Assembly (NCBI RefSeq): GCF_000260115.1
Contig: NZ_JH651379.1
Span: 1,178,001-1,242,000, forward strand
Length of the DNA: 64,000 bases
Direction of reading: 5' to 3'
DNA from: Galbibacter orientalis DSM 19592
GTDB taxonomy: Bacteria > Bacteroidota > Bacteroidia > Flavobacteriales > Flavobacteriaceae
Positions within the stretch are counted from its first letter, which is position 1. Every line of letters begins with the position of its first letter. This document shows, piece after piece, positions 1-64,000 of this stretch. Under the pieces are notes generated by a model that ran no database searches, was not told the origin of the DNA, and worked only from the letters and a program-made list of their open reading frames with translations. A program made the position numbers and the translations under genes.

Positions 1-1854
1 TTCAAATAATGCATAAACACCCATTCCAATCCACATAGAGAATACAAAGAAGGAGCCAACGAGGGCATAATCTCTTTCTCTAGGCTCAAAAGGACGTTCG
101 TTTAAGTATATTTTTAAGGCAATTCCCATAAAAAGGAAAAGCGAAAAGAGAATCCAGAATTGCTGTTTACTAGATTTTAAAATAAATAGAAAACCTATGA
201 GTCCTAATATTAAAGGTAAGAAGAAGTAGGTATTTCTTGCTTTGTTGTTTAGTACATCCGAAGGAAGATTCTCTTGAGATCCTAAACGCCACTCATCAAT
301 AAATTTAATTCCACTTAACCAATTTCCATGGTCGTCTAGTCTCCCTTGGATATCGTCTTGACGCCCAGTAAAGTTCCACATAAAATACCTCCAGTACATA
401 TATCCCATTTGAAACTCAAAAAGGTAATGCATGTTTTGTAGGAATGAAGGCTTTTCAATAACAAGGTATTCATTAAATTGCTTGATAAAGTTTAAATATT
501 CGTCCTCATCAATAACTCCATTTTCAAGGTCGCGTTTAAACTGACTTACAGCATCTGTTAATTGTTTTTCACTTCTATATTCTGGTTTTACGGTAATGTT
601 TAAAGGTCCTGTAATCTTCATGTAGTTAGCAGCGTGTTCACTACTCCACATTCTAGGAAGAAAACCTTCTTGAGCACTGTTTGGAGCAACTCTAGAGTTT
701 TTATAATTGTTTACAATAACATATTTGTTGCCTTTTCTTTCGTATTTAGGCTTATCATCTTTGTAAGGATTATCTGGATCCTGACCAGCAAAGGCATCAG
801 AATACATTGGTCCATAGAAAAGATGTGTCTCAGGGTATTGCTCTAAATTGTAATAAGCCAAAAGTTGTCGTGCATCTGTAGGACTATTTTCGTTAATAAC
901 CGTTCCTGCATTTGCACGGATTGGAACCATTAACCAAGTAGAAAAACCTATCAGAATAAATAAAACACTTAAAACAATTGTATTTAGAAGTTTATAATTC
1001 TTTTTTCTTGTATAATTTAATCCGAAGTAAAATAATGCAATAATGATAATTCCAGCGATAATCGTTCCAGAATTAAATGGTAATCCGATGCTATTTACAA
1101 AGAAAACTTCCAGATAACCGAATACTTTTAGAACATTAGGAAGTAGTAATTTAAATAAGAATAAAAGTACAGCAATGGAAATAATATTTGCTATTATAAA
1201 GGATTTAGCATTATAGTTTTTGTAATTTTTGAAGTAATAAATCATTCCTAATGAAGGAATGGTAAGGAGCGCCATAAAGTGAACTCCAAAAGAAAGTCCT
1301 ACAACAAGAGAGATTAAAATTAACCAACGATTTCCTCTTGGGGTATGCATTTCGTCTGCCCATTTTAATCCTAACCAAACCATCAAAGAAGTCATGAGCA
1401 TAGCCATGGCATATACTTCTGCTTCCACTGCATTGAACCAAAAGCTATCTGTATATGTAAAAGTTAAAGCGCCTACAAATCCGCTTCCTAAAATGGCAAT
1501 ATATTTTGCAGATGTAAGTTCTCCAGATTTAGCAGCCAATTTTCTTGTAACATTGGTTATTGACCAAAACATAAATAAAATTGTAAAAGCACTAGAGAAA
1601 ACCGACATATGGTTTACGGTAACTGCCACTGCTTCAGCATCTGGTGAAAACATGGCAAAGAAAGCCCCCATCATTTGGAAAAAAGGAGCTCCAGGAGGGT
1701 GTCCTACTTGTAATTTAGCTGAAGTAGCAATATATTCTCCAGCATCCCAAAAACTTGAAGTAGGCTCAACCGTTAAATGATAAGTGATTAATGCGATCAA
1801 AAAAACGATCCAACCAAGGATAGTATCCCATTTTTTAAATTGATTTGCAGACAT
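1..1854 (-). CDS. DUF2723 membrane protein (GT117/TMEM260-like), 3' part missing
   Basis: The reading frame starts at 1854 and runs off the left edge without a stop, so about 618 N-terminal residues are present. The N-terminus has a membrane segment followed by the DUF2723 signature region (DAGEYIATS, then GHPPGAP at about residues 36-56). Many hydrophobic helices follow, and then a soluble stretch. The family consists of large multi-pass proteins (glycosyltransferase family 117, related to the eukaryotic O-mannosyltransferase TMEM260) that are common in Bacteroidota and thought to glycosylate exported proteins. Substrate and donor cannot be told from sequence. It is read away from the divergent tRNA-Gln gene. 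Confidence 0.85.
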   Translation of the reverse strand, partial: MSANQFKKWDTILGWIVFLIALITYHLTVEPTSSFWDAGEYIATSAKLQVGHPPGAPFFQMMGAFFAMFSPDAEAVAVTVNHMSVFSSAFTILFMFWSITNVTRKLAAKSGELTSAKYIAILGSGFVGALTFTYTDSFWFNAVEAEVYAMAMLMTSLMVWLGLKWADEMHTPRGNRWLILISLVVGLSFGVHFMALLTIPSLGMIYYFKNYKNYNAKSFIIANIISIAVLLFLFKLLLPNVLKVFGYLEVFFVNSIGLPFNSGTIIAGIIIIALFYFGLNYTRKKNYKLLNTIVLSVLFILIGFSTWLMVPIRANAGTVINENSPTDARQLLAYYNLEQYPETHLFYGPMYSDAFAGQDPDNPYKDDKPKYERKGNKYVIVNNYKNSRVAPNSAQEGFLPRMWSSEHAANYMKITGPLNITVKPEYRSEKQLTDAVSQFKRDLENGVIDEDEYLNFIKQFNEYLVIEKPSFLQNMHYLFEFQMGYMYWRYFMWNFTGRQDDIQGRLDDHGNWLSGIKFIDEWRLGSQENLPSDVLNNKARNTYFFLPLILGLIGFLFILKSSKQQFWILFSLFLFMGIALKIYLNERPFEPRERDYALVGSFFVFSMWIGMGVYALFE

Positions 1855-1970
1855 GTAACTGTTTTTCGTATATAGCAGGCGAATTTAATAAATTATAAAT
1901 GAAAGTACCCCACTTTTGATAAATGTTAACACGGCAGTTTTAAATGATTTAAAAATTATTTAAAAAAATG

Positions 1971-2001
1971 TTTGCGCATATCAAAGTTTGTCTTAAATTT
2001 G
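1971..2001 (+). promoter_or_regulatory. Bacteroidota housekeeping promoter of tRNA-Gln
   Basis: TTTG at 1971-1974, a 19-base spacer, then TAAATTTG at 1994-2001. This matches the Bacteroidota primary sigma consensus TTTG-N19-TAnnTTTG exactly and lies 40 bases before the tRNA. Confidence 0.75.
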
Positions 2002-2041
2002 CACCTGCTTTTACGGATGAGAGTTCAATAAGCAGGTTTAA

Positions 2042-2113
2042 TGGCCTATGGTGTAATTGGCAACACAGCTGGTTTTGGTCCAGTCGTTCTAGGTTCGAGT
2101 CCTAGTAGGCCAA
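2042..2113 (+). tRNA. tRNA-Gln(TTG)
   Basis: The cloverleaf can be drawn by hand. The acceptor stem TGGCCTA (2042-2048) pairs with TAGGCCA (2106-2112), with discriminator A2113. The D stem is GTGT/ACAC, the anticodon stem is GCTGG/CCAGT with loop TTTTGGT and anticodon TTG, and the T arm contains GGTTCGAGTCC. The 3' CCA is not encoded and must be added after transcription. Confidence 0.95.
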
Positions 2114-2114
2114 C

Positions 2115-2146
2115 AAAAAAATCCCGATGAAAATCGGGATTTTTTG
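2115..2146. terminator. Bidirectional terminator after tRNA-Gln and the toxin gene
   Basis: The stem ATCCCGAT/ATCGGGAT with a short loop is flanked by an A-run on the left and a T-run on the right, so it can terminate both tRNA-Gln (+) and the toxin-antitoxin operon (-). A near-identical hairpin recurs at 2759-2792. Confidence 0.85.
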
Positions 2147-2175
2147 TTTTTAATAGGTTTGAAAAGAGTTGTGAG

Positions 2176-2469
2176 CTATTTAGGTTTTTTGTTTGGGTTT
2201 TTTCTTGTGGGGAATGTGCGATATATTTTTACAATGTTGTTGTCTATCCTATATACTAAAACGAAAGGGTATTTTTTTAAAGGAACTTGTCTAAAATCTT
2301 TATAGGTAATCTTAAATTGTAAGGGATTGACCTCTAAGTAGTCAATAGTTTTTTTTATTTCTAAAAGAAAGTTGTTGGCTAAGGTCTCAGAAATTTTTTT
2401 GTACCAGTCATAAGAGTCAGCAATATCTATCTTTGCGCCATCCTCAAATAGGACAGTAAATCTAGACAT
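2176..2469 (-). CDS. RelE/ParE-superfamily toxin
   Basis: A 97-residue basic protein with the RelE/ParE layout. An N-terminal strand is followed by two helices (DIADSYDWYKKIS, then a long helix ending in DYLEVNP), then a beta hairpin containing KYPFVLVYRID and the C-terminal strand KIYRTFPTRKNP. Such proteins are ribosome-dependent mRNA nucleases (RelE) or gyrase poisons (ParE); the sequence alone does not decide between them. Its start overlaps the end of the antitoxin gene by 8 bases, a typical translationally coupled module. Confidence 0.8.
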   Translation of the reverse strand: MSRFTVLFEDGAKIDIADSYDWYKKISETLANNFLLEIKKTIDYLEVNPLQFKITYKDFRQVPLKKYPFVLVYRIDNNIVKIYRTFPTRKNPNKKPK

Positions 2470-2707
2470 TATCAGGATTCCTTACATAAGATTCAATTTC
2501 TGACCAAGAATGAAACCTAGATTCTCCTTTATCTTCTTTTGCTAAAGCTTTATCTAAATTAGCCTTTTGTTGTTTGGTAAATTCATGTTCTTTTTTATCA
2601 AACCATCCTTCAGGAAGTAAATTAAGGAGCTTTATCTTTTCTTTGTTAGATAATTCTTTTAGCGCTTGGGCTAATTGTTCTACTGTTAAATTTGAAGTTG
2701 TTGCCAT
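2462..2707 (-). CDS. Antitoxin of the RelE/ParE-type module
   Basis: An 81-residue acidic, helical protein. Features seen: an N-terminal helix (VEQLAQALKELSNKEKIKLLNLLP), and a tail ending SWSEIESYVRN that resembles addiction-module component proteins which wrap around the toxin. It lies directly upstream of the toxin gene with an 8-base overlap. A short palindrome and a -7 box lie immediately upstream (2712-2734), consistent with autorepression. It could equally be called a conserved hypothetical protein without the toxin partner. Confidence 0.75.
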   Translation of the reverse strand: MATTSNLTVEQLAQALKELSNKEKIKLLNLLPEGWFDKKEHEFTKQQKANLDKALAKEDKGESRFHSWSEIESYVRNPDNV

Positions 2708-2711
2708 AAGT

Positions 2712-2734
2712 CAAAGATAATTACATTATTGTAA
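2712..2734 (-). promoter_or_regulatory. Promoter -7 box and palindromic operator candidate of the toxin-antitoxin operon
   Basis: On the minus strand TATCTTTG (2719-2712) fits TAnnTTTG and ends only 5 bases before the antitoxin ATG. Just upstream is the palindrome TTACA-TTAT-TGTAA (2721-2734), well placed for autorepression. No clear -33 TTTG was found. Confidence 0.4.
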
Positions 2735-2758
2735 GTTTTTTTAAAAATGTTTAGAGAC

Positions 2759-2792
2759 AAAAAAAATCCCGATGAAAATCGGGATTTTTTGT
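2759..2792. terminator. Hairpin terminator, probably the original terminator of the S9 peptidase gene
   Basis: The same ATCCCGAT/ATCGGGAT hairpin with A- and T-runs as at 2115-2146. It lies about 35 bases beyond the left end of the insertion sequence, where the 3' end of the S9 gene would have been before the insertion. Confidence 0.75.
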
Positions 2793-2825
2793 TTTTATCT
2801 ACTTCTTAGTTTATTTGCTGTCTTC

Positions 2826-2860
2826 AGAAATTTCGGATCATTCCCAAAAGTTGTGTTTAT
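2826..2860 (+). repeat. Left terminal inverted repeat of the insertion sequence
   Basis: A 15-base perfect core (AGAAATTTCGGATCA) plus an inner block CAAAAGTTGTGT shared with the right end. It overlaps the last codons of the transposase gene. Confidence 0.8.
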
Positions 2861-3687
2861 GCAAAAATTGTGGTCAATCTGAATAAGAAGAATTCTACAT
2901 TTTTGACACCTCTAAACTGGGCTCTAAAAGCTTTTATTTTAGCATTAAAAGATTCTGCTGAAGCATTAGTACTTCTGTTTATAAAATAATTCAAAATCGA
3001 TTTATAGTTAATAGTTATCGTATTTGCTATGGTGTTAAAGGCTTTAAATCCTGTTTGTTCTACATCCTTATACCAGTGTGCTAACTTAGTGTAAGTAGTT
3101 TGTATAGAGGTAGCTGTATTGAATATGTTTCTTAATCCTTGCACTAAATCGTATGCTCTTTTGATATCGGGGTATTGTTCAAAGAGAATTTTGGATCGTA
3201 TATATTGATTTTGTGTCCAATTGTTTGGCGCTTTATAAAGCAGATACCTACTTCTAGCCAAGAGTTGTTTTCTAGTATCTCCATTAGGAAAGGTCTCTGG
3301 AATGAATTCTTTTTGCACACTCTTAGTTTGTTTAATTTGTTCATTTTCTAAGTCTATAGCTTCCCACCGATGTTTGATTCTAATGTCTTGTAGTGCCTCT
3401 AGGGCTAGTTTTTGCACATGAAAACGATCTGTTACCTGTATGGCTTTAGGAAAGCATTTTTTAACAATCATTTTCATTGAATGTGCCATATCCAAAGTAA
3501 TTTCTTTTACCTTATCTCTAAGTGTCTTTGGGATTTTAAGTAGTTGCTCTATAATAGGTTCAGCTTTGGTTCCCGCAAGTATAGCTACAATAGCTCCTTT
3601 TTTACCTTTAGCTTTTTTATTAGTAATGATAGTGTAGAGTTCTCCTTTGGATAGAGCGGTCTCGTCAATAGATAAATACTTGCCCAT
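2857..3687 (-). CDS. ISL3-like DDE transposase (catalytic ORF of the insertion sequence)
   Basis: 276 residues from the first ATG. The RNase H-like catalytic core is visible: YLSIDETAL (first Asp), ITLDMAHSM (second Asp), the DRFHVQK block, and a late SAESFNAKIK segment carrying the Glu, as in DDE_Tnp_ISL3 proteins. The same frame stays open upstream of this ATG to 3849 and encodes plausible, probably conserved sequence (HAKDWLIFPEN precedes the Met). The ATG at 3687 may therefore not be the true start, and the protein may be made by frameshifting from the upstream ORF, which overlaps at 3824-3849. Confidence 0.85.
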   Translation of the reverse strand: MGKYLSIDETALSKGELYTIITNKKAKGKKGAIVAILAGTKAEPIIEQLLKIPKTLRDKVKEITLDMAHSMKMIVKKCFPKAIQVTDRFHVQKLALEALQDIRIKHRWEAIDLENEQIKQTKSVQKEFIPETFPNGDTRKQLLARSRYLLYKAPNNWTQNQYIRSKILFEQYPDIKRAYDLVQGLRNIFNTATSIQTTYTKLAHWYKDVEQTGFKAFNTIANTITINYKSILNYFINRSTNASAESFNAKIKAFRAQFRGVKNVEFFLFRLTTIFA

Positions 3688-3823
3688 ATTCTCAGGAAAG
3701 ATTAACCAGTCTTTAGCGTGGGACTTTTGCTTCCACTCTTTAAACTCACTTAGATAATCTCGATAGTGTCGTTGTAACTTCTTGCCATTAACTCCATAAA
3801 ACCCACCTATGGTGTGGCAATCA

Positions 3824-4183
3824 TTAGTCTTGGTACTGACTAAGTACTTTTAAAAAAGCAGCGAACTCTACTGTCATACGAGTCCCCTGCGCTACCAAAT
3901 CCCAATTTCGATGCACGGCTTGCCCTGTGGTTTTGTCAAGCCATCGACGGCGCTTGATATGTAAATAAACATTCTTGCCACGCAATGGAAAGTCCTGAAC
4001 AACAAGCTCTTTATGAAAACCATGAGCTATCAAGATCCTGTGCTTTTCTTCTCTAGGAGTATCTTTCTTTTCTTCAAAATACAAATGAAGCGTTCCTTTT
4101 TCTATTTCGTGGGAAGCTATGGTAAAGTGACTGACTAATAATTCAGGGAGGATAAAACGTAATAGGTCTAATGATAATTCCAA
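3824..4183 (-). CDS. ISAon1-type transposase N-region protein
   Basis: 119 residues. It contains a basic segment (KNVYLHIKRRRWLDK) and the tail AAFLKVLSQYQD. Bacteroidota elements of the ISAon1 type carry just such a small ORF, probably the DNA-binding N-terminal part, ahead of the catalytic ORF. Its last 26 bases overlap the open frame of the transposase. Joining the two frames needs a +1 (or -2) shift, for which the run TTTTTTAAAAG at the start of the overlap is a candidate site. Confidence 0.75.
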   Translation of the reverse strand: MELSLDLLRFILPELLVSHFTIASHEIEKGTLHLYFEEKKDTPREEKHRILIAHGFHKELVVQDFPLRGKNVYLHIKRRRWLDKTTGQAVHRNWDLVAQGTRMTVEFAAFLKVLSQYQD

Positions 4184-4197
4184 TGCAAGTCTTTTTT

Positions 4198-6666
4198 TTA
4201 CAAAGATCGAATTTTACTTCTATTTACACACAACTTTTTGACTTGATCCGAAATTTCTTTCTTATTTTTTACATAAGTATCAAGCCATTGGTCTTGTTCC
4301 CAAATAACATGTAAAATACTTTCTTTGGCTCTGTATCCATGACTTTCTTTTGGAAGCATTACAAGTCTTACGGTAGCGCCTAATCCTTTTAAGGCGTTAA
4401 AATAACGCTCGCTTTGCATAGGGTAGGTTCCAGAATTATTATCAGCTTCTCCGTGAATTAAAAGGAGAGGGTTATTCATTTTTTCGGCATGCATAAACGG
4501 GGACATTGTGTTGTAAATTTCTGGAGCTTCCCAGTAGCTTCTTTCTTCACTCTGAAATCCAAATGGAGTTAGGGTTCTGTTGTAGGCGCCACTTCTAGCA
4601 ATTCCTGCTGCGAATAAATCGGAATGAGAAAGTAAATTGGCAACCATAAAAGCACCATAACTATGTCCGCCAACGGCTACCCGATTTCTGTCGATATATC
4701 CTAAATTATCTACCGCATCAATAGCTGCTTTGGCATTTTCCACTAATTGTTTTCTAAATGTATCATTTGGTTGTTCGTTATTCTCTCCAATAATAGGGAA
4801 GGATGCATCGTCTAAAACAGCATATCCTTTGGTAACCCAAAATATTGGTGATGAATACGAAAGGTAAGTAAACTCATTAGGGTTTTGTGTGTTTTGAGAT
4901 GCACTGTTTTTGTCTTTGTATTCTCTTGGATATGCCCATAAAATCATTGGCATTTTCTCCTTTTTATTCGTGTCGTAACCAACGGGAAGGTATAATGTTC
5001 CAGAAAGTTCTAATCCGTCATCTCTTTTGTAAGTAATAACTTCTTTGTGGATGTCTTTTATGCTTGCAAAAGGGTTGTCGAAAAAGGTGAGCTGTTGAGG
5101 TCCTTTTCTTAGTTTAATATGTTTGTAAAAATAATTTGGATATTCGCTAGGAGACTCAACTCTTGTTAATAATAGGTCTTTTTCTGGGTTGTATTCTAAA
5201 AGATTTTCTTTTTTGCCTTCTAAATTAGAAGTGTATAAAGTTTCTTTCTCAAGGTTTTTAAAATTGATTTTATCTACAAATGGATGTTGTCCTTTATTAG
5301 AAAAACCATCGCCTATTAAATAACCATTATTATTTTCATCTATAAATAAAACTCTTTCTTGATTTTCATTTTCATGAGTTACAAAATTTCCAGGATCGCT
5401 ATAAACGTCTTGGTAATTTCTATCTGAAATTATTTGAGGAGTTTTTGAAGGGTTTTCTGGGTTAAAGAGGTAGGTTTTTGTGTTTCTATTATTCCACCAT
5501 CTATCATAAGCAATAGCTGTTGTTTTATTTCCCCATAAAATCCCACTGAATCTATTTTTTGTTTTTAAGATGCTTGTTCCTTTTCCTTCAAAAGGAGCTT
5601 CAAGTAAGAAAACTTCATCTCTGTATTCAACTTTATTTTCAGGGTCTCCACCATCTAATGCTTCCACATATACTAATGTAGCAGGTTTGTCTTTCCTCCA
5701 AGATAAATCTCTTCTTCCTTCTTCCGTAGCCATAAAACCTTTTGGTAATTCTTCTAAAAGAGGAGCGTTAAGAACTTCGTTTACTAAAGAGTTGTCTTTT
5801 TTGTAAATAGTTGTAGTTGAAGGGAATCTGTAGTAAGGAACAATGTAAGAAAATGGTTTTTTAACAGTGGTAACCATTACATATTCTCCGTTTGGCGAAA
5901 AGCTAATGCTGCGGTACATATTGCTTTCTTTCCATTTTGTAGTTGTTCCGTCTAATGAAATTTTATAAAGTTCTGACAGGGCAAGTTGCTCAAAATTAAA
6001 CTCATCGTTAGGATTGCTCAGAAGGTCTTGATAGGTTCTGTTTTGAGCTTTCTTTCCGTTGTTGGTAGAAATAGTTGGGCCTGTAGGAATACTTTCTGCT
6101 TGATTAATTAATTCCTTGCGAGTATTCGGAATCATTTTTACTAATAATGACTTGCTGTCTTTAAACCAATTTATTACGTCGCCTAAGTTAGCATTCACAG
6201 TAGCTTCTGTAAGTTTTTTAGCCTCTTTAGTTTCTAGATCGATTACCCAAAGTTCTACACCCTTTTTGACAGTATTGGTAAAAGCAATTTTTGATTCATC
6301 TGGCGACCATTTGTAATTAGAAAGGCGTAATTTCTCTGGAAGGTTTTTAATTTCAGAAGCTTCCTTTTCGTTAGGGTTTTTAACAGTTATTTTATTGTAA
6401 TAGGTAGTTCTGCTTCCAATATTTGTAGTTGGATTGATACGTAAACCTCCTAAGCGTAATTCAGGTTCAGAGAGTTCTTCAATGCTTTTATAACGATTGC
6501 TATAAAGCATAATCATAAATTCTCCATTATTGCTTATTCTTACGCTTGGTGCTAGTTGCACGTCTGCTAATTCTAAAATCTCCGATGGAGGTTTTTGATA
6601 AGTTAGTTTCTCTTGCGCAAAAGCTAGTCCTGTTACAAGAAATAGGAGGTGAAAGATTTTTTTCAT
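4198..6666 (-). CDS. Secreted S9 family (prolyl oligopeptidase-like) serine peptidase with IS-altered C-terminus
   Basis: 822 residues. A signal peptide (MKKIFHLLFLVTGLAFAQ) is followed by a beta-propeller-like region to about residue 530 and an alpha/beta-hydrolase domain. The catalytic triad is visible: Ser669 in GHSYGAF, Asp in HGEADNN and His in KESHGYR. The family cleaves peptides in the periplasm or outside the cell; this form resembles plant/bacterial glutamyl-endopeptidase-like S9 proteins. Residues 804-822 are encoded by the right end of the insertion sequence, so the natural end was probably ...KNKK. The catalytic domain is complete, so activity may be retained. Confidence 0.9.
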   Translation of the reverse strand: MKKIFHLLFLVTGLAFAQEKLTYQKPPSEILELADVQLAPSVRISNNGEFMIMLYSNRYKSIEELSEPELRLGGLRINPTTNIGSRTTYYNKITVKNPNEKEASEIKNLPEKLRLSNYKWSPDESKIAFTNTVKKGVELWVIDLETKEAKKLTEATVNANLGDVINWFKDSKSLLVKMIPNTRKELINQAESIPTGPTISTNNGKKAQNRTYQDLLSNPNDEFNFEQLALSELYKISLDGTTTKWKESNMYRSISFSPNGEYVMVTTVKKPFSYIVPYYRFPSTTTIYKKDNSLVNEVLNAPLLEELPKGFMATEEGRRDLSWRKDKPATLVYVEALDGGDPENKVEYRDEVFLLEAPFEGKGTSILKTKNRFSGILWGNKTTAIAYDRWWNNRNTKTYLFNPENPSKTPQIISDRNYQDVYSDPGNFVTHENENQERVLFIDENNNGYLIGDGFSNKGQHPFVDKINFKNLEKETLYTSNLEGKKENLLEYNPEKDLLLTRVESPSEYPNYFYKHIKLRKGPQQLTFFDNPFASIKDIHKEVITYKRDDGLELSGTLYLPVGYDTNKKEKMPMILWAYPREYKDKNSASQNTQNPNEFTYLSYSSPIFWVTKGYAVLDDASFPIIGENNEQPNDTFRKQLVENAKAAIDAVDNLGYIDRNRVAVGGHSYGAFMVANLLSHSDLFAAGIARSGAYNRTLTPFGFQSEERSYWEAPEIYNTMSPFMHAEKMNNPLLLIHGEADNNSGTYPMQSERYFNALKGLGATVRLVMLPKESHGYRAKESILHVIWEQDQWLDTYVKNKKEISDQVKKLCVNRSKIRSL
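4224..4258 (-). repeat. Right terminal inverted repeat of the insertion sequence
   Basis: The reverse complement of 4244-4258 equals the left-end core AGAAATTTCGGATCA, and the inner CAAAAAGTTGTGT also matches. This repeat is translated as part of the S9 peptidase C-terminus. Confidence 0.8.
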
Positions 6667-7126
6667 CTAAAAAAAATTTGAATTTGTTATAAGTTTCGTT
6701 AAAAATATGATTAATGAATGGTTATAGCAAGTTGGAATTAAGTTTGTTTAAAATGCTTTTTTTATCATTAATGTCCGAGGGATAATACAAGGCCGCTTGG
6801 CTATAAGAAAAAAGAGCAAAGACTGAATTTTAACTATCATAAAATAGGTAGTTTAAAGAAATAACATTACCAAAAACCCTCTTTTCGTTTATTTTTACTA
6901 ATAGCAAGGGGTCTTATTTTAAAAACCTCATTTAAACCTTGATATAAGTGGAATTTAATAAATTCCGTTAACTTCTATCGGGCAACAATAATTTTTTATT
7001 AAAAAGGAGTTATAAATCTAGATTTGCTTTTGGTATTGAGGTTGAAGAAGGGAGGAATAAATTCATTTTTAGAAAGATATGCAGTATAAAGTTGGGTTTA
7101 GGTGTTTTTAGGTTTAAAAAAAATTG
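6667..7126. other. Intergenic region between the divergent S9 gene and the rimP operon
   Basis: No coding potential was seen. It holds one copy of a dispersed 38-base repeat (6785-6822) and a 17-base perfect palindrome (6950-6966, GGAATTTA-A-TAAATTCC). The rest is AT-rich, without recognisable RNA genes. Confidence 0.6.
6785..6822 (+). repeat. Dispersed 38-base intergenic repeat, copy 1
   Basis: It starts ATACAAGGCCGCTTGGCTAT. A copy of the same length with 5 mismatches lies at 58464-58501. Both are in intergenic DNA. The function is unknown. Confidence 0.7.
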
Positions 7127-7134
7127 TATATTTG
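7127..7134 (+). promoter_or_regulatory. Promoter -7 box of the rimP-nusA-infB operon
   Basis: TATATTTG matches TAnnTTTG. Transcription would start near 7140, ahead of the leader hairpin. No clear -33 element could be assigned. Confidence 0.55.
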
Positions 7135-7162
7135 CACCGTTGAAAGTGAATAATCTATTTCA

Positions 7163-7188
7163 GAGGGGACATAAAGTCCCCTCTTTTT
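7163..7188 (+). terminator. Leader terminator/attenuator hairpin before rimP
   Basis: GAGGGGAC-ATAAA-GTCCCCTC is a perfect 8-bp stem followed by TTTTT. It lies between the -7 box and the rimP start codon, so it sits in the 5' leader of an operon that encodes NusA. This suggests early termination control. Confidence 0.7.
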
Positions 7189-7201
7189 ATACAAATATTA
7201 G

Positions 7202-7663
7202 ATGTTGAAGGAAAAAGTAACAGCGCTTTTAAACGAATTTTTTGAAGAGAATAAATCGTTTTTTTTGGTTGATTTCTCATTAACTCCCGATAATAAAATC
7301 AAAATAATTGTTGATGGAGATAACGGAGTTACTTTGAAAGATTGTATTGCAGTAAGTAGGCAAGTAGAACATAATTTGGATAGAGAAGAACTCGATTTTT
7401 CTTTAGAGGTTACTTCCCCAGGAGCTACAGAGCCTATAATAAACAACAGGCAGTACAATAAGAATATAGGTAGAAAATTTCAAGTAAAAACTGCTGAAGA
7501 TAAATTTGAAGGAGAACTTACTGCTATTACAGAAAGTGGCATTCAGTTAAGTTGGAAAGCCCGAGAGCCTAAACCAGTTGGGAAAGGTAAAGTAACAGTA
7601 AAGTACGAGAAAGAGATCCCTTTTGCGGATATTGTGGAAGCTAAAGTGATGATAACATTTTAA
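7202..7663 (+). CDS. rimP: Ribosome maturation factor RimP
   Basis: 153 residues, the usual length. RimP binds the small ribosomal subunit and assists late 30S assembly. Recognised by the N-terminal segment with KIKIIVDGDNGVTLKDC and SRQVEH, the LDFSLEVTSPGA motif (the family's 'EVSSPG'-type signature) and a C-terminal small beta domain. It is the first gene of rimP-nusA-infB, a gene order conserved across bacteria. The ATG lies 14 bases after the leader hairpin T-run. It is separated from nusA by 13 bases. Confidence 0.95.
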   Translation: MLKEKVTALLNEFFEENKSFFLVDFSLTPDNKIKIIVDGDNGVTLKDCIAVSRQVEHNLDREELDFSLEVTSPGATEPIINNRQYNKNIGRKFQVKTAEDKFEGELTAITESGIQLSWKAREPKPVGKGKVTVKYEKEIPFADIVEAKVMITF

Positions 7664-7676
7664 TTAAGGAATTGAC

Positions 7677-8909
7677 ATGGAGAATATTGCATTGATCGAA
7701 TCATTTTCTGAGTTTAAAGACGATAAACTCATAGATCGTGTGACGTTAATGGCCATTTTAGAAGATGTATTTAGAAATGCGCTAAAGAAAAAATTTGGAT
7801 CTGATGATAATTTTGATATTATTATCAATCCAGATAAAGGAGATTTAGAGATTTGGAGAAACCGAATTGTGGTTGCAGATGATGAAATAGAAGACGATAA
7901 CCAAGAGATTTCATTAACAGAGGCTAGAAAAATCGAACCAGATTTTGAGGTTGGAGAGGATGTGTCAGAAGAAGTGAAGCTTATCGATTTGGGAAGAAGA
8001 TCTATTCTTGCTTTAAGACAAAACTTAATTTCTAAAATACACGAGCACGATAATACAACCATTTATAAGCAATTTAAAGATCTTATAGGAGATATTTATA
8101 CTGCGGAAGTGCATCATATTCGTCATAAAGCTGTTATTTTGTTAGATGATGAAGGAAATGAGATTATCCTTCCGAAGGATAAACAAATCCCTTCAGACTT
8201 TTTCAGAAAAGGTGAGAATGTTAGAGGAATCATAGAAGGTGTTGAGTTGAAAGGAAACAAACCTATGATTGTAATGTCTAGAACGGCTCCTGAATTCCTT
8301 GAGAAATTATTTGAACAAGAAATTCCAGAGGTTTTTGATGGCTTAATTACTGTTAAAAAAGTAGTTAGAATTCCTGGAGAGAAAGCAAAAGTTGCGGTAG
8401 ATTCTTATGATGATAGAATAGATCCAGTTGGAGCTTGTGTTGGAATGAAAGGTTCTAGAATTCATGGAATTGTTCGTGAATTAGGAAATGAAAATATAGA
8501 TGTTATTAACTTTACAAACAATCCACAGTTGTTTATTAGCAGAGCATTGAGCCCAGCTAAAGTAAGTTTAGTAACTTTGAATGATGAAACTATGCATGCC
8601 GAAGTGCTTTTAAAACCAGAAGAGGTTTCTAAAGCAATCGGAAAAGGTGGTTTTAATATTCGTTTAGCCGGACAATTAACCGGTTATGAAATTGATGTGC
8701 TTCGTGAAGGAGTAGAGGAAGATGTTGAGTTAACAGAATTCTCAGACGAAATAGAAGCATGGATAATTGACGAGTTTAGAAAAATTGGTCTTGATACTGC
8801 AAAAAGTGTGTTAGATCAGGATGTGGCTGATTTAATTAGAAGAACAGACCTTGAAGAAGAAACAATTTTAGAGGTTGTTAGAGTTCTTAAGGAGGAATTT
8901 GAAGACTAA
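7677..8909 (+). CDS. nusA: Transcription termination/antitermination factor NusA
   Basis: 410 residues. The N-terminal RNA polymerase-binding domain (about 1-125) is followed by an S1 domain (about 130-200) and two KH domains; PVGACVGMKGSRIHGIVRELGNE-type text with GMKGSR, and later IGKGGFNIRLAGQL, mark the KH motifs. The protein ends soon after, so it lacks the C-terminal acidic repeats of the E. coli protein, as is usual in Bacteroidota. NusA modulates pausing, termination and antitermination. Its position behind a leader terminator is compatible with autoregulation. Confidence 0.95.
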   Translation: MENIALIESFSEFKDDKLIDRVTLMAILEDVFRNALKKKFGSDDNFDIIINPDKGDLEIWRNRIVVADDEIEDDNQEISLTEARKIEPDFEVGEDVSEEVKLIDLGRRSILALRQNLISKIHEHDNTTIYKQFKDLIGDIYTAEVHHIRHKAVILLDDEGNEIILPKDKQIPSDFFRKGENVRGIIEGVELKGNKPMIVMSRTAPEFLEKLFEQEIPEVFDGLITVKKVVRIPGEKAKVAVDSYDDRIDPVGACVGMKGSRIHGIVRELGNENIDVINFTNNPQLFISRALSPAKVSLVTLNDETMHAEVLLKPEEVSKAIGKGGFNIRLAGQLTGYEIDVLREGVEEDVELTEFSDEIEAWIIDEFRKIGLDTAKSVLDQDVADLIRRTDLEEETILEVVRVLKEEFED

Positions 8910-9058
8910 TTTTATAGTATAAGTAGCCTTTGTATTTTTGTATAAAGGTATATTGAAGATAATAATAAGGATGTTTTTGGTGTAGCCACTTTTGTAGCAA
9001 CATTGTAAGCATTAAGCTCACCGAGTGAGTAAATAAAATTTAGGATAACAAATATTGT

Positions 9059-12004
9059 ATGGCTGAAAGCGCAAAATTGAGGCTAAATAAAGTTTTAAGA
9101 GAGTTAAATATTTCATTGGACCGAGCGGTAGAATATCTATCGTCCAAAGGTCATGAAGTGGAGGCACGCCCTACCGCAAAAATTACCAATGAAGTATATA
9201 ACGTGCTCTTAGACGAATTTCAAACAGATAGAAGCAAGAAAGTTGCCTCTAAAGAGGTTGGAGAAGAAAAGCGTAAAGAGAAAGAAGCGATTAGGCAGGA
9301 ATTGGAAAAAGAGAATGAGCTAAAACGTCAGAAGCAAGAAGAACATGAAGTTGTGAAAGCAAAGGCGAATTTAGCAGGTCCAAAAACTGTTGGTAAAATC
9401 GATCTTGATGGAAAGAAAGAACAAGCTGCTCCAGAGAAACCGAAGGAAGAAGTTCAAGCCGAGAAAGTAGAAACGCCTCAGCCTGAAAAACAACCAGAGA
9501 AACCGAAGGAGGAAGTTAGTAAACCAGCGGAATCTAAAGTTGAAGAAAATAAAGAGCTTGATAAAAAAGTAGAAGAGCCTAAAGCGGAGGTTGAAAAGCC
9601 TGTTGAGGTTAAACCAACAGAAAGCAAGCCTGAACCTAAAAAGGAAACAGAGCCTGCTAAACCTAAGCAAGAAGTTCCTCAGCAAAAACCAAAGCAAGAA
9701 TCTAAGCCAGAACCAAAACCAGTTCAAAAAGAACCTGTGGTTCCTAAGGAGACTAAAAAGGTTATTGTAGATGGGGAAGAGGTGGATTCTGAACAGGTTA
9801 AAACCAAGTACACAAAACTTTCTGGTCCAAATTTTACTGGGGAAAAAATAGATCTTTCTCAGTTTAATAAACCTAAAAAGAAAAAAGAAGATCCTAAAGC
9901 TGCTGATAAAAAAGGAGCTAAAGCTGCAGACGATAAAAAGAAACGTCGTCGTAGAATTAGTAAGGATAATAACAATAAAGGGCCTAGACCAAATACAGGT
10001 GGAGGAAATAATGCAGGGGGTAATAGATTTTCTAAAGATAGAAATAATGCTCGTGGCAAAGGAAGAAGAAATACTGCTCCTGTTGAAAAGGTAGAGCCTA
10101 CAGAAGAAGAAGTACAAAAACAAGTAAGAGAAACTCTTGAAAAACTTCAAGGGAAATCTAATAAATCAAAAGGTGCTAAATACCGTCGTGAGAAAAGAGA
10201 TTTCCACAGACAAAAATCTGAGAAAGAATTAGCACAGCAGGAAGCAGAAAGCAAAGTGCTTAAAGTAACAGAATTTGTTACTGTAAGTGAAGTTGCAACT
10301 TTAATGGATGTTCCAGTTACTCAAATTATATCAGCATGTATGTCGCTTGGTATGATGGTAACAATGAATCAGCGTTTGGATGCGGAGACGCTATCTATTA
10401 TTGCTGATGAATTTGGATATGAAGTTGAATTTATTACAACAGACATCGAAGAAGATGTTGAAGTGGTTCTAGATGCTCCTGAAGATTTAATACATAGAGC
10501 ACCAATTGTTACGGTAATGGGTCACGTTGACCACGGTAAAACGTCTTTGCTGGATTATATCCGTGAAGAAAATGTTATTGCTGGAGAGAGTGGAGGTATT
10601 ACACAGCATATTGGAGCGTATGGAGTTACATTAAAAGACGGTCAGAAAATAGCGTTCTTAGATACTCCTGGTCACGAAGCCTTTACGGCGATGCGTGCGA
10701 GAGGGGCTCAAGTAACCGATTTAGCAATTATTGTAATTGCTGCCGATGACAATGTGATGCCACAAACAAAAGAAGCTATTAGTCATGCGCAAGCAGCTGG
10801 AGTTCCTATTGTATTTGCAATTAATAAAGTGGATAAGCCAACGGCAAATCCAGATAAGATAAAAGAGAGTTTAGCTCAAATGAATCTTCTTGTAGAAGAT
10901 TGGGGAGGTAAGATACAGTCTCAAGACATTTCTGCTAAAACAGGACAAGGTGTTCCAGAATTATTAGAAAAAGTATTGCTAGAGGCTGAAATATTAGAGC
11001 TTAAAGCAAATCCTAATAAGATAGCTAACGGTACCGTAGTGGAAGCATACCTAGATAAAGGTCGTGGTTATGTATCTACCGTATTAGTTCAGGCAGGAAC
11101 ATTAAAAATTGGAGATTATGTACTAGCGGGAACGCATAGTGGTAAGGTTAAGGCAATGCAAGATGAACGTGGAAACGATATCAAGGTAGCTGGTCCTTCA
11201 ACTCCAATTTCAATATTAGGTTTAGATGGAGCGCCGCAAGCTGGTGATAAGTTTAATGTTTATGAAGATGAACGTGAGGCAAAACAAATTGCTACTAAAC
11301 GTACGCAGTTACAACGTGAGCAATCTGTAAGAACTCAACGTCATATTACTTTAGATGAAATTGGAAGACGTATTGCTTTAGGAGACTTTAAAGAGCTTAA
11401 CATTATCCTTAAAGGAGATGTGGATGGTTCTGTTGAGGCACTAACCGATTCTTTCCAGAAATTATCTACAGAAGAAATACATATAAACATTATACATAAA
11501 GCTGTAGGTCCAATTACAGAGTCTGATGTGTTGTTAGCTTCGGCTTCTGATGCAATTATCATCGGGTTTAATGTTAGGCCAATGGGTAATGCCCGTTCGG
11601 TTGCTGATAAAGAAGAAATCGATATCCGTACCTACTCAATTATCTATGATGCTATTAATGACCTTAAAGATGCTATGGAAGGTATGTTGTCTCCAGAGCT
11701 TAAAGAGGAAATTACTGGTACTGCAGAAATCCGTGAAACGTTCAAAATTTCTAAGGTTGGAACTATTGCAGGTTGTATGGTAACAGATGGTAAGGTTTAT
11801 AGAAATTCTGGTATTAGATTAATACGTGACGGAGTTGTAGTGTATACTGGAGAATTGACTTCATTAAAACGCTTTAAAGACGATGTTAAAGAAGTTTCTA
11901 AAGGCTACGATTGTGGACTTCAAATCAAAAACTATAATGATATCCAAGTTGGAGATGTTGTAGAGAGTTTTAGAGAAGTTGAGGTTAAGAAGAAGTTGAA
12001 ATAA
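9059..12004 (+). CDS. infB: Translation initiation factor IF-2
   Basis: 981 residues. An N-terminal IF2 domain is followed by a long Lys/Glu/Pro-rich low-complexity linker (about residues 60-330) and basic stretches. The GTPase domain starts with GHVDHGKTS at about residue 487, with [17 protein letters not shown] (G3) and NKVDK (G4) following, then the C-terminal beta-barrel domains. It places fMet-tRNA on the 30S subunit. The repetitive linker generates long spurious antisense ORFs that are not genes. It is 149 bases downstream of nusA. Confidence 0.97.
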
Positions 12005-12021
12005 CATTCTATATATTCAAT

Positions 12022-12052
12022 AAAAAAAGCGACTCCAAGAGTCGCTTTTTTT
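12022..12052. terminator. Bidirectional terminator between infB and the SPOR gene
   Basis: AGCGACTC-CAA-GAGTCGCT hairpin with A7 before and T7 after. It serves the two convergent genes. Confidence 0.9.
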
Positions 12053-12073
12053 ATGTCTAAAAGTTAATTTTTA

Positions 12074-12478
12074 TTATGGTTGTAATAAAAATGCACTAGG
12101 ATATTCATTTTTAACTTGAATAAGATATCTGTCGGCTTCTAAACGTGTTCTAAATTTACCTACTCTTACTTTATAATTTGGAGTTTCAAATGCAATATCA
12201 GAAGTAATATCTTTAAATTCATTGCTAAAATTTCGCTTTGCTTTTTGTGCACCCTCTAAAGTTCCGTTGTAAATCTGAATTCTAAAACGTTTTTCATCAT
12301 CAGTTTTATTCAGTTTTGTTTTGTAAGAAACCAGTTTTTCTATTTGAGCGTCTTGCTCAATAGTTACTTTTCCATCAGTTTTTGAAGTTTTAACATTTGT
12401 TTGTGCGTGACTTATTCCGCTAAAAATAAGGGCAAAAACGAGTGCCGCTACTTGTTTTTTATGTTCTAATAATCTCAT
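12074..12478 (-). CDS. SPOR-domain exported protein
   Basis: 134 residues from ATG 12478; a longer version would need a TTG at 12499. The N-terminus MRLLEHKKQVAALVFALIF ends in SHAQ, a signal peptide. The C-terminal 75 residues form a SPOR-like repeat (FRIQIYNGTLEGAQKAKRNF, then YKVRVGKFRTRLEADRYL). SPOR domains bind peptidoglycan stripped of stem peptides, so an envelope or division-linked role is likely. It is a single gene facing infB. Confidence 0.8.
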   Translation of the reverse strand: MRLLEHKKQVAALVFALIFSGISHAQTNVKTSKTDGKVTIEQDAQIEKLVSYKTKLNKTDDEKRFRIQIYNGTLEGAQKAKRNFSNEFKDITSDIAFETPNYKVRVGKFRTRLEADRYLIQVKNEYPSAFLLQP

Positions 12479-12602
12479 AATGAATGCTATTTTATGCAAA
12501 TGTAAATCTATTATTCTTTTTAAGTTTAATTTTTTTTATTTAGAATTGGTATAAATTATGTATTAACGCTTCTCTAACATTTCTAAAATCGAGACTATAT
12601 CG

Positions 12603-12610
12603 TATTTTTG
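12603..12610 (+). promoter_or_regulatory. Promoter -7 box of the act-cox operon
   Basis: TATTTTTG fits TAnnTTTG, about 80 bases before the actA start. A -33 TTTG at the correct distance is only partly matched (TTTC). Confidence 0.45.
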
Positions 12611-12690
12611 TGCTCGGATTAAAAAAACGGTTTATGACTTTTACAGTGTAAAAATCGTGCCAATTTATGATAGAAAATACATATTCTAAT

Positions 12691-13977
12691 ATGAAAAAGG
12701 TGATACACCCTAATTCAATTTCACGAATTTTAGGTATCGGATTAGCGATTCTGCTAGCATTTACGAGTTCTCTTTATGCTCAGGACGGAGGGGGAGACCC
12801 TGCGGCTGGGAAATCTTTATTTAACACTTATTGTGCGGCATGTCACCATCTTGATAGAAAGATGACAGGTCCTGCTTTGAGAGGTGTTGGAGATAAGCAT
12901 GACAAAGAGTGGTTGCATGCTTGGGTAAAAAATAGCCAAGCTTTAATTAAGTCTGGAGATGAAGAGGCAGTTAAGCTTTGGGATGAGTATCAGCCGTCTG
13001 TAATGACAGCTTTTCCTCAATTAAGCGAGGCAGATATAGATAATATCATTGCATACACTATGCAGCCTAAAGAAGAGAAAGCTGCGCCAGCTGCTGGGGC
13101 TGTTGCTGCGGACGGAGGTAATGCGTCTTCTAATGGTGTAGGAAACGAAATTATATTAGGTGCGCTTATTTTAATATTTGGCGTGCTTGTGGTAATGCTT
13201 TTCTTAGTGAATAAAACACTTAGAAGAATTGCAGAAGCAAACGGTGTTGAGTATGCTGTGCCAGAAAAAAGACTTCCGTTATGGAAAGCTTTTGTTAAGA
13301 ATCAATTTTTAGTATTGGTTTCTGTGGTTTTCTTGTTATTAGCTTCAGGGTATTTTGCTTATGGTTACATGATGCAAGTTGGAGTTGATCAAGGGTACCA
13401 GCCAATTCAGCCAATTCACTTTTCGCATAGAATCCATGCTGGAGATAATGAGATCGACTGTAAGTACTGTCACTCTTCAGCTAGAACATCAAAAACATCT
13501 GGTATTCCTTCTTTGAATGTTTGTATGAACTGTCATAAAAGTATTCCAGAAGTTGCAGATGAAACTGGAACTGCGGAACATTCTAAAGAATTTTACGATA
13601 AAGAGATTGCTAAATTATACGATGCTGTAGGTTGGGATGTTGCTAACCAAGAGTATACAGGAGAAACTAAGCCAGTTAAATGGGTTCGTATTCATAATTT
13701 ACCAGACTTTGCGTACTTTAACCATTCACAACACGTAACAGTGGGTAGAATTGCATGTCAAGAATGTCATGGTCCAATTCAGGAAATGGAAATTGTACAT
13801 CAAGATGCGCCACTTACAATGGGGTGGTGTATTAACTGTCACCGTAAGACTAATGTTAAAATGGAAGGGAATGAGTATTATACAAAAATACACGATGAGC
13901 TTTCTAAAAAATACGGTGTAGAAGAATTGACAGCGGCACAGCTAGGAGGAACCGAGTGTGCTAAATGTCACTATTAA
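12691..13977 (+). CDS. actA: Alternative complex III subunit ActA, multihaem cytochrome c
   Basis: 428 residues from ATG 12691; an in-frame ATG at 12667 adds 8 residues and is less likely because the signal peptide starts at MKKVIHPN. Six CxxCH haem sites are visible: CAACH near residue 50 in an N-terminal monohaem domain, then CKYCH, CMNCH, CQECH, CINCH and CAKCH in the C-terminal part. Two membrane segments separate the two regions. ActA passes electrons from the quinol-oxidising complex toward cytochrome c or oxidase. It is the first gene of actABCDEF-coxBA. Confidence 0.9.
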   Translation: MKKVIHPNSISRILGIGLAILLAFTSSLYAQDGGGDPAAGKSLFNTYCAACHHLDRKMTGPALRGVGDKHDKEWLHAWVKNSQALIKSGDEEAVKLWDEYQPSVMTAFPQLSEADIDNIIAYTMQPKEEKAAPAAGAVAADGGNASSNGVGNEIILGALILIFGVLVVMLFLVNKTLRRIAEANGVEYAVPEKRLPLWKAFVKNQFLVLVSVVFLLLASGYFAYGYMMQVGVDQGYQPIQPIHFSHRIHAGDNEIDCKYCHSSARTSKTSGIPSLNVCMNCHKSIPEVADETGTAEHSKEFYDKEIAKLYDAVGWDVANQEYTGETKPVKWVRIHNLPDFAYFNHSQHVTVGRIACQECHGPIQEMEIVHQDAPLTMGWCINCHRKTNVKMEGNEYYTKIHDELSKKYGVEELTAAQLGGTECAKCHY

Positions 13978-14063
13978 TTAAGTGATTTCTTAAAAGGAAT
14001 TCAAAAACAAAAATCTAAGATAAGCCTGTTTAGGCAGGTTGATTTAAAATAGTTATATATAAC

Positions 14064-17000
14064 ATGGCATCAAACAAAAAATACTGGTCAAGTGTTGAGG
14101 AGCTAAATCCAAATAGCTCTATCGCTGAGACGCTTAAACAGAATGAGTTTGTTGAGGAAATCCCTAACGATGAATTTTTAGGAGATAAGGATTCATTGGG
14201 TTCTTCGTCTACCAGTAGACGTGATTTTCTTAAATATGTTGGATTTACTACAGCTGCTGCTTCTTTAGCAGCCTGTGAGGGTCCAGTTACTAAATCTATA
14301 CCTTACGTAGTGCAGCCAGAGAACATTGTTCCAGGAGTTGCAAACTACTATGCAACTACTATTGCAGATGGGTATGATTTTGCTAGCATATTGATTAAAA
14401 CTCGTGAAGGTAGACCAATTAAGATTGAAAGCAATACCGACGCTAAGATAAATGGAGGAGCTAATGCTAGAGTTCATGCGTCTGTTTTAGGATTATACGA
14501 TAGCATGCGTGTACAAGGTCCTAAGGCTAAAGGTGAGTATATTTCTTGGGATGATCTTGATACAAATGTAGCAAGCGGACTTAACGCAGCGAAAGCTAGT
14601 GGAAAGCAGATTGTATTGTTAACGCAAACTTTTGCAAGTCCTTCAGTAAAAAATATTATTGCTGAATTTTCTCAGAAGTATGGAAACGTAAAACATATTC
14701 AGTACGATGCCATTTCTGAAGATGCAGCCTTGAATGCTTTTGAAGCTTCTTATGGGGTGCGTGCTTTAGCAGATTACGATTTTTCTAAAGCTGAAGTAAT
14801 TGTTTCTTTTGGAGCTGATTTCTTAGGAGATTGGCAAGGTGGTGGATTTGATTCTGACTACGCAAAAGGACGTATTCCTTCTCATGGTAAAATGTCTAGA
14901 CATATCCAGTTTGAATCAAATATGAGTTTGACTGGAGCGAACGCAGATAAAAGAGTTCCTTTAACGCCAACACAGCAAAAAGTAGCTTTAGCTAAATTCT
15001 ATGGTTTCTTAAACGGAAAATCTGTTGGAGGAGAACTTCCAGCTAAAATAGAAGAAGCTGTTAAGAATGCGGCTGCGCAAGTTGCTAGAGCAGGTAAAAA
15101 TGCAGTTGTTGTAACTGGAATTAACGATATAGATGCACAAAAAGTTGTTTTGTCTATTAACAAATCAATCGGAAGTGTAGTAATGGATGCAGATGCGCCA
15201 AGAATGACGCGTCAAGGAAATGCAAAACAAGTAGCCGCTTTAGTAGAAGATATGAAAGCTGGTAAAGTTGGTGCTTTGATTATGAGCGGTGTTAATCCGC
15301 TTTATACGTTGCCAAATGCTTCAGAATTTGAAGCTGGATTGGCGAGCGTAGATCTTTCCGTAGCATTCTCTTTAAAAGAAGATGAAACCTCTACAAAGGC
15401 AGGATATATTGCTGCCGAACCTCATTATTTAGAATCTTGGGGAGATGTAGAGATGAAAAAAGGTCATTATAGCCTAATGCAACCAACAATTCGTCCTATA
15501 TTTAATACAAGACAATTTCAAGAGTCTTTATTGAAATGGGCTGGAAATGATGTTAGCTATCATGATTATATAAAACAAACATGGGAATCTACTGTTCTTG
15601 GAGGTTCTTCATGGAATACTGCATTACACGATGGTGTATTTGTTGGAAATGGAAATGTAACTGTTGAAACAGATGAAGATGCGGTTCCATTTGCAGCTTC
15701 AAATGAAGATACTGAGCCAGTAAATGCTGAAGCAACTGTAGCTTCTGTCTCTTCTTCAGTAAATAAATTAGCTGGAGCTGCTGCTAATGGAATGGAGATA
15801 ACACTCTATCCTAAAACAGGAATGGGAGATGGTCGTCAAGCAAACAATCCTTGGTTGCAAGAATTGCCAGATCCAATTACTAGAAATACTTGGGATAACT
15901 ACCTTACTATTTCTATGGCAGATGCTGAGGCTTTAGATCTTGAAAACTATACAGTTTCTAATGGAGCGCTAAATGGAGACTATGTAAAAGTTACTGTTGG
16001 TGGTGTTACTCTTGATAAAGTTCCTGCTTTAATTCAGCCAGGACAAGCTAAAGGAACTGTAGGTCTTTCTTTTGGTTATGGTAAAACATTAGGAGTTAAA
16101 GAAGAGATGAAAACTGGAGTAAATGCATATCCGCTTTACTTAGGTTTTAATAATACACAAGAAGTTAAGTTAGAGAAAGTTTCTGGTACGCATGAATTTG
16201 CATCTGTGCAAATGAAAAGTACTATGGACGGAAGAGGAGATATCTTAAGAGAAACCTCTTTAGAGATTTTCAATACTAAAGATTCTCACGATTGGAATCC
16301 TCAACCAGAGGTTTCTGTAAATCACCAAGAAGTATCAGCTGACGAAGCAGATATTTGGGCAGAGTTTGATTCTAGTATTGGGCATCATTTTAACTTGTCT
16401 ATAGATTTAAATGCTTGTACTGGTTGTGGAGCATGTGTAATAGCATGTCATGCAGAAAACAACGTTCCTGTTGTAGGTAAAAGCGAAGTAAGAAAATATA
16501 GAGATATGCACTGGTTGCGTATTGATAGATATTATTCTTCTGAAGAAAGTTTTGAAGGAGATATGGATGTAGTTGAAGCTGCTCCAAATTCAATCAGCAC
16601 ATACCATCAGTTAGAACATCCTTCTGAGAATCCTCAGGTGGCTTTCCAACCAGTAATGTGTCAGCATTGTAACCACGCTCCTTGTGAAACTGTTTGTCCT
16701 GTTGCGGCAACGTCTCATGGAAAACAAGGTCAAAACCAAATGATATACAACCGTTGTGTAGGTACTCGTTATTGCGCAAATAACTGTCCATACAAAGTGC
16801 GTCGTTTCAACTGGTTCTTATATAGTCAAAACGATGAGTTTGATTTCTATATGAATGACGATCTTGGTAGAATGGTATTAAATCCAGATGTTACTGTAAG
16901 ATCTCGAGGGGTAATGGAGAAATGTTCTATGTGTATTCAAATGACACAAAAAACAATTCTTGATGCTAAGAGAGACGGAAGACCGATTAAAGATGGTGAA

Positions 17001-17183
17001 TTTAAAACCGCTTGTTCGGCAGCTTGTAGCAGTGGAGCAATTAAGTTTGGAGATGTTAATGATAAAGAAAGTGAAATCGTTGAATTGAAAGAAGATAAAC
17101 GTATGTATCACTTACTTGGATTTAAAGGAACTAGACCTAATGTATTCTATCACACAAAAGTGAGAAATACAGAAGAAGCATAA
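14064..17183 (+). CDS. actB: Alternative complex III subunit ActB, molybdopterin-like/iron-sulfur protein
   Basis: 1039 residues. The N-terminal twin-arginine motif SRRDFLKYVG is followed by a hydrophobic stretch and AACEG, so the protein is exported folded. A long molybdopterin-oxidoreductase-like domain follows. A ferredoxin-like domain begins near residue 784 with four cysteine clusters: CTGCGACVIAC, CQHCNHAPCETVC, CVGTRYCANNC and CSMC with a distal CSAAC. In characterised ActB the molybdopterin domain lacks cofactor and the clusters carry electrons. Cotranscribed with actA and actC (36-base gap to actC). Confidence 0.92.
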   Translation: MASNKKYWSSVEELNPNSSIAETLKQNEFVEEIPNDEFLGDKDSLGSSSTSRRDFLKYVGFTTAAASLAACEGPVTKSIPYVVQPENIVPGVANYYATTIADGYDFASILIKTREGRPIKIESNTDAKINGGANARVHASVLGLYDSMRVQGPKAKGEYISWDDLDTNVASGLNAAKASGKQIVLLTQTFASPSVKNIIAEFSQKYGNVKHIQYDAISEDAALNAFEASYGVRALADYDFSKAEVIVSFGADFLGDWQGGGFDSDYAKGRIPSHGKMSRHIQFESNMSLTGANADKRVPLTPTQQKVALAKFYGFLNGKSVGGELPAKIEEAVKNAAAQVARAGKNAVVVTGINDIDAQKVVLSINKSIGSVVMDADAPRMTRQGNAKQVAALVEDMKAGKVGALIMSGVNPLYTLPNASEFEAGLASVDLSVAFSLKEDETSTKAGYIAAEPHYLESWGDVEMKKGHYSLMQPTIRPIFNTRQFQESLLKWAGNDVSYHDYIKQTWESTVLGGSSWNTALHDGVFVGNGNVTVETDEDAVPFAASNEDTEPVNAEATVASVSSSVNKLAGAAANGMEITLYPKTGMGDGRQANNPWLQELPDPITRNTWDNYLTISMADAEALDLENYTVSNGALNGDYVKVTVGGVTLDKVPALIQPGQAKGTVGLSFGYGKTLGVKEEMKTGVNAYPLYLGFNNTQEVKLEKVSGTHEFASVQMKSTMDGRGDILRETSLEIFNTKDSHDWNPQPEVSVNHQEVSADEADIWAEFDSSIGHHFNLSIDLNACTGCGACVIACHAENNVPVVGKSEVRKYRDMHWLRIDRYYSSEESFEGDMDVVEAAPNSISTYHQLEHPSENPQVAFQPVMCQHCNHAPCETVCPVAATSHGKQGQNQMIYNRCVGTRYCANNCPYKVRRFNWFLYSQNDEFDFYMNDDLGRMVLNPDVTVRSRGVMEKCSMCIQMTQKTILDAKRDGRPIKDGEFKTACSAACSSGAIKFGDVNDKESEIVELKEDKRMYHLLGFKGTRPNVFYHTKVRNTEEA

Positions 17184-17218
17184 AAAAAGAATTAACAAGA
17201 ATAATTATATAAAGTATT

Positions 17219-18703
17219 ATGGCGTCGCATTACGAAGCACCTATACGTGAACCTTTAGTAACGGGAGAAAAATCTTACCATGATGTTACTGTAGACGTTG
17301 CTGCTCCTGTTGAAGGAAGAGCGAATAAACAATGGTGGATTGTCTTTTCAATAGCTTTAGTTGCCTTCCTTTGGGGATTAGGCTGTATTATCTATACTGT
17401 ATCAACTGGTATTGGTGTATGGGGATTAAATAAAACCGTAGGATGGGCCTGGGATATTACCAACTTTGTATGGTGGGTAGGTATCGGTCACGCAGGAACA
17501 CTTATTTCGGCAGTATTATTATTATTCCGTCAAAAGTGGAGAATGGCCGTTAACAGATCTGCAGAGGCAATGACAATCTTCTCGGTTGTTCAAGCAGGTT
17601 TGTTTCCAATTATCCACATGGGGAGACCATGGTTAGCATATTGGGTACTTCCTATTCCTAATCAATTTGGATCCTTATGGGTTAACTTTAACTCACCATT
17701 ACTTTGGGATGTATTTGCAATTTCTACGTATTTATCAGTATCATTAGTGTTCTGGTGGACTGGTTTACTTCCAGATTTTGCAATGCTTCGAGATAGAGCA
17801 GTTAAGCCTTTTCAGAAAAAAATATATAGCCTTTTAAGTTTTGGATGGAGCGGAAGAGCAAAAGATTGGCAGCGTTTTGAAGAAGTATCTTTAGTGTTAG
17901 CAGGTTTAGCTACACCATTAGTACTTTCGGTTCACACCATTGTATCTTTTGACTTTGCTACGTCGGTAATACCAGGATGGCACAGTACTATTTATCCTCC
18001 ATACTTTGTTGCAGGAGCAATTTTCTCTGGATTTGCAATGGTATTAACTTTACTTATTATAATGCGTAAAGTATCTAACCTAGAAGCATATATTACTAGA
18101 GGACATATTGAGTACATGAATAAGGTTATTTTGCTTACAGGAGGAATTGTAAGTGTTGCCTATATTACTGAGTTCTTTATTGCTTGGTATTCTGGTAGTA
18201 ATTATGAAGATTATACGTATCTTTCTATAGGTGCAGCAACAGGGCCTTATTGGTGGGCATTCTGGGCGCTTATTATCTGTAACTTTATAGTGCCTCAAAC
18301 ATTGTGGATTAAAAAGTTAAGAAGAAATTATATGTGGTCTTTCATTGTTTCGATAGTTATTAATATAGGAATGTGGTTTGAGCGTTTTGATATTATTGTT
18401 ATCAACTTAAGTAAAGGTCACTTACCATCATCTTGGACAATGTTCTCTCCTACTTTTGTAGACGTAGGTATATTTTTAGGAACCATCGGATTCTTCTTTG
18501 TATTATTCTTATTATATGCAAGAACATTCCCAGTTATTGCGCAAGCAGAGGTGAAAACTATTTTGAAATCTTCTGGAGAACGTTACAAACGTTTGCGTGA
18601 AGATGGAAATAGCTTAGTAGGTACTGGAGCCGATAGTAGAACTTCTGATATAGTTGGAACTACTAAAGAAAATTTAGATCAAGACACAAAAAATAATTCA
18701 TAA
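17219..18703 (+). CDS. actC: Alternative complex III subunit ActC, NrfD-type quinol-binding membrane protein
   Basis: 494 residues with about ten hydrophobic helices. NrfD/PsrC-like text is visible, such as WWVGIGHAGTLISAVLLL and MGRPWLAYWVLPIPNQ. NrfD-family subunits bind menaquinol within the membrane. A soluble C-terminal tail of about 50 residues follows the last helix. It is separated from actD by only 4 bases, so translation is probably coupled. Confidence 0.93.
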   Translation: MASHYEAPIREPLVTGEKSYHDVTVDVAAPVEGRANKQWWIVFSIALVAFLWGLGCIIYTVSTGIGVWGLNKTVGWAWDITNFVWWVGIGHAGTLISAVLLLFRQKWRMAVNRSAEAMTIFSVVQAGLFPIIHMGRPWLAYWVLPIPNQFGSLWVNFNSPLLWDVFAISTYLSVSLVFWWTGLLPDFAMLRDRAVKPFQKKIYSLLSFGWSGRAKDWQRFEEVSLVLAGLATPLVLSVHTIVSFDFATSVIPGWHSTIYPPYFVAGAIFSGFAMVLTLLIIMRKVSNLEAYITRGHIEYMNKVILLTGGIVSVAYITEFFIAWYSGSNYEDYTYLSIGAATGPYWWAFWALIICNFIVPQTLWIKKLRRNYMWSFIVSIVINIGMWFERFDIIVINLSKGHLPSSWTMFSPTFVDVGIFLGTIGFFFVLFLLYARTFPVIAQAEVKTILKSSGERYKRLREDGNSLVGTGADSRTSDIVGTTKENLDQDTKNNS

Positions 18704-18707
18704 GACT

Positions 18708-19232
18708 ATGGCTTCGAAAGTTATACAAGCAATATATAATGATGACGACGTTTTGATGTTAGCCGTAAAACGTGTTAAAGAAGCGCATCATCATATTGAA
18801 GAAATATATACGCCATTTCCAGTTCACGGACTAGATAAGGCTATGGGATTAGCTCCAACTAGACTTGCAATTACTGCATTTATGTATGGTTGTGTTGGTT
18901 TAACAGTAGCTATTACGATGATGAATTTTATTATGATTGAAGACTGGCCTCAAAACATTGGTGGAAAACCAAGTTTTAGTTTTATTGAAAACATGCCAGC
19001 TTTCGTTCCAATTATGTTTGAGTTAACTGTATTTTTTGCAGCGCATTTAATGGTTATTACTTTTTATATGAGAAGTAGACTGTGGCCATTTAAAAAAGCA
19101 GAAAACCCAGACGTTAGAACCACAGACGACCATTTTTTAATGGAAGTGTCTTTGAATGATAATGAAGACGAGTTAACAAGACTCTTGGTAGATACAGGAG
19201 CAGTAGAAGTTAAAGTTTCAGAAAAGCATTAA
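18708..19232 (+). CDS. actD: Alternative complex III subunit ActD (DUF3341)
   Basis: 174 residues with two membrane helices (about residues 58-80 and 102-122). The DUF3341-type N-terminus includes the EIYTPFPVHGLDKAMG motif. ActD is a small structural subunit of the complex. Its gene lies between actC and actE with gaps of 4 and 9 bases. Confidence 0.92.
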   Translation: MASKVIQAIYNDDDVLMLAVKRVKEAHHHIEEIYTPFPVHGLDKAMGLAPTRLAITAFMYGCVGLTVAITMMNFIMIEDWPQNIGGKPSFSFIENMPAFVPIMFELTVFFAAHLMVITFYMRSRLWPFKKAENPDVRTTDDHFLMEVSLNDNEDELTRLLVDTGAVEVKVSEKH

Positions 19233-19241
19233 TAATTCGAA

Positions 19242-19832
19242 ATGAGAGTTTTTGTAAAAATAGCGATTGTTTTAGGTGTTGTTACCTTAGTAGCATCATG
19301 TCAAAACACATCATCAAGGAATTACCAATACATGCCTAACATGTACGAATCTGTAGGATACGAAACCTACCAAGAAACAAGTGCATTTAGAAATGGTAAA
19401 GAAGGGCAGTTGCCTGTAGAAGGGACTATAGCTAGAGGGCATATGCCTTATGAGTATCCAAATACTTTAGATGGATATAATTTGGCAAAAGCAAATCTTC
19501 AAAATCCATTACCTTTTGATGCCTATAGAAATGCTGATTCTACAGTTACAGAAGATTATTTAAAGAAAGGGGAAGACCTTTTTGATATCTACTGTGCCGT
19601 TTGTCATGGAACTAAAGGAAATGGAAAAGGTATTTTGGTTGATCGAGAAAAGATACTAGGGGTTCCTAGTTATGACGACGCAGGAAGAGCTATAACAGAA
19701 GGTAGTGTTTACCATGTAATTCGTTACGGATTAAATGCTATGGGGTCTTATGCAAATCAACTGAATGAAGAAGAGCGTTGGCAAGTTACAGAATATGTAA
19801 TGACGCTTAAACACGACTTAGAGAATAAATAA
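19242..19832 (+). CDS. actE: Alternative complex III subunit ActE, monohaem cytochrome c lipoprotein
   Basis: 196 residues. The lipoprotein signal ends in VASC (about residue 20). One CxxCH site, CAVCHG, lies near residue 125 in a class I cytochrome c domain, with a distal Met-containing NAMGSYANQL loop as possible sixth ligand. It probably accepts electrons within the complex and hands them to the oxidase. Confidence 0.92.
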   Translation: MRVFVKIAIVLGVVTLVASCQNTSSRNYQYMPNMYESVGYETYQETSAFRNGKEGQLPVEGTIARGHMPYEYPNTLDGYNLAKANLQNPLPFDAYRNADSTVTEDYLKKGEDLFDIYCAVCHGTKGNGKGILVDREKILGVPSYDDAGRAITEGSVYHVIRYGLNAMGSYANQLNEEERWQVTEYVMTLKHDLENK

Positions 19833-19866
19833 TTAAAATCAACTATCAAAAAGAAGATATCAAGAT

Positions 19867-21240
19867 ATGTATACGTTTTCAAATAAATTAAAGATGGCAT
19901 CTATCATACTAATGATAGTTGGTATTCTTGGGATAGGATACGGTTTTATTAGTTCTCCTTCTACAGTAGAAGAGGCAAAAGCTATGGTGGCAGCAGATGC
20001 ACACCATGGAGGAGCTGCTTCACATGGAGAAGAGTCGCATGAAGCTACAACTACTCATCATTCAGAAGCAAGTGAAGATGCTCACCATGAAGCTAGCGCT
20101 TCTCATGGAGACGAAGCAGCAGAACATGCTTCTCATGATGCTCACACTTTAAGTAAATTACAAAATCGCCCTTGGGCAGCTTTCTTAATAGCAGGATTTT
20201 TCTTTTTCATGATTGCTTTGGGAGCTTTAGTTTTCTATGCAATTCAGCATGTAGCACAAGTAGGTTGGTCTCCAGTACTTTTTAGAGTAATGGAAGGAAT
20301 AAGTTCTTACTTGTTCCCAGGAGCAGTAATCCTTTATGTGTTTTATGTTTTAACTGCTGGTTTCCACATGAATCACCTTTATATATGGATGGATCCTAAT
20401 GTAATGGCGCATGATGAAATCCTTCAATTAAAATCTGGATACCTAAACGTACCATTCTTCTTAATAAGATCTTTTATTTTCTTAGCAGGATGGGTGCTTT
20501 ACAGACACTTTGTAATTAAGAATTCTTATGCTCAAGATGAAGCTAAGGATAATACATACTACAGAAAGAACTTTAAGTTATCTGTCTTTTTCTTATTATT
20601 TTTCTTCGTAACTGAGTCTATCATGGCATGGGATTGGTTTATGGGATTAGAGCCACATTGGTACAGTACATTATTTGCATGGTATGTATTTGCAAGTATG
20701 TTTGTTTCTGCAATATCTGTTATTGCAATGATTACAATGTACTTAAAATCTAAAGGTGTTTTAGAGTTTGTAAACGATAGTCACTTACACGATTTGGCTA
20801 AGTTTATGTTTGGATTAAGTATTTTCTGGACCTACCTATGGTTTGGACAGTTTATGCTAATCTGGTATGCTAATATTCCAGAAGAGGTAGGATACTTTAT
20901 AACTAGAATTGAACATTATAATTTTATATTTTTCGGAATGTTATTGTTCAACTTTGTATTCCCATTCTTAGTACTTATGAATAGCGATTTCAAGCGTGTA
21001 AATTGGTTTGTTATGATAGCTGGAGTTAGTATTCTAGTGGGACACTATATGGATATCTTCCAAATTGTAATGCCATCTACGGTAGGTGAATTATGGAGCT
21101 TTGGAATACCAGAAATCGGAAGCATACTTTTCTTCTTAGGATTGTTTATTTTTGTTGTCTTTGGAGCATTGGCTAAAACCCCATCGTTCTTAGCAAAAAG
21201 AAACCCATTCGTTGAGGAAAGTAAACACTTTCACTATTAA
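19867..21240 (+). CDS. actF: Alternative complex III subunit ActF, quinol:cytochrome c oxidoreductase membrane subunit
   Basis: 457 residues, NrfD-like, with about ten helices. An unusual His/Ala/Glu-rich hydrophilic segment (about residues 40-96, with repeated SHGEE/HHEAS-like units) lies between the first and second helices; it may bind metal or simply be a linker. ActF is a paralogue of ActC. It precedes coxB by 32 bases. Confidence 0.9.
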   Translation: MYTFSNKLKMASIILMIVGILGIGYGFISSPSTVEEAKAMVAADAHHGGAASHGEESHEATTTHHSEASEDAHHEASASHGDEAAEHASHDAHTLSKLQNRPWAAFLIAGFFFFMIALGALVFYAIQHVAQVGWSPVLFRVMEGISSYLFPGAVILYVFYVLTAGFHMNHLYIWMDPNVMAHDEILQLKSGYLNVPFFLIRSFIFLAGWVLYRHFVIKNSYAQDEAKDNTYYRKNFKLSVFFLLFFFVTESIMAWDWFMGLEPHWYSTLFAWYVFASMFVSAISVIAMITMYLKSKGVLEFVNDSHLHDLAKFMFGLSIFWTYLWFGQFMLIWYANIPEEVGYFITRIEHYNFIFFGMLLFNFVFPFLVLMNSDFKRVNWFVMIAGVSILVGHYMDIFQIVMPSTVGELWSFGIPEIGSILFFLGLFIFVVFGALAKTPSFLAKRNPFVEESKHFHY

Positions 21241-21272
21241 TTAAATTTTAAAAAGTAAACAGGATATATACG

Positions 21273-22337
21273 ATGACTGCTTTATTAACTATAATTGTTC
21301 TTCTACTTGTTGCCATTGCCATCTGGCAAATGACTAAAATCTTTGAATTGTCGCAAGTCAATACAGATAATTCTCAGGTTGCTAATGATAAAGACAACAA
21401 GCTAAATGGGTATTTGATGTTTGGATTTCTAATCTTCATCTACCTTATTACCATCTATTCATTCTGGGCATGGGGCGATGTTCTTTTAGGAACACCAGCT
21501 TCTGAGCACGGACCAGAATACGATAGCTTGATGAACATTTCGATGGCATTAATTTTCTTTGTACAAATTGTAACTCAAGCATTATTGCATTGGTTTGCTT
21601 ATAAATACAAAGGACAAAAAGGTAAGAAAGCATTATTTTATGCTGATAATGATAAACTAGAGTTTATCTGGACAATTATACCAGTTATTACTTTAGCAGG
21701 TTTAATTATCTACGGACTTTTTACTTGGACTAGTCTTATGGACATCGATCAAGAAGAAGGAGATCCTATCATTATTGAGCTTTATGCACAGCAGTTTAAC
21801 TGGAAAGCACGTTACGCTGGAGAAGACAATGTTCTAGGTCAAGCAAATGTTCGTTTAATTGATATTAACAAAAACAATGTTATTGGTATTGATGAAGCAG
21901 ATTCTTACGGACAAGATGATATTGTTTCTCAGTCAGAATTACATTTACCAGTAGGGAGAAAAATTATCTTTAAGATGCGTTCTCAAGATGTTTTACACTC
22001 TGCATACATGCCTCATTTTAGAGCGCAAATGAACTGTGTTCCAGGAATGATTACTCAATTCTCTTTTACTCCAACAGTAACAACAGAAGAAATGAGAATG
22101 GATCCAGATATGGTTCAAAAAGTTCAAAAAATTAATAAAATCAGAGCTGAAAGAAGAGCTAACGGTGATGATAATGCTGATGCTTGGGAATTTGACTACG
22201 TATTATTGTGTAACAAAATATGTGGATCTTCTCACTACAATATGCAAATGAAGATTGTAGTAGAATCTCAAGAAGATTTTGATGCTTGGTTAGAAGGTCA
22301 GGATACTTTTAAGCAAACAATCGCAAAGGCAGAGTAA
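21273..22337 (+). CDS. coxB: Cytochrome c oxidase subunit II
   Basis: 354 residues. Three N-terminal hydrophobic segments are followed by a cupredoxin domain with the CuA site: an upstream His in VLHSAYMPHF, then CNKICGSSHYNM near residue 312 supplying Cys, Cys, His and Met. It takes electrons from cytochrome c or ActE. Its place directly after actF suggests an ACIII-oxidase supercomplex like that known from Flavobacterium johnsoniae. Confidence 0.95.
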   Translation: MTALLTIIVLLLVAIAIWQMTKIFELSQVNTDNSQVANDKDNKLNGYLMFGFLIFIYLITIYSFWAWGDVLLGTPASEHGPEYDSLMNISMALIFFVQIVTQALLHWFAYKYKGQKGKKALFYADNDKLEFIWTIIPVITLAGLIIYGLFTWTSLMDIDQEEGDPIIIELYAQQFNWKARYAGEDNVLGQANVRLIDINKNNVIGIDEADSYGQDDIVSQSELHLPVGRKIIFKMRSQDVLHSAYMPHFRAQMNCVPGMITQFSFTPTVTTEEMRMDPDMVQKVQKINKIRAERRANGDDNADAWEFDYVLLCNKICGSSHYNMQMKIVVESQEDFDAWLEGQDTFKQTIAKAE

Positions 22338-22379
22338 AAAGCTATTAATTAAGTTTATAAAAATAAAGGAAATAAGATT

Positions 22380-24200
22380 ATGTCAGCAACAGCACAGACG
22401 CACTCAGAAGATCACGCACATGATCATGGACATCATCATAAGGAGACGTTTATAACAAAGTATATATTCAGTCAAGATCATAAAATGATCTCCAAGCAAT
22501 ACCTAATTACTGGTTTAATAATGGGTGTTATCGGTATTGCTATGTCGTTACTTTTTAGAATGCAAATTGCATGGCCAGGAGAATCTTTTAAAATATTTGA
22601 AGTTTTATTAGGAAAATGGGCTCCAGATGGAGTTATGGACCCTAATATATATTTAGCATTGGTTACCATCCACGGTACTATCATGGTTTTCTTTGTACTT
22701 ACACAAGGATTGAGTGGTACCTTTAGTAACTTACTTATTCCATTACAAATTGGAGCTCGAGATATGGCGTCAGGATTTATGAACATGGTTTCTTACTGGT
22801 TGTTCTTCCTTTCTAGTATTATTATGATCTCTTCTTTATTCCTTGAAGCTGGACCTGCTGCTGCTGGATGGACAATTTATCCTCCATTAAGCGCATTGCC
22901 ACAAGCACAAGGTGGTTCTGGAATGGGAATGACACTTTGGTTAGTTTCTATGGCAATATTTGTTGCGTCTTCTTTATTAGGATCGTTAAACTATGTTGTT
23001 ACAGTAATTAATTTAAGAACAAAAGGAATGTCTATGACAAGATTGCCACTTACAATTTGGGCTTTCTTTGTTACTGCAATTATCGGGATTGTTTCTTTCC
23101 CAGTTCTTCTGTCTGCTGCATTGTTATTAATTATGGATAGAAGTTTTGGAACTTCTTTCTTCTTATCAGATATATTTATTCAAGGGGAGGTTTTACATTA
23201 CCAAGGAGGTTCACCTGTATTATTTGAGCACCTTTTCTGGTTCTTAGGTCACCCAGAGGTATATATTGTAATTTTACCTGCAATGGGACTTGTGTCTGAA
23301 ATTATGGCTGCAAACTCTCGTAAACCAATTTTTGGATACCGTGCAATGATAGCTTCTATCTTAGCAATTGCATTTTTATCTACTATTGTATGGGGTCACC
23401 ACATGTTTATCTCAGGGATGAATCCATTTTTAGGTTCTGTATTTACATTTACTACCTTATTAATTGCAATTCCATCTGCTGTAAAAGCCTTTAACTGGAT
23501 TACAACTATTTGGAAAGGTAATATACAAATGAATCCAGCCATGTTATTCTCTATTGGTTTTGTTTCTACATTTATTACTGGAGGTTTAACAGGGATTATT
23601 TTAGGAGATAGTGCATTAGATATTAACGTTCACGATACATATTTTGTAATTGCTCACTTCCACTTAGTAATGGGTATTTCTGCTCTTTACGGAATGTTTG
23701 CTGGGATTTACCATTGGTATCCTAAAATGTTTGGAAGAATGTTGAATAAAAATTTAGGGTATATCCATTTCTGGATTACTGCAATTTGTGCGTATGGAGT
23801 TTTCTTCCCAATGCACTTTGTAGGAATGGCAGGGGTACCTAGACGTTATTATACAAATACTAACTTCCCAATGTTTGACGATTTAACAAACATTCAGGTG
23901 GTAATGACAGTTTTTGCTTTAATCGCAGGATTAGCACAGTTAATCTTTGCTTGGAACTTTGTTTACAGTATTTTCTACGGAGAAAGAGCAACTCAAAACC
24001 CATGGAAATCTACTACTTTGGAATGGACTACACCTGTAGAGGCAACTCACGGAAACTGGCCAGGAGAAATTCCAGAAGTTCACAGATGGCCTTACGATTA
24101 TAGTAAGACTGATGAGAATGGGGAGTACGTAATTCCAGGACAGGATTTTGTTCCTCAAACTGTTCCTTTACAAGAAGGAGAAGAAGAATTACAACACTAG
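22380..24200 (+). CDS. coxA: Cytochrome c oxidase subunit I
   Basis: 606 residues with twelve or more helices. The active-site region is clear: WFLGHPEVYI (CuB His and the cross-linked Tyr), WGHHMFISG (two CuB His) and HDTYFVIAHFHLVMG (haem ligands). The His-rich N-terminus (HSEDHAHDHGHHHKE) is typical of Bacteroidota. No subunit III or IV gene follows; a strong terminator comes right after, so those subunits must be encoded elsewhere. Confidence 0.97.
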   Translation: MSATAQTHSEDHAHDHGHHHKETFITKYIFSQDHKMISKQYLITGLIMGVIGIAMSLLFRMQIAWPGESFKIFEVLLGKWAPDGVMDPNIYLALVTIHGTIMVFFVLTQGLSGTFSNLLIPLQIGARDMASGFMNMVSYWLFFLSSIIMISSLFLEAGPAAAGWTIYPPLSALPQAQGGSGMGMTLWLVSMAIFVASSLLGSLNYVVTVINLRTKGMSMTRLPLTIWAFFVTAIIGIVSFPVLLSAALLLIMDRSFGTSFFLSDIFIQGEVLHYQGGSPVLFEHLFWFLGHPEVYIVILPAMGLVSEIMAANSRKPIFGYRAMIASILAIAFLSTIVWGHHMFISGMNPFLGSVFTFTTLLIAIPSAVKAFNWITTIWKGNIQMNPAMLFSIGFVSTFITGGLTGIILGDSALDINVHDTYFVIAHFHLVMGISALYGMFAGIYHWYPKMFGRMLNKNLGYIHFWITAICAYGVFFPMHFVGMAGVPRRYYTNTNFPMFDDLTNIQVVMTVFALIAGLAQLIFAWNFVYSIFYGERATQNPWKSTTLEWTTPVEATHGNWPGEIPEVHRWPYDYSKTDENGEYVIPGQDFVPQTVPLQEGEEELQH

Positions 24201-24218
24201 AATATAACTTATATATCA

Positions 24219-24253
24219 AAAAAAGACCTTCACAATTGAAGGTTTTTTTTTTT
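24219..24253 (+). terminator. Terminator of the act-cox operon
   Basis: ACCTTCA-CAAT-TGAAGGT perfect stem followed by a run of at least ten T. Confidence 0.92.
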
Positions 24254-24311
24254 GGAGTGAAGTTTTTGTTTGATGCTATTTTTTTATGCAATAAGGATTG
24301 CAACGGATAGC

Positions 24312-24382
24312 TTTTGTAGTGCTTTTGCTTTTGGCACTACAAAACTATGAGTGGAAAGCCTGGTACCGCACATTGGTGCGGT
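24312..24382. repeat. Pair of hairpins between coxA and ahcY
   Basis: An 11-bp perfect stem (24312-24322 with 24334-24344) is followed by an 8-bp perfect stem TACCGCAC/GTGCGGTA (24363-24382). Neither has a T-run, so they are not ordinary terminators. They may be a repetitive extragenic palindrome. Confidence 0.5.
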
Positions 24383-24404
24383 AATTGCCCAATAAGCAAT
24401 AGAC

Positions 24405-24437
24405 ATAAAAAAACTGCTACCCAATTTGGATAGCAGC
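24405..24437 (-). terminator. Terminator of ahcY
   Basis: Read on the minus strand, a CTGCTATCC/GGGTAGCAG stem is followed by a T-run, just after the ahcY stop codon. Confidence 0.85.
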
Positions 24438-24465
24438 TTGCTTGTTTTAAGCTGAAATAGTTTTT

Positions 24466-25782
24466 TTAGTATCTGTAATATTCTGGTTTAAATGGCCCTT
24501 CAACAGTTACCCCAATATATTTAGCTTGCTCTTCATTAAGCTCTGTAAGCTCAACTCCAATCTTTTCTAAGTGTAGTTTTGCTACTTTTTCGTCTAAGTG
24601 CTTAGGAAGCATGTAAACGTCATTGTCGTACTTATCAGTATAATTCCAAAGCTCAATTTGTGCTAAAGTTTGGTTGGTAAAAGAGTTACTCATTACAAAG
24701 CTAGGGTGTCCAGTTGCACAACCTAAATTTACCAATCTCCCTTGCGCTAAAAGAATTACATCTTTACCATTAATAGTATATTTATCTACTTGTGGTTTGA
24801 TATTTACTTTGTTTGCACCATGATTTTTGTTTAACCAAGCAACGTCAATTTCGTTATCAAAATGTCCAATATTACAAACAATTGTTTTGTCTTTCATTTT
24901 CTCGAAATGCTTGCTTGTAACAATGTCTTTATTTCCAGTAGTAGTAATAATGATATCTGCTTTTTCAACAACAGTTTCTAGTTTTTTAACCTCGTAACCG
25001 TCCATAGCAGCTTGAAGTGCACAAATTGGATCGATTTCTGTAACTGTAACAATAGAACCTGCACCTCTAAACGAAGCCGCTGTACCTTTTCCTACATCTC
25101 CATAACCACAAACAATAACGCGTTTACCAGCTAGCATAACGTCTGTTGCTCTTCTAATAGCATCAACCGCACTTTCTCTACATCCGTATTTGTTATCAAA
25201 TTTAGACTTGGTAACAGAATCGTTTACGTTGATAGCAGGCATTGGTAGCGTTCCATTTTTTACACGCTCATATAAACGGTGAACTCCAGTAGTAGTTTCT
25301 TCTGAAAGTCCTTTTACATCTTTAGCAAGCGCTGGATATTTGTCTAAAACCATATTTGTAAGATCGCCACCATCATCCAAAATCATATTTAATGGTTTTC
25401 TATCTTCTCCAAAGAAAAGTGTTTGCTCGATACACCAGTCAAATTCCTCTTCTGTCATTCCTTTCCAAGCATACACAGCTGTTCCAGCAGCAGCAATTGC
25501 AGCAGCAGCTTCATCTTGCGTAGAGTATATATTACAAGAACTCCAAGTAACTTCTGCACCTAATGCAAGTAAAGTCTCAATTAAAACAGCTGTTTGAACC
25601 GTCATATGTAAACATCCTGCAATACGCGCACCTTTTAATGGTTGCTCGTTTTTGTATTCTTCTCTAAGCGACATTAAGCCTGGCATTTCTGCTTCAGCTA
25701 ATTCTATTTCTTTTCTTCCCCATTCTGCCAAAGAAATATCTTTTACTTTGTAGGCCACATAAGGAACTGTTTTGGTACTCAT
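24466..25782 (-). CDS. ahcY: Adenosylhomocysteinase
   Basis: 438 residues, full length. Visible are the substrate-binding residues in [10 protein letters not shown], the NAD-binding glycine motif [17 protein letters not shown] and the C-terminal KYY-like end (FKPEYYRY). The enzyme hydrolyses S-adenosylhomocysteine to adenosine and homocysteine, keeping methylation going. It is a single gene with a leader of about 165 bases (CAAAGTTA, a reverse TAnnTTTG box, at 25949-25956). The leader has a hairpin at 25898-25915, but nothing resembling a known SAH riboswitch was seen. Confidence 0.97.
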
Positions 25783-25897
25783 ATTACTTTTTCGATTTAA
25801 ATTTTTGTTTCCTTAACGAGTTAAAATCTGTTATTATGAAGGATGATTCCCGAATAATTAAGTTTGTTTAAACTCATTTCTTATTTTTACGTCTGTT

Positions 25898-25915
25898 AAG
25901 CAACAATAGTTGCTT
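25898..25915 (-). promoter_or_regulatory. Hairpin in the ahcY leader
   Basis: AAGCAAC-AATA-GTTGCTT is a perfect 7-bp stem within the leader between the minus-strand -7 box (25949-25956) and the ahcY start. There is no T-run, so its role is unclear. Confidence 0.35.
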
Positions 25916-25977
25916 TGTAATAGTAATTTTTTCTGAAAAAAATCAGTGCAAAGTTACATAAATAACTTTTATTATTC

Positions 25978-26619
25978 ATGCCTCTTTACAAAACTATAAC
26001 GCCCGCTTCTAATACTAAAGTGCTGATTTGGAAGATAGAAGAATCTTATGATGATTTGCGTCAAGGAATTGAGCTCACTGCAAATTGCAAAGACCGTTTG
26101 AGTCATATGAAATCTGAAATTCATCAACGCGGATTTTTAAGTGTCCGACACTTACTGAAAGCGGCTGGCTATGTTACTTCAGATTTGTATTATGATGCTC
26201 ATGGAAAACCGCATTTAAAAGATGGAAATTATATTTCAATAACACATTCTTTTACTTTTTCTGGGATTATAGTGAGTAGCAATACCAATATAGGAATTGA
26301 TATAGAAAAGCAACGTAATAAAATAAGTGTGATTGCAAATAAGTTTGTAAATTATGAATACAATTTCCTTACAGATGAAGATGTAAGAAAACTAACCGTT
26401 GTTTGGTGTGTTAAAGAGAGTTTATATAAAGTTTTTGCTACGGAAGGAATGAGCTTTAAACAACATACGAAGGTTATTTCTTTTGATTTAGACGAAGGGA
26501 ATACTATTGGTTGGATTTTTTACCACGGAATTATACAAAAGTATAAAGTAGAATTTTTAGAGTTTGATGGTTTTACTTGCGCGTATGCTTTGGAGGTTGG
26601 AAGTTTGGGGAGTTTGTAA
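25978..26619 (+). CDS. 4'-phosphopantetheinyl transferase superfamily protein
   Basis: 213 residues, Sfp-like two-lobe form. The magnesium-binding motif GIDIEKQ and the WCVKESLYKVF helix (WxxKExxxK) are both present. These enzymes attach phosphopantetheine from CoA to acyl or peptidyl carrier proteins. No carrier protein gene is near, so the target is unknown. It is divergent from ahcY with overlapping promoter regions. Confidence 0.88.
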   Translation: MPLYKTITPASNTKVLIWKIEESYDDLRQGIELTANCKDRLSHMKSEIHQRGFLSVRHLLKAAGYVTSDLYYDAHGKPHLKDGNYISITHSFTFSGIIVSSNTNIGIDIEKQRNKISVIANKFVNYEYNFLTDEDVRKLTVVWCVKESLYKVFATEGMSFKQHTKVISFDLDEGNTIGWIFYHGIIQKYKVEFLEFDGFTCAYALEVGSLGSL

Positions 26620-26830
26620 AGTTGAAAGTTGAAAGTTGAAAAGAAAAGCCGGAAGACGGAAGCCTGAAGTCCGAAAAAGGATTGAAAGTAAAAAGTATAT
26701 AAAGTAAAAAAGTTAAAAGAGAATTAGGAAAGGAGAAAGGTTTTTGTTGTTTTAACCAACAACCAACAACCAACAACCATTAACGAATAACAATTAACGA
26801 ATAACAATTAACCAATAACAACTAACACCT
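26620..26830 (+). repeat. Low-complexity intergenic stretch
   Basis: It contains back-to-back units of AAGTTGAA, GGAAGACGGAAG-like units, and short direct repeats of ACCAACA and AACGAATAACAATT. No gene was seen. The next gene starts at 26872. Confidence 0.6.
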
Positions 26831-26871
26831 TATTCTAAAAAGAAAAGCATTAAAATTAGAAATATTATAAC

Positions 26872-27132
26872 ATGAACATATCAGTAGAATTAACATTAAC
26901 GCCACTTCAAGACGATTTTGAACCAGCAATTATTCATTTTATAAAAAAAATGAGGGCAAGCGGACTCACAGTGTTAGAAAATCCGTTGAGTACACAAGTC
27001 TATGGAGATTATGACAAAGTGATGAAAGTAATAACTACAGAAGTTAAAGAAGCTTTTGAAATGATTGATAAAGGCTTGTTATATATGAAAATTGTAAAAT
27101 CTGACCGAAGCGAGTATGAACCTCATTTTTGA
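26872..27132 (+). CDS. Thiamine-binding (MTH1187/YkoF-like) small protein
   Basis: 86 residues with the ferredoxin-like fold pattern of the MTH1187/YkoF family: MNISVELTLTPLQDDFEP, a helix, NPLSTQVYGDYDKVMKV and a last strand. Family members bind thiamine or its pyrimidine part. The 3' end overlaps the pnuC-like gene by 17 bases, indicating one transcript with coupled translation and a shared vitamin substrate. Confidence 0.8.
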   Translation: MNISVELTLTPLQDDFEPAIIHFIKKMRASGLTVLENPLSTQVYGDYDKVMKVITTEVKEAFEMIDKGLLYMKIVKSDRSEYEPHF

Positions 27133-27754
27133 TTGGCTTTTCTCGCAATACAACGGTGTTCCTACTCATTATATAGTTCTTGAAATTATTGGAGTTGTTT
27201 TTGGTTTTTTAAGTGTGTGGTATTCTAAAAAGGAGAATATTTTAGTCTATCCAACGGGAATTATTAGCACCGCTATTTTTGTGTATTTATTATTGCAATA
27301 TGGCTTACTTGGCGATATGATGATTAATGCATATTATTTTTCCATGAGTATTTATGGATGGTATGTATGGACGCGCAAAGTAGACGATACCCATTTTATT
27401 CCGATAACCAAAACCACTAAAAAGGAACAAATAATATCGGTGTTTCTTTTTATAGGAACTATGATTTTTGTGTTTGCTGTTTATGAGATTTTTGATAAAT
27501 GGGAGTCGTGGATGTCGTATGTAGATATTTTAACTACCGCCATATTTTTTGTAGGAATGTGGCTTATGGCAAAGAAGAAATTAGAGAATTGGATTTATTG
27601 GATTATAGGAGATATTATTTCTGTTCCACTCTACCTTTTTAAAGGATTAGCATTTACAAGTTTGCAATATTTAATATTTACAATTATTGCAATTTATGGT
27701 TACAAAGCATGGAAGAAAAACTTAAACAAGAGCCCTCAGACATTATTAAAATAG
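27116..27754 (+). CDS. PnuC-family vitamin transporter (PnuT or PnuC)
   Basis: 212 residues with seven hydrophobic helices and the Trp/Tyr-rich facilitator pattern (NAYYFSMSIYGWYVW, WESWMSYVDILTTAIF, WIYWIIGDIISVPLYL). PnuC proteins carry nicotinamide riboside, while close relatives called PnuT carry thiamine. The upstream thiamine-binding gene argues for thiamine, and the downstream NadR-like kinase gene for nicotinamide riboside, so the substrate is uncertain. It overlaps both neighbours (17 and 46 bases). Confidence 0.88.
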   Translation: MNLIFDWLFSQYNGVPTHYIVLEIIGVVFGFLSVWYSKKENILVYPTGIISTAIFVYLLLQYGLLGDMMINAYYFSMSIYGWYVWTRKVDDTHFIPITKTTKKEQIISVFLFIGTMIFVFAVYEIFDKWESWMSYVDILTTAIFFVGMWLMAKKKLENWIYWIIGDIISVPLYLFKGLAFTSLQYLIFTIIAIYGYKAWKKNLNKSPQTLLK

Positions 27755-28296
27755 TAATGTTCGGGCCAGAATCTACTGGAAAAACCACCCTAGCACAGGC
27801 TTTAGCAGCTCATTATAACACTAAATGGGTTCCAGAGTATGCACGGGAGTATCTTCAAGAAAAATGGAACAGGGAACAAAAAACTTGTGAGCCTAAAGAT
27901 TTGATTCCCATTGCTGAAGGACAAATTTACTTAGAAAATAAGCTCACAAAGCAAGCGAATAAAATCCTTTTTTGTGATACCGATTTGCTGGAGACAAAGG
28001 TGTATTCAGAAGCATATTACTTAGGGAATTGTGATCCAATTCTTGAAAAATATGCAGTAGAAAATACATACAATTTATATTTTTTGACGTATATTGATGT
28101 TCCATGGGAGAAAGATGATCTTCGTGATAAACCCGAGGAACGCGAAGAAATGTTTGATTATTTTAAAAACACCCTCGATACCTATAATAAAAGCTATGTG
28201 TTGCTAAAAGGCGATTTTGAAAATCGTATGAAAACAGCTATTAACCATGTAGAAAAACTTATACAAGAAAATGACAACACTTACGGAAACCGATAA
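27709..28296 (+). CDS. NadR-like ATP-binding kinase
   Basis: 195 residues. The P-loop GPESTGKTTLAQAL and the following VPEYAREYL segment are the mark of the ribosylnicotinamide-kinase domain of NadR. The nicotinamide-nucleotide adenylyltransferase domain is absent. It probably phosphorylates the vitamin brought in by the overlapping transporter, trapping it in the cell. Thiamine has been suggested as substrate for similar proteins beside PnuT; that is inference here. It overlaps the transporter (46 bases) and the DUF4301 gene (26 bases). Confidence 0.85.
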   Translation: MEEKLKQEPSDIIKIVMFGPESTGKTTLAQALAAHYNTKWVPEYAREYLQEKWNREQKTCEPKDLIPIAEGQIYLENKLTKQANKILFCDTDLLETKVYSEAYYLGNCDPILEKYAVENTYNLYFLTYIDVPWEKDDLRDKPEEREEMFDYFKNTLDTYNKSYVLLKGDFENRMKTAINHVEKLIQENDNTYGNR

Positions 28297-29833
28297 GAAG
28301 CAATTAAAGCAAAAGGGAATTAAGGAAACTCAAGTAGCTGAGCAGATCGAAATTTTTAAAAAAGGAATTCCATTTGTAAATTTAATAGCAGCAGCTACCA
28401 TCAATCATGGAATTCATAAATTTTCAGAAAAAGAAAAAGAAAAGTATGTAGCTCTTTTTGAATCTGAAAAGGACAAACTCAATTTATTAAAATTTGTTCC
28501 AGCTTCTGGTGCGGCAACCAGAATGTTTAAGGCGTTGTTTCAATTCTTAAATACATATAATCCTGCGCAAGAAACTATTAATGCATATATAAACAGAGAA
28601 AAGGCAGAGATTATTAGAACCTTTTTTATTGGGATAGAAAAGTTTCCGTTTTATGAAGAGGTAATAAAAAGATTTGTTGAAAAGCATCCCGATTTTTTAA
28701 ATCTTCCAGACCATTTTCAGAAGTATTATGTGGTTAAAATATTACTAGATAAAGATGAGTTTGATTATGGATCGAGTCCTAAAGGCTTACTTCCTTTTCA
28801 TAAATATAAAACGCATCCTGCAACTGCTTTTGAAGAGCATATGTATGAAGCCGCTCTGTACGATGAGTCTAACGGGGTAGCCAAACTTCATTTTACAATA
28901 TCAAAAGAACATAATAATGACTTTGATGAGGAAATGGATAAAATCGAGAGTCGTGTTACAGAAAAAACAGGGGTTTCTTTTGAGACTTCTTTTTCATATC
29001 AAAAGGAATCTACCGATACATTGGCAGTTTCTATGGAAAACGAGCCTTTTCGTTTAGAAACAGGAGAAATATTATTTAGACCTGGAGGGCACGGAGCTTT
29101 AATAGAAAATCTAAATGACCAAGATGCAGATATTATCTTTATTAAAAATATTGATAATGTAGTGGTATATAAATATAAACATGAGTTGGCTCAGTTTAAA
29201 AAAATACTTGCTGGAAAGTTAATTGAAGTTCAGAATAGGGCATATAAATATGCCAAACTGCTAGATGAAACTACTCCAAATGAGAAAATGATAAACGAAA
29301 TAAAAGATTTTCTGAGAACAGAATTAAATGTTCATGTAAAATCTGATGTAGATAAGTATAAGGAGGTTTATCAAATTGAATTTTTGAAGGAAAAACTAAA
29401 TGCACCAATCCGAATTTGTGGAATGGTAAAAAATGAGGGAGAACCTGGGGGAGGACCCTTTTGGATAAAAGATGAAGATGGGAATATTTCTCTGCAAATA
29501 GTAGAGTCGCCACAAATAGATTCTAAGAATAAATTTCAGGAAGATATTTTAAAAGCAGCTACCCATTTTAATCCTGTGGATATTGTTTGTAGCACTAAAA
29601 ATTACAAAGGAGAAAAATATAATCTTTTGGATTATGTTAATAAACAACAAGCTTTTATAACCAATAAAACCAAAGAAGGAAAAGAATTAAAAGCATTAGA
29701 ATTACCAGGGCTTTGGAATGGAGGAATGGCATTTTGGAATACCATATTTGTAGAAGTTCCGTTAACTACCTTTAATCCTGTAAAAACCGTTGTAGATTTA
29801 TTAAAACCTGCACACCAAGTAAAGGATAAGTAG
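28271..29833 (+). CDS. DUF4301 family protein
   Basis: 520 residues, no signal peptide, cytoplasmic. It contains FVPASGAATRMFKALF near residue 77 and FRPGGHGALIENLN near residue 275, segments that resemble nucleotidyltransferase-type loops. I recognise the Bacteroidota DUF4301 family, for which no function is known to me. The overlap with the kinase gene places it in the same operon, so a role in nucleotide or cofactor salvage is possible, but this is inference only. Confidence 0.75.
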   Translation: MTTLTETDKKQLKQKGIKETQVAEQIEIFKKGIPFVNLIAAATINHGIHKFSEKEKEKYVALFESEKDKLNLLKFVPASGAATRMFKALFQFLNTYNPAQETINAYINREKAEIIRTFFIGIEKFPFYEEVIKRFVEKHPDFLNLPDHFQKYYVVKILLDKDEFDYGSSPKGLLPFHKYKTHPATAFEEHMYEAALYDESNGVAKLHFTISKEHNNDFDEEMDKIESRVTEKTGVSFETSFSYQKESTDTLAVSMENEPFRLETGEILFRPGGHGALIENLNDQDADIIFIKNIDNVVVYKYKHELAQFKKILAGKLIEVQNRAYKYAKLLDETTPNEKMINEIKDFLRTELNVHVKSDVDKYKEVYQIEFLKEKLNAPIRICGMVKNEGEPGGGPFWIKDEDGNISLQIVESPQIDSKNKFQEDILKAATHFNPVDIVCSTKNYKGEKYNLLDYVNKQQAFITNKTKEGKELKALELPGLWNGGMAFWNTIFVEVPLTTFNPVKTVVDLLKPAHQVKDK

Positions 29834-29859
29834 TAAATTGTATAGTTTGAAATAGATAT

Positions 29860-30582
29860 ATGATGAAATTTTTTAACATATTAATTTTTATTTCAATTGT
29901 CCATTTTAGTTGTGAACAGGAAAAAATACCGACAAACTTAGAATTTGAGCAAAAAGTATTCTATAACATATTCCCTAAGCTGGTAGATTTAACTTATTAT
30001 GATTTAAGGTTAATTCCGCCACCCCCACCCCCTTCAGATTATCTTGAAGAAAAAGGGTATGATGTAAAAAAAGATTATAAGAAAGCGTATGATGATTGGA
30101 AAAAATCAGATGATTATCTGCAAAGGTATAAAGCGTGGGAAAGGGAAAGAGACTCAATTGTAAACGATAACGCATTAATATATATTGCTTTTTCGGACTC
30201 AATAGCTGGATTTGACAAAGAAGATATGTTTGAGCTTCTAAATCATTTCAAAAATGAAAAACTTATAATAGATTCAAAAAATTTAGATTTTAACACTGGG
30301 TTTAAAGTAGACTTTAATAAATTAAAATCTAATAATAAGAAATTAAGATTCAAGCCTGTTTCAAGCTTTCCTGAGGGTTCCGAAATATGGAATGATAAAT
30401 ATGATTTAGCTGGAGTATTGTCGTTTTCTAGAATACTATTTGATAAAACCAAATCTTATGGTGTTTTGAATGCAGGATTTATGAAAGGGAGGCTTAATGG
30501 TGGGGGATTACGAATTTTTATAAAAAAAGATAAGAAAGGAACTTGGATAATAGATGAAATTAAAGAGACATGGATTTCATAA
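29860..30582 (+). CDS. Hypothetical lipoprotein
   Basis: 240 residues. The signal peptide ends in HFSC (lipobox). A proline run (six Pro near residue 53) and a charged Lys/Asp/Tyr helix region follow. The C-terminal domain contains FSRILFDKTKSYGVLNAGFM, GGGLRIFIKK and GTWIIDEIKETWIS. I do not recognise a named family. It lies 26 bases after the DUF4301 gene and may be cotranscribed with it. Confidence 0.7.
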   Translation: MMKFFNILIFISIVHFSCEQEKIPTNLEFEQKVFYNIFPKLVDLTYYDLRLIPPPPPPSDYLEEKGYDVKKDYKKAYDDWKKSDDYLQRYKAWERERDSIVNDNALIYIAFSDSIAGFDKEDMFELLNHFKNEKLIIDSKNLDFNTGFKVDFNKLKSNNKKLRFKPVSSFPEGSEIWNDKYDLAGVLSFSRILFDKTKSYGVLNAGFMKGRLNGGGLRIFIKKDKKGTWIIDEIKETWIS

Positions 30583-30696
30583 AATAAACTGTTTTAAGCA
30601 TTCTTTTTTATTCATGTAAACCCTTTATGGGGGATTAAAAATAGAAAGGGAGTGGTATTGAAAAGGGTTTCTACACGTATCAGCCCCAAAAAAAAG

Positions 30697-30822
30697 TGGC
30701 TGTGTAAATAGTAATTCATAGTTGTCAAACTTCTTGAACGGAGCTTGTCGAAGTTTCACAACTAACTCTCAAAAAAATCCTTCAACAAGTGCTGGAAGAC
30801 ATTTAGAGTTTGGATTTTTTTG
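30697..30822 (+). repeat. Dispersed repeat family 'GCTTGTCGAAG', copy A (decayed)
   Basis: It shares GTAATTCATAGTTGTCAAAC, GGAGCTTGTCGAAGTTT, CAACTAAC, AATCCTTC and GACATTTAGAGTTT in the same order with copies at 39528-39666 and 61869-62019. Its outer inverted ends are degraded. Confidence 0.75.
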
Positions 30823-30844
30823 TTCCAACCACTAAAACTGTATC

Positions 30845-30888
30845 TTTTTTACCCGTCTTTTTAAAATAAATACACTTTTTTACTCACT
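30845..30888 (+). promoter_or_regulatory. Upstream activator motif pair of paralogue 1
   Basis: TTTTTTACCCGTC (A of the core at 30851) and TTTTTTACTCACT (A at 30882), 31 bases apart (three helical turns). The second core A lies 93 bases before the -24 GG, the same distance as in paralogues 2 and 3. Confidence 0.65.
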
Positions 30889-30972
30889 TATATTTTTCAT
30901 ATTTGGAATAGATTACTTATTAATCATCTGATTATCATTTAGTTAAATATTTATTGACTTCACATATTATAA

Positions 30973-30990
30973 TTGGTATAAAATTGGCTT
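30973..30990 (+). promoter_or_regulatory. Sigma-54 type -24/-12 promoter of paralogue 1
   Basis: TTGGTATAAAATTGGCTT has GG (30975-30976) and GC (30987-30988) separated by 10 bases, the invariant sigma-54 spacing. The ATG follows about 40 bases later. Confidence 0.7.
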
Positions 30991-31027
30991 TATACTAATT
31001 AGAAAAAAATTAAATAAAATATATAGT

Positions 31028-31330
31028 ATGAGAAAGTTAGCATTAGCATCAGCATTAGCACTAGGTAGTTTTGCATCGTTTGCAGCAACACCAGTAATTT
31101 TTCACGATGGAATTGCAGAAGAAATTTATGCAACGCAAGATGAATATGAAGAAATACAAGTAGCTGAAGTTCCTCAAGCTGTTTCAGGTGCACTGGCAGC
31201 AGATTTTCCAGGAGCTGAAATCTCGAAAGCATATAAAAATGAAGCCTCTGATTATAAATTAGAGGTTGCCGTTGGAGAAGAAATAGCAACTCTTTACGCT
31301 AATGAAAGTGGAGAGTGGATTCAAAAATAG
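31028..31330 (+). CDS. Small secreted PepSY-like protein, paralogue 1
   Basis: 100 residues. The signal peptide (MRKLALASALALGSFASFA) is followed by an acidic linker (ATQDEYEEIQVAEV). The C-terminal domain has the pattern VPQAVSGALAADFPGAEIS, KAYKNEASDYKLEV and a final LYANESGEWI, resembling PepSY-like (DUF2874-type) modules. It should act in the periplasm or outside. It has its own sigma-54 type promoter and its own terminator (31371-31396), so it is a single-gene unit. It is about 70% identical by eye to paralogue 2 in the mature domain. The function is unknown. Confidence 0.85.
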   Translation: MRKLALASALALGSFASFAATPVIFHDGIAEEIYATQDEYEEIQVAEVPQAVSGALAADFPGAEISKAYKNEASDYKLEVAVGEEIATLYANESGEWIQK

Positions 31331-31370
31331 AATGACATAAGCTTCGTTTATTTTAATTACGTTTGAAAAG

Positions 31371-31396
31371 GACTTGCCTTCGGGTGAGTCTTTTTT
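31371..31396 (+). terminator. Terminator of paralogue 1
   Basis: GACTTGCC-TTCG-GGTGAGTC: an 8-bp stem with two G-T pairs and a UUCG tetraloop, then T6. Confidence 0.85.
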
Positions 31397-31514
31397 ATGT
31401 TATAAAGTTACAGTAGTGTAATTTAGATTTACTCTGTACTCTTTTTCCTTGCAGTGAAGCAGTGATGATTCTTAATCTTGATACTTTTTTTTATAATTAT
31501 TTCTGTGTAAAACA

Positions 31515-31563
31515 GTGTATTTTTTACTCAGGAAACGGGGTGCTTACACATTGTTTACACACT
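31515..31563 (+). promoter_or_regulatory. Upstream activator motif cluster of paralogue 2
   Basis: Three cores: TTTTTTACTCA (A at 31526), TGCTTACACA (A at 31546) and TTGTTTACACAC (A at 31557). Spacings of 20 and 11 bases keep them on one helix face. The last lies 93 bases before the -24 GG. Confidence 0.65.
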
Positions 31564-31647
31564 TTATATTTTATTTGCATTCGCAATATCACATTTAACA
31601 ACCTGATTTTCAATTATTTAAATATTAACTTATCTAAGTTCATTTTT

Positions 31648-31665
31648 TTGGAACGAAGATGGTAC
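31648..31665 (+). promoter_or_regulatory. Sigma-54 type promoter of paralogue 2
   Basis: TTGGAACGAAGATGGTAC aligns without gaps with the paralogue 1 promoter and both continue into TATACTAAT. The -24 GG (31650-31651) is intact, but the -12 position reads GT instead of GC, so it may be weaker. Confidence 0.55.
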
Positions 31666-31712
31666 TATACTAATCAGAAATAAATTAGTATTAATCATAA
31701 AAACATATAATC

Positions 31713-32006
31713 ATGAAAAAGGTATTTTTAGTAGCAGCATTAGCATTAGGTAGTTTCGCAACATTTGCAGCAACACCAATAGTTTCTAATACAAACGGAA
31801 TCTATATGATTCAAGATGAATATCAAGAAATTGATGTGGCAGAAGTACCACAAGCAATTACAGATGCACTTGCAGCAGATTTCCCTGGAGCAACAATTTC
31901 TAAAGCATATAAAAATGATGCTTCAGAATATAAAATTGATGTAGCTGTTGGCGAAGAAACGACAACACTTTACGCAAACGAAAATGGAGAGTGGATACAG
32001 AAATAG
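31713..32006 (+). CDS. Small secreted PepSY-like protein, paralogue 2
   Basis: 97 residues: signal peptide MKKVFLVAALALGSFATFA, linker IQDEYQEIDVAE, then the shared domain (VPQAITDALAADFPGATIS, KAYKNDASEYKIDV, LYANENGEWIQK). It is closest to paralogue 1, and even the promoter-proximal 90 bases align between the two, suggesting a recent duplication of gene plus regulatory region. It has its own terminator at 32045-32076. The function is unknown. Confidence 0.85.
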   Translation: MKKVFLVAALALGSFATFAATPIVSNTNGIYMIQDEYQEIDVAEVPQAITDALAADFPGATISKAYKNDASEYKIDVAVGEETTTLYANENGEWIQK

Positions 32007-32044
32007 TAGCAAGTAAACTCCGTTTATTTTAATTACATTTGAGA

Positions 32045-32076
32045 GAAAGACTGTCTTTAAAGGCAGTCTTTTTTTA
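32045..32076 (+). terminator. Terminator of paralogue 2
   Basis: AAAGACTG/CAGTCTTT stem with a small loop, then T7. Confidence 0.85.
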
Positions 32077-32144
32077 TGGGGTTTTTTAAAGGGATGGAAT
32101 CTTATTTTATACCTAAAATAAAACATACATACTCTTAAAGAAAA

Positions 32145-32183
32145 GTGTACTTCTTACCCATTATTGTGTGCATATTACACACA
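32145..32183 (+). promoter_or_regulatory. Upstream activator motif pair of paralogue 3
   Basis: TTCTTACCCA (core A at 32156) and ATATTACACACA (A at 32177), 21 bases apart (two helical turns). The second is also half of the inverted repeat TGTGTG-N7-CACACA. Distance of the second core A to the -24 GG is again 93. Confidence 0.65.
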
Positions 32184-32267
32184 TTTTCACAGATAATAGG
32201 TATTTGTTTTTTTATGAAAAGAACCATAATAACTGATAGTTAGGTGGTTATGTATGTGTTCTTGTTT

Positions 32268-32285
32268 TTGGTATAGAATTGGCTT
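32268..32285 (+). promoter_or_regulatory. Sigma-54 type promoter of paralogue 3
   Basis: TTGGTATAGAATTGGCTT differs from the paralogue 1 promoter at one position. GG (32270-32271) and GC (32282-32283) are separated by 10 bases. Confidence 0.7.
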
Positions 32286-32333
32286 TTAATAAAGTAAGTA
32301 TTTAAAAGAAGTTTAATATAAAATAAAGAAGAT

Positions 32334-32639
32334 ATGAAAAAGTTAATTTTAGCATCAGTTATAGCATTAGGAAGTTTTACAACATTTGCAGCAGTTCCAG
32401 TAATTTCTAATAATGATTTTGTAGAAACAGTATATGTAGATCAGGATGATTATACTCCTATAGACGCTACAGAATTACCTGACGCAATTACAAATGCATT
32501 GGAGACAGATTTTCCAGGAGTTCAAGTTTCAAAGGCTTTTAAAAATGAAGCGGATGAATATAAAATTCAAGTATTGGTAGGAGATAAAACAACCAATTTG
32601 TATGCTACTAAAGATGGGGAGTGGATTCAGAATAAATAA
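32334..32639 (+). CDS. Small secreted PepSY-like protein, paralogue 3
   Basis: 101 residues. Signal peptide MKKLILASVIALGSFTTFA, linker VDQDDYTPIDATE, then LPDAITNALETDFPGVQVS, KAFKNEADEYKIQV and LYATKDGEWIQNK. It is more diverged than paralogues 1 and 2 but has the same length, motif order and control elements. A terminator at 32807-32834 separates it from the activator gene. The function is unknown; the three may be doses or variants of one envelope-stress or surface component. Confidence 0.85.
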   Translation: MKKLILASVIALGSFTTFAAVPVISNNDFVETVYVDQDDYTPIDATELPDAITNALETDFPGVQVSKAFKNEADEYKIQVLVGDKTTNLYATKDGEWIQNK

Positions 32640-32806
32640 TAATTAGTAGTATTGAGAACAAACAATACACTCAAGTTTACTCTATAATTGAGATTAGAAC
32701 ATTTTGAATTTAAATCCCTCCTAATTTTTCTTGAGGTTACTAAAAAATGAGTGATAGTAATACAAAAATCAACACTTAGCGTGTAAAACAAAGTCATATT
32801 TTGTTT

Positions 32807-32834
32807 AAGGATGGTGAAAGCCATCCTTTTTTTA
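32807..32834 (+). terminator. Terminator of paralogue 3
   Basis: AAGGATGG-TGAAAG-CCATCCTT stem followed by T6. Confidence 0.88.
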
Positions 32835-32847
32835 TGATTTTTTTAAA

Positions 32848-32876
32848 TTGTTACACCTATTTACTTCCTATTTTTG
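32848..32876 (+). promoter_or_regulatory. Housekeeping promoter of the NtrC-type regulator
   Basis: TTG (32848-32850), an 18-base spacer and TATTTTTG (32869-32876). It lies 18 bases before the ATG at 32894, which supports that start and shows the regulator is not itself sigma-54 dependent. Confidence 0.6.
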
Positions 32877-32893
32877 TAGAAACCCACTTGAGA

Positions 32894-34258
32894 ATGCCAA
32901 ATATCCTATTGATAGAAGATGATGTTACTTTTTCGGCGATGCTGGAACGTTTTTTAAAGAAAAACGGTTTTTCAGTAGAAGCTAGTTATTCGTCGGAAGA
33001 AGCGCAAAAAAAACTTTCCAATACTAAATACGATTTGGTATTTACCGATTTGAGATTGCCAGACGATGATGGAATTTCTATTTTGACAAAAGTTAAAGAA
33101 AAACATCCTGAAACTCCTGTTATTTTAATGACTGGATATGCAGAGGTTTCTACCGCTGTAAAAGCTATGAAAAAGGGCGCTTTTGATTATATTTCAAAAC
33201 CTTTTAATCAAGATGAAGTACTTATTGTAATTCAAAATGCTTTAAAAGGAGATAATCAGCAAAAACAAAAATCTACTGAAGCTGGAGCTACTCCACAAGC
33301 AAAGGCTGAAAAAAAGAAAGAAGCTTTTCCTAAAAAAGCAGTTACAGGAATTAGTAGTGCCTCAACAAAACTTAATGAGTATATAAAACTAGTGGCTCCT
33401 ACCGATATGTCTGTTTTAATTATGGGAGATAGCGGAACGGGGAAAGAAGTGGTAGCAAAAAGAATTCACGACAATAGTAGTCGAAAAGATTTTAGCTTTA
33501 TTGCGGTAGATTGCGGAGCTATTCCAAAGGAAATTGCGGCAAGCGAATTTTTTGGTCATGTAAAAGGCTCTTTTACTGGTGCTGTAAACAATAAGATTGG
33601 ACATTTTGAGGCTGCAAATGGAGGAACTATTTTTTTAGATGAAGTGGGGAATTTATCTTATGAAAATCAAATTCAGTTATTAAGAGCTCTTCAAGAGCGA
33701 AAAATCAAACCGATAGGAAGTAATCAAGAGATTGAGGTTGATATTAGATTGATTACAGCTACTAATGAAGATTTATTACAAGCTGTTGAAAAAGGACAAT
33801 TTAGAGAAGATCTTTATCACCGATTGAACGAATTTACCATTAAAGTGCCTAATTTATACGAGCGAAAAGAAGATTTGCTCATTTTTGCAGACCATTTTTT
33901 GAATATGGCAAATGAGCAGCTTAATAAAAATGTATTAGGATTTTCTGATGAAGTGATTACAATTTTTCAGCAATATAAATGGCCAGGAAATTTACGAGAA
34001 ATGTCCAATGTAATAAAAAGATCGGCATTACTTACGCAAGGAGATTTGATTGAAAAATCGGTTTTGCCAATGGAACTTACAAATCCACCAAAAGAAAATC
34101 AGCATATAAAATCTTTTTCTACAAAAGATAATGAGCGCGACTTAATTATAAATGCGTTAAATGAAGTAGGAAATAATAAATCTAAAGCCGCAAGATTACT
34201 TAATATTACTCGCAAAACACTTTATAATAAAATTAAAGAGTACGAAATAGAAGCATAG
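32894..34258 (+). CDS. NtrC-family sigma-54 dependent response regulator
   Basis: 454 residues from ATG 32894; an earlier in-frame ATG at 32801 lies inside the previous terminator and is rejected. The receiver domain has the acidic pair in LIEDDV, the phospho-acceptor Asp in VFTDLRLPD (about 53) and SKPF Lys. The AAA+ domain has Walker A GDSGTGKE (about 178), the sigma-54 contact loop GSFTGA (about 225) and Walker B TIFLDEVG. The C-terminus is a Fis-type helix-turn-helix (NKSKAARLLNITRKTLYNKI). It is the likely activator of the three sigma-54 type promoters just upstream. Confidence 0.93.
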   Translation: MPNILLIEDDVTFSAMLERFLKKNGFSVEASYSSEEAQKKLSNTKYDLVFTDLRLPDDDGISILTKVKEKHPETPVILMTGYAEVSTAVKAMKKGAFDYISKPFNQDEVLIVIQNALKGDNQQKQKSTEAGATPQAKAEKKKEAFPKKAVTGISSASTKLNEYIKLVAPTDMSVLIMGDSGTGKEVVAKRIHDNSSRKDFSFIAVDCGAIPKEIAASEFFGHVKGSFTGAVNNKIGHFEAANGGTIFLDEVGNLSYENQIQLLRALQERKIKPIGSNQEIEVDIRLITATNEDLLQAVEKGQFREDLYHRLNEFTIKVPNLYERKEDLLIFADHFLNMANEQLNKNVLGFSDEVITIFQQYKWPGNLREMSNVIKRSALLTQGDLIEKSVLPMELTNPPKENQHIKSFSTKDNERDLIINALNEVGNNKSKAARLLNITRKTLYNKIKEYEIEA

Positions 34259-34274
34259 TTTCTAAGAAAGATAA

Positions 34275-36740
34275 TTACTTGTTGTTTTTAAGATGCTTAT
34301 CGATAGCCGAAAAAGTTAGTTTTATATTCTTTTTTAAAGCTTTGTAATTAGAGGGTAATTGCTTTTTCTCTTCATCTTTGAAATGCTCTAAAAAATTAAG
34401 GATAGGCACCACTGTTTGTGCATCTATTTGCTTAAACATAGTTTGCATTTTGTGAGCTATTTTTCGGATTTCCTCTAAATTTTCTTTCGCTATATACGTT
34501 TTTAAATCTTTTAGGTCTTTAGAAGTATTCTCTTTAAACACCTCTAAGATGTCTAACATGGCTTCGTCATCACTCAAAAAAGAACTTAAAGAGGAAAGAT
34601 CAAAAAGGGTATTTTTTTTGATAGTTGTCTCCGTTTCTTCTTCATTTTCAGCAGTTTCTTGCGTGTTATCTAAAACTTTAGAAATTTTGTGTAGTAAAGA
34701 TTTTGGCTCATAAGGCTTGAATAAAAATTCGGCAAATCCAGCTTCTAGATAACTTTTTTTATTAAGATCTTTTCTTCCTGTAACAGCAATAATTGGTTGG
34801 TTGTTATATCCGTATTGTTTATCAGAACGTAAGGTTTCAGCAAAATAAAATCCGTTAAAAGATGGTAATTGAATATCGGTTACAATAAAATCATATTCAA
34901 TACTTTTAATCTTATCAAGCGCTTTTTTACCACTATCAAAAGCAAATACTTTAAAATTATTTTTTTCTAGAATTTCTTTATTTAGTTTCAGGAGCGTTTC
35001 ATCATCATCTATAACAATAGCAGTGTATTTTTTATTGAGAATAGTAAAATCGGGATTTTCAACATTTTTTATAATCACATCTTTACTGCTAAATTTTGCA
35101 GGAAAAACAAATGAAAAAGTACTACCTTTTCCTTCTTTACTTTCTAAATATAAACTTCCGCCCAATAACGAAGCAAGCTTTCTAGAAATAGTTAACCCTA
35201 GTCCGCTTCCTCCATATTTTTTTTCGGTGTTACCGTCGGCTTGTGTAAACTCTTCAAAAATAATATGTTGCTTTTCTTTTTTAATTCCTATCCCAGTATC
35301 AATAACAGAAATAGAAATTAACTGTTCATTTTCGCTTGTAGTTTTTAATCTTACTTTAACGGTTATACTCCCTTCTTCTGTAAATTTATAGGCATTCCCT
35401 ATGAGGTTTGATAAAATTTGTTTTACTCGGAAGGGATCTCCTATTAAATGTTTATTTATTGATTTGTCGATGTCAATTATCAGATTTATATTTTTTGCAC
35501 TATAGATAGATTGTACACCTTCTGCAGTTTCCGTAATTAGGGTATTCAGATTAAAAGCTACGTGTTCAATATTAATTTTTCCAGCTTCTAGTTTTGTAAA
35601 ATCTAGTAAATCATCAACCAATTGTGTAACATAGCTAGAAGCATTTTTTATACGGTCAGTATAATGAGATTCTTTTTCGTTCAAATTGGCATCTTTAAGA
35701 AGTTCGGTATACCCCAAAATTGTACTTAAAGGAGTTCTTAAGTCGTGACTAACCATAGAAATAAGCTGTTCCCTGCTTTTTACTAAAAGTTTATTATGCT
35801 CATTAGAATCTTCAATTTGCCTTTTGTATTGCTGACTTCGCCAGGAATCTCTTAAAATAATAATTGAAAAAACAATCACTAAAATCGCACCAATAATGGC
35901 TGCAATTGTAATAACCTTAATGCTTCGCTGAAGTACACGCTCTCTTTCAACATTTAATATACGGGCATTATTTACAAATTCGTTTTCAAAAGCCGTTAGT
36001 ATTTGACGTAATTGTTGAGAAGTAGTGAGGTCGTTTCTTAGTAATTGGCGCTCTTTAATTGCCAAAGAAAGCTTTTGTGTTGAGGCTTTTTCTTTTACAT
36101 TTTGAAGCATTTCTCTAGAAGCAGTAACAATAGAATCTAGGGTTCGTTCATCAACAGAATTACTGGAGTCTCTAGGAATATATCTATTATTAATAGCAAT
36201 AAATTCTAATAGCTTTTTCTTTGTTTCAAGATCTAAACTATCGGGGTTTGCTACAAAATCTTTTAAGGAAAGTCGCCCTAGTTGATCTTCTATATTTGAA
36301 AGTTTTTCAATAGCACTTTCAATTGTTTTTTCAGAGGTGTCGTTAATCCTAAGCTCTCTAAGTTCGTTGATGTTCTTTATTTTCTGCTGAAGTAAAAAAT
36401 TAACACTATCTAGTAATTTGGATTGATATGGCTGATTTATAATTTGTTTTAAGGAATCTATTTGTATGGAAATAGAGTCATTCTTCCGAAGAAAACTTAC
36501 ATAAGGTTGTTGAGAATTTGATTGAATAGCCGAACGCGCAAAGCTTTCACTTTCGTACATAAGAGTAAGGAGTTTACCTATACGAAGGATCTTATTTTTC
36601 TCAATAGTTTCATCTTTTTGCGCTTGGGTAAAAGAACTTATCTCTTGATATACCAACCAACCAACAATTACAACTAGAGAAACCAAAGCTAAATAGCTCA
36701 GCAATACTTTTAAAGGGATTCTGCTCTTCGAATTTTCCAT
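34275..36740 (-). CDS. Hybrid histidine kinase with receiver and HPt domains
   Basis: 821 residues. Membrane helix (about 10-28), an external helical sensor region to about 275, and a second helix (about 276-296). Then HisKA with SHDLRTPLS (His about 330), HATPase_c with NAYKF, DTGIGI and GSGLGL, a receiver domain (DDDE, Asp in IVTDIQLP near 622) and an HPt domain (RKIAHKMQTMF near 760). All phosphorelay steps are therefore in one chain. It is convergent with the NtrC-type regulator, 16 bases apart, and is probably its partner. The signal sensed is unknown. Confidence 0.92.
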   Translation of the reverse strand: MENSKSRIPLKVLLSYLALVSLVVIVGWLVYQEISSFTQAQKDETIEKNKILRIGKLLTLMYESESFARSAIQSNSQQPYVSFLRKNDSISIQIDSLKQIINQPYQSKLLDSVNFLLQQKIKNINELRELRINDTSEKTIESAIEKLSNIEDQLGRLSLKDFVANPDSLDLETKKKLLEFIAINNRYIPRDSSNSVDERTLDSIVTASREMLQNVKEKASTQKLSLAIKERQLLRNDLTTSQQLRQILTAFENEFVNNARILNVERERVLQRSIKVITIAAIIGAILVIVFSIIILRDSWRSQQYKRQIEDSNEHNKLLVKSREQLISMVSHDLRTPLSTILGYTELLKDANLNEKESHYTDRIKNASSYVTQLVDDLLDFTKLEAGKINIEHVAFNLNTLITETAEGVQSIYSAKNINLIIDIDKSINKHLIGDPFRVKQILSNLIGNAYKFTEEGSITVKVRLKTTSENEQLISISVIDTGIGIKKEKQHIIFEEFTQADGNTEKKYGGSGLGLTISRKLASLLGGSLYLESKEGKGSTFSFVFPAKFSSKDVIIKNVENPDFTILNKKYTAIVIDDDETLLKLNKEILEKNNFKVFAFDSGKKALDKIKSIEYDFIVTDIQLPSFNGFYFAETLRSDKQYGYNNQPIIAVTGRKDLNKKSYLEAGFAEFLFKPYEPKSLLHKISKVLDNTQETAENEEETETTIKKNTLFDLSSLSSFLSDDEAMLDILEVFKENTSKDLKDLKTYIAKENLEEIRKIAHKMQTMFKQIDAQTVVPILNFLEHFKDEEKKQLPSNYKALKKNIKLTFSAIDKHLKNNK

Positions 36741-36818
36741 TTTTTAAAGATAAATAAAGGACTTCAAACCGATGTGAAATTTTTGTCAAAATATTTTCCG
36801 AAACCAGCATTCGTTTTG

Positions 36819-36826
36819 TAATTTTG
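36819..36826 (+). promoter_or_regulatory. Promoter -7 box for the riboswitch-TonB receptor transcript
   Basis: TAATTTTG fits TAnnTTTG. Transcription would begin just at the first riboswitch helix. Confidence 0.5.
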
Positions 36827-36941
36827 CGGCATCTCATAAGGGGTGCTTTTTAGGGGTTAAATTTTATATTTTTCAACTAAAAAAAGGCTGAGATTATACC
36901 CATGGAACCTAGAACAGGTAATGCTGTTTAGGGATGGCCGA
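36827..36941 (+). ncRNA. TPP riboswitch (THI element)
   Basis: The conserved thi-box text is present: GGGGTGC at 36840-36846, GGCTGAGAT with ATACCC (36887-36901), GAACCTAGAACAGGTAATGC (36905-36924) and a closing AGGGATGG. The outer stem can pair CGGC-ATCTC with GGGATGGCCG. It should bind thiamine pyrophosphate and switch off the downstream TonB-dependent receptor. An expression hairpin with a T-run was not obvious in the 160-base remainder of the leader, so control may act on translation. Confidence 0.92.
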
Positions 36942-37104
36942 GTTTAAAAGCGGTTTTAAATATAAATTCGAAAAGAAGTTAATAAACAACTGTCTTTTTG
37001 AGTGGAGTTGGGAAGAAATATTTTCCCGAAGCTTTATAGGCAACAAATTAATTTTAATCAAACTAAAGAATAATAACCCCTTTTATTCGTAAAAACAATT
37101 ACGA

Positions 37105-39486
37105 ATGAAGTTTTTATTCACATTTTTAAGTCTTTTATTTCTAGGAGTCGAATTGAGTTCTGCCCAAGAATTTAAAGTATCAGGAACCTTTACCGATCAA
37201 GAGAATGTTGGTGTTCCAGGAGCTACGGTAATTTTAGAAAATACCAATAATGGTACGCAGACGGATGCAGATGGATATTATGAATTAGCTGTTCCACAAG
37301 GAAAGCAAGTTTTAGTTTTTACATTTTCAGCGCAAAATCCAATTACAAAAACAATTAATGTTACAGAAGATATGGTACTTAATGTGCAAATTTCTGAAGA
37401 CGATGTTATGTTGGATGAGGTTTTGGTTTCTGCAATTAGGGTAACTAGTGATACTCCAGTAACTTTTTCAAATCTTTCTGCGGAAGATATTGCACCTAGA
37501 AATTTAGGACAAGATATCCCTGTTTTAATGGGGTATTTACCGTCGGTGGTAACCACTTCCGATGCTGGAGCTGGTGTTGGATACACTGGAATTCGTGTGC
37601 GTGGGAGTGATGCTACCCGTGTCAATGTAACCATCAATGGAATCCCATATAACGATTCGGAATCTCATGGTAGTTTTTGGGTGAATATGCCCGATTTTGC
37701 ATCTTCTGTTGAGAATTTACAATTGCAACGTGGAGTTGGAACTTCTACTAATGGTGCTGGAGCTTTTGGAGCGAGTTTAAATTTATTAACGGATGCTGTA
37801 AATAAAGATCCTTATGCCGAGATTTCTGGTTCTGTTGGGAGTTTTGATACCCGAAAAGCAAATATAAAATTTAGCAGTGGCCTGCTTAATAACCATATAG
37901 AAGTTTCTGGGCGTTTGTCTCGAATAAAATCTGATGGATATATAGATAGAGCTGCCTCCGATTTGGAATCATACTTTTTACAAGGGGCTTATGTGGACGA
38001 TAATACCTTGATTAAAGCGCTCGTTTTTGGCGGACATGAAATTACGTACCAGTCGTGGAACGGAGTTGAAGACTGGCAAATAGAGCAATATGGAAGGACT
38101 TTTAATAGTGCTGGAGCTATTTATGATGAAGATGAAAATGTGGTGGATTATTATGATAATGAAGTAGACGATTATAAACAAGACCATTTTCAATTGCATT
38201 GGAATGAACAAGTTTCTGCAAATTGGAATACAAATCTAGCGATTCACTACACCCGTGGACGCGGATTTTTTGAGCAATACCGCCAAGATGATGATTTTGC
38301 AACCTACGGATTTGAGCCAGTTACCATAGATGGGGATTTGGTAAATACTACAGATTTAATTCGCCGTAGATGGCTTAGTAATCATTTTTATGGGACTACC
38401 TTTTCTGTAACTTACGAAAATGAAACGATGGAATTTATAGCTGGTGGCGCTTGGAATAAATATGAAGGCGACCATTTCGGGGAAATTATTTGGGCACGTT
38501 ATGCTGGCGATAGTGAAATTAGAGATCGCTATTATGATGATAACTCAACAAAAACCGACTTTAATAGTTTTGCAAAGTTAAATTATAAATTGACTGATAA
38601 TTTAAGTCTTTATGGAGATTTGCAATACCGCCGTGTAACTTACCAAGCTAATGGAGATGATACAGGTTTGGTAGACGATGAATTTGACTTTTTTAATCCG
38701 AAAGCAGGACTTACGTACAGTCTTAATGAAGCCAATAATTTATATTTTTCTTATGCCCGTGCTAATAGAGAGCCTAATCGTAACGATTACGAAAGTGGAA
38801 GTCCAGAGCCAGAAACTTTAAATGATTTTGAATTAGGATGGCGCTATGCTTCGCCAACAATTAAAGTAAACGCAAATACGTACTATATGCGTTATAAAAA
38901 CCAGTTGGTGTTAACAGGGGAGTTAAACGATGTTGGAGCGCCATTACGTAAAAATGTGGGCGATAGCTACCGATTAGGACTTGAAGTAGATGCTACTTTT
39001 TTCTTTGCTGATAAGTTTTTGCTTAAACCTAATTTAGCATTAAGTACTAATAAGAATCTAGATTTTTATTCTCAAATAGATGGAGAAGTGCAAGATTTAG
39101 GACATACCAATATATCGTATTCTCCTAATTTTGTTGCAGGAAATAACTTTACTTATTTACCCATTAGAAATTTACAATTGTCTTTCCTTTCTAAATATGT
39201 TTCTGAGCAATATTTAGGGAATACCGATGCCGAAAGTTCAAAATTGGATAGTTATTTTGTAAACGATTTTAATGTGCAATACACCATTGAGACGGAAAGT
39301 TTTTTTAAATCCATTGTACTAAGTGGCTTGGTAAACAATATTTTTGATGCTAAATACATCTCTAATGGATATTATTATACGTATGATGTTGGTAATGACG
39401 ATGGTTCTACCACTACTTTTGATGGAGCTGGGTATTATCCGCAAGCTGGAATTAACTTTCTAGTTGGTGCTACAATTACTTTTTAA
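37105..39486 (+). CDS. TonB-dependent receptor, probable thiamine transporter
   Basis: 793 residues. Signal peptide (ending SSAQ), then a CarboxypepD_reg-like domain (about 22-105, FTDQENVGVPGATVILENT), a plug domain (VTSDTPVTFSNLSAEDI, IRVRGSDATRVNVTINGIP) and a 22-strand-type barrel ending in an aromatic residue (VGATITF). The TPP riboswitch immediately upstream makes thiamine or its phosphates the likely cargo, as for the OMR1-type receptors known in Bacteroidota. No SusD partner is present. Confidence 0.9.
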   Translation: MKFLFTFLSLLFLGVELSSAQEFKVSGTFTDQENVGVPGATVILENTNNGTQTDADGYYELAVPQGKQVLVFTFSAQNPITKTINVTEDMVLNVQISEDDVMLDEVLVSAIRVTSDTPVTFSNLSAEDIAPRNLGQDIPVLMGYLPSVVTTSDAGAGVGYTGIRVRGSDATRVNVTINGIPYNDSESHGSFWVNMPDFASSVENLQLQRGVGTSTNGAGAFGASLNLLTDAVNKDPYAEISGSVGSFDTRKANIKFSSGLLNNHIEVSGRLSRIKSDGYIDRAASDLESYFLQGAYVDDNTLIKALVFGGHEITYQSWNGVEDWQIEQYGRTFNSAGAIYDEDENVVDYYDNEVDDYKQDHFQLHWNEQVSANWNTNLAIHYTRGRGFFEQYRQDDDFATYGFEPVTIDGDLVNTTDLIRRRWLSNHFYGTTFSVTYENETMEFIAGGAWNKYEGDHFGEIIWARYAGDSEIRDRYYDDNSTKTDFNSFAKLNYKLTDNLSLYGDLQYRRVTYQANGDDTGLVDDEFDFFNPKAGLTYSLNEANNLYFSYARANREPNRNDYESGSPEPETLNDFELGWRYASPTIKVNANTYYMRYKNQLVLTGELNDVGAPLRKNVGDSYRLGLEVDATFFFADKFLLKPNLALSTNKNLDFYSQIDGEVQDLGHTNISYSPNFVAGNNFTYLPIRNLQLSFLSKYVSEQYLGNTDAESSKLDSYFVNDFNVQYTIETESFFKSIVLSGLVNNIFDAKYISNGYYYTYDVGNDDGSTTTFDGAGYYPQAGINFLVGATITF

Positions 39487-39527
39487 TCTTCATAGAGGGT
39501 TTTTATTACAAGGAAATAATTAATAGT

Positions 39528-39666
39528 AGGCTGTCAAAAAGTAATTCATAGTTGTCAAACTGAGCTTGTCAAAGGAGCTTGTCGAAGTTTTAAACAACTA
39601 ACACTTAAAAAATCCTTCGGCAAGCTCCGGATAACATTTAGAGTTTAATTACTTTTTAGACAGCCT
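39528..39666 (+). repeat. Dispersed repeat family 'GCTTGTCGAAG', copy B
   Basis: 139 bases with inverted ends AGGCTGTC...GACAGCCT. The interior runs in the same order as copies A and C. It lies in the gap after the TonB receptor gene, where the long inverted ends followed by T-rich DNA may terminate transcription. Confidence 0.85.
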
Positions 39667-39690
39667 CTTTTTTGATGCTCATAATTACCT

Positions 39691-39698
39691 TAACTTTG
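39691..39698 (+). promoter_or_regulatory. Promoter -7 box of the Crp-like gene
   Basis: TAACTTTG fits TAnnTTTG. TTTG at 39671-39674 lies 16 bases before it. Its place argues for the ATG at 39726 and against an earlier in-frame ATG at 39672. Confidence 0.5.
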
Positions 39699-39725
39699 AA
39701 TGATCTCATAAAAAGCACCTCTAAG

Positions 39726-40289
39726 ATGAATCATTTTTTTCAGCATTTAAACAAATTTGTATCGGTAACAGACCAAGAATTTCAAGAGATTAGTACGTAT
39801 TTTGAGGTATTGAGTTTGGACAAAAAAGAGTGTGTTATGTTAGCAGGAAATCACTGCGATACAAACTATTTTGTTTTAAGTGGTTGTCTTCATATGTTTT
39901 TTACTGATGAAAGAGGAGTAGACCGAACCGTTCAATTTGCTATTGAAAACTGGTGGCTCACAGATGCACAAGCGCTTTATCATCAAAAGGTAACAGATTT
40001 TAATATTCAAGCTGTAGAAAATTCAGAAATATTAGTTATTAAATCTGATAAAGAAAGAGCGTTATTAGCACGTTTTCCGAAGCTGGAAATATATTTTAGA
40101 AGCATTTATCAAATTGCATACGGGGCTGCTTTAAAAAGAATGCAATATATTTTTAGCTATTCAAAAGAAGAGATTTTCTTTAGGTTTCGAGAAGAATTTC
40201 CTGAATTTGTAAATCGTGTTCCTCAATATTTAATTGCTACTTTTTTAGGATTAACTCCAGAATACCTCAGTAAAATTCGAGCCAAATGA
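39726..40289 (+). CDS. Crp/Fnr family transcriptional regulator
   Basis: 187 residues from ATG 39726. The N-terminal cyclic-nucleotide-binding-like domain (VMLAGNHCDTNYFVLSGCLHMFF) is followed by a long helix and a short C-terminal winged helix (YLIATFLGLTPEYLSKIRAK). Many Bacteroidota have such Crp-like proteins whose ligand is unknown. It is followed by an AhpD-like gene, a frequent pairing, suggesting control of that neighbour. Confidence 0.88.
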   Translation: MNHFFQHLNKFVSVTDQEFQEISTYFEVLSLDKKECVMLAGNHCDTNYFVLSGCLHMFFTDERGVDRTVQFAIENWWLTDAQALYHQKVTDFNIQAVENSEILVIKSDKERALLARFPKLEIYFRSIYQIAYGAALKRMQYIFSYSKEEIFFRFREEFPEFVNRVPQYLIATFLGLTPEYLSKIRAK

Positions 40290-40360
40290 TTTTCTTAAAC
40301 TAGATTAATTTTTTTGAGATTTATAGATTCTATTTTTGAGGATAATTAAAACAATTACTC

Positions 40361-40795
40361 ATGGAAAAGAGAATTCAAATAGATGTTTTAGAGCCTGAGG
40401 CTTATAAAGCCATGTACGCATTAGAAAAATATTTGGCAGCAAGTAAGCTTAGTAATACGCATAAAGAACTTGTTAAAATCCGTGCTTCTCAAATTAATGG
40501 TTGTGCTTTTTGTATTGATATGCATACCAAAGATGCTTTAAAAAACGGCGAAACACAGCAACGTATTTTTTTGATCAGTGCATGGCGAGAAACCGATTTA
40601 TTTTCTGAGGAAGAAAAAGTAGTGTTACAGCTTACCGAAGAGGTTACATTAATCCATAAACAGGGATTAACATCTGAAACTTATAATAAAGCGCTTGATT
40701 TTTTTGATGAAAATTATTTAGCACAAATTATAATGGCTATTACAACAATTAACGCTTGGAATAGAATTGCGGTAAGTACGCATAAACCTTTTTAA
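40361..40795 (+). CDS. Carboxymuconolactone decarboxylase/AhpD-like protein
   Basis: 144 residues, all helical. The redox motif CAFCIDMHTKDA (CxxC with the following His) is the AhpD signature, so a peroxidase-type reductant or related activity is likelier than lactone decarboxylation. A -7 box TATTTTTG lies at 40331-40338. It sits 71 bases after the Crp-like gene. Confidence 0.9.
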   Translation: MEKRIQIDVLEPEAYKAMYALEKYLAASKLSNTHKELVKIRASQINGCAFCIDMHTKDALKNGETQQRIFLISAWRETDLFSEEEKVVLQLTEEVTLIHKQGLTSETYNKALDFFDENYLAQIIMAITTINAWNRIAVSTHKPF

Positions 40796-41052
40796 TATTC
40801 TATGAGGATTTAAAACTAGAAAAGGAAAGCGAGATTTTAAAAAGGATTCTCTATAAATTAAAGATTTTAGGGGATTAAAATATAGTCTTTGTTCTTTTTC
40901 CTGATAGGGAGGCGGTCTTGTATTTTTACTCGGACATTAATACATTAAAATAATAAAAATAAACACATTAAATTCGCTATACTAATTTTGGAATCTAACC
41001 AAGATGTTGATTTGTGAATTTTATCAGATAAATAAAAAATAAATATTAACAG

Positions 41053-41808
41053 ATGAAAACCATTATTAAAGTTTTAGTTTTAGCGCTATTTGTTTTTGCG
41101 AGTTGTACTGTAAAAAACTCAAAAGAGGATGCTAAAAAAGTTACAGAAACAGTAGAAGTAGAGAGTACGCAAAAGAGCACAAAAGAAATTGATGAAAGTC
41201 TTCCTACCATCGGACTTTTAATGTACGACCGTGTTTTAATGACCGAAGTAACAGCTCCTATGGATGTGTTTTCTAAGCATACCGAAGCAGGAGACACATT
41301 ATTTAACGTAATTACCATTGCAGAAACGTTGGATCCGGTAGAAACCGAAGAAGGGCTAGTTGTAGTTCCAGATTTTACATTTGATACCGCACCAAAACTC
41401 GACGTTTTATTTGTGCCAAGTGCTTATGATATGTGGACTGCCGTAAGGAATGAAAAATTGGTGAATTTTATTATTGAAAAAAATAAAGAAACCACATATA
41501 CGGTTAGTAATTGTGGTGGGGCACAACTTATTGGGAAATCTGGAATTGCTAGTGGAAAGAAAATTGTTACGTGGATTGGTGGGGGAGAACAACTGCAAAA
41601 GGATTATCCAGATTTATTAGTGCAAAACGATGCTGAGGTTAGCTTTGTAACCGATGGAAAATTCTATTCTTCTAACGGAAATTTAGCTAGTTATATTTCT
41701 TCTTTAGAGCTTTTAGAAAAAATGACTAGCAAAGAACAACGATTGTTTGTAGAATCGTATTTGTATTTAGATAGATTGAAAGATTGGGATTTTAACGAGC
41801 AGAAATAG
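41053..41808 (+). CDS. DJ-1/PfpI family lipoprotein
   Basis: 251 residues. The signal ends in VFASC (lipobox), followed by a charged linker rich in Lys/Glu/Thr and a DJ-1/PfpI domain (IGLLMYDRVLMTEVTAPMDVF). The nucleophile elbow is VSNCGGAQLIG with Cys. Most relatives are cytoplasmic, so export as a lipoprotein is unusual. Family members include glyoxalases, chaperones and isonitrile hydratases; the activity here is open. Confidence 0.85.
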   Translation: MKTIIKVLVLALFVFASCTVKNSKEDAKKVTETVEVESTQKSTKEIDESLPTIGLLMYDRVLMTEVTAPMDVFSKHTEAGDTLFNVITIAETLDPVETEEGLVVVPDFTFDTAPKLDVLFVPSAYDMWTAVRNEKLVNFIIEKNKETTYTVSNCGGAQLIGKSGIASGKKIVTWIGGGEQLQKDYPDLLVQNDAEVSFVTDGKFYSSNGNLASYISSLELLEKMTSKEQRLFVESYLYLDRLKDWDFNEQK

Positions 41809-41940
41809 CGAGAAAGCTTTTAATCCCCCAAAGACTAAAACCAAAAAACTATTTGTAGTCTATAACCGAGCTTTTAGAAGTTTATATAGGTGTAAAAGAA
41901 TGCAATTTCCATTCTCAAAATCAGTATAGATAACCTTTAG

Positions 41941-42459
41941 TTACAATAAAATGCTTTCAATTTCTTTCCAGTTGTTAACTCGTTGATGTCCTTTATCGCG
42001 ACCCATATTATGGGGTTGAGTATATAAAAGAGTTGTTTTTTTAAAGTAATCGAGGTTTTTGAAATGGTCGTCAATTAAAATATCCCCTTGAACAGGAATT
42101 TTAGATCCGCAAAGAATTATTTGCTTCCAGTGTAAAAAAGGGAAATGTTCTTGTAGCCAATCGTATTTTTCGCGTAAGCTGTTTGGAAATTCCATTGCCG
42201 ATGAGACAATAAAAATATCGTATACGTTATTAAGCTTTTTCATTACTTCAATAGCGTTTTCAATTACAGGAGCATCCCGAAAGAAACCAGCCTTATGAAC
42301 ATAACTGAGATAGTTTGGAAAAGCATCTGCTTCAGAAACTCCAATTACATCTTCTCTTTGTATTTTTTTACCTGTAATATTAGATTCTAACCGGAAAAAC
42401 TGCTGATAGGTATCGGCTAACACCCCATCCATATCAACTAGAAGTCTTTTTTGTGCCAT
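41941..42459 (-). CDS. 5'-nucleotidase of the NT5C (deoxyribonucleotidase) type
   Basis: 172 residues, HAD superfamily. Motif I is LLVDMDGVLADT near the N-terminus, motif II is FIVSSAME and motif III/IV is ILIDDHFKNL. These enzymes remove the 5' phosphate from nucleoside monophosphates. It lies 5 bases downstream of the Rieske-like gene on the same strand, so the two are probably cotranscribed. Confidence 0.88.
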   Translation of the reverse strand: MAQKRLLVDMDGVLADTYQQFFRLESNITGKKIQREDVIGVSEADAFPNYLSYVHKAGFFRDAPVIENAIEVMKKLNNVYDIFIVSSAMEFPNSLREKYDWLQEHFPFLHWKQIILCGSKIPVQGDILIDDHFKNLDYFKKTTLLYTQPHNMGRDKGHQRVNNWKEIESILL

Positions 42460-42464
42460 AATAA

Positions 42465-42905
42465 TTAATTATATATCCGAACGTTGCTACCTTCTGCTGA
42501 AACACTATATTCTTGTAGTGGGTATGCTTTACCTTCACCAGAAAATTCAGAAACAAGGCTTCCACCAGCTAGTTCATATTCATAATCTTCACAACTACAT
42601 TTACAAGTTACCCCACTCAGCGTCATTGTAGAACAATTATTTGGTGGATGATTTGGGCAACTAGCTTCCCAAGCTCTATAACTTCCGAAAAGATTAATAA
42701 CAAAAATTCCTCGAATCCCAACATTAGAATTGTTTACATAGACTGCCGTTCCAGGAGTTGCTAAATTAGCGTATTGAGGAAGGTTTAAGTTTATGTTATA
42801 GCTAAAACCAGGTTCTATTAAATTTGGATTATCAAAGGAAGAATCGTCACTGCTACATGCAGTAACAATAAATAGAATTGATAAAATGTAAAAAAGATGT
42901 CTCAT
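42465..42905 (-). CDS. Degenerate Rieske-like lipoprotein
   Basis: 146 residues. The lipobox is VTACSSDDS. The C-terminal half follows the Rieske layout: CPNHPPNNC, then CKCSCEDYEYELAGG and a YPLQEYSV end. In true Rieske proteins the second cluster reads C-x-x-H; here a Glu stands where the second His should be and the first site is C-P-N-H instead of C-x-H. A normal 2Fe-2S cluster is therefore doubtful. It faces greA divergently. Confidence 0.6.
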   Translation of the reverse strand: MRHLFYILSILFIVTACSSDDSSFDNPNLIEPGFSYNINLNLPQYANLATPGTAVYVNNSNVGIRGIFVINLFGSYRAWEASCPNHPPNNCSTMTLSGVTCKCSCEDYEYELAGGSLVSEFSGEGKAYPLQEYSVSAEGSNVRIYN

Positions 42906-43022
42906 TAATAAATGTTATAAAGTGCGCAAGTTACAATAAATTCAATCTGAAAAATATTGAACGTAAAACGAATCAATATATTATTTGATAGTATATGATA
43001 TTTTCTACAATAATTTTCGTCG

Positions 43023-43051
43023 TTTGCGTTGACTAAAATTTTGTATATTTG
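43023..43051 (+). promoter_or_regulatory. Promoter of greA
   Basis: TTTG (43023-43026), a 17-base spacer and TATATTTG (43044-43051), close to the Bacteroidota consensus. Confidence 0.6.
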
Positions 43052-43055
43052 TTTA

Positions 43056-43082
43056 AATCCTCTTTGGAAAAGGGGATTTTTT
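43056..43082 (+). terminator. Leader terminator hairpin before greA
   Basis: AATCCTCTTT-GGA-AAAGGGGATT stem (one G-T pair) followed by T-rich sequence, lying between the promoter and the greA ATG at 43104. It would stop most transcripts within about 25 bases of the start. Confidence 0.65.
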
Positions 43083-43103
43083 GTATTTATAAAAGATGAA
43101 GTC

Positions 43104-43580
43104 ATGAGTAACGTATCTTATTACACAGAAGAGGGAATAAAAAAATTAAGAGCAGAATTAGAGCAACTAAAAAGTATTGAACGCCCAAAGGCATCACAAG
43201 CAATAGCAGAAGCAAGAGATAAAGGAGATTTATCTGAAAATGCAGAATATGATGCGGCAAAAGAGGCGCAAGGGTTATTGGAAATGCGGATTTCTAAAAT
43301 GGAAGCAACATTGGCAAATGCCCGTGTTATTGATGAATCTCAATTGGATACATCAAAAGTTTTAGCACTTTCTAATGTTAAAATAAAAAACCATGCCAAT
43401 GGGATGGAAATGACCTATAAATTGGTAGCAGAAAGTGAAGCCGATCTAAAAACAGGAAAAATATCTGTAAATTCTCCTATCGGAAAAGGTCTTTTAGGGA
43501 AGTCTGTTGGAGAAATAGCAGAGGTTAAAGTGCCAAATGGAACTTTACAATTTGAAATATTAGAAATAACAAGAGGATAA
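43104..43580 (+). CDS. greA: Transcription elongation factor GreA
   Basis: 158 residues from ATG 43104, the standard GreA length; the earlier ATG at 43029 overlaps the promoter and is rejected. The N-terminal coiled coil has the acidic tip motif (ARDKGDLSENAEYDAAKEAQ: Asp and Glu at the tip) and the C-terminal FKBP-like domain contains INSPIGKGLLGKSVGE-like text (VNSPIGKGLLGK). GreA stimulates transcript cleavage in backtracked RNA polymerase. Confidence 0.96.
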   Translation: MSNVSYYTEEGIKKLRAELEQLKSIERPKASQAIAEARDKGDLSENAEYDAAKEAQGLLEMRISKMEATLANARVIDESQLDTSKVLALSNVKIKNHANGMEMTYKLVAESEADLKTGKISVNSPIGKGLLGKSVGEIAEVKVPNGTLQFEILEITRG

Positions 43581-43640
43581 AATTCATTTGCAGTTTTTGG
43601 TTTTTTGTATATTTAACTTTCATTATAAAAACCAGAACTA

Positions 43641-44567
43641 ATGCACAGAAGAAAATTTCTTCATAATACAATAGCAACAAGTGTTGGGGCTTCAGTATTT
43701 ACTACTGGAGCCTTTGCTTTTTCTAAGTCTATACAAACACCACCACATCAATTTAATTTAAAGTATGCTCCACATATTGGAATGTTTAAAAATCATGCTG
43801 GAGAGGATGTTATCGACCAATTAAATTTTATGGCAGATCAAGGCTTTACAGCCTTTGAAGATAATAATATGCGTACCCGCCCCATTGCCGAGCAAGAAGC
43901 CATGGCTAAAACTATGGAGAAAAGAGGAATAACCATGGGCGTTTTTGTAGCTCATGAAATTTATTGGAGTGAACCAAACCTTACAAATGGAGACGAAAAC
44001 CTGCGCAAAGAATTTTTAAAGTATATCCAAGATTCTGTGGCAGTTGCTAAGCGTGTAAATGCCAAATGGGTTACAGTAGTTCCTGGGTATGTAGACTTAA
44101 GATTAGAACATGGCTATCAAACTGCTAATGTTGTGGAATCGCTTAAACAAGCATCGGCAATTTTAGAGCCTCATGGTATAACAATGGTATTAGAGCCACT
44201 AAATTATATGAATCATCCTGGGTTATTCTTAAAAAAATCTGCTCAGGCATATGAAATTTGTAAAGCCGTTGATTCGCCTTCGTGTAAGATTCTTTTTGAT
44301 GTGTATCATCAGCAAATAACTGAAGGGAATTTGATTCCGAATATAGAAGCTTCTTGGGATGAAATTGCTTATTTCCAAATGGGTGATAACCCAGGAAGGA
44401 ATGAGCCTACCACTGGAGAAATTAACTACAAAAATATTTTTAAATATATTCATGAGAAAGGATTTAAGGGTGTTTTAGGGATGGAACATGGAAACTCAAA
44501 AGCGGGTAAAGAAGGAGAGCTTGCAGTAATTGAAGCTTATAAAGAAATGGATAATTTTTTAGGGTAA
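43641..44567 (+). CDS. Exported TIM-barrel sugar isomerase-like protein (hydroxypyruvate isomerase family)
   Basis: 308 residues. The N-terminus HRRKFLHNTIATSVGAS is a Tat-like signal. The xylose-isomerase-like TIM barrel follows: YAPHIGMF, MADQGFTAFED, VVPGYVDLRLEHGY, LEPLNYMNHPGLFL (metal/active-site region), LFDVYHQQITEG and MGDNPGRNEP. These match hydroxypyruvate isomerase (Hyi) relatives. It is the first of a three-gene operon with a deacetylase and a permease (gaps of 6 and 12 bases), suggesting breakdown of a sugar or amino sugar. Confidence 0.85.
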   Translation: MHRRKFLHNTIATSVGASVFTTGAFAFSKSIQTPPHQFNLKYAPHIGMFKNHAGEDVIDQLNFMADQGFTAFEDNNMRTRPIAEQEAMAKTMEKRGITMGVFVAHEIYWSEPNLTNGDENLRKEFLKYIQDSVAVAKRVNAKWVTVVPGYVDLRLEHGYQTANVVESLKQASAILEPHGITMVLEPLNYMNHPGLFLKKSAQAYEICKAVDSPSCKILFDVYHQQITEGNLIPNIEASWDEIAYFQMGDNPGRNEPTTGEINYKNIFKYIHEKGFKGVLGMEHGNSKAGKEGELAVIEAYKEMDNFLG

Positions 44568-44573
44568 TTTCTG

Positions 44574-45440
44574 ATGAAAGATATAGTTGAAAAATTAGGC
44601 TACTTACCAACCGATAAACTTTTAATAATTCATGCGGATGATGCTGGTTTGTGTTTTGCAGAAAACGAAGCAACTAAAAAAGCATTAGAGAAAGGAATTG
44701 TTAATTCTACAAGCATTATGATGCCTTGCTCATGGGCGTATGAAATGGCAGTTTATGCCAAAGAAAATCCGCAGTTTGATTATGGAATTCATTTAACATT
44801 GACTTGCGAATGGAAGAATTATAAGTTTGGTCCTGTGCTTTCAGCAGCAGAAGTACCTAGTTTAGTGGATAAAAATGGGCATTTTTATCCGAAGCGTGCC
44901 ATGGTAAAACAAAATGTAAATCCTTCTGAAGTAAAAAAAGAATTAAAAGCTCAAATAGAATTGGCTATTGCTTGGGGGGTAAAACCAACACACTTGGATT
45001 CTCACATGTTTTGTTTAGGCTTAACCAAGGAAATTATAAATGTATACAGGGAGTTAGGGAAAGAATATAACCTAGCTATTTTTCTGAGCAAACAGTTGTT
45101 GGGCGATTTTAATATGGAAACTGAAAAATATATTTTGGATACAGATTTTACTATTGAAAGTGTTTTTACAGGTGAGTGGAAATGGTTTGATGGTGCTGGT
45201 CTTGATGCTTATTATAAACATGCTATTGAAAGTTTGCAAAATGGAATAAATATTATTTTAATTCACCCTGCTTTTAATAACGAAGAAATGCAATGGGTTG
45301 CTATCGATCATCCAAATTTTGGGGCTGAATGGCGACAAGTAGATTTTGATTTTTTTACTGATAAAAGCACTCAGAAGTTGTTAAAAGAAAAAGAGGTAAA
45401 ACTGATTACGTGGCGAGATATTAAAAAAGTTTTATCATAA
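44574..45440 (+). CDS. ChbG/YdjC-type carbohydrate deacetylase
   Basis: 288 residues. The YdjC metal and catalytic motifs are present: IIHADDAGLCFAENEAT (Asp-Asp), YGIHLTLTCEW (His) and THLDSHMF (His pair). The family removes acetyl groups from small chito-oligosaccharides or similar amino sugars. It is translated right after the isomerase-like gene. There is no signal peptide, so it acts in the cytoplasm. Confidence 0.9.
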   Translation: MKDIVEKLGYLPTDKLLIIHADDAGLCFAENEATKKALEKGIVNSTSIMMPCSWAYEMAVYAKENPQFDYGIHLTLTCEWKNYKFGPVLSAAEVPSLVDKNGHFYPKRAMVKQNVNPSEVKKELKAQIELAIAWGVKPTHLDSHMFCLGLTKEIINVYRELGKEYNLAIFLSKQLLGDFNMETEKYILDTDFTIESVFTGEWKWFDGAGLDAYYKHAIESLQNGINIILIHPAFNNEEMQWVAIDHPNFGAEWRQVDFDFFTDKSTQKLLKEKEVKLITWRDIKKVLS

Positions 45441-45452
45441 GGAACTGTATTT

Positions 45453-46736
45453 ATGGGCAATAAAATAGGGTTAAAAGAAGCAGTTTCTATAGGAATTGGC
45501 GGGATGGTAGGTGGAGGAATTTTCGCCGTACTTGGGTTGGCAGTTTCTTTAGCAAAAGGCGGAACCCCTATTGCTTTTTTAATAGCTGGTATTATTGCAT
45601 TGGTAACCTCTTATAGTTACGTAAAATTATCATTGGCATATCCAGATCGTGGTGGAACTGTTAAGTTTATAAACGTAGGTTTTGGAAAGTCTATTTTTAG
45701 CGGAGGGATTAACAACCTGCTTTGGATAAGTTATATTATTATGTTGGCTTTGTACGCTTCTGCATTTGGCTCCTACGCTCCAAATTTATGGGAGATTACA
45801 ACTAATAATGCTATAGATACTCATATTTATTCTAGTGCCATTGTAATTTTTGCAACTGCTATTAATTATTACAGCATAAAAATTGTAGGTAAAATAGAGG
45901 ATTATGCTGTAGTTATTAAATTAATCATTCTTATAGGTTTTGTAATAATAGGTTTATATGGATTGAAAGATAGTTCTAATTTAGAGCAATTAGCATTTTC
46001 AAATTGGGAAGCTCCTATTCAATTACTTACTGGCGGAATGGTTATTTTTGTTGCCTATGAAGGTTTTGAGTTGATAGCAAATTCAGTTTCAGATCTAGAA
46101 AATCCAGAGAAAAACGTACCGAAAGCCTATTTTTATGCTGTACTTTTTGTTATTTTCTTATACATTGTTATAGCAATAGTAACTGTTGGTTCTTTACCCT
46201 TTTCTAAGATTGCAGAAGCAGAAGATTATGTGCTTGCCGAAGCGGCAAAACCGATGTTAGGGCAGGTAGGGTTTACAATTATTACTGTTGCGGCACTTAT
46301 TTCTACTTTTTCTGCTATTAATGCTACCCTTTATGGAGGAAGTAGGGTGAGTTATGAAATTGCAGAAGACGATGAATTGCCACACGAATTAACAAGTACT
46401 TTTTGGAATCAACCTATTGGATTGTTAATTACAGCTATCTTAACAATTGTTCTAGTTAATTTACTAGAATTGGAAAGTATTTCTACCGCTGGCAGTGTTG
46501 GTTTTCTACTTATTTTTGCTACCGTAAATTTTGTGGGCTATAAAAAAGCTACTAAAGTAAAAGCCAAAAAAGCAATCCCTTTTATTGGGTTTCTATTATG
46601 TGTTATTGCTTCACTAGCACTTATAATTCAGCAATATAGCTCCAATCCCCTAGGAATAAGTATTTCATTGGGGATTGTAATAATCTGTTTTATAATTGAG
46701 TTTGTCTATAAACGTTACTTTAAAAAATCATCGTAG
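45453..46736 (+). CDS. APC-superfamily amino acid permease
   Basis: 427 residues with about 12 helices. The first helix has GIGGMVGGGIFAVLGLAV, the backbone-binding glycine motif of APC transporters, and VAYEGFELIANSVSDLENPEKNVPKA marks helix 6 and the following loop. The substrate is unknown. It is the third gene of the operon, perhaps importing the amino acid or amine counterpart of the pathway. Confidence 0.88.
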   Translation: MGNKIGLKEAVSIGIGGMVGGGIFAVLGLAVSLAKGGTPIAFLIAGIIALVTSYSYVKLSLAYPDRGGTVKFINVGFGKSIFSGGINNLLWISYIIMLALYASAFGSYAPNLWEITTNNAIDTHIYSSAIVIFATAINYYSIKIVGKIEDYAVVIKLIILIGFVIIGLYGLKDSSNLEQLAFSNWEAPIQLLTGGMVIFVAYEGFELIANSVSDLENPEKNVPKAYFYAVLFVIFLYIVIAIVTVGSLPFSKIAEAEDYVLAEAAKPMLGQVGFTIITVAALISTFSAINATLYGGSRVSYEIAEDDELPHELTSTFWNQPIGLLITAILTIVLVNLLELESISTAGSVGFLLIFATVNFVGYKKATKVKAKKAIPFIGFLLCVIASLALIIQQYSSNPLGISISLGIVIICFIIEFVYKRYFKKSS

Positions 46737-46782
46737 CGGAAAGCCTTTTGCAGCCCACCAAGGATGGATTTCTATTTTAATT

Positions 46783-47250
46783 CTACCAATTTTTAAACGG
46801 ATTTTCACTGAGTTGTGAGTTGTAATAAGCAACATTTCCAGTAACCTCTTTTCCAAGCCAATAAGGTTTTTCAAAGCCTTCTTTTTCTGATGCTAATTCA
46901 ACTTCGGCAACAATCAAACCTTTATTATCTCCTAAGAATTCATCAACTTCAAAAGTGTGTTTACCTATCAATACTTCATATCGGTATTTGTCGATAACAC
47001 CTTTTTTGCAAATGTTTAATAATGATTTCGCTTCCGAAACAGATATTTCTTTTTCCCATTCAAATCTACTAGTTCCAGATGCGTTTGAAATTCCTTTTAC
47101 AGTAATAAATCCCTTTTCTCCTTTAATTCGAATTCTCACGGTTCGTTCTGGATCTTTATTTAAAAAACCTTGAACAATATGTTCTCTTTTTGAAGCTGCT
47201 TTTTTGAAATCATCAGAAACTACCAAAAACTTACGCTCAATCTCTATCAT
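46783..47250 (-). CDS. CYTH domain protein (class IV adenylate cyclase/triphosphatase-like)
   Basis: 155 residues from ATG 47250, where the CYTH motif starts (MIEIERKFLVV); a longer start at 47280 is possible. The EIERKF (ExExK) signature, RIRIKGEKGFITVKG and FEVDEFLG fit the tunnel fold. Bacterial members hydrolyse tripolyphosphate or related compounds. It overlaps the next gene upstream by 14 bases. Confidence 0.9.
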   Translation of the reverse strand: MIEIERKFLVVSDDFKKAASKREHIVQGFLNKDPERTVRIRIKGEKGFITVKGISNASGTSRFEWEKEISVSEAKSLLNICKKGVIDKYRYEVLIGKHTFEVDEFLGDNKGLIVAEVELASEKEGFEKPYWLGKEVTGNVAYYNSQLSENPFKNW

Positions 47251-47914
47251 TTGTTTCTGCAATTTGTTTGATTTTATCATTTTTAATTCTCCCAGAAGGG
47301 AAGTTATTATTCGCCAAATATACCATAGTTGTAGCTATTTTTTCTGGAGCAACCGATTGATATTTTTTTAATGGTCCCACCATAATGTAGTTTAAAGCTT
47401 TCATGAGTTGTTTAAAAAACCATTCTCCTGCTCTTTTTTCTTCTCGTTTTCCACTAATTAAAGAGGGCTGTAAAATATAAGTGTTGGGAATATTTATTTT
47501 TAAAACATCTTTTTCCATTTTACCTTTTATACGGTTGTAAAATAATTTGCTTTTTGGATTGGCGCCTAAGGCAGAAATAACTATAAAAGTGTTAATGTTA
47601 TTAGCTTTGCTTAACGTGGCGGCTGCCATGGGAATTCCGTAATCAATAGCTTTATAAGTGCTTTTGTTGGGAGTTTTTGATTTGGTAGTTCCAATACAGC
47701 AATACACCTCATCTGCAGTAAAATCTGTATTGGAAAGCTCAAGATTTAATAAATCTACAATGTGTTCCTCAATTTTTGGGTCGGAAATAGTTGTAGCGCT
47801 CCTAGAAAATAGTTTTATGGTTTTATAACGATCGTCTTTTATGAGTTTTTTTAATAATAGAGAGCCAGTAAGACCAGTTGCACCAAGTATAATTGCTATT
47901 TTTTCTGTAGCCAT
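47237..47914 (-). CDS. NAD(P)H-binding short-chain oxidoreductase-like protein
   Basis: 225 residues. The N-terminal Rossmann motif is ILGATGLTGSLLLKKL. The later segments DEVYCCIGTTKSKTPNK, VISALGANPKSKLFYNRIKG and LQPSLISGKREEKR match the NAD(P)-binding 'HTATIP2/oxidoreductase-like' atypical SDR family. Substrate unknown. Operon with the CYTH gene. Confidence 0.88.
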   Translation of the reverse strand: MATEKIAIILGATGLTGSLLLKKLIKDDRYKTIKLFSRSATTISDPKIEEHIVDLLNLELSNTDFTADEVYCCIGTTKSKTPNKSTYKAIDYGIPMAAATLSKANNINTFIVISALGANPKSKLFYNRIKGKMEKDVLKINIPNTYILQPSLISGKREEKRAGEWFFKQLMKALNYIMVGPLKKYQSVAPEKIATTMVYLANNNFPSGRIKNDKIKQIAETNDRD

Positions 47915-48433
47915 AATCTAATAACTTTTCAGTTTTATAAAGTTAGGTATTATTTTTTGGGAATTTAAGAGCGAAGATTTTTTTGCTTATTAAGTAAGAT
48001 TTTAATATCCTCCTGTTGTCGTACAAATCCATTCGAGTGGGAATTCTCCTTCATCTAGAGTGTTCATGTTTTGTATGGTTTCTATTTTATTACTATCCTT
48101 ATACAAAGCGGTGCAATTGCGAATAAGTGGAGTAGTCTTAAATCTCCCCTTTGCTTAGAGAAATTTAGTTATAAGTGTGCATTTTTACATCCCCCTAGCT
48201 CCCTTCTAAGGGGGAATTGATTCGGGCTTCGTATTCAATATCCCCTTGAGGGGATTATAGGGGTGTTTGTTTGGTTGTTTTTGCTTCTTACTCATAATCG
48301 GCACGAGCATGATGCTCGCGCTAGCGGGGGGATGTTATCGTTTTATGCAATTTCTTAAAATGATATTGATTGAAATTCTTTTAATTTTAATAATTCCTGG
48401 TTCGCTCTAAAGTTGTTTAGTTTAAATTTGCAT
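47915..48433. other. Intergenic region with palindromic elements before dinB
   Basis: No gene was seen. It holds self-complementary GC-richer pieces: CCCCCTAGCTCCC...AAGGGGG (48190-48215), CCCCTTGAGGGG (48243-48254), the palindrome CGAGCAT-G-ATGCTCG (48304-48318) and a G-run. These look like repetitive extragenic elements in an AT-rich background. Confidence 0.55.
48423..48430 (+). promoter_or_regulatory. Promoter -7 box of dinB
   Basis: TAAATTTG fits TAnnTTTG and ends only 3 bases before the ATG at 48434, so the mRNA may be almost leaderless. Confidence 0.45.
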
Positions 48434-49537
48434 ATGCAAAATTCAGTCCTTTTACGAAAGATAATCCATGTGGATATGGATGCATTTTATGCATCTGTTG
48501 AGCAAATGGATAATCCAGAATTAAAAGGAAAACCATTGGCAGTAGGAGGTAATGAAAAGCGTGGAGTGGTATCGGCAGCTAGTTATGAGGCACGTAAATT
48601 TGGAGTTCGAAGTGCAATGAGTGGCTATCAAGCCAAGAAAAATTGTCCAGAACTTATTTTTGTTCGTCCCCGCTTTGACCGCTATAAAGAGATTTCAACT
48701 AAAATTAGAACTATTTTTTTAGAGTATACCGATTTAGTTGAACCTCTTTCTTTGGACGAAGCTTATTTAGACGTTACCGAAAACAAAAAAGGGAATCCAT
48801 CGGCTAGTAATATAGCTAAAGAAATTCGAGATCGTATTTTTGAGGAGGTGGGATTAACAGCTTCAGCAGGAATATCAATTAATAAATTTGTAGCTAAAAT
48901 TGCGAGCGACTATAATAAACCAAACGGACAAAAAACAGTAGAACCCGATGAGGTAATTCCTTTCTTGGAGGATTTAGAGATTCGTAAATTTTATGGAGTA
49001 GGAAAAGTAACCACCCAGAAAATGTATTCCCTTGGAATTTTTACAGGAAAGGATTTAAAAGAAAAATCAGTTGAGTTTTTAACCGAGAATTTCGGAAAAA
49101 GCGGTGCTTTTTATTATAATGTCGTTCGTGGAATTCATTTAAGTGAAGTCAAACCAAATAGAATTCCGAAATCGGTTGGTGCAGAACGTACTTTTAGTGA
49201 GAATCTAAGTAGCGAAGTGTTTATGTTGGAACGCTTAGAAAGTATTGCAAACGAATTGGAACGCCGATTAAAAAAGAGTAAGATAGCTGGGAAAACAATT
49301 ACTTTAAAAATTAAGTATAGCGACTTCAAGCTGCAAACACGAAGCAAAACCCTTGATTATTTTATTGCTGATAAAAGCCTTATTCTAGAAACAGCAAAAG
49401 AATTATTATATCAAGAGAAATTAGAAAACTCCGTCCGTCTTCTAGGAATTTCGTTGGCTAATTTAAACACAGAAAAAAAGAAAAAAGAGACGCCAATTCA
49501 AAAGGAAGTTTCTGTACAGTTAAAGTTCGATTTTTAA
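48434..49537 (+). CDS. dinB: DNA polymerase IV (Y family)
   Basis: 367 residues from ATG 48434; an earlier in-frame ATG at 48413 would add 7 residues. The Y-family signature RKIIHVDMDAFYASVEQ, the SLDEAYLDVT acidic pair, TASAGISINKFVAKIASDYNKP-type palm text (ASAGIS, KIASDYNKP) and the little-finger domain are all present. The C-terminal QLKFDF resembles a sliding-clamp binding peptide. It performs error-prone lesion bypass. No LexA-type box was recognised. Confidence 0.95.
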   Translation: MQNSVLLRKIIHVDMDAFYASVEQMDNPELKGKPLAVGGNEKRGVVSAASYEARKFGVRSAMSGYQAKKNCPELIFVRPRFDRYKEISTKIRTIFLEYTDLVEPLSLDEAYLDVTENKKGNPSASNIAKEIRDRIFEEVGLTASAGISINKFVAKIASDYNKPNGQKTVEPDEVIPFLEDLEIRKFYGVGKVTTQKMYSLGIFTGKDLKEKSVEFLTENFGKSGAFYYNVVRGIHLSEVKPNRIPKSVGAERTFSENLSSEVFMLERLESIANELERRLKKSKIAGKTITLKIKYSDFKLQTRSKTLDYFIADKSLILETAKELLYQEKLENSVRLLGISLANLNTEKKKKETPIQKEVSVQLKFDF

Positions 49538-49670
49538 GGGTAAGAAAATCACTTTTTTCGAATATTTCCTATTTGTTTAGTTTTAGCTAACAATTACATA
49601 ATATTGATATTCAGCATCTAAAAATTAAATAATGTTATTTTTGTAGTAATCAACCTATTAAAAATAATAT

Positions 49671-52600
49671 ATGAAAAGATTTTTACTTTCTTTATTTACT
49701 GCATTTTTATCAATATATAGCTTTTCACAAAGTGTATTTATTAATGAAATTCATTACGATAATGCAGGAACAGATGTAGGCGAAAGCATCGAAATTGCTG
49801 CGCCAGCTGGAACCGACCTTTCTCTCTATAGTTTGGTTTTGTATAACGGCTCAAATGGCACAGCGTATAACACATTAAATATCAATACTGTAGTTGCCAA
49901 TTTAAGTAATGGATATGGGGTGGCTCATATTGCATTGCCGTCAAATGGTTTACAAAATGGAAGTCCTGATGGAATTGCCCTAATTGATGGGAGTAATTCT
50001 GTAGTACAGTTTTTAAGTTATGAGGGAACTTTTACTGCAGTAGGAGGTCCTGCCGATGGAATGCTAAGTGAAGATATTGGTGTAGCGGAAAGTAGTACAA
50101 CTCCAGAAGGTGTTTCATTAGCACTTGTAGGGCAAGGAACAGACTATTCAGAATTTTCTTGGGAAGTACAAAACCCTTCAACTTTTGGAGGTATAAATGC
50201 CAATCAGACTTTCGGATCAATAGAAATTACTCCTGTAATTAATGAGTTTGTTTTTAACCATATTGGGGGTGATACAAACGAATTTGTAGAGGTTTTTGGT
50301 AAGTCAGGTGCCGATTTATCATCTTATTGGATTCTAGAAATTGAAGGAGATGTTTCTTCCGCAGGCACTATAGACGGTGTCTACCAATTAGGAAGTACGA
50401 ATGCCGATGGGTTCTATACTACAGCTTTTTTAGCTAATGAGTTTGAAAATGGTACGGTAAGTTTGCTTTTGGTTGAAAACTTTACTGGAAGCATAGGGGA
50501 GGTAGTAGATACGAATGCTGATGGAACTTTAGATAATACACCTTGGGAAAAAATAGTAGATGGTATTGCAGTTTTAGATGGAGATGCTGGAGATTTAACC
50601 TATGCTGATGTTGTTCTAGCACCTACTTTTGATGGGGCTACTTTTACCGTAGGAGGCGCTTCTAGAATTCCTAATGACAATGTTATCAATTCTACATCCA
50701 ACTGGGTTCGAAATAATTTTAATGGAGCAGGATTATCCGATTTTCCTGATATTACTGCTGAAGAAGGAGATGCTTTGAATACGCCAAATACTGTTAATAA
50801 AATCTATGAAGGAGATGGAAGCGGAACAGATGCAGTGGTGCTAATTAATGAAATTGATGCAGATACTGAAGGAACAGATATTGCTGAATTTGTTGAATTG
50901 TATGATGGAGGTGTTGGAAATTCTTCTTTGGATGGACTTACACTTGTGTTTTATAATGGTTCTAATAATTTGAGTTATCAAGCCTATAGTTTGGATGGTT
51001 ATACAACCGATGCTAATGGATATTTTGTATTAGGAAATGATGGGGTGCCAAACGTTTCTCTTGTTTTTGGGAGTAACGGTCTCCAAAATGGAGCAGATGC
51101 TGTAGCATTATATCAAGCAGATTCTAACGATTTTCCTAACGGAACTGAAGTTACTACCACCAATTTAATAGACGCTGTTGTTTATGATACTAATGATAGT
51201 GATGATGTTGAGTTACTTGTACTATTAAATGAAAATCAGCCACAAATAAATGAGGATTTTAATGGTAATAAAGATTTCCATTCGCTTCAACGCTATGAAA
51301 ATGGAAGTGGAGGATTAAAAAATACGGAGTCGTATGTTGCAGCTATTCCAACTCCAGGAGCTAGAAATACCAATGCAACTGAGCAAATTAATCTATTGAT
51401 AAACGAAATTGATGCCGATACTCCAGGAACCGATGTTGCCGAATTTATTGAATTGTATGATGGAGGAAAAGGGAACACTTCGCTAGATGGTTTTGTAATG
51501 GTTTTATACAACGGAAATGGAGATACTGTTTGTAATGCCTTCGATTTAAGTGGCTTTACCACAAATGCTGAAGGATATTTTGTGTTAGGAAATGAAGGAG
51601 TTGCTAATGTTTCTCTTGTTTTTGGGAGTAATGGTCTCCAAAATGGAGCAGATGCTGTAGCATTATATCAAGGAACTATAAATGATTTTCAAAATGGGAC
51701 ATCAATTACAACAAATGGATTGATTGATGCGGTAGTGTATGATACAGATGACGACGACGATGTGGAACTACTAGCGTTGTTAAACCCTGGCGAACCACAG
51801 TTAAATGAAAATGAATTAGCAGATAAAGACAATCATTCCTTACAGCGAATTCCAAATGGAAGTGGAGGTGCGCGGAATACAAGCGCTTATAAAACTGAAA
51901 TACCAACTCCAGGAACCAAAAACGGAGATACAGTTGTAGTACCTACCGAGCCTATTCCAATTGCCGAGGCTAGAGCGCTTCCAGACGGAACTACCGTAAC
52001 TATTAGTGGAGTTTTAACAGTAGCCGATAATTTTGCTGGTCCCGCATATCTTCAAGATAAAACTGGTGGAATTGCTATTTTTGATGAACAAATACATGGC
52101 GGGAGTTTTGCTATAGGAGACTCGTTAACCGTTACTGCTAGTCGCTCTTCCTTTAATAGTCAAATTCAGTTAGGGAGTGTTTCTTCCGTAGAAAATAACG
52201 GACTGCCTAATGAGCCTATAGAACCAAAAGAGATTACACTTGCAGAATTGGTCAACCATAGAGGAGAACTCGTTAAGGTGGTAGCTATTAGTTTTCCAAC
52301 ACCAGGGAATTTACTTTTTGGAGATTCTAATGTGTTAATTACAGATGCATCTGGAACTGGAGAACTTAGAATAGATAATGATGTAGCGGGTTTATCAGGC
52401 TTAGCTCAGCCTGAAAGTTGTGATGAAGCTATCGGAGTGATTGGTACATTTAATGAAATAGCACAATTGTTACCAAGGATGAAAACCGATTTAGCCTGTG
52501 CAGAGCCGTTTGATCCTAACAATGGAATTGATATTCCTAAAAATGAAACTTTAGATCTTGTAACATGGAATATTGAGTGGTTTGGAGATGAAGGAAATTC

Positions 52601-54326
52601 TCCAGCAGCTGGAAACCCAAATTCAGATGCCATCCAAAAAGACAGCGTTGTAACTATTATGAAGAAACTTGATGCCGATATTTATACGGTAGTTGAAATT
52701 TCTGATGATGCTCTTTTCGCACAAGCAGTAAGCGAGTTAGAGGGATACGATTTTGTATTGTCTGATGCTACTTCCTATCCTAACGATTCGGGTACTAAAC
52801 AAAAAATAGGGTTTGTGTATAAAACTGCTACCGTTACACCCAAAAAAACAAAGGCATTATTAAAAACTATTCATCCGTATTACAATGGAGGGGATACTTC
52901 TTATTTAACCGATTATCCTGCTGAAGCAGATCGTTTTTATGCGAGTGGGCGACTCCCATTTTTGATGACTGCCGATGTAACGGTTAACGGTGCTTCCGAA
53001 GAAATAAATATTATAGCTTTACACGCTCGCGCTAACAGTAGTAATGGTCCGCAGTTGCGTTACGATATGCGTAAGTATGATATGGAGGTGCTTAAAGATT
53101 CGTTGGATGTTATGTTTCCAGATACAAATCTTATTTTAGCGGGCGATTATAATGACGATTTAGATGAAACAGTAGCAGATGGAATTAATACAACGGTTTC
53201 TTCTTTTGAAGCCTTTATTAATGATCCTGATGAATATTTTTTAGCTACCTTATCTCTCAGCGAAGCAGGCTACAGGTCGTATGCATTTAGAGAAAATATG
53301 ATAGATCATATTTCGCTTTCTAATGAGCTCCAAGATAATTTTATTGAAAATTCAGCAGCCGTACATTATGAATTTTACGATAGTGATTATACAAATACCG
53401 TTTCCGATCATTTTCCTGTTTCAGTAAGATTAATGCTCGAAGAAGTGGCTCCACTTGTTGTTGAGGAACTTGTAACAACTAATATTACGTGTGCCGAAGC
53501 AGATAATGGAACTGCCGTTGTTACGGTAAGTGGTGGAGTAGCGCCCTATGAATATTTGTGGAGTAATGGAGAGATTTCCGAAAGTGTATCAAATTTAATT
53601 CCTGGAGATTATAATGTTATTGTTTATGATGCTAATGAGAATTCAATAACCGAATATTTTACAATATTAGAACCAGAAGCTATCGAAATAACAATGCCAG
53701 AGCTTGATAAAATGTATGTAGGTTATGGAGAAAGTAACTGTATTACTATTGCTCCTGAAATGATTTCGGGAGGAACAGGTAATTATTTATATGAATGGAA
53801 TACAGGAGAAATATCAGAATCTATTTCTGTATGTCCCGAAGAAACTACTACCTATACATTAACAGTAACAGATGTTAACGGTTGTACTCAAACTGAAACC
53901 ATTACTGTAACTGTAGAAGATGTAAATTGTGGGAATAATCCATGGATTGAGAAAGTTGCTGTATGCTATAAAGGGCGCTCATTATGCGTGTCTAAATATG
54001 CGGTTCCAAATTTATTAAGGTTAGGAGCTGTTTTAGGAAGCTGTTCTGATGAACCTGATGAGATTTCAATTGCCAGTGTTTATTTAGTGCCAAATCCTGT
54101 TCGTTATGCTGCGGCTTTGGTGGTTAATAGTAATAAAAAAACTAAATTGGAACTACATGTCTACAATTTAAACGGACAGTTAAAACAACACGTTAAGAAT
54201 GTTAAAGTTAATGTGGGATACAATTTAAAAACTATTAATTTTTCTAGACTTTCTAGAGGAATTTATATACTGAAAGTTTTAGAAAACGGACAAGAAGTAA
54301 AAGATATCCGAATGCTTAAAAAGTAA
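49671..54326 (+). CDS. Secreted multidomain endonuclease/phosphatase-like protein with lamin-tail domains and T9SS sorting domain
   Basis: 1551 residues. Order: signal peptide; four lamin-tail-like (LTD) segments starting near 24, 190, 390 and 576 (INEIDADTEGTDIAEF type); an OB-fold-like region near 757-945 (PIAEARALPDGTTVTISGVLT); an endonuclease/exonuclease/phosphatase domain near 958-1255 (VTWNIEWFGDEG, LAGDYNDDLDE, SDHFPVS). Then a SprB-like repeat (NITCAEADNGTAVVTVSGG, SNGEISESVSNLIPGDY), a second such unit, a Cys-containing module and a C-terminal sorting domain (NPVRYAAALVV ... RGIYILKVLENG). It is exported by type IX secretion and may degrade extracellular DNA or phosphorylated compounds. 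Confidence 0.9.
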   Translation: MKRFLLSLFTAFLSIYSFSQSVFINEIHYDNAGTDVGESIEIAAPAGTDLSLYSLVLYNGSNGTAYNTLNINTVVANLSNGYGVAHIALPSNGLQNGSPDGIALIDGSNSVVQFLSYEGTFTAVGGPADGMLSEDIGVAESSTTPEGVSLALVGQGTDYSEFSWEVQNPSTFGGINANQTFGSIEITPVINEFVFNHIGGDTNEFVEVFGKSGADLSSYWILEIEGDVSSAGTIDGVYQLGSTNADGFYTTAFLANEFENGTVSLLLVENFTGSIGEVVDTNADGTLDNTPWEKIVDGIAVLDGDAGDLTYADVVLAPTFDGATFTVGGASRIPNDNVINSTSNWVRNNFNGAGLSDFPDITAEEGDALNTPNTVNKIYEGDGSGTDAVVLINEIDADTEGTDIAEFVELYDGGVGNSSLDGLTLVFYNGSNNLSYQAYSLDGYTTDANGYFVLGNDGVPNVSLVFGSNGLQNGADAVALYQADSNDFPNGTEVTTTNLIDAVVYDTNDSDDVELLVLLNENQPQINEDFNGNKDFHSLQRYENGSGGLKNTESYVAAIPTPGARNTNATEQINLLINEIDADTPGTDVAEFIELYDGGKGNTSLDGFVMVLYNGNGDTVCNAFDLSGFTTNAEGYFVLGNEGVANVSLVFGSNGLQNGADAVALYQGTINDFQNGTSITTNGLIDAVVYDTDDDDDVELLALLNPGEPQLNENELADKDNHSLQRIPNGSGGARNTSAYKTEIPTPGTKNGDTVVVPTEPIPIAEARALPDGTTVTISGVLTVADNFAGPAYLQDKTGGIAIFDEQIHGGSFAIGDSLTVTASRSSFNSQIQLGSVSSVENNGLPNEPIEPKEITLAELVNHRGELVKVVAISFPTPGNLLFGDSNVLITDASGTGELRIDNDVAGLSGLAQPESCDEAIGVIGTFNEIAQLLPRMKTDLACAEPFDPNNGIDIPKNETLDLVTWNIEWFGDEGNSPAAGNPNSDAIQKDSVVTIMKKLDADIYTVVEISDDALFAQAVSELEGYDFVLSDATSYPNDSGTKQKIGFVYKTATVTPKKTKALLKTIHPYYNGGDTSYLTDYPAEADRFYASGRLPFLMTADVTVNGASEEINIIALHARANSSNGPQLRYDMRKYDMEVLKDSLDVMFPDTNLILAGDYNDDLDETVADGINTTVSSFEAFINDPDEYFLATLSLSEAGYRSYAFRENMIDHISLSNELQDNFIENSAAVHYEFYDSDYTNTVSDHFPVSVRLMLEEVAPLVVEELVTTNITCAEADNGTAVVTVSGGVAPYEYLWSNGEISESVSNLIPGDYNVIVYDANENSITEYFTILEPEAIEITMPELDKMYVGYGESNCITIAPEMISGGTGNYLYEWNTGEISESISVCPEETTTYTLTVTDVNGCTQTETITVTVEDVNCGNNPWIEKVAVCYKGRSLCVSKYAVPNLLRLGAVLGSCSDEPDEISIASVYLVPNPVRYAAALVVNSNKKTKLELHVYNLNGQLKQHVKNVKVNVGYNLKTINFSRLSRGIYILKVLENGQEVKDIRMLKK

Positions 54327-54349
54327 TATTTTTATAATTTTAATAAGAG

Positions 54350-54380
54350 AGCTCCTTGATATTTCAAGGAGCTTTTTTTT
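54350..54380 (+). terminator. Terminator of the large secreted protein gene
   Basis: AGCTCCTTGA-TATT-TCAAGGAGCT perfect 10-bp stem followed by T7. Confidence 0.92.
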
Positions 54381-54464
54381 GATACTTTTGTTAGATGATA
54401 GATGTTTTTGCGTCAAAAAAATATCGATAGATTTAATTTTTTAAAAGAATTCCAAAACTTATAA

Positions 54465-55850
54465 ATGAAGTACGCAATAATAGATGTGGAGACCACTGGT
54501 TTGAGTGGCAGTGGAAATAAGATTACCGAAATTGCCATTGCTGTGTTTGATGGGGAAAGAGTAGTGGACGAATTTCACTCTTTAGTAAATCCACAGGCAT
54601 TAATTTCTAGTCATGTTATTGGATTAACAGGAATTGATAATGCTATGGTTGCTAATGCACCAACCTTTAGTGAGATTGCTCCAGAGGTACTTAGCTATAC
54701 AGAAGATAAGGTTTTTGTAGCGCACAATGTTAACTTTGATTATAATGTTATAAGAAATGAGTTTAAAGAACTCGGAATTGATTTTAGTAGAAAAAAATTA
54801 TGTACTGTCCGACTTTCAAAAAAAATATTTCCTGGGTTGCGCTCCTATAGTTTAGGGAAATTATGCAGTTCTTTAGAAATTCCTTTAATAAATCGTCACC
54901 GAGCAAAGGGAGATACAGATGCCACTGTTATTCTTTTTGAAAAGCTTTTAGCAAATGACAAAAATGAAGAACTTAAAAAACAATTAAATCCTAAAAATGG
55001 AGAGGTAGCACTTCCTGCTTTATTGGCAAAAGAAACCTATGATAGTCTCCCGCATACACCCGGGATTTATTACTTTAGAGATAAGGACGGGAAGATTATT
55101 TATGTAGGAAAAGCTATCAATATAAAAAAACGCGTTTTAGGTCATTTTTACGATAAAAAAGCAAAGGAAATTGCGTTGTGTAGAGAAACTTCGCATATAG
55201 ATTTTGAAGAATCGGGTTCGGAATTAGTGGCTCTTTTAATGGAATCTGAGGCTATAAAACATTATTATCCTAAATATAATCGTGCCCAAAAACGTACCAA
55301 TAAGGGGTATGGAATCTTAGCATACACAAACAGAAAAGGGATAATGCAATTGGGATATAATAAAACAAATTTGGTGCCCAATCCTATTAGCGTGTTTTAT
55401 ACTGTTAATGAGTGTATTCAGTTTTTAGAATCATTAACAGAGACTTTTCAATTGTGTCCAAAATATACACAGTTAATTCCAAGTGGGAGTGTTGTAGGGA
55501 AGTGTAATCACTATAAATTATCAAATTGTAAGGGAGTTTGTGTACAAGAAGAAAGTGCTTCAGATTATAATAAAAGAGTTCTTAAAGCTATAAATTCAGT
55601 AAAAATAACTTCAAAAAGTTTTGCCGTTATTACTGCTGGAAAAACTTCAGAAGAAAAAGGAATTGTTTTAGTTGAGGATGGTATTTACAAGGGATATGGA
55701 TTTTTAGATGAAAGTACTACCATTGAAGATTTTGATACTTTTAAAAATTACATTCAATTACAAAACAGCAACAGTGATGTTATGAGAATAATACAAAACC
55801 ATATACTTCAACATGAAAATGCAACCATTGTTAATAAACCTGAAGTTTAA
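54465..55850 (+). CDS. DnaQ-like exonuclease fused to a GIY-YIG (UvrC-type) nuclease domain
   Basis: 461 residues. The N-terminal DEDDh exonuclease has Exo I DVETTGLSG (about 7), Exo II HNVNFDYNVIRNEF (about 85) and Exo III HRAKGDTDAT (about 146). A GIY-YIG domain follows (GIYYFRDKDGKIIYVGKAINIKKR, about 198-222). The rest resembles the segment after the UvrC nuclease (GKCNHYKLSNCKGVC). The combination is known in several bacteria and suggests a DNA-repair nuclease related to Cho/UvrC. Single gene. Confidence 0.9.
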   Translation: MKYAIIDVETTGLSGSGNKITEIAIAVFDGERVVDEFHSLVNPQALISSHVIGLTGIDNAMVANAPTFSEIAPEVLSYTEDKVFVAHNVNFDYNVIRNEFKELGIDFSRKKLCTVRLSKKIFPGLRSYSLGKLCSSLEIPLINRHRAKGDTDATVILFEKLLANDKNEELKKQLNPKNGEVALPALLAKETYDSLPHTPGIYYFRDKDGKIIYVGKAINIKKRVLGHFYDKKAKEIALCRETSHIDFEESGSELVALLMESEAIKHYYPKYNRAQKRTNKGYGILAYTNRKGIMQLGYNKTNLVPNPISVFYTVNECIQFLESLTETFQLCPKYTQLIPSGSVVGKCNHYKLSNCKGVCVQEESASDYNKRVLKAINSVKITSKSFAVITAGKTSEEKGIVLVEDGIYKGYGFLDESTTIEDFDTFKNYIQLQNSNSDVMRIIQNHILQHENATIVNKPEV

Positions 55851-56057
55851 ATGTTTTAGTGTTTTTAAAGATAGGTTTAGATTAAAAACTTATAAGTAAA
55901 AATAGCCTGTTTTAATCTGTTTTTTTCTTATCTTTAGAGGAATAAAACAGATCTCCTTCACTTACAGTATTAACAGTTAATGTGTTGATATATAATAAGT
56001 TTGTAATTTTTATTTCTTCCCTTCCTACAATACAAAACTCATTTAAAATTTTTAGTT

Positions 56058-56471
56058 ATGAAAAAAAGTATTGTACTCTCAGTTGCATTTTTACTAGTTA
56101 CTTTTATTGGTTCTGCTCAAATAAGAAATAAGAATATAAGGGATAATGTAGGTTGGCAAAAAATAGGCGAAGTAAAAGCCAATTATGGAAACGACCATGA
56201 TGCCATAAATGTTGATGGTTCTTTTAACGATTTTAGAACTTTAAAATTTAATGTGGGCAATGCCGATGTTAATATGGATCGAATGGAGATTACTTATGAT
56301 AGTGGTGCAAAAGAAAGAGTTCCATTGCGTTTGGAGATTAGAAAAGGAGATGATAGTAGAAATATTAACTTACCCGGAGGGAAAAGGCGAGTTCATAAAA
56401 TAGAGTTTTGGTACAATACTAAAGGAATGTTTAGTGGGAAAGCCCGTATTACTGTATACGGAAAACGATAA
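56058..56471 (+). CDS. Small secreted hypothetical protein (DUF2541-like)
   Basis: 137 residues. Signal peptide MKKSIVLSVAFLLVTFIGSAQ. The mature part is all-beta in pattern: WQKIGEVKANYGNDHDAINV, RTLKFNVGNADVNMDRMEI, INLPGGKRRVHKIEFWYNT and KARITVYGKR. It resembles the DUF2541-type secreted proteins, for which I know no function. Single gene. Confidence 0.7.
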   Translation: MKKSIVLSVAFLLVTFIGSAQIRNKNIRDNVGWQKIGEVKANYGNDHDAINVDGSFNDFRTLKFNVGNADVNMDRMEITYDSGAKERVPLRLEIRKGDDSRNINLPGGKRRVHKIEFWYNTKGMFSGKARITVYGKR

Positions 56472-56642
56472 GGGAGTTATGTTTTTAAAATTTACAATTT
56501 TTACTTTCCTTATTTTGTTGTAGTTAAGAGAATGTTTAAAAGTTAAATATTTATTTGATGTATTATTGATGTAGCGTATTCTTTGGTTATAGCTATAGCT
56601 TTTCTGTAGTTTCGAATTTCATAAAATAAATACTTCCAGATT

Positions 56643-58463
56643 ATGATTTTCAGTAAAATAGAAAAATTGTTTTTTTCTGTATTAAGCTTAGGGATTTTTT
56701 TTAATCTTCAAGCGCAACAAACCTTATCCAAAGAAGAATATAAAACTTATTGCAATCCTATAGACATAGATTATACTTACATGTCGCATTACCGAGGTAG
56801 GAGCGATGTTTCTTACCGTTCTGGTGCAGATCCTGCAATTGTAAATTTTAAAGGGAAATATTATCTTTTTGTAACTCGTTCTCATGGTTATTGGACTTCT
56901 GATGATATGAGTAACTGGAAATTCATCAAACCTCAAGGATGGTATTTTAATGGAAGTAATGCTCCAGCTGCAGCCGTTAGAAACGGAAAGATTTTGGTGC
57001 TAGGAGATCCATCTGGAAGAGGTGCCGTTATAGAAACCGATAATCCAGATTTAGGAAATTGGCAAACAAACTATGCGGTAATAAATGTTCCAAACGGAGT
57101 ACAAGATCCTAATATTTTTGTAGACGACGATAATAGCGTGTATTTGTACGAAGAGTCTTCTAATAAATGGCCAATTCATGGAGTAGAACTAGATACTGCC
57201 AATTATTATATTCCGAAAGGGGAGCAAAAAGATCTTTTTAATTTACAACCAGAACAGCATGGTTGGGAGCGTTTTGGTCAAGACCATAAGTCTGATATAA
57301 AACCTTTTATAGAAGGGCCTTGGATGGTAAAACATAACGATACTTATTATTTAGAATATGGGGCGCCAGGAACACAATGGAATGTTTATGCCGACGGGGT
57401 TTATACCAGTAAAAATCCGTTAGGACCTTTTACTTATGCACCATACAATCCAATTTCTTATAAACCAGGTGGTTTTTTAAAAGGTTCTGGGCATGGAAGT
57501 ACCGTACAAGATAATAACGGAAACTATTGGCATTATTCCACCATGGCGATTTCTGTGAATTTTAAATTTGAAAGACGATTGGGAATGTATCCTGCTGGCT
57601 TTGAAGACAACGGACAAATGTACGTAAATACTGCCTATGGAGACTATCCACATTATCTTCCCGGAACAGAAGTTAAAAATCATAAAGAGCGTTTTACAGG
57701 GTGGATGTTACTTTCTTATAATAAACCAGTTACTACAAATTCTCCTTTAGTTGAGGGAGAAAATAAAGTAGTTGATGAAAGTGATAAAGGGTATATGCAA
57801 GAGCAGATACATGGTTTTGAAATCGATAAAATTAATGATGAAGAAATTCGTTCTTATTGGGTTTCAGCAAAAAATAACGATTCTATTTATGTGCAAGTAG
57901 ATCTGCAAAAACCAATGGATGTAAAAGCCATACAAATTAATTTTCAAGATTATAAAAGTACAGTTTTTGGCCGCCCAGATACATTAAGGCAACAATTTAC
58001 AATTGAAGGATCTTTAGATGGGAAAAATTGGAAAACAATAGCAGATTATAGTAAAAATAAAAAAGACATACCGCATGCATATATTGAGTTGGCAAAAGAT
58101 GCCGAAGCGAGATATATTAGATATAACCACGTGTATTGTACCAATAAATATTTGGCAATTTCTGAGTTTAGAGTTTTTGGAAAAGGTAAGGAGAAAGCTC
58201 CAAAAACACCAAATCATTTCAAAGCAGAAAGGCAAGACGATAGAAGAAACACCATGTTAACTTGGGATGCAGTAAAAGACGCAACGGGGTATGTAGTTTA
58301 TTGGGGAATTGAAAAGGATAAATTAAACCTTTCCGCTCTAATGTACGATAAACCTAATTATGAGTTAAGAGCTTTAAATACAGACCAAGCTTATTATTAT
58401 CAAGTTGAAGCGTTTAATGAAAACGGAATTTCTAAAAAAAGTAAAATTTTATATACTGAATAA
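56643..58463 (+). CDS. Secreted family 43 glycoside hydrolase with F5/8 type C and fibronectin III domains
   Basis: 606 residues. The signal peptide ends in QAQ. A five-bladed propeller GH43 domain (about 35-360) has the base Asp in SGADPAIV, a second acidic region (VQDPNIFVDDD) and the FIEGPWM catalytic Glu segment. A discoidin-like module (about 385-515: YVQVDLQ-type VQVDLQKP, RYIRYNHVY) and an FN3 domain (about 525-606) follow. GH43 enzymes are arabinofuranosidases, xylosidases or related. It stands alone, without SusC/SusD or regulator, which is unusual for Bacteroidota glycan genes. Confidence 0.88.
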   Translation: MIFSKIEKLFFSVLSLGIFFNLQAQQTLSKEEYKTYCNPIDIDYTYMSHYRGRSDVSYRSGADPAIVNFKGKYYLFVTRSHGYWTSDDMSNWKFIKPQGWYFNGSNAPAAAVRNGKILVLGDPSGRGAVIETDNPDLGNWQTNYAVINVPNGVQDPNIFVDDDNSVYLYEESSNKWPIHGVELDTANYYIPKGEQKDLFNLQPEQHGWERFGQDHKSDIKPFIEGPWMVKHNDTYYLEYGAPGTQWNVYADGVYTSKNPLGPFTYAPYNPISYKPGGFLKGSGHGSTVQDNNGNYWHYSTMAISVNFKFERRLGMYPAGFEDNGQMYVNTAYGDYPHYLPGTEVKNHKERFTGWMLLSYNKPVTTNSPLVEGENKVVDESDKGYMQEQIHGFEIDKINDEEIRSYWVSAKNNDSIYVQVDLQKPMDVKAIQINFQDYKSTVFGRPDTLRQQFTIEGSLDGKNWKTIADYSKNKKDIPHAYIELAKDAEARYIRYNHVYCTNKYLAISEFRVFGKGKEKAPKTPNHFKAERQDDRRNTMLTWDAVKDATGYVVYWGIEKDKLNLSALMYDKPNYELRALNTDQAYYYQVEAFNENGISKKSKILYTE

Positions 58464-58501
58464 ATACAAGACCGCTTTGCTGTAAGAAAACAGAACAAAG
58501 A
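58464..58501 (+). repeat. Dispersed 38-base intergenic repeat, copy 2
   Basis: Same length as the copy at 6785-6822 with 5 mismatches (starts ATACAAGACCGCTTTGCTGT). It begins at the end of the GH43 gene. Confidence 0.7.
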
Positions 58502-59106
58502 TAAAAGTTTATAAAGTAAAAAGTTTATAAAGATAAAAGTTAATGAGCAAATAAGTTAAAGAAGAGGAAGCATGTACACAAAAAACAGTGTTAATGGCTA
58601 GCGTAGCTAAAACCCTTATCCGTAGAATAGTGACCGAAAGCTCTGATATCAGGAGTGTAGCGACGCAGAGTTTCGGTTACGGTTTTTCGACCCCGTTGTC
58701 GAAAAAATTCATTGGATAAGGCGCCTTTTTCTTTGTTTCGTTTCTTTTGGGCGAGCAAAAGAAATGAAAAGCATGAAGTCACTGGTGTTTGGATTGGTAT
58801 CAGAGCTAAAAAATAATCAACGCAATTCTAAACTAGAGCCTTTATATCTACTGTTTTTATATGGAAAAACCAATTCGTTTTTTTAGTTTTAAGAATGTTT
58901 TGGATTTTTACTGAATTTTATTTTGTTTACTTTCTAAAATAATGAGGAGGTCTATTTTAAAAAACTTCGCTTAGCTCTTGAAATGGATGAAGTGTAATAA
59001 ATTCTATCTACTTTTATTAGACAACAATAAAATAGAAAAAGAGATAGCGAAAGGGGATTGTAAAGTTACTAATACCTTTTCGCTATTTTCTTTTCACTAA
59101 TTCTAG
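58502..59106. other. Long intergenic region after the GH43 gene
   Basis: It contains short AAAGTTTATAAAG-type repeats (58505-58545). A GC-richer block at 58590-58790 resembles a dispersed intergenic element of Flavobacteriaceae; a 63-codon ORF on its minus strand is probably not a gene. At 59047-59096 lies a hairpin with stem ATAGCGAAAGG/CCTTTTCGCTAT and a T-rich end. No convincing gene was seen. Confidence 0.5.
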
Positions 59107-59114
59107 TATCTTTG
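59107..59114 (+). promoter_or_regulatory. Promoter -7 box of the lipoprotein gene at 59137
   Basis: TATCTTTG fits TAnnTTTG, 22 bases before the TTG start codon. Confidence 0.45.
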
Positions 59115-59136
59115 ATCCTTAATAAAAGTTTATTCC

Positions 59137-59649
59137 TTGAAAAATACTGCATACATACTTTTACTCGGGTTGTGTTTTATTATAACGAGTTGTGGAGACA
59201 AAGAAAATAAAGAAGACAATTCTGCTTCTCAAGATACAGCAGTTGCTTCTTATAAGCAGTTGCCAGAAATAAAACCCATCAGTAACGAAAAGTTGACTGA
59301 AATAAATAAATGGAAAAAATTTAAAGAGTTAAGCAACTTGATGGAGAAATTTCAAGATCAAAATAGTGGGGATCTTACCTATTTTGCTGAAGAGTTTATC
59401 CGTTTAGATACTGAAATTGAAAAAGATTCTTTATTTCCTGAAAAATTCAATGTTCCAGATGTAAAAAGTAGATTGGTTGTTTTCAAAACTTTCAGTAACC
59501 AATTCAAAACACGTTTAGATGAAAATGCTCCTATAGATTCCATAAATGTATCTAGAGAGAAGCTTTTAGTAACCTATAATGCCATCCGTCAGCAGTTATC
59601 AGAGACTTTGAAAAGTAAGATTTATCAAGATTTTATTAAAGAAAAGTAG
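59137..59649 (+). CDS. Hypothetical lipoprotein, TTG start
   Basis: 170 residues. The signal sequence (KNTAYILLLGLCFIITSCGD) ends in a lipobox Cys. It begins right after a TTG codon, with no ATG between the in-frame stop at 59113 and the signal peptide, so TTG is the most likely start. The mature protein is charged and helical (KFKELSNLMEKFQDQNSG, REKLLVTYNAIRQQLSETL). No family recognised. It precedes the M13 peptidase gene by 116 bases. Confidence 0.75.
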   Translation: MKNTAYILLLGLCFIITSCGDKENKEDNSASQDTAVASYKQLPEIKPISNEKLTEINKWKKFKELSNLMEKFQDQNSGDLTYFAEEFIRLDTEIEKDSLFPEKFNVPDVKSRLVVFKTFSNQFKTRLDENAPIDSINVSREKLLVTYNAIRQQLSETLKSKIYQDFIKEK

Positions 59650-59765
59650 GTCTCGTTATCAAAATAGAATTTTTTTCTTAAAGAATTGTTAATTAAAATC
59701 TAATAACTTATTAAGAATCACAATTTATTATAAATTGCAACGATTCATAACAAAACTAATTAGAT

Positions 59766-61841
59766 ATGAAATTTACTTTTAATCAGCCTGTTATCTACGG
59801 GCTTGCTTCAGTTGTATTGCTGGCTTCATGCAAAACTGAAGAAAAAAAGGAGGTTGCAACGGTAGAAAAAATACCTGGAATTAACCTTCAATATATGGAC
59901 ACTACTGCGAGTCCGAATAACAATTTCTTTAGATTCGTAAACGGTAAATGGTTGGATGAAACTGAGATTCCTGCGGACAAAACAACCTGGGGGAGCTTCA
60001 ATGAGTTGAGAGAAAACACTGACGACGATGCGCTTTCGATATTAAATGCTGCAAAAGATAACCCTAACTTAGATAAAAACTCAGATCAGGCAAAAGCTGT
60101 TCGTATGTTTGAATCTATTATGGATACTGCTTCTAGAGATGAGCAAGGGGTAACGCCTTTAAAGCCTTATTTAGAAAAAATTGATGCAATTTCTAATAAA
60201 ACAGACCTTCAAACATATCTTACTGAAATGACTCCATCTACAGGAGCTACATTTTTTAGATTTGGAGTGGGTGCAGATGCAAAAGATAGTAACAAAAACG
60301 TTGCTTCTTTAGGTTCTGGAAGATTAGGATTGCCAGATAGAGATTATTACTTGGATCAAGACGATGAGTCTAAAGAAATCCGAGAAAAATATATAGCTCA
60401 TATTACACGGATGCTTCAGTTTGTAGGTTATGATGAGGCTGCTGCCGCAAAACAAGCAGATCAAATTTTAGCACTTGAAACTAAGTTGGCTGAAAAAATG
60501 CTTGACAAAGTGGAAAGACGTGACCCTAAAACTACATACAATCCAACTGCGGTTGCCGATTTACAGAAAATGGTTCCTTCTTTTGATTGGAAAGCTTATT
60601 TAGATGCAATTGGTGCTTCAAGTGTAGATACTATAGATGTTAGTCAGGTTGCATACACAAAATCTTTAGAAACAGTTTTTAGTTCTGGAGATGTAGAGGC
60701 TTGGAAATCATATTTGCGTTGGTCTTTGGTTAATAGTGCAGCCAATAGATTAACACAAGAAATGGATAAAGCAGATTGGGAGTTTTACAGTAAAGAGCTT
60801 AGAGGAGCAAAAGAGCAAGAGCCTTTAGAAAAAAGAGCTTTACAAACTGTAAATTGGTCTGTTGGAGAAGCATTAGGAAAACTATATGTTGATGAAAAGT
60901 TCCCACCAGAAGCAAAAGCACAAGCTAAAGAAATGATAGCTAATGTAATTAAAGCATACGAAGTACGTATAAATGCTTTGCCATGGATGGATGCTGAAAC
61001 AAAGAAAAAAGCTGTTGAGAAATTGGAGAAAACAACTATTAAAGTTGGATATCCAGACGAATGGAAAGATTACAGTTCATTAGCTATTAAAACAGCTGCA
61101 GATGGAGGGTCTTATTTTCAAAACTCTTTAAATGTTTCTCAATGGGATTTTGCTGAAACTATTGATAAATTAGGAAAGCCAGTAGATAAATCAGAATGGT
61201 ATATGTCGCCTCAAACTGTAAATGCTTATTACAACCCTTCTTATAATGAGATTGTATTTCCAGCAGCAATTTTACAGCCACCTTTCTTTAATTTCACAGC
61301 AGATGCTGCAGTAAATTACGGTGGGATTGGAGCAGTAATTGGACATGAAATTTCTCATGGTTTTGATGATAGCGGTGCAGATTTTGATGCCGACGGGAAT
61401 TTAGTAAACTGGTGGACAGAAAAAGATTTAACACAGTTTAATGCACTTGGAGATTCTTTGGCTGCTCAATATAGCAGAATTGAAGTTTTACCAGAAGTGT
61501 TTATAAACGGGAAGTTTACTTTAGGTGAGAATATTGGTGACTTAGGGGGTGTAAATGCTGCTTATGATGGTTTACAAATGCATTTAAAAGAGCATGGTAA
61601 CCCAGGAGAAATAGATGGATTTACTCCAGAACAACGCTTCTTTATGTCGTGGGCAACTGTTTGGAGAACTAAAATGCGTGATGAAGCACTTAAAAACAGA
61701 ATTAAAACCGATCCACATTCGCCGGGAATGTATAGAGCTACACAGCCACTTTTAAATATTGATGCTTTTTACAAAGCGTTTGATATTAAAGAAGGAGATG
61801 GAATGTATCTTGCACCAGAAGAGCGAATCAAAATTTGGTAA
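59766..61841 (+). CDS. M13 family zinc metallopeptidase (neprilysin/PepO-like) lipoprotein
   Basis: 691 residues. The lipobox is VLLASCKT. The large helical M13 fold ends with the zinc site HEISHGFDD (about 526: His, Glu, His), the third ligand Glu in ENIGDLGGVNAAYDG and the FFMSWATVWRTK and SPGMYRATQPLLN segments typical of the family. It degrades oligopeptides in the periplasm or at the outer membrane. The tail EERIKIW is the expected C-terminus. Confidence 0.95.
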   Translation: MKFTFNQPVIYGLASVVLLASCKTEEKKEVATVEKIPGINLQYMDTTASPNNNFFRFVNGKWLDETEIPADKTTWGSFNELRENTDDDALSILNAAKDNPNLDKNSDQAKAVRMFESIMDTASRDEQGVTPLKPYLEKIDAISNKTDLQTYLTEMTPSTGATFFRFGVGADAKDSNKNVASLGSGRLGLPDRDYYLDQDDESKEIREKYIAHITRMLQFVGYDEAAAAKQADQILALETKLAEKMLDKVERRDPKTTYNPTAVADLQKMVPSFDWKAYLDAIGASSVDTIDVSQVAYTKSLETVFSSGDVEAWKSYLRWSLVNSAANRLTQEMDKADWEFYSKELRGAKEQEPLEKRALQTVNWSVGEALGKLYVDEKFPPEAKAQAKEMIANVIKAYEVRINALPWMDAETKKKAVEKLEKTTIKVGYPDEWKDYSSLAIKTAADGGSYFQNSLNVSQWDFAETIDKLGKPVDKSEWYMSPQTVNAYYNPSYNEIVFPAAILQPPFFNFTADAAVNYGGIGAVIGHEISHGFDDSGADFDADGNLVNWWTEKDLTQFNALGDSLAAQYSRIEVLPEVFINGKFTLGENIGDLGGVNAAYDGLQMHLKEHGNPGEIDGFTPEQRFFMSWATVWRTKMRDEALKNRIKTDPHSPGMYRATQPLLNIDAFYKAFDIKEGDGMYLAPEERIKIW

Positions 61842-61868
61842 TTTTATAATGATAATACAATAAAGAAG

Positions 61869-62019
61869 AGGCTGTCTAAAAAGTATCTAAACTCTAAATG
61901 TCATCCAGAGCTTGTCGAAGGATTTTATTGAGGGTTAGTTGTTTGAAACTTCGACAAGCTCAGTTTGACAACTATTCGACGAAATCAGTTTGACAACTAC
62001 ATATCTTTTTAGACAGCCT
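61869..62019 (-). repeat. Dispersed repeat family 'GCTTGTCGAAG', copy C
   Basis: 151 bases, inverted relative to copies A and B, with ends AGGCTGTCTAAAAAG and CTTTTTAGACAGCCT that can form a 15-bp perfect stem. It lies between two convergent genes (M13 and M61 peptidases), where it can act as a bidirectional terminator. Confidence 0.88.
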
Positions 62020-62051
62020 TCTTTTATTATAATAATTTAAATGCAACTAAT

Positions 62052-63836
62052 TTACTGCTTCAGCCAAGCTTCGCGGTGTTTTTCTACTCTTCTTTTTGCT
62101 TTTTCATTTAAAGAAATGGTGTAAGTTGGGTCGCTAGTTAATGTTAGCTTCGTTTCTTTTTCTACACCAAATCTGCTGTAGGTAACAGTAATAACATCGC
62201 CTACTTTTTTATCAGCAAGAACTTTTTCAACTGTATTATCATTGTTTAATTTTTTAGCGTCGATTGCTAAAATAATATCTCCAGCATCCAATCCTGCTTT
62301 ATACGCTGGACTTCCTTTTTTTACATTTCGGGTAATTTCATTATTAGAGTTGGTATTAAAACCAGTATAAATTTTTTCTTCATCTTGAGAATAATCAAAA
62401 CCTACACTTTCAAAAAGGGTTGCGTAATCTGGCATTTCGCTTTTATAGATATATTTATTAAAGAAATTATCGGCAAATGGCTTTCCAGCATATAAACTTA
62501 AAGTAAAATGTAAATCGTCTATTGTATATGGATTTTCTTTTTTGCCTTGTTCCTGCCAAAGTTTCTTCATATAATCGTCTAGATTGAGTCCGTTTTGACG
62601 CAGCGATAAGTCTAATGCTAATCCGAGTACACTTCCGTAGGAATAATAAGAAATAAAAGTATTTTCTCTATTTACAGGGTCTACAGAGGTTGCAGCATCT
62701 ACAAAAGGCGCTTGATAGCTCATTTCAATCGGGTTAAAATAGTTGCGTGCTGGAGAGTTCCAAACATAATTAAAAGTGCCATTTATACTTTTAGCATATT
62801 CTTCTGGAGTAATAACACCTGCTCTGCATAAAATAAGGTTGGTATAATAGCTTGTAAAACCTTCTGCAAACCATAAGCAACCACTCATGTTAGCTCTAGA
62901 AAAATCAAAAGGCTCTAAAGATTTTGGTCGCAAGCGCTCTACATTCCAAGAGTGAAAATATTCATGAGAAACAGTTCCGATATTATTTTTCATACCTCCA
63001 TTTTCCAAGCCTTCAGAGTCGGTTAGAATTGTGGAGTTTCGGTGTTCCATTCCATCACCGCTAGCATTTTCAACATAGCATGCCAAGAAGGTATATTTAC
63101 CATAATCATAGTCTGGAAGTTCACCAAAAACATCTTTTTCAGCCAAAACAATACGCTTAACTTTTTCAAAATACTGATCTAATAATTCATCCGAAGCCGT
63201 GTCGTGCAATACAAATTCTATGGTATAATCTTTTCCGTTAGAATTTACTGTAAAAGAGCGGATTTTATAATCGCTAATTTCTGTAGGACTATCAAAAAAA
63301 TATTGAAAATTAGGAGCAGAATACGTATTGTCATTTTCTTTTTTGAGCTGTGTAGCTACTTTCCAGTTGAGGTCTTTTCTTACGTCAAAAGTAATTTTTA
63401 CAGGAGATTCCAGCATTTGAGTGGCATACATAAAAGTAGCTGGCATATTTAAATGCGCATGAGACTCGTCAATCTGACTATAAGTTCCATCTCCACGATT
63501 TCCAAACAAGGTGTAATATACAGTAGTTGCTCCTTTTGGATTTGCAATAATCCATTCATATGGGTTATTGCGAATAATCTTTAAGGTATCCCCCTCATCA
63601 TTTACAGCGCTTACACCATAAACATTTTTTGCAAATTCATGCAGTGCATACCTGCCAGGAGAGCTCCTGCTCATCCTAATATGTAGAGAATCGTTAGTTG
63701 TATTTGGAAATACAGCTGTAATTTGAGCCTCATGGTGTACGGCATTCTCAAATGAAATTGTATAATTTACGGGAGTTTGAGCTTTCATTAATAAGGAAAG
63801 CATCAAAAAACTTGTGAAACAAAATGCTCTTTTCAA
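62052..63836 (-). CDS. M61 family glycyl aminopeptidase-like protein with PDZ domain, TTG start
   Basis: 594 residues. Signal peptide (KRAFCFTSFLMLSLLMKAQ) after a TTG start; no ATG precedes it before the in-frame stop, and starting at the next ATG would destroy the signal peptide. An N-terminal beta domain precedes the gluzincin motif HEYFHSW (about 292) with the downstream Glu in LWFAEGFTSYYT. A PDZ domain (about 490-570, GSPAYKAGLDAGDIILAIDAKK-like text) is at the C-terminus. It is an exported aminopeptidase. Confidence 0.92.
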   Translation of the reverse strand: MKRAFCFTSFLMLSLLMKAQTPVNYTISFENAVHHEAQITAVFPNTTNDSLHIRMSRSSPGRYALHEFAKNVYGVSAVNDEGDTLKIIRNNPYEWIIANPKGATTVYYTLFGNRGDGTYSQIDESHAHLNMPATFMYATQMLESPVKITFDVRKDLNWKVATQLKKENDNTYSAPNFQYFFDSPTEISDYKIRSFTVNSNGKDYTIEFVLHDTASDELLDQYFEKVKRIVLAEKDVFGELPDYDYGKYTFLACYVENASGDGMEHRNSTILTDSEGLENGGMKNNIGTVSHEYFHSWNVERLRPKSLEPFDFSRANMSGCLWFAEGFTSYYTNLILCRAGVITPEEYAKSINGTFNYVWNSPARNYFNPIEMSYQAPFVDAATSVDPVNRENTFISYYSYGSVLGLALDLSLRQNGLNLDDYMKKLWQEQGKKENPYTIDDLHFTLSLYAGKPFADNFFNKYIYKSEMPDYATLFESVGFDYSQDEEKIYTGFNTNSNNEITRNVKKGSPAYKAGLDAGDIILAIDAKKLNNDNTVEKVLADKKVGDVITVTYSRFGVEKETKLTLTSDPTYTISLNEKAKRRVEKHREAWLKQ

Positions 63837-64000
63837 AGTATTTAGGTTTAATGTTAGTTTTATTGAAAGGACAAGATACCAATTTTTAATTTTTGAGCTA
63901 AAAAAGTAATCGCATTTTCTTTTGTAGGGTTTGCGGTAACTTGAACGTTTATGTACTTTTACTCACTAAATGAGTTTTTATAGCTTTAAAGTCTGTTCTG
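63837..64000. other. Upstream region of the M61 gene at the window edge
   Basis: AT-rich, no gene seen. TTTTACTCAC at 63957-63966 matches the core of the activator motif found at 30.8-32.2 kb, but any promoter at the expected distance would lie beyond the window. Confidence 0.4.

Follow-up and report, generated by a model that had tools for sequence, protein, structure and literature searches.

A probable two-component system with a very small sigma-54-type regulon of PepSY-like genes in Galbibacter orientalis

ZraP of Escherichia coli is a small periplasmic protein. In the ZraSR-ZraP system, the response regulator is sigma-54-dependent, has a tiny regulon and activates this chaperone in connection with envelope stress (PMC7657598). 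In Flavobacterium psychrophilum, the -24/-12 promoters of a sigma-54 regulon (motif SM4) have been mapped by 5'-end sequencing and precede genes for chaperones and protein quality control, envelope stress, gliding and exported proteins (PMC9723704). The sigma-54 activators of Bacteroidota have few assigned targets, and the F. psychrophilum map, in the portion of the paper considered here, assigns none (PMC9723704). As for PepSY-like proteins, the paper on the structure of BVU2987 suggests a possible inhibitory role (PMC2954215), and BT0922 and BT0923 of B. thetaiotaomicron appear with values of 3.7 and 5.0 in iron-regulation tables, with p for the locus between 8E-05 and 0.074 (PMC10434189).

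The window analysed here is a stretch of 64 kb from the 4.5-Mb genome (two contigs) of Galbibacter orientalis DSM 19592. It carries in tandem three genes for small secreted PepSY-like proteins: paralogue 1 (100 aa; 31028..31330, + strand), an open reading frame supported by a genome-wide family search, paralogue 2 (97 aa; 31713..32006, +) and paralogue 3 (101 aa; 32334..32639, +). The signal peptides of all three were recognized by reading only. On their 3' side lie a gene for an NtrC-type response regulator (32894..34258, +) and, convergent with it, one for a hybrid histidine kinase (34275..36740, -). The regulator passes the cut-offs of PF00072, PF00158 and PF02954, corresponding to a receiver, a sigma-54 activator AAA+ domain and a Fis-type helix-turn-helix (HTH). 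Its sigma-54 loop reads GSFTGA, and such a loop is present in all 130 aligned regulators (GSFTGA in 120, GAFTGA in 10). The kinase combines HisKA, HATPase, receiver and Hpt-like domains, the last scoring below its cut-off; the N-terminal sensor part is helical, with membrane helices assigned by reading only, and its single-sequence structural prediction is almost entirely helix (mean pLDDT 71) and indicates no ligand. We consider it very probable that this locus encodes a two-component system together with a very small sigma-54 regulon of PepSY-like genes.

The same gene order recurs, complete or in part, in many of the 60 stretches surrounding PepSY-like matches in genomes of the family: SAH hydrolase, phosphopantetheinyl transferase, a small ORF, PnuC, NadR and DUF4301, then one to five PepSY-like genes, the regulator, the kinase and a TonB receptor. 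The order was matched at named loci, for example in Robertkochia, Kriegella and Aequorivita; the flanking genes are what we take them to be from reading their sequences alone. Paralogues 1 and 2 share 71% identity, and their upstream DNA, the likeness of which had been noticed before, can be aligned; paralogue 3 is 52% identical to paralogue 1.

Each paralogue is preceded by a sigma-54-type -24/-12 element on the + strand, namely TTGGTATAAAATTGGC (30973..30988, GG at 30975), TTGGAACGAAGATGGT (31648..31663, GG at 31650; the weakest, at 6.1 bits) and TTGGTATAGAATTGGC (32268..32283, GG at 32270). The earlier note had described TTGG-N10-G(C/T) before each gene, and its coordinates were confirmed, the -12 dinucleotides being GC, GT and GC. 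By itself TTGG-N10-GC has 41 matches in the window, 25 on the forward and 16 on the reverse strand, so the lone pattern is not above chance; the longer TTGG-N8-TGGC occurs three times there, twice at these promoters. We then turned to relatives. Out of 154 gene starts, 140 were kept after removal of those with fewer than 400 upstream bases, a model score below 60 or a duplicate upstream region; 17 of them, which follow another copy at a distance of under 150 bp, were classed as operon-internal, and the other 123 entered the motif search. Expectation-maximisation on these 123 upstream regions yielded the -24/-12 consensus tTGGYAYnaTwwTTtC, which exceeded the shuffled 99th percentile at 115 of the 123 genes with upstream DNA of their own and at none of the 17 operon-internal copies, the latter being the cleaner control because it was the 123 that had served to train the matrix. 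Promoter 2 of the window belongs to the eight that fall below this limit.

In textbook sigma-54 promoters the -12 GC is nearly invariant. Among the 118 promoters scoring at least 8.5, the -12 dinucleotide was TC in 84, CC in 12, GC in nine, CT in seven, and GT and AC in three each, and TTTC stood at -12 in 77. The GC or GT reported at -12 describes the window and its genus (GC at 12 and GT at nine of 21 promoters), whereas outside the genus TTTC prevails. A strict canonical search, for TGG-N10-G(C/T) preceded by T/A and T/G, found few matches outside the genus of the window, which, taken alone, would count against the sigma-54 idea; reading of the sequences and the de novo search reveal that the -24 is conserved there and that the -12 differs. 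The canonical TTGGCACG...TTTGC or TTTTGC is seen at some Bacteroidales loci (L068, L069, L070, L079). The presence of rpoN, on which the earlier claim depended, was verified by a single match in this genome, and the gene was found in 199 of 199 family genomes.

The putative activator element is the palindrome TGTGTAA-N3-TTACACA accompanied by half-sites; it was recovered de novo as TGTGTAAattTTACACA without use of position, and dyads were sought within 300 bp upstream of the -24 at 117 promoters. Promoter 1 has an imperfect dyad at 30839..30855 (+; centre 128 bp before the GG, 10.0 bits) and the proximal half-site TTACTCA at 30880..30886 (+). Promoter 2 has an imperfect dyad at 31514..31530 (+; centre likewise at 128 bp, 11.8 bits), an extra half-site TTACACA at 31544..31550 (+), whose A lies 104 bp before the GG, and the proximal half-site TTACACA at 31555..31561 (+). 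At promoter 3, an imperfect distal dyad (32144..32160, +; centre at 118 bp, 13.5 bits) is followed by an imperfect proximal dyad, TGTGTGCATATTACACA (32165..32181, +; centre at 97 bp, 16.8 bits), which includes the half-site TTACACA. The 93-bp distance claimed for the three promoters was exact, the A at 30882, 31557 and 32177 each lying 93 bp before the -24 GG. The TTwAC-type copies seen earlier do exist, but the element is a dyad, and what had been seen were its right halves. With 10.0-16.8 bits, the dyads of the window are weak compared with scores of up to 23.8 elsewhere.

At 110 of the 117 promoters the best dyad scores above 9 bits, and the distance from its centre to the -24 GG falls into one of three classes, 97-109, 115-120 or 127-133 bp; no dyad above 9 bits is centred at 110-114 or 121-126 bp. 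The remaining seven comprise two promoters without a site, one with a site at 208 bp and four with weak dyads, two of which, at 112 and 114 bp, fall within the otherwise empty gap. Smoothing of the 110 distances by 5 bp erases the steps (the periodicity score is 0.71 for the real distances and never exceeds 0.30 across 2000 smoothed sets), and the step is closer to 12 than to 10.5 bp. The consensus of the 112-122 class shows an additional half-site 20 bp downstream. Activation by NtrC and sigma-54 has been described as depending on the face of the helix (PMC7408454). The 93-bp spacing also occurs outside the window: half-sites of the TTAC type 92-94 bp before the GG form the commonest class, with 37 of the 158 found at 60-160 bp, and only seven such half-sites occur at 160-260 bp (117 promoters). 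Close relatives with the genes have for the most part retained both motif and spacing: among the 17 genes with a -24 element in the six other species of the genus, all 17 have a dyad of at least 8.9 bits, and a half-site lies at 92-95 bp in 13, the exceptions being L120, L238 at 5869, L242 at 6328 and L244 at 6274, the last of these copies containing an in-frame stop. At L324 an odd distance of 64 bp separates the dyad from the best match to the -24.

A genome-wide scan of the kind proposed earlier as a check, here for the composite TTACNCA-N75..104-TTGGNAYN5TRGY, gave five matches at four promoters, all before PepSY-like genes: the three promoters of the window and one at genome position 2,155,018. 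The reversed composite had no match in the 4.5-Mb genome. Since the pattern was written after the sites had been seen, the informative part of this result is that nothing else matched. Behind the fourth promoter lies a second locus of the same genome (L119), with two PepSY-like copies. In this genome the composite thus stands only before PepSY-like genes, and the regulon takes in this second locus as well as the three tandem genes. The dyad alone (up to two mismatches) gave 199 forward matches against 163 in the control and was uninformative, and a version with TYC at -12 matched once, compared with two control matches. For TTGGYAYN5TTKC there were 34 matches and 22 control matches, and no wider sigma-54 regulon can be read from such a scan. 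Across the 199 family genomes, the dyad followed after 85-115 bp by TGGYAY had 27 matches in 22 genomes (control, 14); 21 lie directly upstream of PepSY-like genes (among them three in which one palindrome was read a second time in mirror image), another lies about 600 bp upstream of such a gene and five lie elsewhere. As these five are no more than chance would give, a site that precedes an efflux-adaptor-like gene in G089 is a lead only.

The assignment of the dyad to the neighbouring regulator draws on a comparison of 74 loci having both a regulator and a dyad above 9 bits, over 454 alignment columns. Residue 439 lies in the HTH and adjoins RKTLYNK on its N-terminal side. With TGTGTAA dyads (60 of the 74 loci) it is Thr in 55, Ser in three and Asn in two; with TGTGGAA dyads, or one such half, it is Asp at all 14 loci. 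Counted per promoter, at least one G/C half was present with Asp in 17 of 17 cases and in none of 85 others. Residue 439 alone separates the two site classes completely and has the highest mutual information of the 454 columns. On a regulator tree built without the HTH, residue and site type each change three times. The species are related and not independent, and the switch has only about three origins. A scan allowing either base added seven Asp loci, all of the G/C type (L047, L064, L067, L068, L070, L074, L079), which contribute few independent origins because all are Bacteroidales-type. L321 (Asp, one G/C half) and G089 (Ala at L319 with a T/A site at L296) agree with the pairing, and L324 has Thr with a T/A site; L320 and L324 were taken as the same records as L038 and L023 and not counted as new.

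The PepSY-like family occurs in 58 of the 199 family genomes, and an orthologous regulator (E<=1e-120) in 59; in the genus of the window, 7/7 genomes have the PepSY-like family. Both are found together in 55 genomes (Fisher p 2e-40, a value that ignores relatedness). Among the best 80 loci listed in the regulator search, 37 have a PepSY-like match, one of them doubtful (L078, a 334-aa ORF scoring 8 bits). Of the 60 stretches around PepSY-like matches, 49 contain the regulator, and the gene order is the same in most of these. Four genomes (G022, G023, G041, G089) have the regulator without a family match at E<=0.001; in G041 a wider model found a PepSY-like gene adjoining the regulator. Three gene-bearing genomes have no regulator, and one of these, G119, is cut by a contig end. 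The other two, G086 and G176, have kept the PepSY-like gene and its neighbourhood, with the TonB receptor after the gene; the orthologous regulator is absent genome-wide, no regulator or kinase match was found in the fetched stretch, and the upstream region of the gene lacks both the -24/-12 element (scores of -3.8 and -1.8 bits) and the dyad (scores of -5.0 and -4.2 bits). Co-occurrence, residue-site covariation and this joint absence support the neighbouring NtrC-type regulator as the likely activator of the paralogues.

Could another DNA-binding protein occupy the dyad, the NtrC-type neighbour regulating something else? Such an explanation would fit the 11 of 60 stretches in which genes and regulator are not neighbours (including L119 and G030, where gene and regulator are on different contigs) and the three of 58 gene-bearing genomes from which the regulator is missing. 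However, the pairing of an HTH residue with the site type at 74 of 74 loci, and the lack of the sites in the two regulator-less genomes not cut by a contig end, make it very improbable. We judge it just as improbable that the -24/-12-like element is the promoter of an ECF factor or of a sigma-A variant, an idea raised by the lack of conservation of the -12 G and by TTTC at that position in 77 of 118 promoters. Against it stand TGGYAY at a fixed spacing, an AAA+ activator with a loop of the sigma-54 type, the distance of over 90 bp at which the upstream sites lie, and the canonical elements of the four Bacteroidales loci; moreover, the sigma-A boxes of F. psychrophilum read TAnnTTTG and are separate from the -24/-12 motif (PMC9723704). 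Least probable of all is that the common 93-bp geometry merely reflects a recent duplication of promoter DNA. The likeness of paralogues 1 and 2 and of their upstream regions would be expected from such an event, but the spacing classes recur across the sampled genera, with the same intervals free of dyads above 9 bits and with 92-94 bp as the commonest half-site class, and the idea is largely refuted.

All three products miss the gathering cut-off of PF11396 (PepSY_like; 28.3 bits), with 16.6 bits (E = 0.01), 22.1 bits (E = 1.9e-4) and 16.9 bits (E = 0.008) for paralogues 1, 2 and 3. The family is matched at E<=0.001 by 19 of 44 relatives, and a profile built from these 44 finds 3due with E=1.7e-8. 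The AlphaFold model of paralogue 2 (pLDDT of about 90 in its second half) gives weak matches to the PDB (E 0.006-0.13), eight of the top nine being DUF2874, BLIP-like, calcium-binding or -regulated, or putative periplasmic chains, all eight from Bacteroides or Parabacteroides. By analogy with ZraSR-ZraP, the products may be periplasmic effectors of envelope stress that would also damp the kinase, a proposal to which we give somewhat less than even chances. The main alternative, to which we attach the same tentative weight, is that regulation is the same but without feedback, the PepSY-like proteins inhibiting or buffering a periplasmic enzyme, protease or ligand. The weak fold matches to DUF2874 and BLIP-like proteins and the inhibitory function proposed as possible for BVU2987 (PMC2954215) speak for it; nothing decisive speaks against it, although the tight tie between regulator and genes suggests feedback.

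With the NtrC-type neighbour as activator, the hybrid kinase would sense something in the envelope and phosphorylate the regulator, which would bind TGTGTAA-N3-TTACACA and nearby half-sites about 93-130 bp upstream. With its AAA+ domain the regulator would open the sigma-54 RNA polymerase at the separate promoter of every paralogue, and the tandem promoters would yield small secreted PepSY-like proteins. Comparison of sequences shows the two motifs, the steps in their spacing, the residue-site pairing, the co-occurrence and the joint absence; it is from knowledge of these families that we infer the phosphorylation step, the use of sigma-54 and activation by looping. Counting against this explanation are the poorly conserved -12 G, the weak dyads of the window, promoter 2 with only 6.1 bits, the seven of 117 promoters outside the spacing classes, the 64 bp of L324, the 11 of 60 stretches without a regulator nearby, and G030. 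Should it hold, one activator gains a likely operator, a spacing rule, a one-residue recognition pairing and a short target list in this genome, and some members of a periplasmic protein family gain a regulatory context.

In some Bacteroidaceae (L067, L070, L074) the genes behind a dyad and promoter of the same type encode lipoproteins of 283-307 aa, so the output seems to vary between lineages. We see an even chance that these systems form a Bacteroidota-wide module of sigma-54 envelope signalling, in which the HTH residue sets the operator (Thr, Ser, Asn or, once, Ala for T:A; Asp for G:C), enhancer positions follow steps of about 12 bp, and lineages have exchanged the output gene, with PepSY-like proteins in Flavobacteriaceae and lipoproteins in some Bacteroidaceae. 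If true, this module would be a natural experiment on the co-evolution of operator, activator and loop geometry.

The components of the system are of known kinds. A dedicated sigma-54 regulon of PepSY-like proteins is not known to have been described, and none was found in open-access full text; within that literature there appears to be no account of the regulon, of the recognition pairing or of the stepped spacing. The DUF2874/PepSY_like (PF11396) periplasmic proteins of Bacteroides resemble the products in weak sequence and fold similarity, whereas the three proteins of the window remain below the Pfam cut-off and are shorter than the solved chains (at least 127 aa); the part of the BVU2987 paper considered here describes no regulation (PMC2954215). 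The SM4 regulon of F. psychrophilum belongs to the same bacterial family as the window; in the portion of that paper used here its activators are unassigned, and the selection in Table 2 includes unnamed exported proteins and names no PepSY-like gene (PMC9723704). The closest likeness in regulatory logic is to ZraSR-ZraP, with its sigma-54-dependent response regulator and tiny regulon. The regulator of the window reaches 380 bits against the NCBIfam equivalog cut-off of 760 bits for ZraR, and on this sequence comparison the system is not a member of ZraSR-ZraP; it differs in having a different periplasmic protein family, a hybrid kinase and several tandem target promoters.

The dyad centre lies near 105, 117 or 129 bp from the −24 GG in 110 of the 117 promoters, and the step of approximately 12 bp between these classes exceeds the 10.5 bp of B-DNA. 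In a sister species, a PepSY-like copy interrupted by an in-frame TAG (L244, G203:C19:131942-132238) has its sole half-site at 72 bp from the −24 GG, compared with 93 bp at the three window promoters.

A second locus in the genome of the window carries two further PepSY-like genes (L119:6179-6902, corresponding to G000:C1:2155178-2155898). A dyad and promoter precede only the first of these, and no regulator gene was found around them within the 13 kb fetched.

In three loci of Bacteroidaceae (L067, L070 and L074), genes of lipoproteins of 283–307 aa are adjoined by Asp-type regulators and preceded by TTGGCACG-type promoters, each located 109 bp downstream of a perfect TGTGGAA-N3-TTCCACA dyad. 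Genome G089 encodes the regulator, and no PepSY-like gene was found in it. A dyad with a close −24/−12 match lies there 5′ of an efflux-adaptor-like lipoprotein gene (L296, G089:C49:3383-3504, minus strand); in the scan that yielded this site, matches outside PepSY-like targets were at chance level.

A receiver-less sigma-54 activator gene (L288:9116-10387, minus strand) is located near groES-groEL, and a TGGCATTTTTATTTT element (L288:7269, minus strand) lies approximately 190 bp before groES, these names being assigned by reading. A near-canonical TTGGCACAGCTATTGT (L287:11104, plus strand) lies between another NtrC-type gene of the same genome and the gene that follows it. The sigma-54 list reported for F. 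psychrophilum has groESL among its entries (PMC9723704).
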